From: an uncultured Anaerolineae bacterium
GTDB taxonomy: Bacteria; Chloroflexota; Anaerolineae; Anaerolineales; Villigracilaceae
Direction: 5' to 3'
DNA length: 39,277 nucleotides
Assembly: GCA_937120535.1 (NCBI GenBank)
Contig: CAKZJX010000073.1
Coordinates: forward strand, 1-39,277
Below, piece by piece: positions 1 through 39,277 of this stretch. The stretch's first letter is position 1. Each line of letters opens with the position of its first letter. The notes beneath the pieces are model-generated. The model saw nothing but the letters and a program-made list of their open reading frames with translations. It was not told where the DNA came from and did not search any database. The position numbers were made by a program, and so were the translations under genes.

Positions 1-2
1 AT

Positions 3-68
3 TTGCGCGCCATCCAATCTGCCTTCGCTGCTTTGCGGGAACTCCATCCCGCTCAACTTGCTGCGTAA
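3..68 (+). CDS. C-terminal tail of an unidentified protein, cut by the window edge
   Basis: A reading frame enters from the left edge and stops with TAA at 66-68. The 21 visible residues (LRAIQSAF, then ALRELHPAQLAA) look like an amphipathic alpha-helical C-terminus and are more protein-like than the other two frames, which also stop within about 80 bases. Nothing identifies the family. It points toward the 3' end of the tRNA-Leu gene. Confidence 0.4.
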   Translation: MRAIQSAFAALRELHPAQLAA

Positions 69-113
69 GGTGAGTTACTAATTTTAGAACAGTCGCCCTG
101 GAGCCTGTTACTG

Positions 114-197
114 TGCCGAAGGAGGGAGTTGAACCCTCACGACCTTGCGGTCACTAAGCCCTGAACCTAGCGCGTCTGCCAGTTCCGCCACTTCGGC
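114..197 (-). tRNA. tRNA-Leu (anticodon CAG)
   Basis: The minus strand folds as a class II tRNA of 84 nt. The acceptor arm is GCCGAAG paired with CTTCGGC, followed by discriminator A at 114. The anticodon stem CUAGG/CUUAG closes the loop UUCAGGG, giving anticodon CAG (codon CUG). A long variable arm, as expected for leucine, and a T-loop GGTTCAACTC are visible. The bases after the discriminator read CAG, so the CCA end is not encoded, unlike the tRNA-Val in this window. It has its own consensus promoter just upstream. Confidence 0.95.
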
Positions 198-215
198 TTG
201 TTGCTTGCGACGATT

Positions 216-243
216 ATTTTAACGCAAACGCTTTTTTTGTCAA
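216..243 (-). promoter_or_regulatory. Sigma-70-type promoter of tRNA-Leu
   Basis: On the minus strand a perfect -35 TTGACA (238-243) is followed after 16 bases by TAAAAT (216-221), about 18 bases before the tRNA 5' end. The left terminal repeat of the decayed insertion sequence begins only about 9 bases upstream of the -35, so the element landed immediately outside the promoter. Confidence 0.8.
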
Positions 244-251
244 TCCATAGT

Positions 252-735
252 GAGGATGTTCTAAAAAACACCACTCTGTCCTTGCCATGACGCATTCGAC
301 TCCCAACCATCCCGATGTTCCACAACAACGGGCGCCCCCACACGGCTCGGAAGGCCATCTCGTCCTGGCGCTCCGGAGGACTGGAATTACACAACCCTTC
401 CAGCCGCCAAAGAACGACTCGACCAAATGGCGCTTTCGGTAGGCGGCCCGATGAGCTTGGTAATCCGCCTGGGCCCGCCGGCGCACTGGGCGACGCACCT
501 CCCGATGCAGGCTCTCTTGCACCCGCATCACGGCTTTCCCTCCCCGCTCATCTATCCAGGCCAATCCCCGTGTATCCATCCCATACAGAGCGTCTCCCAC
601 CATCAAGCGCGGAGGGCGTCCGCCTCCTGTTCGGGGCCGCGGATGGTGCCGGACAAAGGCTTGGGCCAGTCGGTGGAGGTCTTCCAAACCGATGTGCGAT
701 CGGTAGGGTTTGGGAGAACGTTTGCCTTTTGCCAC
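252..735 (-). pseudogene. Transposase pseudogene with internal deletion and frameshift
   Basis: The first ~49 residues from ATG 735 (MAKGKRSPKPYRSH, then HHPRPRTGGGRPPRLMVGDAL) resemble the N-terminus of a DDE transposase. The frame then jumps directly to a C-terminal part with GLAWIDERGGKAVMRVQE and a conserved RKRHLVESFFGGWKG block carrying the likely catalytic glutamate. The central region that should hold the two catalytic aspartates is missing. After WKG the sequence becomes low-complexity in this frame, while a different frame reads GRPLLWNIGMVGS, similar to the usual hydrophobic transposase end, so a frameshift near 330-400 is likely. The exact IS family is not certain. Confidence 0.65.
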
Positions 736-777
736 ACTGCAAGTGTACTCGATCTCGCTGATTTATAGAACACCCTC
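252..777 (-). mobile_element. Decayed insertion sequence (about 526 bp) with imperfect terminal inverted repeats
   Basis: The left end (252-271, GAGGATGTTCTAAAAAACAC) matches the reverse complement of the right end (758-777, GAGGGTGTTCTATAAATCAG) at 16 of 20 positions. Between them lies a rearranged transposase gene on the minus strand. No clear target duplication is seen at the outer edges. The element is much shorter than an autonomous IS, has an internal deletion, and should only be mobile in trans. It sits between the tRNA-Leu promoter and the promoter of the Fur-family gene. Confidence 0.75.
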
Positions 778-785
778 CTTTTCTC

Positions 786-813
786 TTGACAACATGTACA
801 ATCTCCGTATAAT
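786..813 (+). promoter_or_regulatory. Consensus promoter of the zinc-regulator gene
   Basis: A perfect TTGACA (786-791), a 16-base spacer and a perfect TATAAT (808-813). The start point is expected near 820, inside the palindromic operator at 813-829, which fits a regulator that blocks the polymerase. The right terminal repeat of the decayed IS ends 8 bases upstream of the -35. Confidence 0.85.
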
Positions 814-829
814 TGAAAATGAGTTTCAA
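813..829 (+). promoter_or_regulatory. Predicted Zur/Fur-type operator, copy 1
   Basis: Perfect inverted repeat TTGAAA-ATGAG-TTTCAA overlapping the last base of the -10 and the expected start point. The 15-base core GAAAATGAGTTTCAA (815-829) recurs with two mismatches before znuA (1536-1550, GAAAATCAATTTCAA). Two copies in front of two genes of a zinc-uptake locus, one of them a Fur-family regulator, support autoregulation plus control of the transporter. Binding itself is inferred. Confidence 0.75.
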
Positions 830-842
830 CAATAGATCAACT

Positions 843-1265
843 ATGTCCGCAGAAGCCTGGCTAGCACGCTTGAAAGACAACGGCTACCGTCAAACGGCAG
901 CGCGTCAGGCAGTGGTCGAGACTATAGCCCAAACCCCACGCGCCCTTACTCCCCTTCAAGTGTATCATCTGGCCCGCAAACGCTACCCTGCTCTCGGCTT
1001 GGTTACCGTATATCGCACTCTAGAAAAATTAGAGGAACTCCACCTGATTCAGCGCGTCCACCAGGAAGGAGGTTGCCAAGCCTTTCTGAGGGCCGGCCAA
1101 GGACATCAACACATCCTGCTCTGCGAACGTTGTCAGCGCGCTGTCCTGTTTGAAGGGGATGATCTCCAAGCCCTGTTTGACCACATCAGCCGTCAAACCG
1201 GCTTCGAAATTCGAGACCACTGGCTACAAATTTCGGGCTTGTGCGCAGATTGCCGCCAAAAATAA
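843..1265 (+). CDS. zur: Fur-family metalloregulator, probably a zinc uptake regulator (Zur)
   Basis: A 140-residue protein of normal Fur-family length. The N-terminal winged helix covers about residues 1-80 (GYRQTAARQAVVETI; GLVTVYRTLEKLEELHLI is the typical recognition-helix region). The C-terminal dimerisation and metal domain has HQHILLCERCQ near residue 88 and CADC at the extreme end, the two CxxC pairs of the structural zinc site. Start chosen at ATG 843 (MSAEAWLARLKD); no Shine-Dalgarno is visible, and an in-frame ATG at 819 lies 6 bases after the -10, so a leaderless form with eight extra residues is possible. The adjacent ABC transporter with a His-rich binding protein suggests zinc as the signal. 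Fur, Mur or PerR specificity cannot be excluded from sequence alone. Confidence 0.85.
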   Translation: MSAEAWLARLKDNGYRQTAARQAVVETIAQTPRALTPLQVYHLARKRYPALGLVTVYRTLEKLEELHLIQRVHQEGGCQAFLRAGQGHQHILLCERCQRAVLFEGDDLQALFDHISRQTGFEIRDHWLQISGLCADCRQK

Positions 1266-1276
1266 GGAAAACGACG

Positions 1277-1477
1277 ATGTGCATGGTATGTACCGCCATC
1301 CCGACCACTGTTGCTTTAGGGGTTGCCTTGGATGCCCGCCAACGCCGATCGGCGTCCTATCGCCCCCATGCGAGTCTCCGTCGGCGGCCTTACCTTTTGC
1401 TGACCATCTTAGCTGTTGTTCTTCTGCTCTATCTATCGGCCTTAATCCACACTTCTCTTCCCCAAGCGAATTCCTAA
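1277..1477 (+). CDS. Small CxxC-containing single-span membrane protein in the zinc locus
   Basis: A 66-residue open frame with a good ribosome site (AAGGA about 8 bases before ATG 1277), starting 12 bases after the regulator's stop. It begins MCMVCTAIP with a CxxC pair in the first five residues, continues through a hydrophobic stretch (TVALGVALD), an Arg-rich linker, and one strong membrane segment (LLLTILAVVLLLYLSALI, about residues 40-57). I do not recognise a named family. The position between a Zur-like regulator and znuA, on the same strand, suggests a role in metal handling or membrane metal sensing. That is inference only. Confidence 0.55.
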   Translation: MCMVCTAIPTTVALGVALDARQRRSASYRPHASLRRRPYLLLTILAVVLLLYLSALIHTSLPQANS

Positions 1478-1535
1478 GCAACTCTCCGCCCGACACCGCT
1501 AGATCGAGTGAATTTGCTGCTTTTCTGTTGAAAAC

Positions 1536-1550
1536 GAAAATCAATTTCAA
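1536..1550 (+). promoter_or_regulatory. Predicted Zur/Fur-type operator, copy 2, before znuA
   Basis: GAAAATCAATTTCAA matches the operator core before the regulator (815-829) at 13 of 15 positions, and it is flanked upstream by a second TTGAAAA half-site at 1528-1534. It lies directly in front of the znuA ribosome site. It suggests zinc-dependent control of znuACB separately from the regulator gene, though I see no convincing -35/-10 pair around it. Confidence 0.65.
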
Positions 1551-1562
1551 AAAGAGGTGAAT

Positions 1563-2510
1563 ATGAAACGCTGGCTTTCTCTGCTCCTTATCTCTATCCT
1601 GTGGCTAACCGCTTGTACAAGCGCTTCGCCCACGCCTGAAGCTCGACTGACCGTTGTGGCAACCACGTCGATCGTCACTGATGTTGTCCGTCAGATCGGT
1701 GGCGAGCATGTTCAGGTGATTTCTCTGCTGCCAGTTGGCGCTGATCCTCACACCTTTGAGCCACGCCCGCAAGACCTCACCCTGGTGGCCAATGCCCAAC
1801 AAATATTTGTTAACGGCGCCGGCCTAGAAGCCCATCTCCTCCCCCTGCTAGAAAGCGCCGGAGCCATGGAGAAAGTGATCGAAGTCTCCGAGGGCATTCC
1901 CCTGCTTCCTATGGAAGAGGTGATCGAGCATCATCATGAAGAAGAGGAAGAAGGGGCAGAAGATCACCATCATCACCATCATCTCGGCGGCGATCCCCAC
2001 ACCTGGACGGACCCGAACAACGTTCTCCTCTGGACGGAAAACATCGCTTCAGCCTTGGCGGCTGCTGACCCCGCTCATGCGTCAACCTACCGTCAGAACG
2101 CCGCTACTTACCAGGACCAGTTGCGCGAACTCGACGGCTGGATTCGCGAACAAGTGGCTCAGGTGCCAGCCGAGAACCGGCTGTTGGTATTAGACCATGC
2201 CGTTTTGGGCTACTTTGCCGAGGAATATGGCTTCCGCCAGCTAGGGGCCATCCTCCCCTCCTTTAGCACTGAGGCTGCTCCTTCGGCACAGGAACTTGCT
2301 GATCTGGTCGAACGCATTCGCTCCTTAGGAGTGAAAGCGATTTTCATCAGCGAAACCGCCCATATCCCTCTCGCTAGCCGAGTTGCTGAAGAGAGCGGCG
2401 TTAAACTCGTTATGATCTATCACGACCTGAGTCCGGCCGATGGCCCGGCCCCCGATTATTTGTCCTATATGCGCTATAATGTCCGCACTATCGTGGAAGC
2501 CCTGCGATAA
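1563..2510 (+). CDS. znuA: Zinc ABC transporter substrate-binding lipoprotein ZnuA
   Basis: A 315-residue cluster A-I metal-binding protein. The N-terminus is a lipoprotein signal (MKRWLSLLLISILWL with lipobox LTAC near residue 18), so it is lipid-anchored outside the membrane. Metal-ligand motifs are in place: VGADPHTFEP near residue 60, GGDPHTWTDPNN near residue 145, and LVLDHAVLGYFAEEYG near residue 210. Between the first two lies an acidic and His-rich loop (EHHHEEEEEGAEDHHHHHH, about residues 119-140), the feature that separates zinc binders from manganese binders. ATG 1563 is preceded by GAGGTG at the right distance; an upstream in-frame GTG at 1557 is part of that site. It delivers Zn2+ to ZnuB/ZnuC encoded next. 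Confidence 0.93.
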   Translation: MKRWLSLLLISILWLTACTSASPTPEARLTVVATTSIVTDVVRQIGGEHVQVISLLPVGADPHTFEPRPQDLTLVANAQQIFVNGAGLEAHLLPLLESAGAMEKVIEVSEGIPLLPMEEVIEHHHEEEEEGAEDHHHHHHLGGDPHTWTDPNNVLLWTENIASALAAADPAHASTYRQNAATYQDQLRELDGWIREQVAQVPAENRLLVLDHAVLGYFAEEYGFRQLGAILPSFSTEAAPSAQELADLVERIRSLGVKAIFISETAHIPLASRVAEESGVKLVMIYHDLSPADGPAPDYLSYMRYNVRTIVEALR

Positions 2511-2520
2511 CCCTTTCCTG

Positions 2521-3348
2521 ATGTGGAAACCGTCTGTGGCGTACTTACACACTCAACATGCGCACGATCAACCGATTCTAGATGTCCTCCATCTGTCCTT
2601 CCGTTACGACAGCTTAACGGCATTGGAGAATCTCACCTTTCACTTGCATGCCGGGGAACGAGTGGCAGTGGTTGGGCCGAACGGGGCCGGTAAGACCACC
2701 CTGTTCAAGATCGTGGTCGGCGTCCTACACCCTACCGAAGGGCAAGTGAAAGTGTATGGTTCCCGTCCTGATGGACATGTCTGCATCGGTTACGTCCCTC
2801 AGCGCAGCCAGGTAGATTGGCGCTTTCCGGTATCGGTAGCTGAGGTCGTTATGATGGGCCGGCTAGCCCAAATTGGCTTGTTTCGCTGGCCCCAAAAGCA
2901 GGATTGGCAAATCGTCCATAGCGCTCTAGAAACCGTGGGGCTAGTCGACTTGGCAAAGCGCCAGATCGGCGAACTCTCCGGCGGCCAACAGCAACGCATG
3001 TTCATCGCTCGCGCCCTGGCCCAAGAGGCCGAATTGATGCTCATGGACGAGCCACTCACCGGCCTTGATCTCCCCGCCCAAGAAAGTCTGCTTCACCTTC
3101 TAGGCGAATTACAGCAACGCGGCGTGACCATCATGGTCGCCATCCACGACCTTCAACAAGCCGCCCAACACTTCGATCGCATCCTGCTCCTCAACCGCCG
3201 CCTGATCGCCTTCGACATCCCGGAGCGGGTCTTGCAACCCCACATCCTTCAACGCGCCTACGCCGGCCAGCTTACCATTCTAGATGGCCAGATCGTCATC
3301 GATACCTGTTGTCAAGGAGACAAGCATGACGTTCGACTGGCTGCTTGA
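2521..3348 (+). CDS. znuC: Zinc ABC transporter ATP-binding protein ZnuC
   Basis: A 275-residue ABC ATPase starting 10 bases after znuA. Walker A GPNGAGKTT is near residue 54, Q-loop region YVPQRSQVDWRFPVSVAEVV, signature LSGGQQQR near residue 154, Walker B AELMLMDEPLTGLDL, and the H-loop histidine in MVAIHDL. The length and the VDWRFP segment are typical of Mn/Zn-type ABC ATPases. The start at ATG 2521 (MWKPSVAYLHTQHAHDQ) has no clear Shine-Dalgarno and adds a short His-rich lead; an internal GTG at 2536 is an alternative. Its end overlaps znuB by 23 bases. Confidence 0.9.
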   Translation: MWKPSVAYLHTQHAHDQPILDVLHLSFRYDSLTALENLTFHLHAGERVAVVGPNGAGKTTLFKIVVGVLHPTEGQVKVYGSRPDGHVCIGYVPQRSQVDWRFPVSVAEVVMMGRLAQIGLFRWPQKQDWQIVHSALETVGLVDLAKRQIGELSGGQQQRMFIARALAQEAELMLMDEPLTGLDLPAQESLLHLLGELQQRGVTIMVAIHDLQQAAQHFDRILLLNRRLIAFDIPERVLQPHILQRAYAGQLTILDGQIVIDTCCQGDKHDVRLAA

Positions 3349-4168
3349 ACCGCTTCGCTACGGCTTCATGGTGCGCGGCTTGATCGCTTCCCTGCTCACT
3401 GCCGTGGTGGGCGCAATCATCGGTTCCTACATGGTTCTGCGCGGCATGGCCTTCTTTGGCGACGCCCTAGCGCACACCATCTTACCCGGCGTAGCGATTG
3501 GCTATCTGGTTAGCGGTGAAAAGCGCGAATCCCTCTTCTGGTGGGCCTTGGGGACAGCGGTGTTGACCTCATTGGGCATTGGCGCCATCAGTCGCAGCGG
3601 ACGCCTTCGAGAAGACACCGCCATCGGAATCATCTTCGCCGGCATGTTTGCCCTAGGGATCGCTATCCTCTCCACGGTTCGTAGCTATGCTGTAGACTTG
3701 AGCCATTTTCTCTTCGGCGACGTGCTCAGCGTCAGCACTACGACACTGATCTGGATGGCGATCTTTAGCGCCTTGGTCCTGATCGTGGTCTTCCTTTTCT
3801 ACAAGGAATTCCTAGTGATCTCGTTCGATCCTGTCCTAGCTGCCACCCTACGGCTACCGGTATCCTTCTTCACCCACCTCCTCCTGGTCTTGATCGCCAT
3901 CACTGTGGCCATCTCTCTAAAGGCCGTTGGCGTCGCTCTAATGGTAGCTATGTTGATCACGCCGGCCGCAACAGCTTATCTGCTGGCGCGTCGCCTGTGG
4001 ATCATGATGCTTACTGCAGCCGGCCTCGGATCGTTCGCAGCCATCGTGGGCTTGTACCTGAGTTACTACTTCAACATTGCCTCTGGCGCCTCGATTGTCC
4101 TGACAGCCACCGCTATCTTCCTGATCGTATTCTTGCTTCACCCAAAGCAAGGCGCGCTTCACAAATAG
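3326..4168 (+). CDS. znuB: Zinc ABC transporter permease ZnuB
   Basis: A 280-residue ABC-3 family permease with about eight hydrophobic helices. The family signature near residue 30-60 is clear (GSYMVLRGMAFFGDALAHTILPGVAIGY), including the aspartate and histidine of the FFGDALAHT motif. Start ATG 3326 is preceded by AGGAG at 3316-3320, and it lies inside the end of znuC, so the two are translationally coupled. It forms the membrane channel of the ZnuABC complex. A split terminator follows the stop codon. Confidence 0.92.
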   Translation: MTFDWLLEPLRYGFMVRGLIASLLTAVVGAIIGSYMVLRGMAFFGDALAHTILPGVAIGYLVSGEKRESLFWWALGTAVLTSLGIGAISRSGRLREDTAIGIIFAGMFALGIAILSTVRSYAVDLSHFLFGDVLSVSTTTLIWMAIFSALVLIVVFLFYKEFLVISFDPVLAATLRLPVSFFTHLLLVLIAITVAISLKAVGVALMVAMLITPAATAYLLARRLWIMMLTAAGLGSFAAIVGLYLSYYFNIASGASIVLTATAIFLIVFLLHPKQGALHK

Positions 4169-4206
4169 CCCCTTGGGGTTAGCAGCAATGACGAGCCCGA
4201 CAGGGA

Positions 4207-4232
4207 AGGCAGAGCAACAGATAGCTCTGCCT
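4207..4232 (+). terminator. Intrinsic terminator of the znu operon, split by a MITE
   Basis: AGGCAGAGC (4207-4215) pairs perfectly over 9 bp with GCTCTGCCT (4224-4232) around an 8-base loop. The U-tract that should follow is not there: instead the MITE starts at 4233. Its 9-bp target duplicate (GCTCTGCCT, 4386-4394) is followed by TGTTTTTCTG, so the original order was hairpin plus T-run. The insertion duplicated exactly the 3' arm of the hairpin and moved the T-run 162 bases away. Confidence 0.75.
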
Positions 4233-4394
4233 GGGCTTGTTCAATAAGTACCCTTGACGCGTCCGGTAGAGCAGGCATGGGAGAGGATCAGCGATAATCA
4301 GCCGCCGATTCAGGGGTCAAACGGCCTGCTTGTGGCTCTTCTAGAGACAGTTCGCACCATCCAAAAAAACTTATTGAACAAGCCCGCTCTGCCT
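4224..4394. mobile_element. MITE copy 1 (4233-4385) with 9-bp target duplication
   Basis: A 153-bp non-coding element bounded by perfect 16-bp inverted repeats, GGGCTTGTTCAATAAG at 4233-4248 and its complement at 4370-4385. It is flanked by a perfect 9-bp direct repeat GCTCTGCCT (4224-4232 and 4386-4394). It carries no credible gene. A related copy lies at about 5034-5193. Nine-base duplications occur for instance in IS1- and IS4-type elements; the parent element is not in this window and I cannot name it. Confidence 0.88.
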
Positions 4395-4520
4395 TGTTTT
4401 TCTGCCTCTCTGATGAAAGGCGAATTCTTCCCATAACAAACGTTTCCACGTAAAATATCGTATGCGAACGCATTCATGCTCACCATGAACTCAGAACGCT
4501 CTTAGAGCGCGCCCTGAAAG
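4395..4520. other. Non-coding stretch between MITE copy 1 and the tRNA-Val terminator
   Basis: Apart from the displaced T-run of the znu terminator at 4395-4401 I see no gene, promoter pair or stable fold here. Confidence 0.5.
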
Positions 4521-4548
4521 CAAAAAGAAGCCTGATACCAGGCTTCTT
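4521..4548 (-). terminator. Intrinsic terminator of tRNA-Val
   Basis: Perfect 10-bp stem AAGAAGCCTG (4525-4534) and CAGGCTTCTT (4539-4548) with a 4-base loop. Read on the minus strand it ends in a run of five T. It lies about 6 bases past the CCA end of tRNA-Val. Confidence 0.85.
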
Positions 4549-4553
4549 TATTT

Positions 4554-4630
4554 TGGTGGGCGGAATAGGACTCGAACCTACGACCTCTGCGATGTCAACG
4601 CAGTGCTCTAACCAACTGAGCTATCCGCCC
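4554..4630 (-). tRNA. tRNA-Val (anticodon GAC), CCA end encoded
   Basis: The minus strand forms a class I tRNA: acceptor GGGCGGA/TCCGCCC, D-arm GCTCAGTTGGTTAGAGC, anticodon stem CTGCG/CGCAG with loop TTGACAT (anticodon GAC, codon GUC), T-arm GTAGGTTCGAGTCCTAT, discriminator A. The next three bases are CCA, so the 3' end is genome-encoded, unlike tRNA-Leu at 114-197. Own promoter upstream and terminator downstream make it a single-gene unit. Confidence 0.95.
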
Positions 4631-4643
4631 GAAAGGTGTATAG

Positions 4644-4672
4644 ATTATAACAATAGCATGGCATTTTGACAA
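4644..4672 (-). promoter_or_regulatory. Promoter of tRNA-Val
   Basis: Minus strand TTGTCA (4667-4672), 17-base spacer, perfect TATAAT (4644-4649), about 14 bases from the tRNA 5' end. Confidence 0.8.
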
Positions 4673-4680
4673 TCCCAATG

Positions 4681-5033
4681 GGCCTTGTTCAATAGGGAGT
4701 GGATAAAAAGGGGATTTTTTCACACCGAGACACAAAGACACGGGGAGGCTCTGTGGTCTACGTGTTGGGTTCCCATGCGACTCACGTTGCACGGCAGGGT
4801 GGAGGCCGGTTCCCAAGCACAGGCCGACCCCGAAGGGAAGAACGCCGAGTGAGGCCAGGATCTCGCTCGCCTGGCGCGACGCTCGCGCTGTTTTTCGCGT
4901 GGTCCAGAAGCCTGGAAGGCAGCCTGGAAGATTTTTCTGTACTGCTTCCACTGCCGTCCATGGCGCAAGCAGCGTTTTCCGAACTATCCCGCTCATGTGT
5001 TTCAGTTTATCAACCCATAATTTAGCCGCTCCC
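4681..5033. other. Non-coding stretch with MITE end fragment and degenerate repeats
   Basis: It begins with GGCCTTGTTCAATA (4681-4694), identical over 14 bp to the inverted right end of MITE copy 2 (5180-5193), so it is either a truncated MITE copy or the outer end of a larger 513-bp element. It is followed at 4721-4745 by CACACCGAGACACAAAGACA and similar low-complexity sequence. Open frames here have no protein-like character. No RNA fold that I recognise. Confidence 0.5.
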
Positions 5034-5193
5034 GTTCAATAAGCACCCTTGACGCGCACAAGGAGAGTCCGGTAGAGCAGGCATAGGAGGGGATCAGCGA
5101 TGGAATCAGTCGCCGATTCAAGGGTCAAACGGCCTTCTTATGGCTCTTCTAGAGAGAGTTCGTACCGTCCAAAGAGACTTATTGAACAAGGCC
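5034..5193. mobile_element. MITE copy 2, degenerate
   Basis: Collinear with the element at 4233-4385: shared blocks include CCGGTAGAGCAGGCAT, GGATCAGCGAT, GCCGATTCA-GGGTCAAACGGCC and GGCTCTTCTAGAGA. The inner inverted repeat GTTCAATAAG (5034-5043) pairs with CTTATTGAAC (5178-5187). The outer six bases of the left end have diverged, an 11-base insertion (GCACAAGGAGA) follows the left end, and no clean target duplication remains, so this copy is older than copy 1. Confidence 0.8.
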
Positions 5194-5287
5194 GCCGGTA
5201 ATGGTGCAGAGACGCTTTGAGTTATAGAAGGGCTTGGCTAATGGAATTTTGCCCGATGGATTTAAGAGTTTGGTGAGAGGGGAGAGG
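5194..5287. other. Short gap before the diguanylate cyclase stop codon
   Basis: No gene or strong signal seen. Confidence 0.4.
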
Positions 5288-6829
5288 TTATTGCAAGAAG
5301 GCAGATTGGGTCTGGTCGAGTTGAGAGTAGAGGGTGATGCGGTTGCGGCCGGCACGCTTGGCGGCGTACATGGCTCGATCGGCAGCGTCGATTAGTTGTT
5401 CTGGGTCGGTGGCATCAAAGGGGAATATAGCAATGCCGATGGAGATGGTGGGGATGATGGTCAAGTTGGAACAGGGCCAGCGATGGCTAGCAAAGGTGAC
5501 GCGCAGTTTTTCTGCGCGTTGATGGGCGGTTTCGATAGAGACATTGGGCATCACGATTAGGAATTCTTCGCCTCCGTAGCGACAAGGGGTATCCGATCGG
5601 CGGATGTGTAGGGCGATCTGCGAGGCTAGGAATTGTAGCACTTCGTCTCCTACTTTGTGACCACAGATGTCGTTGACGTGTTTGAAGTGGTCAATATCGA
5701 TCATGATCAGGCAGACCGGGTATTGGGCGCGATGGGCACGCGCTAGTTCTTGGTCGAGCACTTCTTGCAGGTAACGACGGTTGTAGAGGTTGGTCAGGGG
5801 ATCGCGAATAGCCAGTTCTCGCAGTTGGTCGCGCAGGCGAGTGATCTCTTTGAGCTGTTCTTGCAATTTGTGGTTGGCTATCCTCAGGGCAGCTTCGTTC
5901 TTTTTTCGCTCGGTGATGTCGCGAAATACGAGGAGACGACCGAAGGGGCGGTTTTTCTCGTCAAGCAAGGGGGTGATGATCAGATCAAGGTGGCGAGGCA
6001 TGGTCTGGGAAACTATGATTTCAGTGCGCTTGTTCCATACTCCCCAAAACGGCTGGGTGGTTTCGTTCCAGTTGAAGAGCACAGATTGGGCCGGCTGGCC
6101 GATGGCCTCTTCGGGTTTGATGCCCAGGAAGTTTCCAGCAGCGGGGTTTATCTCGACAATTCGATTATGGAGGTCGAGCACGATCACACCGTCGTTCATG
6201 CTTTGGATCAAGGTGGTGTGGGCTACGGGGATCAGGTCGAACATCCTGTTGCGGATGATACCCAGGTAGTACACTACGCCGGCCAGGGTGTAGATGATGG
6301 GGGAGGCGTCGAAGATCGTCCCGCTGATCAGGTACGCTATGGAGAGCGAGGCATCCCCAAAGAAGGAGAGGGTAGCTCCGAGGAAAGCGGTGTTGCTCTG
6401 CTCCCGAAGCAAGGCGCTTCCATGATGGCTCGACTGATGCAGCAGGAAGATCGTCGCTAGGAGCAAAGAGTAGCGATATACTAGTTCCATCCACACTAGG
6501 GGGCCGGGCGTCCAGACTAACTCTGACCATTCTCGATTGAGCCTGAACCCCAACGAGTGATATACCAAGTGATGAGCATCATTTGTCCATACTGCCAGCA
6601 AGCCAAGTAGGGGGAAAACCCAAAGCAAGATAAGCGACGAGGATGAAATTGAACGGCTATTGCGGGTGAGTTGAAGGGCAAAGATCAGGAGGGTTGGCTG
6701 AATCAGAAGGGTCCCCAGCATCGAGATGCGTAGCCAGAAGAATTGACCGGCGAGGCTAGCCGAAGCCCAGCGAGCGGCATTGGCTCCCGACCAGATGACT
6801 AGGGCAACCATGTGCAGGAACAAAAGCAT
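5288..6829 (-). CDS. Membrane-bound PAS-GGDEF diguanylate cyclase
   Basis: About 513 residues from ATG 6829. The first ~210 residues are a seven-helix membrane sensor of the type found at the N-terminus of some histidine kinases (FRLNREWSELVWTPGPLVWM is characteristic). A PAS domain follows (NDGVIVLDLHNRIVEINPAA; FRDITERKKNE ends it), then a short coiled coil (NHKLQEQLKEITRLRDQL) and a GGDEF domain. The active-site loop reads RYGGEEF, and RRSD five residues before it is an intact product-inhibition site, so it should make cyclic di-GMP from two GTP and be feedback inhibited. An in-frame ATG at 6835 is an alternative start. Neither has a Shine-Dalgarno; the promoter lies so close that the mRNA is probably almost leaderless. 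The signal sensed is unknown. Confidence 0.88.
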   Translation of the reverse strand: MLLFLHMVALVIWSGANAARWASASLAGQFFWLRISMLGTLLIQPTLLIFALQLTRNSRSISSSSLILLWVFPLLGLLAVWTNDAHHLVYHSLGFRLNREWSELVWTPGPLVWMELVYRYSLLLATIFLLHQSSHHGSALLREQSNTAFLGATLSFFGDASLSIAYLISGTIFDASPIIYTLAGVVYYLGIIRNRMFDLIPVAHTTLIQSMNDGVIVLDLHNRIVEINPAAGNFLGIKPEEAIGQPAQSVLFNWNETTQPFWGVWNKRTEIIVSQTMPRHLDLIITPLLDEKNRPFGRLLVFRDITERKKNEAALRIANHKLQEQLKEITRLRDQLRELAIRDPLTNLYNRRYLQEVLDQELARAHRAQYPVCLIMIDIDHFKHVNDICGHKVGDEVLQFLASQIALHIRRSDTPCRYGGEEFLIVMPNVSIETAHQRAEKLRVTFASHRWPCSNLTIIPTISIGIAIFPFDATDPEQLIDAADRAMYAAKRAGRNRITLYSQLDQTQSAFLQ

Positions 6830-6839
6830 AACCATGTCG

Positions 6840-6868
6840 TATATACATTATTTTTTGCTAAAAATCAA
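6840..6868 (-). promoter_or_regulatory. Probable promoter of the diguanylate cyclase
   Basis: Minus strand TTGATT (6863-6868), 17 bases, TATATA (6840-6845). The -10 ends only 10 bases before ATG 6829, leaving almost no 5' leader. Confidence 0.5.
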
Positions 6869-6960
6869 TCGCTTAAGGCCCCCTAAAAGTCTACCCTTTC
6901 AAGATTGTAAGAACCAACGTGCGAAAATTGGGATATGTAAAGCATCACCTAATGGTTTTC

Positions 6961-9444
6961 TTAAGGCTGGACACTCCCTTCTTCAAGGCTTTCCTGTGGG
7001 AGCTCTGGAAGTTCGACTTCTTCGGCCGGCCCAGGGGAGGGGGTTGCCGAGGCGAGTCGCCGCTCCACGTTCACCCATACGGTTGTGCCATCGGAGACCA
7101 GCTCGATCCAACCATGGACGTCGGTGCGCAGGACGGTGTATTCTTGGACGGCTTCGAGCGTCTCTGGATCGGGCAGGCCGAAGCGATTTTCGGTGGAGAC
7201 ACTCAGAAGGATGATCTGGGGACGTAGGGAGGCGATCCAGGTGGGTGGGTTGAGGGTAACCCATCCCGAGTCGGCCAGGAGCAGGGCGGTGAGCGGGGGT
7301 AGGGACGGGTCGGCTTGGAGTTCGGTCAAGGCATCGAGGCTCATTCCGATCGGGAGGAGCGCACGAAAGCGCTTGTATTCGATCCAGAGTACGGCGCCTC
7401 GTTGGTCGGCATGGAGAATCGTCAGGGTAGCTCCGTCGCCCAGGTCAAGTTTTTGGCCGGTTGTTGCTTGAATGATAGGAATTTGGCGGTCGATCAATCG
7501 GGCATGTAGGATGCGCGAGGCATAGGAAGCTTCTATGTTTCCGCTCCACAGGACGCGCCGCGGAGGATAGTAATCGATCAGGCGCGGTAGAGCCTTTACT
7601 TGATTTTCTTGGGTAGAAGCGATGATCAGCCAATCGAGTTGACGATGGAGCAGCGGTAGGCGTTCGCCCAATTGGCGAGAGAGTTGTGAAAGCTGTTCAC
7701 CGCCGTTGATCAGCAGATTGGAACCCAAAGGGGTCTGGATCAGGATGGCATCCGCTGTGCCAACGTTGAGAAGGATCAAGTGCAGGTTTCCGTCTGGTAG
7801 AGCTAGGATGGAACGCCAAACGAGAGAAGCAACCAGTAGCAGGCCGGCTAGGATACCCCAGATGGGAAGGCGAGGCAGGCGCACTCGGACGAGAAGTTGT
7901 TTTAATGGATTGCGTCCGAGGGTCAGGCCAAACAGCAAGGTAAACCAGAGAAGCACGCCGTAGAAGGGAAAGTCTAAGGCGATGGCGGCATTAGGGAGTT
8001 GAGTGAAGAGGTCTACCATGCGGATGGTGTATGCCACGAAGGGCCAGGCGATCCAGGCGAAAAGCCGCCCAAGGGGAAGCAAGATCATCCCCAGAAGGTT
8101 GGCTAGTCCGCCGAGGATCATTACGGCCGGTTGGGCCGGCAAGATGAATGGGTTGGCAATTAGTGAGACGAGGGAGATGCGGTTGAAGTGGTAGGCCATG
8201 ATGGGAAAAGTGGTCACTTGGGCGGCAAAGGTGACTAGGAAGAGGTTGCTGATGAGCGAAGCTAGACGAGCAATATGGGGGGCCGGCGGAGAATCGGGTT
8301 CGGGTGAGAGCGGTTTGAAGCGGGTAAGTAAGCGTATTGTCCAGCTTTCAAGCGGCTGAACGTATAGGATAAGGCCAAGGGTGGCAAAGAAGGAGAGTTG
8401 AAAGCCTACGTCGTAGACGTAGTAGGGTTGGTATAGGTTCATCGCAGCGGCGGCGACCAGTAGGGCGAGCAGCCCATCTTGTTGGCGGCCAAAGTAGCGG
8501 GCTAAAAGGCCGAGCCATCCCATGATGGCTGCCCGTACAACAGCGGCGTCGGCTCCCACGAGAAGGGTGTAGACGCCAACGCCAAGGGCAGCTAGGACCA
8601 TGCTGCGCCATTGATTCATTAGGCGTCCAAATAGAGCAAGGAGGACGGCGGTGATGATAGAGATGTTGAAACCGGAAATGGCAATGATATGGGCCGTGCC
8701 GGTGTCGCGAAAGGCTTGTTGCAGATCTTCAGGCAGGCCGTCATCCAGCCCTAGTAGGATGCCGGCTAGTAAGGAGGCTTCTGGATTGGGGAAAATCCGG
8801 TGTAGGACGCTCAAAGCGTATTGTCTTAGGCGATGAATAGCGGCCATGAAGGGGTTGCCGCGTTGTTCGGGGAGGAGGGTGATCTTGGGGTTTGGCAAGA
8901 ATGAGTGCACGCCTCGGCGAGCAAGGTATTCGCGATAGGAAAATCCCTCTTCTTCTGGCGGGGTTTGCAGTCGGCCGCGCAGGCGCATCATCTGGCCATA
9001 TTCGTACTCTTCGTGCGGCTGGATGCGGGCCAGAAGCAAGCCATCCACGGGGAGATTGCCTTCGTTGCCAGCGTCAATGCTAACGGCGCGAACGATTAGA
9101 TTAGCGTATCGATCGCGACGATCGGGGGGAGCTGTTACCCAGCCGGTGATTCGCACTTCGTATTGACGGTCGTTGTACCAGGCGAGATCGTGAGCAGTGA
9201 TGGTTGGGATGGCTGCTTGTAAGCGAGCTGCGCCGAGGAAGAATGAAGTTAGGAAGAAGGGTAGGATGGAAAGGGCGCGGGCCTGACCTTGAAGGACGGT
9301 TGAGCGTTTGAGGAAGCGCCACAGGCCTGCTAGACTTAGGGAGGTCAATGCTAAAGCCATCCAGATGGAAACAGGGAGGGTGAGTTGTTTTCCTGCTAGG
9401 ATTCCGATCAGGAAGGCTAGGGATATCCAAAAGAGAGGGGTCAT
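6961..9444 (-). CDS. comEC: ComEC/Rec2-type DNA uptake channel protein with a degenerate metallo-beta-lactamase domain
   Basis: An 827-residue protein with the full ComEC layout: N-terminal membrane and OB-fold region (DUF4131-like, residues ~1-200), the Competence membrane domain (AHIIAISGFNISIITAVLL near residue 256, then about eight helices), and a C-terminal metallo-beta-lactamase fold from about residue 550. The last domain starts recognisably (LLNVGTADAILIQTPLGSNL, then LINGG), but where active relatives have an HxHxDH motif this protein has LIIASTQENQVKALPRL (about residues 605-620), and the later GD and HHGS-type motifs are also absent. It probably forms the channel for single-stranded DNA in transformation, with a non-catalytic nuclease domain. 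No Shine-Dalgarno; a TACAAT sits 8 bases before ATG 9444. Confidence 0.9.
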   Translation of the reverse strand: MTPLFWISLAFLIGILAGKQLTLPVSIWMALALTSLSLAGLWRFLKRSTVLQGQARALSILPFFLTSFFLGAARLQAAIPTITAHDLAWYNDRQYEVRITGWVTAPPDRRDRYANLIVRAVSIDAGNEGNLPVDGLLLARIQPHEEYEYGQMMRLRGRLQTPPEEEGFSYREYLARRGVHSFLPNPKITLLPEQRGNPFMAAIHRLRQYALSVLHRIFPNPEASLLAGILLGLDDGLPEDLQQAFRDTGTAHIIAISGFNISIITAVLLALFGRLMNQWRSMVLAALGVGVYTLLVGADAAVVRAAIMGWLGLLARYFGRQQDGLLALLVAAAAMNLYQPYYVYDVGFQLSFFATLGLILYVQPLESWTIRLLTRFKPLSPEPDSPPAPHIARLASLISNLFLVTFAAQVTTFPIMAYHFNRISLVSLIANPFILPAQPAVMILGGLANLLGMILLPLGRLFAWIAWPFVAYTIRMVDLFTQLPNAAIALDFPFYGVLLWFTLLFGLTLGRNPLKQLLVRVRLPRLPIWGILAGLLLVASLVWRSILALPDGNLHLILLNVGTADAILIQTPLGSNLLINGGEQLSQLSRQLGERLPLLHRQLDWLIIASTQENQVKALPRLIDYYPPRRVLWSGNIEASYASRILHARLIDRQIPIIQATTGQKLDLGDGATLTILHADQRGAVLWIEYKRFRALLPIGMSLDALTELQADPSLPPLTALLLADSGWVTLNPPTWIASLRPQIILLSVSTENRFGLPDPETLEAVQEYTVLRTDVHGWIELVSDGTTVWVNVERRLASATPSPGPAEEVELPELPQESLEEGSVQP

Positions 9445-9653
9445 TGAGGGCGATTGTACAACAGAAAAGGGCCACAGATTGCCACAGATTGCACAGATTA
9501 CACGAATTGCATAGATAGGTCATAGGAGGCGATAGAGGGCAGATGATTGCAGATTTATAGGCTGTGCGAGTTGTTCTTAATCAATGTTGTGTGCTGAGTG
9601 TTGGAAATTGAGGTCGAAAAGTGGAGCTTGGTCTTGTATAATCGAGTTTTGGT
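9445..9653. promoter_or_regulatory. Divergent promoter region of comEC and the SDR pair
   Basis: For comEC (minus) a TACAAT lies at 9453-9458. For the SDR gene (plus) a perfect TATAAT lies at 9637-9642, 11 bases before the start codon. I find no convincing -35 for either. Between them 9468-9510 carries short repeats of the form CCACAGATTGCCACAGATT followed by GCACAGATTACACG. Confidence 0.5.
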
Positions 9654-11129
9654 ATGGCTGGAAGACTCATCTTGGTTACGGGCGCCACAGGGTATGTGGG
9701 AGGACGGTTGGCGCCACGGTTGTTGGAATCCGGGTATCGGGTGCGCTGTTTGACGCGTGATCCGCAGCGGTTGATGGGATACCCGTGGGCTTCGCGCGTA
9801 GAGGCGGTTGCTTGTGATATCAGCGATCCTAGTCGAACAGTAGAGTTGTTGCGCGGGGTATCGGCGGCGTATTATCTGATTCACGGCCGGCAAGGAGGGC
9901 GACAAGATGCTCAATATGATCTGTGGCTGGCGCACAACTTCGCCCTGGCTGCAGAGCAGGCCGGCGTGGAACGGATCATTTATCTTGGGGAGTTGGTGGA
10001 TCCAACGGCCAATCTCTCGCCCTATCTGCGTGCTCGCCACGAGATCGGCCACATCTTGCGCCACGGAAGTGTGTCGGTGACGGAATTTCGGGCCGGCATG
10101 ATCGTGGGGTCGGGGAGCGTCCTGTTTGAGATGATCCGCTATCTGACGGAGCGCGAGCCGATCCTGATCTGCCCAGCGTGGTTTTTTCACCAGGCGCAGC
10201 CGATCGCTATTCGGGATGTGTTGGCTTATCTGGTGGCCGCTCTTGAGACGCCTGAGTCGATCGGTCGGGTGATCGAGATCGGGGGACTAACGCGCCTGAC
10301 ATACGCAGAGATGTTGCTCGAATATGCTAAAGTGCGCGGTTTGAAGCGACGGCTGATCCGCACCCCGTTTTATGCAATGCGCCTCTCTGCTTATTGGGTA
10401 CATATGGTGACACCGATCCATTGGCGGGTGGTGCTTCCTCTGATTGAAGGGTTGCGTGCCCAATTAATCGTGCGGGACGATGTGGCGCGCAAGCTGTTTC
10501 CTCAGATTCAGCCGTTGGATTTTTCGACAGCGGTGCAGTTGGCTTTGGCACGCATTCAGCGGGATGACGTAGAGACTTCTTGGTCGGATGCGCTGGTGAC
10601 AGTGGTCGGTCGGGATCGCCCTTATACGTTTACCGTCGAGGAGGGGATGTTTATCGAGCGTCGTCAGGTGCTGGTGGAGGTGCCGGCCGAGGCGGTGTTT
10701 CGGGCGTACACCGGCTTAGGGGGCGATCGCGGCTGGCTCTTTATGGATTGGGCTTGGTCACTTCGCGGTTGGTTGGATAAGTTGATCGGGGGGGTAGGAT
10801 TGCGCCGCGGCCGGCGTCATCCAGATGAGATCCGACCTGGGGAGGCGCTTGATTTCTGGCGGGTGGAGGAGGTGCAAGTTAATTGTCTGATGCGACTGCG
10901 GGCAGAGATGAGGTTGCCCGGGAAAGCGTGGTTGCAGTTCGAGTCGATCCCGCAAGATGGACAGACGTTATTGGTGGTCACCGCTTATTTTGCTCCGCGG
11001 GGATTGTTTGGGTTTCTTTACTGGTACGCAATGTGGCCGTTTCATAAGTTTATTTTCGATGGTTTAACGCGTCGGTTGGCCTCGCGTGCCCGTGTCCTAG
11101 CGCATAAATTTTTATGGACGAGCGCTTGA
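9654..11129 (+). CDS. Atypical SDR (NmrA-like) fused to a DUF2867/SRPBCC-like C-terminal domain, paralogue 1
   Basis: A 491-residue protein. Residues 1-~290 are an NAD(P)-binding Rossmann fold beginning LILVTGATGYVGGRL with the GxxGxxG dinucleotide loop at residues 10-16. The classical YxxxK pair is not present (the region reads YLRARHEIGHILR), which points to an atypical SDR. Residues ~335-490 (VEVPAEAVFRAYTGLGG; FRAYT and GWLFMDW; YFAPRGLFGFLYWYAMWPFH) match the DUF2867 domain, thought to have a START/SRPBCC-like fold for hydrophobic ligands. Substrate unknown. The strong -10 is 11 bases before the ATG and there is no ribosome site, so translation may be leaderless. The next gene overlaps it by 16 bases and is a paralogue. 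Confidence 0.85.
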   Translation: MAGRLILVTGATGYVGGRLAPRLLESGYRVRCLTRDPQRLMGYPWASRVEAVACDISDPSRTVELLRGVSAAYYLIHGRQGGRQDAQYDLWLAHNFALAAEQAGVERIIYLGELVDPTANLSPYLRARHEIGHILRHGSVSVTEFRAGMIVGSGSVLFEMIRYLTEREPILICPAWFFHQAQPIAIRDVLAYLVAALETPESIGRVIEIGGLTRLTYAEMLLEYAKVRGLKRRLIRTPFYAMRLSAYWVHMVTPIHWRVVLPLIEGLRAQLIVRDDVARKLFPQIQPLDFSTAVQLALARIQRDDVETSWSDALVTVVGRDRPYTFTVEEGMFIERRQVLVEVPAEAVFRAYTGLGGDRGWLFMDWAWSLRGWLDKLIGGVGLRRGRRHPDEIRPGEALDFWRVEEVQVNCLMRLRAEMRLPGKAWLQFESIPQDGQTLLVVTAYFAPRGLFGFLYWYAMWPFHKFIFDGLTRRLASRARVLAHKFLWTSA

Positions 11130-12445
11130 TCCTGGTCACGGGTGCAACGGGGTATATTGCCAGTCGCCTCATCCCGCGCTTGTTGGAGCGTGGGCTGCGG
11201 GTGCGCGCCTTGGCGCGCAATCCACAGCGTTTGGTGGGGCGAGGTTGGGCGCGTCAGGTGGAGATCGTGGCCGGCGATGTGCTCAACCCAGCCAGTTTGC
11301 CTGCGACGGTAGAGGGCGTTCACACGGCCTACTATCTCATTCATAATATGAGCATCGGGCACGGTTACATCGAAAAAGAACGCGTCGGGGCCCAGAACTT
11401 CGGTCGGGCGGCGCGCGCAGCTGGCGTGCAGCATATTATTTATCTCGGCGGTCTGGCCGATCCGGAACAGGATATTGCTCCCCATATGCGTTCACGGATT
11501 GAGACCGGGTATCTCCTGCGCCAGAGCGGCGTGCCGGTCACGGAGTTCCGGGCCGGCGTGATCGTCGGTGCAGGGAGCATCTCATTTGAGATGATCCGCT
11601 TCATGACTGAGCTGTTTCCAATCGTGGTGGGCCCCAGGTGGTTAAACCATCGTTCCCAGCCAATTGCAGTGCAGAACGTGGTGGATTACTTGTTGGCGGC
11701 TCTGGATAATCCTGACGGCCAGGGACAAGTGTTTGAGATCGGGGGTGCGGATGTGTTGTTGTATAGGGACCTGATGCTTACCTATGCCCAGGAGCGCAAG
11801 TTGAAGCGCAGACTGATCCTGTTGCCATATCTGCCGGTATGGTCGATGGCGTTGATTGTGTCGCGGATGACACCGGTGCCTTATCCGATTGCGTATGCGT
11901 TGATCGAGGGGCTTTCGGCCGATAGTATCGTAAAACATCCCGGTGCACAGCAGGTTTTTCCCAAGGTAAAGTTGATGGATTTTAAGACCGCCGCACAGGA
12001 GGCATTGGCCAACTTGCATCCCGATCGCGTGGAGCGGGTGTGGGAAGATGGGCAATCGGGCAACCGGCAGCTCAAGCATGAAGGTTTTTTCGTGGAGCGT
12101 TACGAAGGGCGTTGGGACCGGTCTTCTGAAGGCGGTCGGTCCCTGATCGGGCGTTATGCCCAGAGTTACGGTTGGCGGATCGAAAATAGTAAAACCGAGC
12201 GCGATGTGCTGCTCCACCGCGTTTATCCGTTTGGAGAAGAATGGGAAGAGTGGCGCTTTGCCGACGGGATGTACATTTGTACCCACTTCTTTGCGCCTCA
12301 CGGGGTTATGGGGTTTGTGTATTGGCACCTTGGGCTACCGGTTCATCGCCTGATCCGGTGGCGATTTATCCGGACAGGCAAGAGCTTTCCCTGGTGGAGA
12401 TCGAGGCAAATAAACGCGCCGAAGGAAGGATCTTCGGCGCGCTGA
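11114..12445 (+). CDS. Atypical SDR with shortened C-terminal ligand domain, paralogue 2
   Basis: A 443-residue tandem paralogue of the preceding gene. The N-terminal halves align throughout (LILVTGATGYIASRLIPRLLERG; AGVIVGAGSISFEMIRFMTEL; FEIGGADVLLYRDLMLTYAQ). The dinucleotide loop has Ala in place of the third Gly. The C-terminal part is about 50 residues shorter and divergent, but it retains the end block CTHFFAPHGVMGFVYWHLGL, equivalent to AYFAPRGLFGFLYW in paralogue 1. The start codon lies inside the end of paralogue 1 (16-base overlap) without a ribosome site, so it is presumably translated by coupling. The two may act on related substrates or as a heterodimer. Confidence 0.83.
   Translation: MDERLILVTGATGYIASRLIPRLLERGLRVRALARNPQRLVGRGWARQVEIVAGDVLNPASLPATVEGVHTAYYLIHNMSIGHGYIEKERVGAQNFGRAARAAGVQHIIYLGGLADPEQDIAPHMRSRIETGYLLRQSGVPVTEFRAGVIVGAGSISFEMIRFMTELFPIVVGPRWLNHRSQPIAVQNVVDYLLAALDNPDGQGQVFEIGGADVLLYRDLMLTYAQERKLKRRLILLPYLPVWSMALIVSRMTPVPYPIAYALIEGLSADSIVKHPGAQQVFPKVKLMDFKTAAQEALANLHPDRVERVWEDGQSGNRQLKHEGFFVERYEGRWDRSSEGGRSLIGRYAQSYGWRIENSKTERDVLLHRVYPFGEEWEEWRFADGMYICTHFFAPHGVMGFVYWHLGLPVHRLIRWRFIRTGKSFPWWRSRQINAPKEGSSAR
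12415..12441. terminator. Hairpin between convergent SDR and HtrA genes
   Basis: Perfect 10-bp stem CGCGCCGAAG (12415-12424) and CTTCGGCGCG (12432-12441), loop of 7. It lies within the last codons of the SDR gene. On the minus strand it is followed by TTTATTTG, so it more likely serves the htrA transcript; on the plus strand no T-run follows. Confidence 0.6.
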
Positions 12446-12469
12446 GAGACAGAGGGAACAGGAAATCGA

Positions 12470-13627
12470 TTAGCGCGGTCGTTTGTCTAGCACGACCGAG
12501 ATGTCTAATTTTTCATCGCCACGCAGCACAGTGAGGATGACCGTATCGCCTGGGGCCTTCTCGTTGATCAGGTAACGCAGCAGCTCGTCAAAGATTTTGA
12601 CCGGCCGGCCGTCAATGGCGATGATCAAGTCACCGCCGGCGGGGATGTTCCCAAATCTGCTGACTCGATTTCCACCGCGAATGCCGGCCCGATCAGCGGG
12701 ACCTCCTGGGGCCACCTCTAGCACATATGCTCCGGTCTGGCTCTTCAAGTCCAGGGCTTCGATGATCGGTAGGCTAAGTTTAGGCAAGAACGAAATGCCC
12801 AAGTAGGGATAGTCATAGCGGCCGTTTTGTACCAAGCTGGGCACAACCCGTTTGACGATATTGGAAGAGATGGCGAACCCGATACCGGTGTTGAGCGGTT
12901 CTCCGCTCATGGTGGTCGCCATGGTGCGGATGGCGCGATTGACACCGATCACTTCGCCACGCAGGTTAAAGAGCGGACCGCCGGAATTGCCTGGGTTAAT
13001 TGCTGCGTCAGTTTGGATGATGTCGCCAGCGCTGAACACTGCTCCACTCGGTGTGGTGTGCATCGATTCGAGAGTGCGTCCTAAGGCCGACACAATTCCC
13101 ACGGTCATCGTCCCGTTCAGGCCAAAGGGATTGCCGATCGCAACCACGGTTTGACCGATTTGTACAGCATTGGAGTCGCCCAGAGGGAGCGGCAGCAGTT
13201 CCTCGGCTGGGGCGTTCACCTTGATCACGGCCAGGTCCGAGTCGGGATCGATACCGATCACGGTCCCGTAGGTCTTGAATCCGCTGACAAAGTCCACCTC
13301 CACCTGCTCCAAGCCTTCAACAACGTGATAATTGGTGACAATATGACCTTGGTCGTCGTATACGAATCCCGATCCCAGCGAATTGGTGAGTGGATCGATG
13401 GTCTTGATGGCGACGACGCCGCGATGGACTTTCTTGTAAAGCGCCACCAGCACTTCTTCGGTTTGGGTTGCGTCAATCGAGGTAAAGGCGAGCGGTTCGG
13501 TGTTTGATGCGCTCGATGAGTTGTTCTGTTCGACTTCAGTCATTTGAGCAGGAAAGAGATAGGTAGCAGTCGCACAGCTAACAATCAATAGCGAGAGAAG
13601 CAAAATAAAGATCAGGGGGCGTTTCAT
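12470..13627 (-). CDS. HtrA/DegP-type serine protease lipoprotein with PDZ domain
   Basis: A 385-residue exported protease. The N-terminus is a lipoprotein signal (MKRPLIFILLLSLLIVSCA, lipobox IVSC). The trypsin-like domain has the full triad: His in TNYHVVEG near residue 101, Asp in DPDSDLAVIKV near residue 129, Ser in NPGNSGGPLF near residue 217. One C-terminal PDZ domain (YVLEVAPGGPADRAGIRGG to about residue 380) binds exposed C-termini of misfolded clients. Start ATG 13627 has GGAGAG upstream. It follows dnaJ by 24 bases, so the two probably form one unit that deals with protein damage inside and outside the membrane. Confidence 0.92.
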   Translation of the reverse strand: MKRPLIFILLLSLLIVSCATATYLFPAQMTEVEQNNSSSASNTEPLAFTSIDATQTEEVLVALYKKVHRGVVAIKTIDPLTNSLGSGFVYDDQGHIVTNYHVVEGLEQVEVDFVSGFKTYGTVIGIDPDSDLAVIKVNAPAEELLPLPLGDSNAVQIGQTVVAIGNPFGLNGTMTVGIVSALGRTLESMHTTPSGAVFSAGDIIQTDAAINPGNSGGPLFNLRGEVIGVNRAIRTMATTMSGEPLNTGIGFAISSNIVKRVVPSLVQNGRYDYPYLGISFLPKLSLPIIEALDLKSQTGAYVLEVAPGGPADRAGIRGGNRVSRFGNIPAGGDLIIAIDGRPVKIFDELLRYLINEKAPGDTVILTVLRGDEKLDISVVLDKRPR

Positions 13628-13651
13628 AGTACACTCTCCAACAGGTAACGT

Positions 13652-14554
13652 CTAGCGGCTCTTTGCCGCCTCTTCGATTAATTGGCGCTGTCGGTGGGTC
13701 AAATTCTTAGGGATCTGCACCTTGAGACGAACGTACAGATCCCCTTTTTGCTCTGGGTTTTTGACGAATGGCATGCCACGGCCGGCGATGCGAAACACTT
13801 GATCGGGTTGGGTCCCCGCGGGGATCTTAAGCTTGACGCGGCCGGTCATGGTTTGCACATCAATCTCCCCACCCAAGAGTAAGATGAATACATCGACCGA
13901 GGCGGTAGTTTTAAGATCGTTGCCGTCACGCTCAAACTGCGGGTCAGGCGCTACCTCTATGATCAGGTATAAATCGCTTCCATCTGGGCCGGCGCCGGCC
14001 ACGCGCACCTTCGAGCCGGTCTTCACCCCCGGTGGGATGCGCACTTGCAGGCGGCGCTGATCGGACACGATCTCGCGCGTGGTGCCGTGATAGGCTTCTT
14101 GCAGCGAAATGGTCGCTGGTTGTTGATAAGCAGCGGTCGGTCGGGCCCGGCTGGAGACGCGCGAGGTCGGACCGCCGCCCATTCCCCCGAAGATGGCGCG
14201 GAAGAAATCGGAGAACATCCCTTCGCCGAACAAGTCATCTAGATCGCCGACTTCGACCCGCACGCCACCGGGCGTACCGGTAAACCATTGGCTCCAGTCA
14301 AAGTCCCCCGGCGCGCCGCGCTGTTGCCACGAGGAGTAGGCCTGACCCAACTGATCGTAACGGGCGCGCTTTTGCGGATCGCTGAGCACTTGGTAGGCCT
14401 CGTTGATCTCCTTGAATCGCTCTTCAGCAGATTTATCCCCAGGGTTGAGATCGGGGTGGTATTTGAGCGCCAGTTTGCGATATGCTTTGCGAATCTCCTC
14501 TGGGCTGGCATGGCGGTCAACACCCAGAATCTTGTAGTAATCTTTGTACTCCAT
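13652..14554 (-). CDS. cbpA: DnaJ/CbpA-type J-domain co-chaperone without zinc finger
   Basis: A 300-residue Hsp40 starting [17 protein letters not shown]. The J domain (1-~68) carries the HPD tripeptide in KYHPDLNPG, which stimulates the Hsp70 ATPase. A Gly-rich linker (~70-140) leads straight into the substrate-binding domains ([43 protein letters not shown] end). The four CxxCxGxG zinc repeats of true DnaJ are absent, so it belongs to the CbpA/type II class. ATG 14554 is preferred because the family starts here and GAGG lies upstream; an in-frame ATG at 14572 adds six unlikely residues. Promoter TTGACG-16-TACAAT upstream. No dnaK or grpE is nearby. Confidence 0.9.
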
Positions 14555-14617
14555 AAGACGCCTCGGCAGCAAGGGGATAGGTTGCCTGCAGGCGACAGGA
14601 CAATCAGCCAGGATACG

Positions 14618-14645
14618 ATTGTAATCCTCTTGTGGGCAACGTCAA
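14618..14645 (-). promoter_or_regulatory. Promoter of the dnaJ-htrA unit
   Basis: Minus strand TTGACG (14640-14645), 16 bases, TACAAT (14618-14623). No CIRCE element is present here, unlike before groES, so heat control, if any, differs. Confidence 0.65.
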
Positions 14646-14751
14646 GCGCCGCAGGCGATCGTTTATGGAACTCTAACGCGGGATCTCTTGATTGGGATTG
14701 TGATACACTCCGAACCAATCTTGCATGATCGTTGAAAGGATACGCATCTCT

Positions 14752-15339
14752 ATGATACGAACGGTGTGTGTTTTTTGTGGATCGTCCGATTCGGTTCATC
14801 CAGACTATCTGGACGGGGCGCGCCAAATGGGGCGTCTGCTAGCCCGACGCGGGTTGCGATTGGTGTACGGTGGGGGGCGCACCGGCTTGATGGGTGCGCT
14901 GGCCAATGGAGCGCTGGAGGCCGGCGGCGAGGTGATTGGGGTGATTATCCCCTCGATGAACACCGAAGCACTAGCCCATGCCGGCCTGACTCGCCTGGAA
15001 GTCGAACCCACCATGCACGCTCGCAAGGTGCGCATGCACGAGTTGTCGGATGCGTTTGTCGCCCTGCCCGGCGGTTATGGCACCTTGGACGAACTGTTTG
15101 AAACCATCACCTGGGCCCAGATCGGCTCCCATGAGAAACCGATCGGCTTGCTCAATTTGCGTCGCTATTATGATCCCTTGCTGGCAGCGCTCGATCATGC
15201 CGTGGCGGAAGGCTTCATCTTCCCAGAACATCGCCAGGCGCTGTGCTGGGATACCGATCCGAACCGACTGCTGGAAGCGCTCTTCCATCACCGTCCCCCG
15301 CGCGAGGCGGTAAAACGCTGGATGAGAAAGGATACGTAA
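14752..15339 (+). CDS. LOG-family (TIGR00730) nucleoside 5'-monophosphate phosphoribohydrolase
   Basis: A 195-residue protein of typical length, beginning MIRTVCVFCGSSDSVHPDY. The nucleotide-binding segment GGGRTGLMGALANGALEAGG and the catalytic signature LPGGYGTLDELFE are intact, with the conserved Arg and Glu residues (MHARKVRMHELSDAFVALPGG). Such proteins release the base from cytokinin-type or other nucleoside monophosphates; in bacteria the physiological substrate is often unclear, and many were misannotated as lysine decarboxylase. ATG 14752 has AAAGGA 11 bases upstream; an in-frame ATG at 14725 is less likely. Confidence 0.9.
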   Translation: MIRTVCVFCGSSDSVHPDYLDGARQMGRLLARRGLRLVYGGGRTGLMGALANGALEAGGEVIGVIIPSMNTEALAHAGLTRLEVEPTMHARKVRMHELSDAFVALPGGYGTLDELFETITWAQIGSHEKPIGLLNLRRYYDPLLAALDHAVAEGFIFPEHRQALCWDTDPNRLLEALFHHRPPREAVKRWMRKDT

Positions 15340-15407
15340 TCTGTTCTGTCAACTTCGGTGGGGAGAGACCTCCTCTCGTCGCCTTAAGGCGCCGGGTCGA
15401 CGGATCA

Positions 15408-15443
15408 AGAGAACCCCGTTCCAGAGTGGAAGCGGGGTTCTCT
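15408..15443. terminator. Bidirectional hairpin between the LOG gene and groEL
   Basis: AGAGAACCCCG (15408-15418) pairs with CGGGGTTCTCT (15433-15443), with an inner TTCC/GGAA extension closing a 5-base loop. It lies between convergent stop codons. The flanking T-rich runs are short on both sides. Confidence 0.7.
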
Positions 15444-15463
15444 CGGTCATAGCTCTCGGTGGT

Positions 15464-17095
15464 TTAGTACTCCGGCATGGGCGGATGGGAAGCCTTTTCT
15501 TTTTCCGGGATGTCGGTGATCAGGACGTCGGTGGTGAGGATCATCGCCGCGATCGAGGCTGCGTTCTCCACTGCACCGCGGACGACCTTGACCGGGTCAA
15601 TGATGCCGGACTTGATCATGTCCTCGTATTCGCCGGTCAGCACATTGTAACCGATGTTGCGGTTCTTCTGGGCTTTGGCCTCGCGGCGAATGCCGTCAAT
15701 GATCACCGAGCCGTCTTGGCCGGCGTTCTCGACTAGCTTGCGGATTGGGAACTCGAGGGCCTTCTTGACGATGCTGATGCCCATCTGCTCTTCATCGGTT
15801 TCGCCCTTGAGTTTCTCCAGGGCTTCGGTGGCGTTGAGCAGGGCGATCTCACCACCCGGAACGATACCTTCTTCCACGGCGGCGCGGGCAGCCGAGAGGG
15901 CATCCTCCACACGATGTTTCTTCTCTTTCATTTCAGTCTCAGTGGCTGCACCCACGCGCACGATGGCCACGCCGCCGGAGAGCTTCGCCAGACGCTCTTG
16001 CAATTTCTCTTTGTCGTAATCGCTGGTGGCTTTCTCGATCTCGGCGCGGATCTCGTTGATGCGGGCTTCCACCGCCGATTTCTTGCCCTTGCCGCCGATG
16101 ATGGTGGTGTTCTCCTTGTCGACCACCACTTTATCGGCGCGGCCCAGGTCTTGCAGCGTGGCCGTCTCCAGTTTGCGACCGGTCTCTTCGGAGATCACGG
16201 TGCCGCCGGTCAGGATGGCGATATCTTGCAGCATGGCTTTGCGACGATCACCGAAGCCAGGCGCCTTGACAGCCACCACGTTCAACATGCCGCGCAGTTT
16301 GTTCAATACCAAGGTGGCCAGAGCTTCGCCGTCCACATCCTCAGCAATCACCACCAGTTCGCGCTTGCCAGACTGGACGAGCTTCTCCAGGATCGGAACG
16401 ATATCGGCTGCAGCAGAGATCTTCTTCTCATGGATCAGGATGTAGGGGTCGTTGATGACCGCTTCCATGTGTTCGCTGTCGGTGATGAAGTAGGACGAGA
16501 TGTAGCCGCGGTCAAACTGCATGCCCTCGACGTATTCCTGCTCGAACTGCAGGGTCTTGGACTCTTCAACAGTGATCACACCGTCTTTGCCGACCTTATC
16601 CATCACTTCGGCGATCAGGTTGCCGATCTCGGGGTCGGCCGCCGAGTTGGTTGCCACCGAGGCGATTTCTTCCTTGGTGTCGATCTTGGTGGAGATCTTC
16701 TTGAGGTAGTTCACTACCTCTTCGGTGGCGCGCTCGATGCCGCGCTTCAGCTGCATCGGGTTGTAACCAGCCGCCATGGCCTTCAAGCCTTCGGTGACGA
16801 TGGCGTGAGCCAAAATGGTCGAAGTGGTGGTGCCATCCCCGGCGATGTCGTTGGTCTTGGTGGCCGCCTCCTTGAGCAGCTGGGCCCCCATGTTGGCAAA
16901 GGGATCTTCCAGCTCGATCTCCTTCGCAACCGACACACCGTCATGGGTGATGGTGGGAGAACCGAATTTGCGGTCGATCGCTACGTTGCGTCCGCGAGGG
17001 CCCAAGGTGGCGGCCACTGCGGTTGCAACCGTGTCAATACCTTCTTTCAACTGACGACGAGCATCTTCGGAAAAGACCAGTTGTTTTGCAGCCAT
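15464..17095 (-). CDS. groEL: Chaperonin GroEL (Hsp60)
   Basis: A 543-residue full-length chaperonin ([19 protein letters not shown]). The ATP-site [13 protein letters not shown] block, [17 protein letters not shown], and the equatorial [20 protein letters not shown] and [13 protein letters not shown] motifs are all present. The C-terminus is [11 protein letters not shown] and lacks the usual Gly-Gly-Met repeat tail, as in several Chloroflexota chaperonins. A strong ribosome site (GAGGAGG) precedes ATG 17095. It lies 17 bases after groES and is co-transcribed from the CIRCE-controlled promoter. It folds cytosolic proteins in a double-ring cage with GroES as lid. Confidence 0.98.
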
Positions 17096-17112
17096 GAGAA
17101 CTCCTCCTCGTG

Positions 17113-17406
17113 TTATTCAATGATTGCGAGCACATCGCTTTCGCGCAGGATAAGCAGTTTCTTGCCGTCAACTTTGAATTCTGTGCCGGCATATTTGGCG
17201 TAGAGCACTTTGTCGCCTACTTTCACGTCCATTTCAATTCGCTCTCCCCGTTCATTGCGGGCACCAGGACCCACAGCCAGAACCTTGCCTTGCTGGGGCT
17301 TTTCCTTAGCCGTTTCTGGTAGGACGATGCCGCCAGGGGTCACTTCTTCCTGCTCAGTTGGTTCTACCACTAGCCGATCGCCCAAGGGTTTGAGGTTGAT
17401 CTTCAT
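17113..17406 (-). CDS. groES: Co-chaperonin GroES (Hsp10)
   Basis: A 97-residue protein, [20 protein letters not shown] to VLAIIE, with the mobile loop [20 protein letters not shown] and the family segment [18 protein letters not shown] 17406 is chosen because GGAGG sits 8 bases upstream and the family starts there; in-frame codons further upstream run into the leader. First gene of the groESL operon. Confidence 0.97.
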
Positions 17407-17451
17407 ACTTCTACCTCCTACAAGGTGTGGGGTACTGAGCAAGCCTAGGTT

Positions 17452-17478
17452 TTAGCACTCTCGACCTTCGAGTGCTAA
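17452..17478 (-). promoter_or_regulatory. CIRCE operator (HrcA binding site)
   Basis: Exact consensus TTAGCACTC-N9-GAGTGCTAA between the groESL promoter and the groES start. In bacteria with HrcA this inverted repeat holds the operon down until heat titrates GroEL away from HrcA. hrcA itself is not in the window. Confidence 0.97.
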
Positions 17479-17488
17479 AGCACGCCGT

Positions 17489-17517
17489 ATCATACTTGTC
17501 CTAGTGAGGGGCGTCAA
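17489..17517 (-). promoter_or_regulatory. groESL promoter
   Basis: Minus strand TTGACG (17512-17517), 17 bases, TATGAT (17489-17494). The CIRCE element starts 10 bases downstream, covering the transcription start. Confidence 0.88.
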
Positions 17518-17574
17518 GGGGTGGGTGCAAATTCTTACAAACTTCTGACGATTCTCCCCTGTTCTAGGCCGGCC

Positions 17575-19014
17575 CTAGGGTGTGGCTGGTGCAGCTGGCA
17601 TGGCTGTTGGGGTGGTCACAGCCGCCTCTCCGCCGGCGGTTGGTGCGGAGGCGCTCACGCCCAGCGAGGCACAGATGGTCAGGCCGGCCTGGACGATGCC
17701 GGCAATGTCGCGATCGCTCGGAAAGGCAGCGGCTACTTCGCTCAGCACCGCTACAGCCTCTGGGCATTTGTTATCCTTGGGCCGGCTCAAGGCCGCCAAC
17801 ACCGACCCATAGGTGTAATAATACACGACCGTGTTCGGCGAGAGGGGCAAACCGACCACCGGCGTCCCAGGATCGCCGGCCCGACATCCCCCGCGCGCTT
17901 CACACGACTCCTCAGCCGTGCAACCACGCACGGCGCATTTCAGGGCGGGGATCGAACCCTCGTAGTTGCGCGATTTGAAATACACGATCCCCAGCTGCCC
18001 ATACGTATCGGCATTGGCCGGGTCAAATTCCAGGGCCTTTTTGACGTTGAGTGCAGCGGCAAAATAATCGCCGGTCTGAGAATACGTCTTGGCGATCGAG
18101 AGATATGGGATTGGATCGCGAATACCCAATTGCTCGTTGATCAAAGCGGCCTTCTGAAAGTACTCCAGCGATTTATCATACAGTTGACGAGCCGTGGCTT
18201 CGTTGAGGGCGCCAAATCCCAGCCGGCGGTAATTGGCCCCAGCCCGCAAGTAGAGAAATGTCAGGTTAGGAGCGATCCGGATCGCTCGATCGTATTCCTG
18301 AATCGCCTGGTTATATGCACCAATCGACTCAAGCACATAGGCGTAGACTCGATGCGCATCCATCAATTGGTCGGCATCATCACGCTCAAGGGCGCGCAGG
18401 ATGTACTGCTCGGCCTGGGCCCATTTTTGCTGGTCTACCAAAATCTCGGCGTAGTAGACCAGCGCTAAGGTGTTTTGGGTATCGAGTTGCAGGGCGCGCA
18501 CTGCTTCGCGCTCCGCTTCGTTTAAATAGGCAGCGGCCTGTCGTTCACCCACCAGGGTTGGGTTGGCGTTCCAGTCCAAGACGAAGGCACGGATGGCGCG
18601 GATGGTCGAGTCGTCTGGGGCGAGTTCGACGGCTCGGTTGATCGATTCAAGCGCCTCGGTCAGGCGGACGAGGCGAGCCGGGTCAGTGGTGAGCAGGGCC
18701 GAAGAGTAGGTTTGGATGCGAGCCAGTTCGGCCCATAGGCGAGCGTTGGTCGGATCGAGTCGCAGGGCCTCACGGTAGGCGGTGATGGCCTGTTCCAAGT
18801 TGCCGGCAATGAATTGGGCGTTTCCTTCCAAAGCGTAGGAGGCGGCGGAGCGCGTTGGGGTGGCGGTGGGCGTGAAAGGATGTTCGATTTCGCCCTGCGA
18901 TAGGCCCCGCAGGAACCACAGCGTGCCTAGGATCATCACCACCAAGGCGAAGATGCGGTAAATGTTGGTGCGCGGTCGCTTGTAAAAGAGTTCGCGTCGA
19001 GGATAGACGAACAT
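17575..19014 (-). CDS. Membrane-anchored TPR protein, paralogue B
   Basis: A 479-residue protein. A basic N-terminus and one membrane helix (IYRIFALVVMILGTLWFL, about residues 18-36) are followed by a Pro/Thr linker (HPFTPTATPT) and a chain of tetratricopeptide repeats (NAQFIAGNLEQAITAYREAL; YNQAIQEYDRAIRIAP; TYSQTGDYFAAALNVKKAL; KSRNYEGSIPALKCAV). The C-terminal part has a cluster of cysteines (CAVRGCTAEESCEARGGC, then C in KCPE and ICAS) and ends in an Ala/Pro-rich tail. Most of it should lie outside the membrane. It starts 5 bases after the stop of a paralogous TPR gene, so they form an operon. No enzymatic domain is visible; it is likely an assembly or scaffold protein. Confidence 0.85.
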   Translation of the reverse strand: MFVYPRRELFYKRPRTNIYRIFALVVMILGTLWFLRGLSQGEIEHPFTPTATPTRSAASYALEGNAQFIAGNLEQAITAYREALRLDPTNARLWAELARIQTYSSALLTTDPARLVRLTEALESINRAVELAPDDSTIRAIRAFVLDWNANPTLVGERQAAAYLNEAEREAVRALQLDTQNTLALVYYAEILVDQQKWAQAEQYILRALERDDADQLMDAHRVYAYVLESIGAYNQAIQEYDRAIRIAPNLTFLYLRAGANYRRLGFGALNEATARQLYDKSLEYFQKAALINEQLGIRDPIPYLSIAKTYSQTGDYFAAALNVKKALEFDPANADTYGQLGIVYFKSRNYEGSIPALKCAVRGCTAEESCEARGGCRAGDPGTPVVGLPLSPNTVVYYYTYGSVLAALSRPKDNKCPEAVAVLSEVAAAFPSDRDIAGIVQAGLTICASLGVSASAPTAGGEAAVTTPTAMPAAPATP

Positions 19015-19019
19015 AGCGA

Positions 19020-20282
19020 TTAAGGGGTTGGAGGAGCTGTTTTCGTCGGGAGGGCGGGTGGCGTAGAAAGGCTGCGTTCGCAGATTTGTAGCGCCTGTCG
19101 GGCGTTGGTCACGGCTATCTCGTCTGCGGGAACTCGTCCCAAGATCAGGTTGGCGATCGGGATGGCCTCGCTGCAGCGGTTCAACCGCGCCAGGGCCAGG
19201 GCGTAGGTGAAGTAGTATTCGACAATGCGCACATCCAGCGTGAGGGGGAGGCTTTCGATGGTCTCACCCTGTTCGGTGCGGCCGCCGTGGATGGCGAGCC
19301 CCAATTGTACGGCTGCTTCCGCCCAATCGCCGGAACGATAGAGCATGACACCGTAGTTGCCGCGCAGGCGCGGGTTGGCCGGCGAGTCCTTCACAGCCGA
19401 TTCGGCGTACTGAGCAGCCTTGGCAAATTCACCCACACTGGCCCAGGTGCGGGAGATCAGTAGATCGGGCATAGGGTCGGCTGGGTTGAGGGCGTTGGCG
19501 CGGGTGAAGGCTTCAATCGCTAAGTCGTACATCTGCAACGCGCGGTAGTTGCGCCCTAATGCCAGGTGGAGATCGGGAATGTTGGGGTTAATGGCGAGCG
19601 CCGCTTGATATTCTTTAATGGCTTCCTCGTAGTTGGCGGTGGCTTCGAGTACATAGCCGCGCGCTCGATGAGCTTCAATGGTGTTAGGCGCCAGAGAGAT
19701 GGCCAGGCGCGATTCTTCTATGGCCTTTTCCAGGTTGGCAAACGAGCCGACGCCGCCCAGGAACGAGTCGATCAGGATCTCAGTGTAGACAGCATGGGCC
19801 AGGCCGCTGTTGGGCTCCAGCTCTAGGGCGCGCTTGACGGCGGCTTCGGCGCCTAAGTAATCGCCCTGCAAACCCAACGCCCAAGCGCGCATGGCGTGGG
19901 CGCGTGGATTGTTGGCGTTGAGCAACAAAGCAGCTTCGGCACTGGCTTGCGCCTCTTCATAGCGGCCGGCAAAATTCTGCACCCGCGCCAGTGCCACGTA
20001 GAGCATATCGTTTTGCGGATCGGCCTGGATGGCTTGCTGATAGAGTTCGATAGCCTGCAGCAGTTTTCCTTTGCTAAAGGCGGCCTCGGCCTCCACCACA
20101 TACGACTCGGGGGAACGGATGGGCGTCGGCGTTGGAACAAAGGGCGGCGGAATGGTCGGAATGATCACCCGTTCCACGTAGATCGCCATCCCGATCAAGA
20201 TGATCAAGATTGAGACAGAAAACCAGTTCACGCGGTAGCGTTTGCGAGTCATGCTCCAGCGTGTCTTGCGTCGGATATACAT
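19020..20282 (-). CDS. Membrane-anchored TPR protein, paralogue A
   Basis: A 420-residue protein of the same plan as its downstream neighbour: basic N-terminus, one membrane helix (WFSVSILIILIGMAIYVE), Pro/Thr-rich linker (PPFVPTPTPIRSPESYVVEA), then at least six TPR units (KGKLLQAIELYQQAIQADP; GRYEEAQASAEAALLLNA; GDYLGAEAAVKRALELEP; ANYEEAIKEYQAALAINP; QMYDLAIEAFTRANALNP) and a Pro/Thr tail. The linkers SPESYVVEAE and SAASYALEGN align, showing duplication. Start ATG 20282 is weakly supported (AAAGG 14 bases upstream); an in-frame ATG at 20252 is an alternative. Transcribed divergently from trmD. Confidence 0.83.
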   Translation of the reverse strand: MYIRRKTRWSMTRKRYRVNWFSVSILIILIGMAIYVERVIIPTIPPPFVPTPTPIRSPESYVVEAEAAFSKGKLLQAIELYQQAIQADPQNDMLYVALARVQNFAGRYEEAQASAEAALLLNANNPRAHAMRAWALGLQGDYLGAEAAVKRALELEPNSGLAHAVYTEILIDSFLGGVGSFANLEKAIEESRLAISLAPNTIEAHRARGYVLEATANYEEAIKEYQAALAINPNIPDLHLALGRNYRALQMYDLAIEAFTRANALNPADPMPDLLISRTWASVGEFAKAAQYAESAVKDSPANPRLRGNYGVMLYRSGDWAEAAVQLGLAIHGGRTEQGETIESLPLTLDVRIVEYYFTYALALARLNRCSEAIPIANLILGRVPADEIAVTNARQALQICERSLSTPPALPTKTAPPTP

Positions 20283-20370
20283 ATGGTCATCTTACCTTTG
20301 TAGAGGGAGAACGTCAAGCAGGGTGCGCCCCCTCTAACCCAGTTCTTATGGCCCTTGCCGGCCGGCCTTG

Positions 20371-20379
20371 TGCTAAAAT
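20371..20379 (+). promoter_or_regulatory. Extended -10 promoter of trmD
   Basis: TGC-TAAAAT (extended -10) ends 6 bases before the trmD ATG. The transcription start should coincide with the A of the start codon, so the mRNA is predicted to be leaderless. Confidence 0.6.
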
Positions 20380-20385
20380 CAGGCC

Positions 20386-21150
20386 ATGCAGATCGACGTT
20401 TTCACGTTGCTGCCAGAAGTTTTCTTGCCCTATCTGGAAACCAGCATCTTGCAGCGTGCTCGTCAGCGTGGCCTGATCGAAGTGCGTTTGCACAACATTC
20501 GCAATTGGGCACAGGACAAGCATCGCACGACCGACGATGTCCCCTACGGCGGGGGTGGCGGGATGGTGATGAAGCCAGAGCCGATCGTATTGGCGGTGGA
20601 GTCGGTGCTCGGGCCGGCGCGCGGCCAGGTGCCGGTGATCCTGCTCTCTCCCCAGGGACGAGTCTTCAACCAGGCGATGGCCGGCGAGTTGGCTGCCTAT
20701 CCGCGCCTGGCCTTGATCTGCGGACGCTATGAAGGGGTGGACGAGCGAGTGCGGTTGTTGGTAGCCACCGATGAGATTTCAATTGGGGACTACGTCCTCA
20801 CCGGCGGGGAATTGCCGGCCCTGGTGATCATTGATACCGTCACCCGCCTGTTGCCCGGTGCTCTCGGCGACCCTGACGCCGTCGAGGACGACTCTCATGC
20901 TGCCGGCCTGCTCGAATATCCCCACTACACCCGCCCCCCTGAATTTCGCGGATTGCGCGTGCCGGAGGTGCTCCTTTCCGGCGACCATGCGCGTATCGCT
21001 CGTTGGCGTCGCGAACAAGCGCTGCTACGCACCCTGGAGCGCCGGCCCGACTTGTTGGAGAAGGCCCCTCTGAACGAACAAGACCGCAAGTTTCTGGAAC
21101 GCTATCAAGCGCAACGACCTAGCGCCGAGAGCGATCGGCCGCGACTTTGA
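20386..21150 (+). CDS. trmD: tRNA (guanine-N1-)-methyltransferase TrmD
   Basis: A 254-residue SPOUT-fold enzyme that methylates G37 of tRNAs next to the anticodon and so prevents +1 frameshifting. The family blocks are complete: [13 protein letters not shown], the glycine-rich [31 protein letters not shown], and the knot [18 protein letters not shown] followed by [16 protein letters not shown]. It is not in the usual rpsP-rimM-trmD-rplS order: neither neighbour is a ribosomal gene. No Shine-Dalgarno; leaderless translation likely. Confidence 0.96.
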
Positions 21151-21206
21151 CGTCGGAACCGCCTCGGTTGCGTCGTTGACATTCGCTCATTCTCTTGGAG
21201 GCCCGA

Positions 21207-22514
21207 ATGACCCTTCGCTTTAACTACGGCAAAATCTTCCTGCTCGGCTTTGGCTTTTTCAGTGTCAGCGTGATCTGGGGCGTATACAATGCCTTCGTGC
21301 CGATCTTCCTAGCCGATCGATTCAATGTGGCCCCGGCAGTCATCGGCTTCTTCATGACCCTGGACAATATCGCCGCCCTGTTCATTCAACCGCCGGTGGG
21401 CGCTTGGTCCGACCGGCTGCGCACGCCCATAGGGCGCCGCATGCCCTTTATCCTGGTGGGTGCGCCGATCACCGCCCTGGCGTTCGGCCTGATCCCGATG
21501 GCGATGGTCCTGCCGCTGTTCGTTGCCTGCACGGCCACCACCCTGCTGAGCGCAGCCCTATGGCGCACACCGGTGGTCGCCCTGATGCCCGACATTACCC
21601 CCTCTCCCTTCCGCTCCCAAGCCAACGGGATCATCAACTTCATGGGCGGCATCGGCGCCATCCTTGCCCTGCAGACCGGCGGCTTGCTCTACAAGATGAG
21701 CCCCAACTTCCCCTTCTGGTTGGGCTCGGCGTTGGTCATCCTCTCAGCCTTGATCCTCTTCTTCTTAATCCGTGAACCCAAAGAACATGCTGCCCCGGCT
21801 GCCGAGGAGGCCCACCCCGGTATGTTGGAGAGCCTGCGCACGGTGATCAACGAACCCGACAAAAGCGGCCTGCGCATCCTGCTGGCCATCTTCTTCTGGT
21901 TCCTGGGCTTCACGGCAGTGGAGGCCTTCTTCACGCTCTACGCCAAAAACCATCTTGGCTTGCACGAAGCCGATGGGGCCACCCTGCTCTCGGTGCTGCC
22001 GTTGTTCTTCATCTTGTTTGCCATCCCTTCTGGCTATCTGGCCGGCCGCATTGGGCGCCGCCTCACCATCAGCATCGGCCTGATGATCCTGACCGGCATG
22101 CTCGTCCTGCTCTACCTGGTCCCTCCGGCTGCTCTGCTCACCGGCCTGATCCCCTTGCCAGTGGTCGGCATTCCGCTTGAACCGGATGGGCCGCGCATGC
22201 TCACCCTGGCCGGCTCGCTGCTCATCTGGGGCGGCATCGGCTGGGCGTTTATCAACATCAACTCCCTGCCGATGGTGGTAGATCTCACTGGCCCCGAACG
22301 GGTGGGCACCTACACCGGCCTCTACTACCTCTTCTCGACCTTCTCGGCCATCGTTGGTCCAAACGTGAACGGTTTAGCTATCCAACTCACTGGTGGCGAC
22401 TACAACGTGATCATGCTTCTGGCGCCCTTCTTCATGCTGGTCGCCTTGGCTCTGATGTGGGGTGTGCAGCGTGGCGAGGCTCGCCTGGAGAAGCGAGTGC
22501 CTGCTCTTGGTTGA
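21207..22514 (+). CDS. MFS transporter, SLC45/sugar:cation-symporter-like
   Basis: A 435-residue protein with twelve predicted membrane helices. The loop 2-3 signature GAWSDRLRTPIGRRMPFILVG closely resembles the sucrose/SLC45 branch of the major facilitator superfamily, as does the N-terminus FFSVSVIWGVYNAFVPIFLADRF. The second half repeats the fold (AGRIGRRLTISIGL). ATG 21207 is preceded by GGAGG. The substrate is probably a sugar or glycoside, but that rests on the family only. Its stop is three bases before the GTG of a BMP-type lipoprotein gene, so the two are coupled. Confidence 0.85.
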   Translation: MTLRFNYGKIFLLGFGFFSVSVIWGVYNAFVPIFLADRFNVAPAVIGFFMTLDNIAALFIQPPVGAWSDRLRTPIGRRMPFILVGAPITALAFGLIPMAMVLPLFVACTATTLLSAALWRTPVVALMPDITPSPFRSQANGIINFMGGIGAILALQTGGLLYKMSPNFPFWLGSALVILSALILFFLIREPKEHAAPAAEEAHPGMLESLRTVINEPDKSGLRILLAIFFWFLGFTAVEAFFTLYAKNHLGLHEADGATLLSVLPLFFILFAIPSGYLAGRIGRRLTISIGLMILTGMLVLLYLVPPAALLTGLIPLPVVGIPLEPDGPRMLTLAGSLLIWGGIGWAFININSLPMVVDLTGPERVGTYTGLYYLFSTFSAIVGPNVNGLAIQLTGGDYNVIMLLAPFFMLVALALMWGVQRGEARLEKRVPALG

Positions 22515-22517
22515 TCA

Positions 22518-23534
22518 GTGCGATCCCTTCGTCTGCTCTGGATAGTGCTCCTGCTGCTTGCGGCCTGCCGGCCTCTGCCCGCTCTGGACTGCACTCAGCC
22601 GCAGGTCTTCTGCGTGAGCCTGGTCACCGCCTATGGGCGGGTGGACGACGGCGGCCTGAACCAGCTAGCCTGGCAAGCGATACAACAAGCCCTGGCCGAG
22701 GGGCTGATCGATAAAGCCGACGCGATCGAGACGATAGACTCTCGCGATCACGACGAAAACATTCGCTACTTTGCCGAACGCGGCTACGACCTGATTGTGA
22801 CCGTCGGCTATGCCTTGACTGAGCCCACCCGCCTCGCTGCAGACGAATGGCCGGCCGTGGCCTTCCTGGGCGTGGATCACCCCCCCGACGCGATCCCTCG
22901 CCCCAACCTGGCGACGGTCATCTTCCCCGAAGACCAGGGCGGATTCCTGGCCGGGGCGTTGGCTGCGCTGATCACCCACACCAACCGCATCGGAGGCGTA
23001 TGTGAGTCTAGGGAATTTGCCTTCATATGGCGTTACTGTGAAGGGTTTCGGGCCGGCGTTCGCTATATAAATCCCTCCCTGCGGGCGCGCGTAATCTACA
23101 ACTCCGAAAGTTCCTTCACCGATCCCTTCCAGAATCCAGTCTGGGGCGAACGACAAGCGCAATTCTTGATCGAAACCGGCGTAGACGTCCTGTTTGCGGT
23201 GGGAGGCGAAACGGCTCGAGCCGCACTGGAGAGGGCTGCCGACGCAGGTGTGTATGGCATCGGCGCCGATGAAGATCAGTTCTATCGGCTGAGCCGGAAA
23301 GACTTCTTGGTGAGCAGCGCCATCAAGCGCGCCGACTGGGCGGTGTATTCCGTGTTGCGTGAGGCTCGCTCGTCGGGAGTGTTCCCGGCGGGTGAACGTC
23401 AGGGCGAATATAGCCTGGCCCCATTCCATCACCTGGAACGGTTGGTGTTACCGACCATGCGCCAGCGACTAGAAGAAATCCGCCAGGCCCTGGCCGACGG
23501 ACGCCTGCAGACCGGCGTTCCTGCGGAGCCGTGA
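22518..23534 (+). CDS. BMP/PnrA-type substrate-binding lipoprotein
   Basis: A 338-residue protein with a GTG start 3 bases after the MFS stop. Signal and lipobox: MRSLRLLWIVLLLLAAC. The body is a periplasmic-binding fold of the BMP family (FCVSLVTAYGRVDDGGLNQLAWQAIQQAL; YDLIVTVGYAL; GGFLAGALAALIT; GVDVLFAVGGETARAAL; IGADEDQFY). Members of this family bind nucleosides and normally serve ABC importers, but no ABC permease or ATPase gene is adjacent. The family sometimes acts in sensing. Its pairing with an MFS transporter is unusual. Confidence 0.85.
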   Translation: MRSLRLLWIVLLLLAACRPLPALDCTQPQVFCVSLVTAYGRVDDGGLNQLAWQAIQQALAEGLIDKADAIETIDSRDHDENIRYFAERGYDLIVTVGYALTEPTRLAADEWPAVAFLGVDHPPDAIPRPNLATVIFPEDQGGFLAGALAALITHTNRIGGVCESREFAFIWRYCEGFRAGVRYINPSLRARVIYNSESSFTDPFQNPVWGERQAQFLIETGVDVLFAVGGETARAALERAADAGVYGIGADEDQFYRLSRKDFLVSSAIKRADWAVYSVLREARSSGVFPAGERQGEYSLAPFHHLERLVLPTMRQRLEEIRQALADGRLQTGVPAEP

Positions 23535-23540
23535 TGGTGA

Positions 23541-23649
23541 GGGTGGACTGCCGAGAGCGCCGAGGACGCGCAGGCGCTGGATGGGTGGACCGCCGAGAGC
23601 GCCGAGGACGCGCAGGCGCTGGATGGGTGGACCGCCGAGAGCGCCGAGA
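23541..23649. repeat. 42-bp tandem repeat, about 2.6 copies
   Basis: Units start at 23541, 23583 and 23625, each beginning GGGTGGAC-GCCGAGAGCGCC; the first two differ by a single base (ACTGCC against ACCGCC). The period is a multiple of three, so several frames stay open (RRERRGRAGAGWVD on plus; SALSAVHPSSACAS on minus), but the array lies outside both convergent genes and neither frame looks like a gene. Confidence 0.85.
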
Positions 23650-23695
23650 GCACAGAGGTTGGGGGTTGGTCTTCGGCGGTCGCTTTGGTCGAGAT

Positions 23696-25732
23696 TCAAC
23701 GCACTTCGATCGAGTAGGTGGCCGGCTGACGGGTGAAGCGCGTGGTGCCGCTCACGATCAGGGTGGTAGTCTCGCCGTGTTGCAGGTCCAGGGGGATCTC
23801 CGCCGTCTGATCGGAAGTCAGCGGGATCGATTGGACGGTGATGGTCTGCCCTTGGCGGATCAACGCCAGGCGGAAGGTCTGAGGCAGGAGGTTTTCCACA
23901 CGTACGAAGCCTTGTGCTTCCCAGCCGTCCATATCCTGCTCGAAGTCGGTGAAATAGCCGATGGCCTCCAGGCGGATGTCGTCCAGCAATAGCCCTTCGC
24001 CATGGACCGCTGCGTCGGTGACGTACTCGAAGCGCAGGTACACCTGTTTGCCGGCATAAGCGGAGAGGTCTACTTCTTCACGGATCCAGCCGCCGCTAGC
24101 GCCGGTGTAGCCCCAGCCGTAAGAGTTGCCGGTGGGATTGGCGTCGGTGCCGGAGGGGGTGCGCAGGAAGTCCCAGCTTTGACCGTCTTCAGAGGCGAGC
24201 ACGTAGAGATAATCCCAATCTTCTTCGATGTCATACCACGTCTGGTAAGACAGGATGATCGGGCCGGCAACATGGGAGAGATCGAAGAGGCGCGTTAGGG
24301 TCATGTCGGATTGATCGCCTTTGTTGGACCAGACCATGAAGCGGCCGGAGTATGGCTCAGCCGGCAGCAGAGGGACGGCCGTGGAGCCCTTGAAGTGGAG
24401 GGTGTGCCGGCCTGGGCAGGCGATTTGAATGTAATCAATCCCATATTGGCGGACCTGGCGCTGGAACGGTTCAACTGGACAGATGGAGAGGGTTTCGGTG
24501 GGATAAGCTCGCGGGGCATCGGGATAATTAGAATAGGCGTAGCGCCCATCGCCCACGCTGGGGTCCTTGAGATAGAGGGCCGCCGCCCAGTCCATAAACA
24601 GGTCGTCGGCGGTGATCGGGGCGCTGGTGAGCGGATCGATGACCCCCAGATCGGCCAGGGTGCTATCCACGCTTTGCAGGTCGTTTTCGGGGTTGGCATT
24701 CAGGGCCTGAGTGGCCTGCTGGCCGAAGCGATCCAAGAAGTAGAGCAGGTACAAGAAGCTGTTTCCGTAGTGAGCGCTGAATTCGGGGGAGTTGGGATCG
24801 GCCCAGTCGTTGAGCTGGATGTCTGGGTTGAGGGTGTAGAGCCAATCGACGCCGCCGATGTCGTAGCCGTTGAGGAAGGCGCCGATCTCGGCAAAGCCTT
24901 CGTTGATCCAGGAGGTCTCGTTGCGATCGTTGTTGAATTGGATCATGTGAACGAATTCATGGGCCAGGATGCTGTAGGTATATTCCGATCCCAGGTCTTG
25001 ATCGGCGCCGATGACGAACGCTTCGTGGCCGTTGGAGTAAGGATGCACCAGAGGGTGATAGGCGTCTGCGGTCGAGAAGTAGCCGGCTACATTGTAGCCA
25101 ATGTTGTTGGCGTAGATGATGTGAATGCGTGGATCGCCGTCGATGCCAGGGGAGCGTTCGCTGCCGAAGAAGGCGCGATTGGTGGGGTAGATCTGAGTGT
25201 CGAAGGTCTCTAGGAGTGCTTGCAGGGCTTTGCGATCCACGGGCACGCCTTCTTCAGCCCAGAAGTAGGCATGTTGGGAGATGAAGTGCAAGGCGGCGGT
25301 GATCTGGAAGTGCTCGTTGGTGTTGGAGTTGGAGATCCAGAACGACTTTCGCTCGCCGATCTGCCAGGGTTTGGCCGGCGGGGGAAGGAGGCGCGGCACG
25401 TCGCAGATGCGCTTGAGGCGGCAGGCTAGATCGTAAGGGTCGTTTTCGGGGACGAGGGCGTTGGTCAAGGCGCTCAAGGTGTCGTCCGAGATCTGTTCGG
25501 CAGGGGGACGAGAGAGCGTCGGCTCAAGGGTGGGCGGCTCATCTGGGTTGGGGAGAAAGCTAGGAAAGCTCAGGGGGAAGGATGGGCTTCTATTTTGGGG
25601 GGCGGTGATCTGTTGGTAGAGCGCTGCGCCGATCGCGCCGGCGCTCAGAAGGAAGCAACAGCCAAGCACCAGAAGCGCGCTCACAGCGATCCATAGGATT
25701 CGATTGGGGTTTGGGGCGGCAGGGGATGTCAT
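23696..25732 (-). CDS. Membrane-anchored zinc metallopeptidase, immune-inhibitor-A-like
   Basis: A 678-residue protein with an N-terminal membrane helix (ILWIAVSALLVLGCCFLL, residues ~13-30) and a Pro-rich stalk. The catalytic domain contains ILAHEFVHMIQFNND near residue 258, an HExxH zinc motif, with the downstream NEGFAEIGAF supplying a third ligand glutamate (gluzincin-like spacing). Residues ~440-590 form a beta-sandwich of the kind seen after the catalytic domain in M6 immune inhibitor A peptidases (SYQTWYDIEEDWDYLYVLAS; YLRFEYVTDAAVHGEGLLLD). The active site would face outside. ATG 25732 has GAGGT 10-14 bases upstream. Substrate unknown. Confidence 0.85.
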   Translation of the reverse strand: MTSPAAPNPNRILWIAVSALLVLGCCFLLSAGAIGAALYQQITAPQNRSPSFPLSFPSFLPNPDEPPTLEPTLSRPPAEQISDDTLSALTNALVPENDPYDLACRLKRICDVPRLLPPPAKPWQIGERKSFWISNSNTNEHFQITAALHFISQHAYFWAEEGVPVDRKALQALLETFDTQIYPTNRAFFGSERSPGIDGDPRIHIIYANNIGYNVAGYFSTADAYHPLVHPYSNGHEAFVIGADQDLGSEYTYSILAHEFVHMIQFNNDRNETSWINEGFAEIGAFLNGYDIGGVDWLYTLNPDIQLNDWADPNSPEFSAHYGNSFLYLLYFLDRFGQQATQALNANPENDLQSVDSTLADLGVIDPLTSAPITADDLFMDWAAALYLKDPSVGDGRYAYSNYPDAPRAYPTETLSICPVEPFQRQVRQYGIDYIQIACPGRHTLHFKGSTAVPLLPAEPYSGRFMVWSNKGDQSDMTLTRLFDLSHVAGPIILSYQTWYDIEEDWDYLYVLASEDGQSWDFLRTPSGTDANPTGNSYGWGYTGASGGWIREEVDLSAYAGKQVYLRFEYVTDAAVHGEGLLLDDIRLEAIGYFTDFEQDMDGWEAQGFVRVENLLPQTFRLALIRQGQTITVQSIPLTSDQTAEIPLDLQHGETTTLIVSGTTRFTRQPATYSIEVR

Positions 25733-25837
25733 TTTGGAGACCTCGGCTTTCGTCAGGCACTGTCTGCTAGATGGTTCTCGTCGGCCGCAAGGGGTCGGGC
25801 GGGGGACTCCCTCCTGGAATGGGACCGCAGCGAGCAG

Positions 25838-27712
25838 TTAGGCTTTCACCCGCTCGATGATCTCGGCAACCAGGTCGTAGCGGTGAAATTGGGGCATGAG
25901 GTATATACCTTGCGCCCAGAGTTTGAGGCGCTCGATCAGCTCTACGGCCAATTCTATCCCAACTTGAGCAGCTTGGTCGCCAGCGGCTTCAAGACGCCGA
26001 ATGGTCTCTTCTGGGATGAACACGCCGGGCACCTCGTGATTCAGGAAGTTGGCATGGCGGACGCTCACCAGGGGTAGGATGCCCACCAGCACCGGTTGCT
26101 GGAGAGGGCCGTGCATAGCTGCGTAGGCTTCTAGGAATCGTTCGCCGTCTTCGGGGCGATAAATGGGCTGGGTGAGGAAGAAATCGGCGCCAGCTCTGAC
26201 TTTGCGATGCAGGTTTTTGATCTCATTCTCCAGCTCAGGCGGGCAGAGGTTGAGCGCAGCGCCTACGAAGAAGTGGGTCGGCTGACCGATGGAGACTCCC
26301 GAATGATCGACGCCGACGTTGAATTTTTGCTTGATGAGTTTGATCAGGCCAGAAGGCACCAGATCGTAGTTGTCCATTGCTTCGGGGTAGTCGCCGATGG
26401 CGGTGGGGTCGCCCATGACCACAAACACGTTGCGGATGCCCAGGGCGTGAGCGGCCAACAGGTCGCCCTGGATGCGCAGCAGGTTGCGACCACGGGTGGG
26501 GAAGTGGAGGGTGGTTTCGATGCCGACTTGGCGTTGGATCACGTCGCACACCGCCCAGGCCGACATGCGCATGCGGGCCATGGGGGTATCGGCGACGTTG
26601 ATCACGTCGGCTCCGGATTCTTGCAGCAGGGAGGCGGCGGCGATCAGCTTGTGGGTGGAGAGGCCGCGCGGCGGGTCCATCTCGACCGAGACAACGAATT
26701 GGCCGGAGGCCAGTTTTTGCGCCAGTTGAGAGGGGGGTTCAGCAACCGCCGGGGCTTCTTCTTCGGCGGGGAGGGGGGAGAGGATGGGTGTGAACACGGG
26801 CCGTGGGTCTGCGGCCAAGGAGCGCTTGATGGCAGCAATATGGGCTGGCGTGGTGCCGCAGCAGCCACCGATCACGTTGGCCCCTGCTTGGCGGAACAGG
26901 TCGGCGTATTCGCCGAAGTAGTCGGGGTCGGCAGGGTACATGATGCGTCCGCCGACTTGGTGGGGCCAACCGGCATTGGGCTTGACCCAAAAATAGGGTC
27001 GGCGAGGCTGGCTGCCCTGGGAGGTAGCCAGGGCCGTGCGCATGATCTTCAGGATGCGCAGCAGTTGGGCCGGCCCGCCGGAGCAGTTGACGCCGATCAC
27101 GTCGGCGCCGGCCTGTGCCAGAGCATGGGCCGCGCTGGCTGGGTCGTCGCCCAGCAGGGTGCGGTCGTCGCGGGTGAAGGTGACCGAGGCGACGATCGGC
27201 AGGTCGCATACCTCGCGGGCAGCGTGGATGGCCTCGCGGATCTCGTATAGGTCGCTGATGGTCTCAATCACAATCAGGTCGGCACCGGCCTCGGCCAGGG
27301 CGCGGATCTGCTCGGCAAATGCCTGGCGCGCTATCTCGGCTCGGACGCGCCCGTAGGGAGCCAAGCGCACTCCCAAGGGGCCCACGTCGCCGGCGATCAG
27401 CACTTCTCGAAAGGATGCAGCCACCACACGATGGGCTAGTTCCACGCCGGCGCGATTGATCTCAGCCAGGCGCGCGGCCAAGCCGTGCTGTTCGAGCTTG
27501 AAGCGGTTGGCGCCAAAGGTGTTGGTGAGGATCAGCTGGGCGCCGGCTTCGATGTATTCACGATGGATCTCGGCCACCAGGGCTGGGTTGCTCAGGTTGA
27601 GTTCGTCGAAGCAGCGACGAAAGTCGATGCCCCGTCCATGCAACATAGTGCCCATTGCTCCGTCGGCGATGAGCACTTGAGACGAGAGAAGTTCAAGGAA
27701 TCGATAGCTCAT
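25838..27712 (-). CDS. Bifunctional homocysteine S-methyltransferase / 5,10-methylenetetrahydrofolate reductase
   Basis: A 624-residue fusion. Residues ~1-300 are a zinc-dependent homocysteine methyltransferase barrel (LIADGAMGTMLHGRG; Cys in GVNCSGGPAQLL near residue 208; GGCCGTTPAHI near residue 283). After a Pro/Ala/Glu linker (LPAEEEAPAVAEPPSQ), residues ~335-620 are an MTHFR-type FAD barrel (VSVEMDPPRGLSTHKLI; NVFVVMGDPTAIGDYPEAMD; ADFFLTQPIYRPEDGERFL). The reductase makes 5-methyl-THF, the methyl donor for MetH encoded directly upstream (24-base gap). What the first domain uses as methyl donor is uncertain. ATG 27712 follows AAGG by 5 bases; GTG 27718 overlaps that site. Confidence 0.92.
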   Translation of the reverse strand: MSYRFLELLSSQVLIADGAMGTMLHGRGIDFRRCFDELNLSNPALVAEIHREYIEAGAQLILTNTFGANRFKLEQHGLAARLAEINRAGVELAHRVVAASFREVLIAGDVGPLGVRLAPYGRVRAEIARQAFAEQIRALAEAGADLIVIETISDLYEIREAIHAAREVCDLPIVASVTFTRDDRTLLGDDPASAAHALAQAGADVIGVNCSGGPAQLLRILKIMRTALATSQGSQPRRPYFWVKPNAGWPHQVGGRIMYPADPDYFGEYADLFRQAGANVIGGCCGTTPAHIAAIKRSLAADPRPVFTPILSPLPAEEEAPAVAEPPSQLAQKLASGQFVVSVEMDPPRGLSTHKLIAAASLLQESGADVINVADTPMARMRMSAWAVCDVIQRQVGIETTLHFPTRGRNLLRIQGDLLAAHALGIRNVFVVMGDPTAIGDYPEAMDNYDLVPSGLIKLIKQKFNVGVDHSGVSIGQPTHFFVGAALNLCPPELENEIKNLHRKVRAGADFFLTQPIYRPEDGERFLEAYAAMHGPLQQPVLVGILPLVSVRHANFLNHEVPGVFIPEETIRRLEAAGDQAAQVGIELAVELIERLKLWAQGIYLMPQFHRYDLVAEIIERVKA

Positions 27713-27736
27713 GAACACCTTACCATAAGTAATAGA

Positions 27737-30700
27737 TCATTGCGCTGGGCCTTCGCCTACGTTGTAGTACTTGGCTTGCGGATGGTGGACGACGATGGCT
27801 GCTGTGGATTGTTCGGGGATCAGTTGATAGGCTGGGCTCAGGCGCATACCGAGTTCGCGCTCGGCCGGCAACAGGTCGAATACTTTGCGATGATCTGCCA
27901 AATTCGGGATGGCTGGGTATCCCCAAGAGTAGCGTTTTCCTTGCCCCTCGGCCAGGCCCAGCTCACGGCGGATGTGACGGTGTAGGTATTCGGCGGTGGC
28001 TTCGGCGGTCTGAACAGCCAGGCCGTGGGTGAAGTAGGCCTCGGTGTAGTCGTTGGCTGCCTGGAGTTGGTCAAAGCGCTCGGTGGCTTGTTGGCCTACG
28101 GTGACCACTTGAAAGGCGACCACGTCCAGTTGGCCGGAGTCAACCAGGGCGAAGTAATCGGCCAGGCATAAGTATTCTCCGGAGTCTTGGCGGGGAAAGG
28201 TGAAGCAGGTGAGGGGGCGCAGATTGGGCAGGGCATCGGGGTCGTAGATAATCAGGTCGTTGCCCTCGGCTTGGCAGGGAAAATAGCCGTATATGCCCTG
28301 AGGTTTTAGCCAGCCTTGGCGCAGGGCTTGGTGTTTCATGCGCTCGAGGCGGGCGTCGAATTCGGCCTTGAGTTTTTCCCACTCCTCGCCGTGGGTGTTT
28401 TTGCCGCCCCAGGAGAGGCGGTAGAGTTCGTTGATCGAGAGGTGGCGAAAGACGATCTCCAGAGGCATTTCTCGGACGATGCGCACGCCCCAGCGGTCTG
28501 GAAGCGGAATGGGGGCGGGAATCACGGCGGATCGGATCACGCCCGGGGCGCGACCATCGCCCGAGGGTCGGGCGCGGCCGGCCTCGAGTTCCGCTTCGCG
28601 GCGGATGCGTTCGAGGAGCTGGGAGCGTTGTTCGGGAACGATCAGCTGGTCCATCACTTCTAGCCCTTCGAAGGCGTCTTTGCAGTAGAAGACGCCGGGT
28701 TCGTAGAGATCGCCTTGTTCGGTAAATAGGATGCGCCGGCCGAAGCGGCGGTTGATGGCTGCGCCGCCCACCAGGACTGGGAATCTCAGGCCGCGGCGAT
28801 GTAGTTCGTTGACGATCAGCGGCATCTGTTTGGAGGTGGAAACCAGCAGGGCCGAAAGGCCGATGGCGGTGGCGTTGACTTCGACGGCTTTGGTGATGAT
28901 GGTCTCGGCCGGCACTTGTTTGCCCAGGTCAATCACGGTGTAGCCGTTGTTGGAAAGGATGGTCTTCACCAGGTTTTTGCCGATGTCGTGCACGTCGCCG
29001 TAAACGGTGGCCAGCACGACGGTCCCTTTGCTCACACCTTCGACGCGCTCGAGGTAGGTTTCGAGGTGGGCCACGGCGCGCTTCATGACCTCGGCCGACT
29101 GGAGGACGAAGGGCAGGATCAGCTCGCCGGATCCGAATTTGTCGCCCACTTCTTTCATGGCCGGCAGGAGCACAGTGTTGAGGATGTGCACAGCGGTTTC
29201 GTGGCGCGAGCGAGGGGGAGTTGCTGGGTCGGCAGGGCGGTGGATGATTTCGTCGATGTCGCCTTCTACACCGTCTTTGTGGCGGCGGACGATCTTCCAA
29301 TGCAAGCGCTGTTCGGCGGTCATGCCCTGGATGGGGTCGGCCTTGTCGGCGCGAGCTTCGGATTTGCTCTTGCCTTCGAAGTACTCGATGTAGCGTTGCA
29401 GGGCGTCGGGGCGGCGGTTGAAGATCAGGTCTTCGGCTAGCTGGCGTTCTTCTTGGGGGATGTCGGCGTAGGGGGTGACGTGGGCCGGGTTGATGATGGC
29501 CATGTCGAGGCCGGCTTGCACGCAGTGGTAGAGCATGACCGAGTTGAGCACCGGACGGGCATGCGGCGCCAACCCGAAGGACAGGTTGCTGACGCCCAGG
29601 GAAGTGAGCACGCCGGGCAGGTGTTGTTTGATCAGGCGGATGCCTTCAATGGTTTCGATGGCTGAGTTGGCGAACTCTGGGTCGCCGGTGGCCAGGGTGA
29701 AGGTTAGGGCGTCGAAGATCAGGGCATGGGGAGGCAGGCCATGCTCGTGAACGGCGATGTCGTAGATACGTTTGGCGACTTCTAGCTTCTTCTGGCGGGT
29801 CTTGGCCATGCCGTGCTCGTCAATCGTCAGGGCGATCACGGCGGCGTTGTAGCGTTTGGCCAGTTCAAAGACCTTGTCGGCCTTGGCGCGGCCTCCTTCT
29901 AGGTGGGTGGAGTTGATCAGGCAGCGGCCAGGGGTGGTTTGGAGAGCGACCTCCATCACGTCCAGTTCGGTGGTGTCGATGACCAGCGGGGCGTCTACGC
30001 CCATTTCGAGTTTTTTGACCACGTTGCGCATCAGGGCGGCTTCGTCGGGGCGCTCGGTGACTGCGCAGCAGATATCCAGGGCGTGGGCGCCGGATTCGAT
30101 TTGTTCTCGGGCGATCTGGAGGATGCCGTCGTAGTCCTCGGCCAGCAGCAGTTGTTTGAATTTGCGCGATCCCTGGGCATTGCAGCGTTCGCCGATCAGC
30201 AGGGGGGGCGGGTCCTGGTGCATGGCGATGGCCGACATGGCCGAGGCCAGGCGTGGGGCGGGGGCCGGCCGGCGCAAGGGGCGGCGGCGCACATCGCGCA
30301 GTCGCTCGACTAACAGGCGCAAGTGATCGGGGGTGGTGCCACAACAACCGCCGACGACCGAGATGTTGTGCTGGGTGACAAATTCGTAGAGGTCGTTGGC
30401 AAATGGTTCTGGCTCGAGGGGGTAAATGGCTTGCCCATCCACGTTGAGCGGCAGGCCGGCGTTGGGAATGCAAGAGACGGGCAGCGAAGCGTTTTCGCCC
30501 AGGAAGCGGATCGGCTGGCGCATGTGCTCTGGACCGGTGGAGCAGTTTAGGCCGATCAGGTCGATCGGCAGTCCCTCGAGGATGGCCAGGGCGGCCTGAA
30601 TGTCGGTGCCCAGCAACATGCGTCCTGTCGTATCGAGGGTGACCTGGGCTTGGATCGGCAGATAGATGCCGGTTTCTTCAAAGGCCTTGTGGCAGCCCAG

Positions 30701-31243
30701 GATGGCCGCTTTGACCTCCAGGATGTCTTGCGAGGTTTCGATCAGCAGCAGATCCACCCCGCCGCAGATCAGCCCGACGGCCTGTTCGCGGAAGACGTCC
30801 ACCAGTTCATTGAAGGAGATGTTGGAGAGCTCGGGGTCGTCGGCCGAGGGGAGTTTTCCGGAGGGGCCAATCGAGCCGGCTACGAAACGGGGTGAGGTCG
30901 AGGAGTATTCATCGGCCAGGCGGCGTGCTAGGCGAGCTGCAGCTTCGTTGATCTCAAGGATGCGATCCTGTAAGCCGTATTCGTTCATCGTGATGCGGTT
31001 CGATCGGAAGGTGTTGGTCTCAATCACATCCACACCGACTTCGAGAAAGGATCGGTGCACCTTCTCCACCGCTTCGGGGTGGGTGATGACCAGATAATCG
31101 TTGCATCCGTAGTATTGCTCGCCGCCGAAGTGCTGTGGGGTGAGGTTTTGCTTCTGTAGATTGGTGCCCATGGCGCCGTCGAAGATCAAGACTCGTTCGG
31201 CTAGGGCGTCTAGGTATCGGCGATTGGTGTATTTGCGCTCCAT
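27737..31243 (-). CDS. metH: Cobalamin-dependent methionine synthase MetH
   Basis: A 1168-residue full-length enzyme with all modules: homocysteine domain (LIFDGAMGTNLQKQ; zinc cysteines in NCSTGPEHM near 233 and GGCCGTTPDH near 299), pterin/folate domain (LIGERCNAQGSRKFKQLL near 350), helical cap, cobalamin domain with the axial histidine motif GDVHDIGKNLV near 749, and SAM-dependent reactivation domain (YSWGYPAIPNLADH near 1110; AIVVHHPQAKYYNVG at the end). It transfers a methyl group from 5-methyl-THF via cobalamin to homocysteine. ATG 31243 is set by AGGAG 6 bases upstream; an open frame runs on upstream through the riboswitch and is not coding. First gene of the operon and controlled by the SAM riboswitch. 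Confidence 0.97.
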   Translation of the reverse strand: MERKYTNRRYLDALAERVLIFDGAMGTNLQKQNLTPQHFGGEQYYGCNDYLVITHPEAVEKVHRSFLEVGVDVIETNTFRSNRITMNEYGLQDRILEINEAAARLARRLADEYSSTSPRFVAGSIGPSGKLPSADDPELSNISFNELVDVFREQAVGLICGGVDLLLIETSQDILEVKAAILGCHKAFEETGIYLPIQAQVTLDTTGRMLLGTDIQAALAILEGLPIDLIGLNCSTGPEHMRQPIRFLGENASLPVSCIPNAGLPLNVDGQAIYPLEPEPFANDLYEFVTQHNISVVGGCCGTTPDHLRLLVERLRDVRRRPLRRPAPAPRLASAMSAIAMHQDPPPLLIGERCNAQGSRKFKQLLLAEDYDGILQIAREQIESGAHALDICCAVTERPDEAALMRNVVKKLEMGVDAPLVIDTTELDVMEVALQTTPGRCLINSTHLEGGRAKADKVFELAKRYNAAVIALTIDEHGMAKTRQKKLEVAKRIYDIAVHEHGLPPHALIFDALTFTLATGDPEFANSAIETIEGIRLIKQHLPGVLTSLGVSNLSFGLAPHARPVLNSVMLYHCVQAGLDMAIINPAHVTPYADIPQEERQLAEDLIFNRRPDALQRYIEYFEGKSKSEARADKADPIQGMTAEQRLHWKIVRRHKDGVEGDIDEIIHRPADPATPPRSRHETAVHILNTVLLPAMKEVGDKFGSGELILPFVLQSAEVMKRAVAHLETYLERVEGVSKGTVVLATVYGDVHDIGKNLVKTILSNNGYTVIDLGKQVPAETIITKAVEVNATAIGLSALLVSTSKQMPLIVNELHRRGLRFPVLVGGAAINRRFGRRILFTEQGDLYEPGVFYCKDAFEGLEVMDQLIVPEQRSQLLERIRREAELEAGRARPSGDGRAPGVIRSAVIPAPIPLPDRWGVRIVREMPLEIVFRHLSINELYRLSWGGKNTHGEEWEKLKAEFDARLERMKHQALRQGWLKPQGIYGYFPCQAEGNDLIIYDPDALPNLRPLTCFTFPRQDSGEYLCLADYFALVDSGQLDVVAFQVVTVGQQATERFDQLQAANDYTEAYFTHGLAVQTAEATAEYLHRHIRRELGLAEGQGKRYSWGYPAIPNLADHRKVFDLLPAERELGMRLSPAYQLIPEQSTAAIVVHHPQAKYYNVGEGPAQ

Positions 31244-31285
31244 AGTGCTCCTGCAAAAAGATGGCGTTGTGCGCCGAGGGGTGGT

Positions 31286-31317
31286 AATCAAAATCGCCTC
31301 TCGGCCATGAGAGGCGA
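31286..31317 (-). terminator. Riboswitch-controlled intrinsic terminator before metH
   Basis: Perfect 9-bp stem TCGCCTCTC (31294-31302) and GAGAGGCGA (31309-31317), loop of 6; on the minus strand it is followed by TTTTGATT. It sits between the SAM-binding aptamer and the metH ribosome site, the place expected for the off-state expression platform. Confidence 0.9.
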
Positions 31318-31346
31318 CAGGAAAGCTCGATCTGGCATCCGTCATC

Positions 31347-31479
31347 TCTCATCTTTCGGACGATCGTCCGCCGAAGTTGGCACCTTGGGAGCGGCCGGGT
31401 ATGACCTGACCAATACAGTCGACCTATCCCGGTTGCCGAGGCGTCACAGGGTCGGTCCCTCAGCCTCTCTGGATGAGAA
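31347..31479 (-). ncRNA. SAM-I riboswitch (S-box leader)
   Basis: On the minus strand the aptamer is closed by TCTCATC (31473-31478 region) and GATGAGA (31347-31353). Inside are the S-box landmarks in order: AGAGAGGCTGAGGGACCGA, CCCTGTGACGCCTCGGCAACC (kink-turn and SAM-pocket strand), then two further helices (CGGGATAGGTCGAC; GGTGCCAACTTCGGC-type segment). It should bind S-adenosylmethionine and allow the terminator at 31286-31317 to form, reducing transcription of metH and the following gene when SAM is plentiful. Confidence 0.93.
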
Positions 31480-31500
31480 CGGATATTTGGATTGGGCAGG

Positions 31501-31529
31501 GTTATATCACAGTCGTGGAGATGTGTCAA
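31501..31529 (-). promoter_or_regulatory. Promoter of the SAM riboswitch-metH operon
   Basis: Minus strand perfect TTGACA (31524-31529), 17 bases, TATAAC (31501-31506). The expected start near 31494 lies 15 bases before the aptamer. Confidence 0.85.
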
Positions 31530-31692
31530 ATCGAAAGCGTTTGAAAACAGCAAGTTGGTGGGTTGGTCGTTTTGAGCCGGCGTAGGCTGGGGTTGGTACG
31601 ATGGATGGCCGGGGGGATGGTCTTTCCAATTCGTTGACGATCTTCCTCTCCGAGGGTGGCTGCTGCGCAAGGTGGAAACTGGGTTGGGTCTC
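31530..31692. other. Divergent intergenic spacer
   Basis: No gene or fold recognised between the metH and flavin reductase promoters. Confidence 0.4.
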
Positions 31693-31721
31693 TTGACTTC
31701 CCTTTGTCTATTCGTTATGAT
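31693..31721 (+). promoter_or_regulatory. Promoter of the flavin reductase gene
   Basis: TTGACT (31693-31698), 17 bases, TATGAT (31716-31721), about 72 bases before the start codon. Confidence 0.8.
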
Positions 31722-31793
31722 GATTGATGGAATGTTCCGGCGTCGCCGCCTGGCGACGATTCGGACAGCATATATCCTACATTGAGGCAAATC

Positions 31794-32273
31794 ATGATCG
31801 TGGAACCTGAAGCTTTGCGCCAGGTCATGCGTTCCTGGACAACCGGCGTGGCCATTTTACTCTCGAGGCATCAGGAAGAAACATATGGCATTACTGTCAA
31901 TTCGCTCAGTTCCCTGGCGCTCGATCCGCCGTTGATTGCAGTGACGCTGATGAACGACTCGTATATTCATCGTTTGGTGAGTCGATCGCATGCTTTTACC
32001 ATCAATATCCTGTCCGCTGCTCAGCGTGAACTGGCCGAGATCTTCGCCGGGAAATTGCAAGGCAAAGAGCGTATGACAAGCGTCGAAGTGCAGTCCTTGC
32101 CCAGCGGATCGGTGGTGTTGCGTGAGTGCCTGTCGTGGTTGGATTGCCGTGTGACACACATCCAGCCGGTGGGGCCGAACACACTTTTTTTTGCAGAAGT
32201 AGTCGCTGCGCAGGTGTATTCCCTAGACGATCCGTTGGTGTATCACAATCGGGCTTATCATCGCCTGGCGTAA
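31794..32273 (+). CDS. Flavin reductase-like FMN-binding protein
   Basis: A 159-residue protein of the flavin reductase/DIM6-NTAB split-barrel family: ALRQVMRSWTTGVAILLSRH at the start, GITVNSLSSLALDPPLIAVTL (FMN contact region), FTINILSAAQRELAEIFAGK, and YHNRAYHRL at the end. Such proteins reduce or bind FMN and often supply reduced flavin to a monooxygenase, though none is nearby. ATG 31794 is preceded by GAGG; the TTG at 31782 is less likely. Confidence 0.88.
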   Translation: MIVEPEALRQVMRSWTTGVAILLSRHQEETYGITVNSLSSLALDPPLIAVTLMNDSYIHRLVSRSHAFTINILSAAQRELAEIFAGKLQGKERMTSVEVQSLPSGSVVLRECLSWLDCRVTHIQPVGPNTLFFAEVVAAQVYSLDDPLVYHNRAYHRLA

Positions 32274-32307
32274 GCAGGGCCGGCCGGGCGATGAGCGGGA
32301 GGGTCTT

Positions 32308-32889
32308 ATGTCCAATCCGTTAACCCCGGAAGAAAAGCAAATCCTATTGCGCTTAGCGCGCCAAGCCCTGGAAAAAGGGGTGCGCGGCGAAAAACTTCCC
32401 CCTCTGGATTGGGAGCGTCTTCCGCCGGCGCTGCACGCGCCCGGCGCTTCGTTCGTCACCCTGACTGTTCACGGAGAGCTGCGAGGATGCATCGGCACGC
32501 TGGAGGCCCGCCAGCCCTTGGCAGAGGACGTGCGCGAGCACGCTGTTTCTGCCGCCTTGAACGATTATCGTTTCCCTCCCGTGCAACCCGAAGAAGTGAA
32601 CGAGATTCAGATCGAGATCTCGCACCTGAACGAGCCCCAGCGGCTGGAGTACACTACCCCTGATGAGCTGGTTGCCCGGCTCCGCCCCGGCGTGGACGGC
32701 GTGGTGTTGCGAGACGGGATCTGCCGTGCGACCTTTTTGCCCCAAGTTTGGGAGAAGCTCCCAGAGCCGGCGGAGTTTCTCTCTCACCTATGTAGGAAGA
32801 TGGGAGCGGAGCCGGATCTGTGGCGGCGCAAGCCTCTGGAAGTGTTTGTGTACCAGGTGGAAGAATTTCACGAGCCGGAAGCGGAATGA
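32308..32889 (+). CDS. AMMECR1 domain protein
   Basis: A 193-residue protein covering the whole AMMECR1 domain: LTPEEKQILLRLARQALE, GASFVTLTVHGELRGCIGTLE with the invariant LRGCIG near residue 58, DVREHAVSAALNDYRFPPV, and ICRATFLPQVWEKLPEPAEFLSHLC. The biochemical role is unknown for the family; the bacterial version often sits with Memo and radical-SAM genes (AmmeMemoRadiSam), but those partners are not here. A good ribosome site (GGGAGGGT) precedes ATG. Its last codons overlap the start of a DNA methyltransferase gene by four bases (ATGA). Confidence 0.92.
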   Translation: MSNPLTPEEKQILLRLARQALEKGVRGEKLPPLDWERLPPALHAPGASFVTLTVHGELRGCIGTLEARQPLAEDVREHAVSAALNDYRFPPVQPEEVNEIQIEISHLNEPQRLEYTTPDELVARLRPGVDGVVLRDGICRATFLPQVWEKLPEPAEFLSHLCRKMGAEPDLWRRKPLEVFVYQVEEFHEPEAE

Positions 32890-33992
32890 GTCCCCTGCCG
32901 CTCGATCAGATCATTGAAGGCGACTGCATTCAGGTGCTGGAGACCTTTCCAGAAGCCTGTGTAGACCTGATTTTTGCCGATCCTCCTTACAACCTGCAAC
33001 TGCAGCAGGAGCTGCATCGCCCGAACATGACCCGGGTGGATGCGGTGAACGATGCCTGGGACCGCTTTGAATCGTTTGAAGAGTATGATGCTTTCACCCG
33101 CCGTTGGCTGGCCGCGTGCCGACGGGTGTTGAAGCCGACCGGGACGATCTGGGTGATCGGCACTTACCATAATATCTTTCGGGTGGGCACCATCTTACAG
33201 GACCTGGGTTTTTGGATTCTGAACGATGTGATCTGGATCAAGAGCAATCCGATGCCCAATTTCCGCGGGGTGCGCTTGACCAATGCCCATGAGACGCTGA
33301 TCTGGGCCAGTCATCACAAAGGGGCCAAGTACACGTTCAACTATCGCGCCATGAAGGAATTGGGGGCTGGCAAGCAGATGCGCTCCGATTGGTGGCTGAT
33401 CTCGTTGGCAACCGGCGCCGAGCGCCTGCGCGATGAGACAGGAAAAAAGCTTCACTCGACCCAGAAGCCAGAAGCTCTGCTCTACCGGGTGATCTTGGCC
33501 TCGAGCCGGCCCGGGGATGTGGTGCTCGACCCGTTCTTCGGCAGCGGGACCACCGGCGTGGTAGCTAAGCGCCTGCATCGTCGCTGGATCGGCATCGAGA
33601 AGGAGCCGCGTTACATCGAGGCGGCGCGCCGGCGAATCGCGGCAACGCCGATCGAGGCCTTTTCTCCGGAGACCTTCGAGGTTGGCGAGAAGCGTCGAAC
33701 TGCTCCAGAGGTGGCCTTCTCCCAGCTGGTGGAGAACGGCTGGGTTCGGCCCGGACAACGGTTGTTCTTTGCCCGCGATCCGGAACGCACGGCTACCGTG
33801 AAATCTGATGCGCGGCTGCGCACAGCCGATGGGTTTGAGGGGAGCATCCATCAAGCCGGTAGTCACTACCTGAGCGGCGCGCCCTGCAATGGCTGGGAGC
33901 ATTGGTACGTTCAGCATGAGGGCCGCTTCGTGGCGCTGGCAGTGCTGCGCGAGCGATTTCGGCAGGGGATGGAGAGAGAACAGGACGGCTGA
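32886..33992 (+). CDS. CcrM-like orphan adenine-N6 DNA methyltransferase with RAMA domain
   Basis: A 368-residue beta-class methyltransferase: the catalytic DPPYNLQ motif near residue 33 precedes the SAM-binding block VVLDPFFGSGTTGVVAKR near residue 215, and MSPLPLDQIIEGDCIQVLE is the usual start. The C-terminal ~90 residues (FSQLVENGWVRPGQRLFFA; DGFEGSIHQAGSHYLSG; CNGWEHWYV) form a RAMA domain as in CcrM. The central segment IWIKSNPMPNFRGVRLTNAHETLIWA is also CcrM-like. CcrM methylates GANTC and times the cell cycle in Alphaproteobacteria; here the target is a prediction. No restriction gene is adjacent. ATG 32886 overlaps the AMMECR1 stop. Confidence 0.9.
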   Translation: MSPLPLDQIIEGDCIQVLETFPEACVDLIFADPPYNLQLQQELHRPNMTRVDAVNDAWDRFESFEEYDAFTRRWLAACRRVLKPTGTIWVIGTYHNIFRVGTILQDLGFWILNDVIWIKSNPMPNFRGVRLTNAHETLIWASHHKGAKYTFNYRAMKELGAGKQMRSDWWLISLATGAERLRDETGKKLHSTQKPEALLYRVILASSRPGDVVLDPFFGSGTTGVVAKRLHRRWIGIEKEPRYIEAARRRIAATPIEAFSPETFEVGEKRRTAPEVAFSQLVENGWVRPGQRLFFARDPERTATVKSDARLRTADGFEGSIHQAGSHYLSGAPCNGWEHWYVQHEGRFVALAVLRERFRQGMEREQDG

Positions 33993-34070
33993 TCGTTGGG
34001 GCAGGGAGGGGGACTTTTGCAGGATCGCCCTTCGCTCTGGTTTAGATGATCTTGGAAGCCTCGGTTACCC

Positions 34071-34118
34071 TTGACAGGCCAAGCGTTCTATGTACAATTA
34101 TGACAATGATACAATTAT
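34071..34118 (+). promoter_or_regulatory. Promoter and likely operator of the GntR gene
   Basis: Perfect TTGACA (34071-34076), 16 bases, TACAAT (34093-34098) preceded by TG. A direct repeat TACAATTAT occurs at 34093-34101 and 34110-34118, 17 bases apart, covering the -10 and the start site. This is a plausible autoregulatory site for the GntR protein. Confidence 0.65.
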
Positions 34119-34141
34119 TACAATCTAATCGGTCAGAACGG

Positions 34142-34591
34142 ATGCCGCATGCGAAGCTGGATTTTGAACTGGACTTTCACTCTGGCCTGCCGATCTACAT
34201 GCAGATCGTCAACCAGATCGCCGGCCGGGTCGCCAACGGCTTGCTCAAGCCGGGCGATCAGTTGCCGACGGTGCGGACCTTGGCGCAGGAGTTACGCGTG
34301 AATTTCAATACGGTGGCTCGCGCCTACCGCATCTTGCATGAAGCGCGCATCCTCTCCACCCAACAGGGTCGCGGTACGTTCGTGGTGGAGACGCCACCTC
34401 CGGCAGTCACCGAGCGGCTACGGCAAGAAACGCTCGAGGGACTCACTCGGCGGTTTCTCGAGGAGGCCTTTCGGTTGGGGTTTGCTCCGTTGGAGATTCG
34501 CCGTGCGGTGCGTGAGCAACTCAAGGCTTGGCGCGCCGGCGAAGCTGAGGACGATGAGCCGCCCCTTGCAGCCGAGGGCCGGCGCTGGTAG
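34142..34591 (+). CDS. YtrA-subfamily GntR transcriptional regulator
   Basis: A 149-residue protein. The winged helix covers ~8-85: SGLPIYMQIVNQIAGRVANG, LKPGDQLPTVRTLAQELRVN, FNTVARAYRILHEARIL, QGRGTFVVE are all standard GntR. The short helical tail (~65 residues) without a ligand domain defines the YtrA type, which usually represses its own operon and responds to cell-envelope stress or antibiotics. ATG 34142 fits the family length but has no ribosome site; in-frame ATGs at 34100 and 34106 coincide with the predicted transcription start and could give a leaderless, 12-14 residue longer form. First gene of a five-gene run. Confidence 0.85.
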   Translation: MPHAKLDFELDFHSGLPIYMQIVNQIAGRVANGLLKPGDQLPTVRTLAQELRVNFNTVARAYRILHEARILSTQQGRGTFVVETPPPAVTERLRQETLEGLTRRFLEEAFRLGFAPLEIRRAVREQLKAWRAGEAEDDEPPLAAEGRRW

Positions 34592-34646
34592 AGGAATAGA
34601 GAACGGTTGATTTCACAATCTTTTTCTTTGAAAGGAGAATGCTCCG

Positions 34647-35564
34647 ATGAAAGCAAAGCAACTCTTGACTTCACAAGATACGCTGCGCATCCCCGGCGTT
34701 GCTTGGGCGATCTGGGTCGTTATTGTGGCGCTGGCGATAGCTGGCGCGGCCTGGTTGGTCGGCCGAGTGGCCGATGGTTGGATTGCGGCCTATGCAACCA
34801 CCCTGACGGCTGTTGGGTTGTATATCCTGTTTGCGCTCAAGGTGGCGGCGCAGTGGGAAAAGGCGGTGGTGCTGCGCCTTGGGAAATACCATCGTTTGGC
34901 CGGTCCGGGCCTGTTCTGGATCATCCCCATCGTCGAAACCATCCCCTCCTGGATCGATCATCGGGTGATGGTCACGCCCTTTGCCGCCCAGAAAACGCTC
35001 ACCAAGGACACGGTGCCGGTAGACGTGGACGCTGTGCTGTTCTGGGTGGTATGGGATGCAGAGAAGGCGGCTCTGGAGGTGGAGAATTATCGCGTGGCGG
35101 TGGACTGGGCCGCCCAGACCGCTCTGCGCGATATTATCGGACGGATGATGTTGGCCGATATTCTGGTCGGTCGTAGCGTGATTGACAAAGAGCTCCAACA
35201 AGTGATCGACGAGCGAACTACGCCCTGGGGCGTCACGGTGCAGTCGGTGGAGATCCGTGATATTGTCATTCCGCAGGACTTGGAGGCGGCCATGTCGCGT
35301 CAGGCCCAGGCGGAGCGCGAGCGCCAGGCGCGAGTGATCCTGGGTGAATCGGAGAAGCAGATCGCTCAATCGTTTGCCGAGGCGGCGCAAGCCTATCAGG
35401 ACAATCCCACGGCCTTGCACCTGCGTGCCATGAATATGCTCTTTGAAGGCTTGAAGGAGAAGGGCGCGCTGATCATTGTTCCCTCTTCGGCGGTGGACAC
35501 GATGAACTTAGGGGGTCTGAGCGGCCTGGCAGCGCTGGGCGAGCAGCATGTTGACAGGAAGTGA
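34647..35564 (+). CDS. SPFH/Band 7 (stomatin-like) membrane protein
   Basis: A 305-residue protein with two N-terminal membrane helices (WAIWVVIVALAIAGAAWLVG; YATTLTAVGLYILFALKV), then the Band 7 domain starting KAVVLRLGKYHRLAGPGLFW and continuing through VPVDVDAVLFWVVWDAEKAA and LRDIIGRMMLADILVGR. A coiled-coil segment (AMSRQAQAERERQARVILGE) and an oligomerisation tail follow. It is the slipin type found in bacteria; these proteins form large membrane rings that organise lipids and proteases. The usual partner NfeD is missing; instead SdpI- and YhfC-type membrane proteins follow. Clear ribosome site (AAAGGAGA) before ATG 34647. Confidence 0.92.
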   Translation: MKAKQLLTSQDTLRIPGVAWAIWVVIVALAIAGAAWLVGRVADGWIAAYATTLTAVGLYILFALKVAAQWEKAVVLRLGKYHRLAGPGLFWIIPIVETIPSWIDHRVMVTPFAAQKTLTKDTVPVDVDAVLFWVVWDAEKAALEVENYRVAVDWAAQTALRDIIGRMMLADILVGRSVIDKELQQVIDERTTPWGVTVQSVEIRDIVIPQDLEAAMSRQAQAERERQARVILGESEKQIAQSFAEAAQAYQDNPTALHLRAMNMLFEGLKEKGALIIVPSSAVDTMNLGGLSGLAALGEQHVDRK

Positions 35565-35631
35565 TCGCAAGAGCATCCGCGGCTGAGGGTTGGCCGAGGT
35601 TGGCCAGACCTCTTATGGCCGCCATGCGCTC

Positions 35632-35647
35632 TGTTTCACGTGAAACT
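35632..35647. promoter_or_regulatory. parS-like ParB binding site 1
   Basis: TGTTTCACGTGAAACT matches the ParB/Spo0J consensus TGTTTCACGTGAAACA at 15 of 16 positions, with a perfect 14-bp palindrome at 35633-35646. It lies in the gap between the SPFH and SdpI-like genes. Confidence 0.85.
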
Positions 35648-35675
35648 TTTTCTGTGCTTGAATGCGGAGGAAACC

Positions 35676-36317
35676 ATGTCGACTCGTACGACTATCCTGT
35701 TCTCGTTGGCGATGATCCTCGGGGCCTTGCTGGCCGGCGCGTTGCTTTGGGAGCGGTTGCCCGATCCCATGCCTGCTCACTGGAATGCTGCTGGCGAGGT
35801 GGACGGGTATATGTCCCGCACCTGGGGGGTGTTGCTGCTGCCCCTGATTGGACTGGTCATGCTCGGCCTGTTTCTGGTCATCCCGCATATCGATCCGCTC
35901 CGAGGCAATATTGCTGCCTTTCGCAGCACGTTTAACATCTTCGTGACGGCCATCATGGCCTACCTGATGTATCTGTATGCGTTGACGTTGTTGGCAGGGT
36001 TGGGTGTGCCGATCGACATGTCACGCCTGCTCCTGCCGGCCATGGGGGGGCTGCTAATCGGCATCGGTTATCTGCTGACGCGGGCCAAGCGCAACTTTTT
36101 CATTGGCATTCGCACGCCGTGGACATTGGTCAGCGACAGCATATGGGAACGGACGCATCGGTTGGGAGCCAGGTTGTTTGTGGCCGCGGGCGTTGTGATC
36201 GTACTGAGCGCCTTGCTGGGAGAGATGGGCTTCTGGGTGGTGATGGCGGTGGTCTTTGTCGCTGCCTTGGTGCCGGTCGTGTATTCGTATTTGTTGTGGC
36301 GCAGAGAGAATGGATGA
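35676..36317 (+). CDS. SdpI-like immunity/integral membrane protein (DUF1648 plus SdpI region)
   Basis: A 213-residue protein with six or seven membrane helices. The first part has the DUF1648 signature ERLPDPMPAHWNAAGEVDGY with the PxHW(N/D) core, and the second has the SdpI end segment FIGIRTPWTLVSDSIWERTHRLGA. In Bacillus, SdpI gives immunity to the SDP toxin and also signals to the SdpR repressor. Here the repressor-like neighbour is instead a YtrA-type GntR protein. ATG 35676 follows GGAGG by 6 bases. An upstream in-frame start would read through the parS-like site. Confidence 0.9.
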   Translation: MSTRTTILFSLAMILGALLAGALLWERLPDPMPAHWNAAGEVDGYMSRTWGVLLLPLIGLVMLGLFLVIPHIDPLRGNIAAFRSTFNIFVTAIMAYLMYLYALTLLAGLGVPIDMSRLLLPAMGGLLIGIGYLLTRAKRNFFIGIRTPWTLVSDSIWERTHRLGARLFVAAGVVIVLSALLGEMGFWVVMAVVFVAALVPVVYSYLLWRRENG

Positions 36318-36376
36318 GCGAGGGAACGGCCGCAGGCGACGGCGGAACGTTGGGCGTCGCGCCGCGGCCGGCGCTG

Positions 36377-36392
36377 AGTTTCACGTGAAACG
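36377..36392. promoter_or_regulatory. parS-like ParB binding site 2
   Basis: AGTTTCACGTGAAACG keeps the complete 14-bp palindrome (36378-36391) of parS and differs from the 16-bp consensus only at the two outer bases. It lies in the gap between the SdpI-like and DUF4177-like genes, 745 bases from site 1. Confidence 0.8.
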
Positions 36393-36418
36393 TAGGATAG
36401 AGATAGGAGGACGTTGGC

Positions 36419-36643
36419 ATGGCCGAGGGGATTCAAAAGTGGGAGTATCGCGTGCAGACCGTGGGCGGGACGTTTCGCAGGATCAAGGACAAGGATTTGG
36501 AGGCTTTGCTCAATGAGTGGGGCGAGGAGGGATGGGAGGTGATCGCCGTCTATCCCGTCGAGTATACAAAGATCACTCTGATCGCCCGGCGCCCGCTCAC
36601 GCGCGCCGTTCAGCGCCTGCGCTCGATGCCGTCCTATCCATAA
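36419..36643 (+). CDS. Small DUF4177-like protein
   Basis: A 74-residue protein with the compact pattern IQKWEYRVQTVGG ... LEALLNEWGEEGWEVIAVYP, typical of DUF4177 and relatives (W-E-Y strand, then helix with N-E-G-W-E). Function unknown; no membrane segment. ATG 36419 has AGGAGG 8-9 bases upstream. It lies between SdpI-like and YhfC-type genes on the same strand. Confidence 0.75.
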   Translation: MAEGIQKWEYRVQTVGGTFRRIKDKDLEALLNEWGEEGWEVIAVYPVEYTKITLIARRPLTRAVQRLRSMPSYP

Positions 36644-36663
36644 CACTCGACAAGGAGAAAATC

Positions 36664-37500
36664 ATGATCTTGGTCACTTCGTTGATCGGTGTGTTCGGCA
36701 TGATCGCCTTGCCAATTGGGCTGGGCTTTTGGCTGACGCGGGCGTTTCGCTTGCCCTGGAGGTTGTTCTGGTTAGGGGCGCTGGCCTTTTTGGCCTCTCA
36801 GGTGGTGCATATTCCGGTGTTGTACGGGTTGACGGCGGCGTTCCAGGGTGGGGTGTTGCCTAGCCCGCCGTTGGTGTGGCAAGCGGCGTTCGATACCGTT
36901 GTGCTTGGCCTGTTGGCTGGGCTGTTTGAGGAAACGGCGCGTTGGGGGTTGTTTCGGTTTTTCTTGCGCGATCGCCGCACGTGGAATGAAGGGGTGTTGG
37001 TGGGGGCCGGCCACGGCGGCATCGAGGCTTTTTTGTTGGGAGTGATCGGACTGGTCACGGTGGGCACAATGGTCGTTCTTCGGACTGCAGACCTGACGAT
37101 GCTGGGGGTGCCTGCCGAACAAGTGGACGCAATGCGTCTGCAGGTGATGACTTTTTGGGAGGCGCCAGCCTATATGGGCCTGTTGGGATTGGTGGAGCGG
37201 GTGTTTGCGATCACGCTGCACATCGCCCTGTCGGTGATGGTGTTGTATGGGATCGTCTCGGGCCGGCCGATCTGGTTTTGGTTGGCGGTGCTCTGGCACG
37301 CCGTGGTGGATGGGATGGCTGTGTATCTGCTGCCGCGCATCGGGGCGCTGGCTGTGGAGGGGGTGGTGGGGGGAATGGCACTGATCAGCCTGGGAATCCT
37401 GTTTGGGTTGAGACAAGCGTTCGTGAGACAGGATCCGGACCGGGGTGGGCAGGAACCGCTGTCCGTTGAGGAGGATCGGCCGTTCGAGCGGGAAGTCTAG
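36664..37500 (+). CDS. YhfC-family intramembrane metalloprotease homologue
   Basis: A 278-residue protein with about eight membrane helices. The conserved motifs of the YhfC/CAAX-like glutamic protease group are present: FEETARWGLFRFFL near residue 88-100, GAGHGGIEAFLLG near residue 116-128, and LWHAVVDGMAVY near residue 210. The paired glutamates and the two histidines fit the catalytic site. The N-terminus (IGLGFWLTRAFRLPWRLFWLG) is typical. ATG 36664 follows AAGGAGA by 6 bases. The C-terminal tail is acidic. Substrate unknown; nearby SPFH and SdpI-like proteins are candidate partners. Confidence 0.85.
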   Translation: MILVTSLIGVFGMIALPIGLGFWLTRAFRLPWRLFWLGALAFLASQVVHIPVLYGLTAAFQGGVLPSPPLVWQAAFDTVVLGLLAGLFEETARWGLFRFFLRDRRTWNEGVLVGAGHGGIEAFLLGVIGLVTVGTMVVLRTADLTMLGVPAEQVDAMRLQVMTFWEAPAYMGLLGLVERVFAITLHIALSVMVLYGIVSGRPIWFWLAVLWHAVVDGMAVYLLPRIGALAVEGVVGGMALISLGILFGLRQAFVRQDPDRGGQEPLSVEEDRPFEREV

Positions 37501-37533
37501 TTTAGAATGTTTGTTCTGTTTTTTGAGAAAATT

Positions 37534-37557
37534 CATCCTCGCCCTAGGGCGAGGATG
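37534..37557. terminator. Perfect 24-bp palindrome between YhfC and dnaN
   Basis: The arms CATCCTCGCCCT and AGGGCGAGGATG are exact complements without a loop. It lies between convergent stop codons. On the minus strand it is followed by AATTTTC, so it can act as the dnaN terminator; on the plus strand no T-run follows. Confidence 0.65.
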
Positions 37558-37572
37558 TTCGGTGGGTAGGGA

Positions 37573-38697
37573 TTAGCCCAGGTGCATGGGCATGATGACG
37601 TGTAGGAAGCTGTCGTCGCCAACGGGGCGGATGACGCCCGGGGCGTTGGGGGCGGTGGTCTCTAGTGCGACGTTGGGGGTTTTGATCACTTCAAGGACTT
37701 CGCGCAGGAAGCGCACGTTGAAGGCGATCAGCAGGCCGCTGCCGTCTACGGTGGCTTCGACGATGGTTTCGTTGCGGCCGGTTTCTTCGGAGACGGCGGA
37801 GATTTCGACTTCGCCGCTGCCGTTGGTGGATTTGATGTCCAGACGGGCGACGTTGGAGCCTTCGCGGGCGAAGATCTCGGCTTGTTTGCAGGCTTTGAGC
37901 AGGGAGGCAGTGGAGACCAGGGTGCGCGAGGTGTAGCTGCGGGGAATGATGTTTTCGTAATCGGGGAAGACGCCGTCGATCAGTTGGGAGACCAGTTCGA
38001 TGTCTTTGAGGTGGAAGATGACTTGGCCCCGGCCTTTGGGGACGACCATCTGGAGGATCTCGTCGCCGTCGCCGGCGATGCGCGCCAGTTCGTTCAGAGC
38101 CCGGGCCGGCACGATGATGTGGATGGGCTGGGCCGCCGGGGCCGGCAGGACTCCTCGACGCACGGATAGGCGAAATCCGTCGGCAGCGGCCATGGTGACT
38201 TTGTCCTTTTCGACTTTGATGGAGACGCCCATCAGGACCGGTCGAGCTTCGTCGTTGGAAGCGGCAAATGCTACCTGATGCACCATTTCTTTGAAGTCAG
38301 CAATTTTGAATGAGATGGCGCCTTCGAGGTCAGGCACAGGGAGGGGTGGGAATTCTTGGGCGTCAATGCATTTTAGGTCGGTGTTGGAGGCGCCGGAACG
38401 GACGTTGAGAGTTTGAGAGGCAACGTGGAGGGTGAGCAGGGCGTGATCGCCGGGCAGGGTGTTCACCAGGTCGGCAAAGGTGCGCGCTGGAACGGTGGTG
38501 GATCCTTCTCCTTCGATGCGGGCGGGGATCCAGCAGGTGATGCCCAATTCCAGGTTGGTGGCCGATAGGCGCAGACGACCTTCATCGGTGGCCAGGAGCA
38601 CGTTGGCCAACACTGGCAGGGTGCTGCGCGGGGAGACGGCGCGAGAGACAATGCCCAGTCCGCGGGCGAGGTGTTCTTGGAGAACAGTGACTTTCAT
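37573..38697 (-). CDS. dnaN: DNA polymerase III beta subunit (sliding clamp)
   Basis: A 374-residue protein of normal length with the three clamp domains. MKVTVLQEHLARGLGIVSRAV starts domain 1; TLPVLANVLLATDEGRLRLSATNLELGI, FKIADFKEMVHQVAFAASNDEARPVLMGV and QLIDGVFPDYENIIP are domain signatures; the end VIRPVGDDSFLHVIMPMHLG matches the usual terminal PxR/K motif position. It forms the ring that tethers polymerase III to DNA. dnaA is not adjacent in this window. Start ATG 38697 has AGAGGT upstream. Confidence 0.97.
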   Translation of the reverse strand: MKVTVLQEHLARGLGIVSRAVSPRSTLPVLANVLLATDEGRLRLSATNLELGITCWIPARIEGEGSTTVPARTFADLVNTLPGDHALLTLHVASQTLNVRSGASNTDLKCIDAQEFPPLPVPDLEGAISFKIADFKEMVHQVAFAASNDEARPVLMGVSIKVEKDKVTMAAADGFRLSVRRGVLPAPAAQPIHIIVPARALNELARIAGDGDEILQMVVPKGRGQVIFHLKDIELVSQLIDGVFPDYENIIPRSYTSRTLVSTASLLKACKQAEIFAREGSNVARLDIKSTNGSGEVEISAVSEETGRNETIVEATVDGSGLLIAFNVRFLREVLEVIKTPNVALETTAPNAPGVIRPVGDDSFLHVIMPMHLG

Positions 38698-38838
38698 GGC
38701 CGGGACCTCTGTATAGGAGATGATCCGATGATTGCCTGGTCGGTTGGTTTATAAGTATAACATTGAGAGGGGAGATCCGGGGAGCGGAGTCGCTGTAACA
38801 AATTTGGCGGGCAAAAATACGGCAGTCTCCCTGTAAGT

Positions 38839-39110
38839 GTTGACGGGAAGTACAACGGTTGTTAGCAGCTCTTTGATCGTCCAAATAGGGTCGATCAGTC
38901 CAGCTGCCATGGCCGGTGAGTGCAGTAGCCAACGGCGACCGGGGGTATCAACCTCCAAACGCAGTGTCTTGAGCGGTCGAGCCAGGTTGTACACCAGGTC
39001 TTCCCAAGTGGCCGAGGCTGGATACATCTCCCACAGCTTGGAAAACGCCAGCGTCTTGCGCGTCAGGCGACCACTGAAGAGCTGCGATGTATTATTTGGT
39101 GGACAGAAAT
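38839..39110 (-). pseudogene. Transposase C-terminal fragment
   Basis: An open frame on the minus strand reads NNTSQLFSGRLTRKTLAFSK, WEDLVYNLARPLKTLRLEV, RRWLLHSPAMAAGLIDPIW and TIKELLTTVVLPVN. This is the recognisable end of a DDE transposase type I associate with Chloroflexi genomes (the (S/T)PAMAAGL-D-IW motif). The N-terminal two thirds are missing and the frame runs past the end into non-homologous residues toward dnaN. So it is a remnant, not a gene. Confidence 0.65.
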
Positions 39111-39172
39111 GTGTGTGATCAGTTTGGAATGAATATGCGGCCTGGACGGTGAGCAATTAGAATATCTGCTTT

Positions 39173-39270
39173 TAAACTCGAGTTTAGACAAAATTGGGGC
39201 GGTTCTGCCCTTGAGCAAAACCGCCTTCTGGTAGAAACTTGGGATTGTGAACACTCCAGCTTCTACCAGA
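39173..39270. other. Right-edge non-coding stretch with three inverted repeats
   Basis: TAAACTCGAGTTTA (39173-39186) is a perfect 14-bp palindrome. GGCGGTT (39198-39204) pairs with AACCGCC (39219-39225). TCTGGTAGAA (39227-39236) pairs with TTCTACCAGA (39261-39270). These could be an operator, a terminator for a minus-strand gene beyond the window, and the end of a decayed element. No gene is seen. Confidence 0.45.
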
Positions 39271-39277
39271 GAGAACA

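Follow-up and report, generated by a model that had tools for sequence, protein, structure and literature searches.

Several groups of bacterial mobile elements are already known to insert upstream of promoters. In PMC3942029, two groups of DDE elements are described as inserting upstream of sigmaA promoters at a fixed distance: TnGBS/ISLre2 (p-MULT 3), where 15-17 bp separate the element from the -35 box, and the ISKra4 group (p-MULT 4). All of these are Mutator-like, and their near-perfect inverted repeats are linked there with promoters on either side. ISTth7 is assigned to subgroup ISH1 of the IS5 family, with 8-bp repeats, in PMC6352166, which also describes an insertion in the argonaute gene of strain HB27E and links it with higher transformability; the word "promoter" is absent from its main text. 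In the literature searched, mostly outside subscription papers, we found no report of promoter targeting by ISTth7 or other IS5-type elements, and no mention of ISAae1.

Here we describe a MITE family from an uncultured Anaerolineae bacterium which, like the TnGBS/ISLre2 and ISKra4 elements as presented in PMC3942029, lies at a fixed distance upstream of predicted promoters, in this case of the sigma70 type. The spacing to the -35 box is 8 bp rather than the 15-17 bp given there for p-MULT 3, the duplication is 9 bp long, and the transposase fragment associated with the family is IS5-like, in contrast to the Mutator-like transposases of those groups (Mutator comparison by Pfam scan). Promoter targeting itself is thus already known from Mutator-like elements, and what is new here is the IS5-like transposase and the exact 8-bp spacing. 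The family resembles ISTth7 in its similar ends, its 9-bp duplications, the N8-TTGAC target rule, and a related transposase; it differs in that ISTth7 is a complete 1-kb element and belongs to another phylum. MITEAba12 is likewise a short bacterial MITE with 9-bp duplications, but according to PMC6382973 it carries its own outward promoters and its duplications show no sequence trend, whereas here the target supplies the promoter.

A MITE within the terminator behind znuB

The window, meaning the whole stretch of 39,277 nucleotides that was analyzed, contains a metal-transport operon followed by the insertion, a tRNA gene, and a second member of the same family. The relevant features are as follows.

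1557-2510, + strand: ZnuA-like gene (Pfam, NCBIfam)
2440-3348, + strand: ATPase open reading frame (Pfam, NCBIfam)
3284-4168, + strand: ABC-3 permease gene (Pfam, NCBIfam)
1557-4168, + strand: metal ABC transporter genes, full span (Pfam, NCBIfam)
4207-4232, + strand: terminator hairpin behind znuB, whole (sequence)
4207-4215, + strand: 5' arm of that hairpin, AGGCAGAGC (sequence, fold)
4224-4232, + strand: 3' arm of the hairpin, which is also the left copy of the 9-bp target duplication GCTCTGCCT (sequence, exact duplication)
4233-4385, + strand: MITE, 153 bp (repeat search, own-genome matches, consensus alignment)
4233-4249 and 4369-4385: 17-bp inverted repeats of the MITE (repeat search)
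4386-4394, + strand: right copy of the target duplication GCTCTGCCT, its final base being the first T of TTG (sequence)
4394-4401, + strand: TTGTTTTT, the former terminator T-run and source of the TTG of the target rule (sequence, flank count)
4524-4549, no strand assigned: predicted bidirectional terminator between the MITE and tRNA-Val (prediction, fold)
4554-4630, - strand: tRNA-Val (gac) (tRNA annotation)
4644-4672, - strand: predicted tRNA-Val promoter, TTGTCA-17-TATAAT (flank count, promoter prediction)
4681-5193, no strand assigned: 513-bp composite member of the MITE family (repeat search, flank comparison)
4695-5033, no strand assigned: a different repeat nested in the left end of the composite (sequence; copies elsewhere)

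The genes upstream of the insertion encode Fur-family, ZnuA-like, ABC ATPase, and ABC-3 permease proteins, all scoring over the Pfam cut-offs. A sequence-only reading of the window had called this a zinc operon, which is likely but stops short of proof, as the importer models do not separate zinc from manganese: the NCBIfam models shown fit importers of either metal, all of them scoring below their curated cut-offs.

That reading had also placed a MITE with a 9-bp duplication between the hairpin and the T-run of the terminator, and on this point direct reading of the sequence and the repeat search agree. The duplication GCTCTGCCT is exact on both sides of the element, and the T-run, TGTTTTTCTG, follows directly after its second copy. 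The hairpin is kept and the T-run is displaced by 162 bases, just as had been described. The element length of 153 bp also stood, while the terminal inverted repeats, given before as 16 bp, are in fact 17 bp long and perfect.

The predicted folding energy of the hairpin is -18.5 kcal/mol when the T-run is put back and -17.5 kcal/mol when the element end follows. As had been proposed, both 3' arms are available to its 5' arm, with nearly the same predicted energy in the filled transcript (-80.8 kcal/mol for proximal and -80.2 kcal/mol for distal pairing). There is some chance, though we hold it doubtful, that pairing with the distal 3' arm restores terminator function, the MITE being enclosed in an enlarged loop, and that nothing is lost; forced distal pairing costs 0.6 kcal/mol more than proximal pairing and stacks on the 17-bp stem before the T-run. 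The proximal hairpin (about -17.5 kcal/mol), however, would form first during transcription and would leave hardly any free bases for exchange. We consider instead that the original hairpin probably terminates less well and that the znu transcript probably ends at the second terminator (4524-4549), the hairpin of which, AAAGAAGCCTG-ATAC-CAGGCTTCTTT, has T-rich tails on both strands. Because this predicted terminator precedes the tRNA gene, antisense transcription of tRNA-Val by read-through, which had been put forward earlier, is unlikely.

The element has no match in the 60 relatives searched, which excludes an arrangement conserved in all relatives. No empty znu allele was found in any of 61 genomes either (pattern search with up to 3 mismatches), so that it is the duplication that points to a formerly empty site and the hope of finding the allele in relatives was not borne out. 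In 19 relatives, the first 110 bases 3' of znuB hold nothing resembling the window site by reading, and a scan of the loci of 8 relatives found no tRNA. A distant blastn search of window positions 4100-4700 against plasmids gave matches around the tRNA only, among the best 20 of 46 records.

The copy family and its target rule

A search of its own genome (3.11 Mb in 140 contigs) gave 44 matches to the element at E <= 1e-3, of which 43 span at least 125 bp; as 40 of 69 first-look candidates were scored, the count of 44 is perhaps a lower bound. A pattern of the element ends gave 47 forward and 51 reverse matches, and the reversed-pattern control gave 0 and 0. Given these copies and the empty control, the window element is not a product of chance. 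We took as full-length those 35 copies, from 53 alignment rows, in which both repeats were recognized and the length was 140-180 bp. Their consensus is 164 bp, to which the window copy is 95.4% identical and compared with which it is 11 bp shorter. The 9-bp duplication is exact in 8 of the 35 copies, the window copy among them, and has at most 2 mismatches in 12. Two of the six frames of the consensus are open throughout, but at 54 codons only, so no transposase is encoded. The family is thus short with inverted repeats, has target duplications and many copies, and lacks a transposase of its own, which are the attributes of a MITE. A number of contigs start inside family elements (for example, contigs 43, 48, 67, 70, 93, 118, and 136). 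Family repeats probably break the assembly, and autonomous copies may be hidden thereby.

To describe the flanks, we used 90 outer ends, which remain from the 106 element ends in the stretches examined once 16 lying opposite another copy are removed. Counting outward from the element, 34 of the 90 ends have a TTGAC with its first base at position 9; a further 6 have it at position 8 and 2 at position 10, which together makes 42 of 90, and every other single position has at most 1. About 0.09 TTGACs were expected per position, and the maximum at any position in 1,000 mononucleotide shuffles was 3. A -10 box, defined as at least 4 of 6 matches at 16-18 bp spacing, follows TTGAC at 34 of these 42 element ends, compared with 26 of 373 other TTGACs taken as background and 4 of 61 TTGACs outside open reading frames of 100 aa or more. 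At sites with enough sequence, a sense open reading frame of at least 100 aa begins 30-330 nt downstream in 25 of 40 and an antisense one in 1 of 40. By sequence, the motifs adjoining the elements are thus sigma70-type promoters, and the family inserts 8 bp on the upstream side of the -35 box.

By a hand count, TTGAC begins within positions 8-10 at one or both ends in 26 of the 35 full-length copies. The other nine lack it there at both ends; four of them, including the window copy, have TTG at these positions, and five have neither TTGAC nor TTG, two of these five belonging to tandem pairs. The promoter-facing end of the element may be either one (18 and 20 cases). The spacer is exactly 9 bp in all eight tandem junctions (contigs 11, 26, 35, 37, 38, 54, 65, and 93), as expected if insertion rebuilds its own target. 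The target is also one-sided: for insertions with duplications, the near side scores 4.2 of 5 (11 in the own genome) and 4.6 of 5 (19 of ISTth7) and the far side about 1.6, a contrast that is inflated because the better-matching side was defined as near and some far sides are tandem copies.

The flanks of 23 of the 35 full-length copies differ at 3 or more of the 9 bases. Among 4,005 end pairs, three on separate contigs (pairs 42/48, 42/82, and 67/73) carry exact halves of one duplication, compared with a chance value of about 0.015 (4^9), and a fourth split duplication joins two places on contig 54. Recombination between copies and assembly joining errors would both produce such splits. For 67/73, the second window element has a right flank that derives from another insertion; this flank, GCCGGTAAT at 5194-5202, beside the element at 4681-5193, is the exact partner of ATTACCGGC on contig 67.

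The left end of that second element lies 8 bp from TTGTCA, the -35 box of the predicted tRNA-Val promoter, and its 9-bp flanks are mismatched to each other. The repeat nested in it at 4695-5033 starts with GGGAGTGGATAAAAAGGGG, ends with CCGCTCCC, and is bordered by the 8-bp sequence GTTCAATA at 4687-4694 and 5034-5041. Because the 513-bp form is found again in full length on contigs 118 (97.7%) and 127 (95.0%), the composite appears to be mobile as a whole.

The right flank of the window MITE reads GCTCTGCC-TTGTTTTT, with the TTG at position 9 coming from the T-run and no good -10 box beyond it. The sequence-only reading had the placement of the element exactly right and missed the rule of the whole family, 8 bases and then TTG, which most often belongs to a -35 box. 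By that rule, the terminator would be a look-alike target and an exception for a promoter-targeting element. Because about 3.6% of random sites have TTG at a given position, the window site by itself is weak evidence, and it is the family rule rather than the single site that carries the look-alike reading.

The candidate transposase and the targets of ISTth7

We found no complete autonomous partner of the MITE in its own genome, and an autonomous element had no match in 60 relatives. On contig 105, however, an element end with the 16-bp family repeat, 8 bp from TTGACG, opens into a 141-aa transposase frame, which is cut off by the end of the contig such that its C-terminal part is absent. By tblastn, this fragment is 40% identical over 94% of its length to copies on Thermus plasmids (best E value 5e-10), and close relatives of those copies carry the ISTth7 annotation. 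The transposase of ISAae1, from Aquifex plasmid ece1, is 31% identical over the fragment. The fragment matches DDE_Tnp_1_5 at 18.9 bits, below the curated cut-off of 28.1, and the full-length ISTth7 and ISAae1 transposases pass the DDE_Tnp_1 cut-off. As judged from these sequence comparisons, the mobilizer of the MITE is probably an IS5-like transposase related to that of ISTth7; we infer that this group moved the MITE, as we infer the effect on transcription.

Relatives of the transposase occur in 3 of 400 Chloroflexota genomes, the own genome counted among them, and a scripted search of the loci of the other two for paired ends with a 9-bp repeat gave none. At loci L124-L128 (genomes G427 and G431), which are transposase relatives, 3 of the 5 matches have an in-frame TGA. 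Two contig scans for further relatives returned none in the first and 12 loci, all Thermus, in the second.

ISTth7 follows the same target rule. The set comprises 34 full insertions for which both ends and sufficient flanking sequence were present, each distinct flank pair being counted once; a single event may still be represented by several strains (the promoter is common to L134 and L176). Exact 9-bp duplications are present in 21 of the 34, as against the 8-bp length listed in PMC6352166. TTGAC is found in 19 insertions, at position 9 (17) or 10 (2) and at one end only; no insertion has it at both ends, other positions have at most 3, and 15 insertions have no TTGAC at positions 9-10. The preference is thus strong, not absolute. 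A -10 box is present at 11 of the 19 sites, compared with 7 of 124 other TTGACs. The one copy of ISAae1 seen reads AACCAAGGT-TTACA, its 9-bp duplication being followed by TTTACA, with TATACT beyond.

One ISTth7 jump, in a laboratory strain, can be followed directly. Plasmid pTT27 has four full copies in HB27 (NC_005838) and five in an HB27 derivative (NZ_CP144686), the extra copy sitting in the argonaute gene, where HB27 has the empty site. The two records agree fully as far as this site; in the filled record the shared sequence returns 1,038 bases later, with the duplication AAGCCCACG. On the other strand the target reads CGTGGGCT-TTGACG, which is the sole TTGAC on both strands within the 2,004 bp examined (chance of about 0.0005). 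The site is coding and has no good -10 box (2 of 6 matches), which shows that TTGAC alone can serve as a target. Selection may pick the argonaute gene, but hardly the exact position of insertion.

How the target may be chosen

What the sequences show directly is how the site is built, that the element has a copy family, that the rule holds both here and for ISTth7, and that one ISTth7 jump obeys it. We consider it highly probable that the MITE is of IS5 type, of the ISTth7/ISAae1 kind, that it targets N8-TTGAC, and that the TTG of the window T-run stood in for a -35 box. The element would be a non-autonomous relative of such an insertion sequence, the transposase of which would insert with a 9-bp stagger directly 5' of TTGAC. 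This would place copies 8 bp upstream of the TTG in sigma70-type -35 boxes, leaving the core promoter intact and rebuilding the target beside the new copy, where further copies could stack. In the window, use of the T-run TTG instead of a -35 box would have split the hairpin from its T-run by 162 nt, with weakened termination at the hairpin and a transcript stopped at 4524-4549.

The account that assumes least, and that agrees with the argonaute site, is that the transposase itself reads TTGAC. It is also possible, if rather unlikely, that the transposase is led to its site by a promoter complex (sigma factor or RNA polymerase) and that TTGAC matters only as a part of the promoter. The strong enrichment of -10 boxes at element ends and the one-sidedness of the target, inflated as that contrast is, would agree with such guidance; the argonaute and window sites, which have no -10 box, argue against it. 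The -10 enrichment of standing copies also fits help from sigma factor or polymerase, or better survival at promoters.

A scenario with insertion anywhere between genes and retention of promoter-adjacent copies by selection for changed expression appears improbable. Enrichment at promoter sites can arise when insertions in genes are lost to selection, which counts against a target rule, and the excess of -10 boxes over other intergenic TTGACs (34 of 42 versus 4 of 61) would be compatible with this. Selection does not, however, readily account for the fixed 8-base distance, for the same distance in ISTth7 of another phylum, or for the ISTth7 jump to the sole TTGAC of argonaute, which lies in coding sequence and has no -10 box. 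Least probable by far is recognition of terminator stem-loops with insertion between stem and T-run, which we rejected as a general rule because the recurring end motif is TTGAC with a -10 box, that is, a promoter, even though the window copy sits exactly between stem and T-run and a copy on contig 100 has a hairpin by eye beyond one end, its other end facing a promoter.

We think it likely that a branch of IS5-type elements, comprising the Chloroflexota-type family described here, ISTth7 of Thermus, and ISAae1 of Aquifex, has its own sigma70 promoter targeting apart from that of the Mutator-like TnGBS and ISKra4 elements, with a one-sided N8-TTGAC target rebuilt at each insertion. As each insertion would rebuild this target, promoters could collect tandem MITE arrays, and recombination between copies parked at promoters may reshuffle which DNA lies upstream of which promoter.

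The target rule would explain a MITE inside a terminator without any targeting of terminators. It also makes a question testable, namely, whether the transposase reads the -35 sequence itself or borrows a sigma factor, and as a tractable laboratory thermophile carries active ISTth7, insertions already known for it can be re-examined. A position just 5' of the -35 box spares genes and lands the element beside transcription. A second transposase family with its own exact spacing would make this placement a repeated solution among mobile elements.
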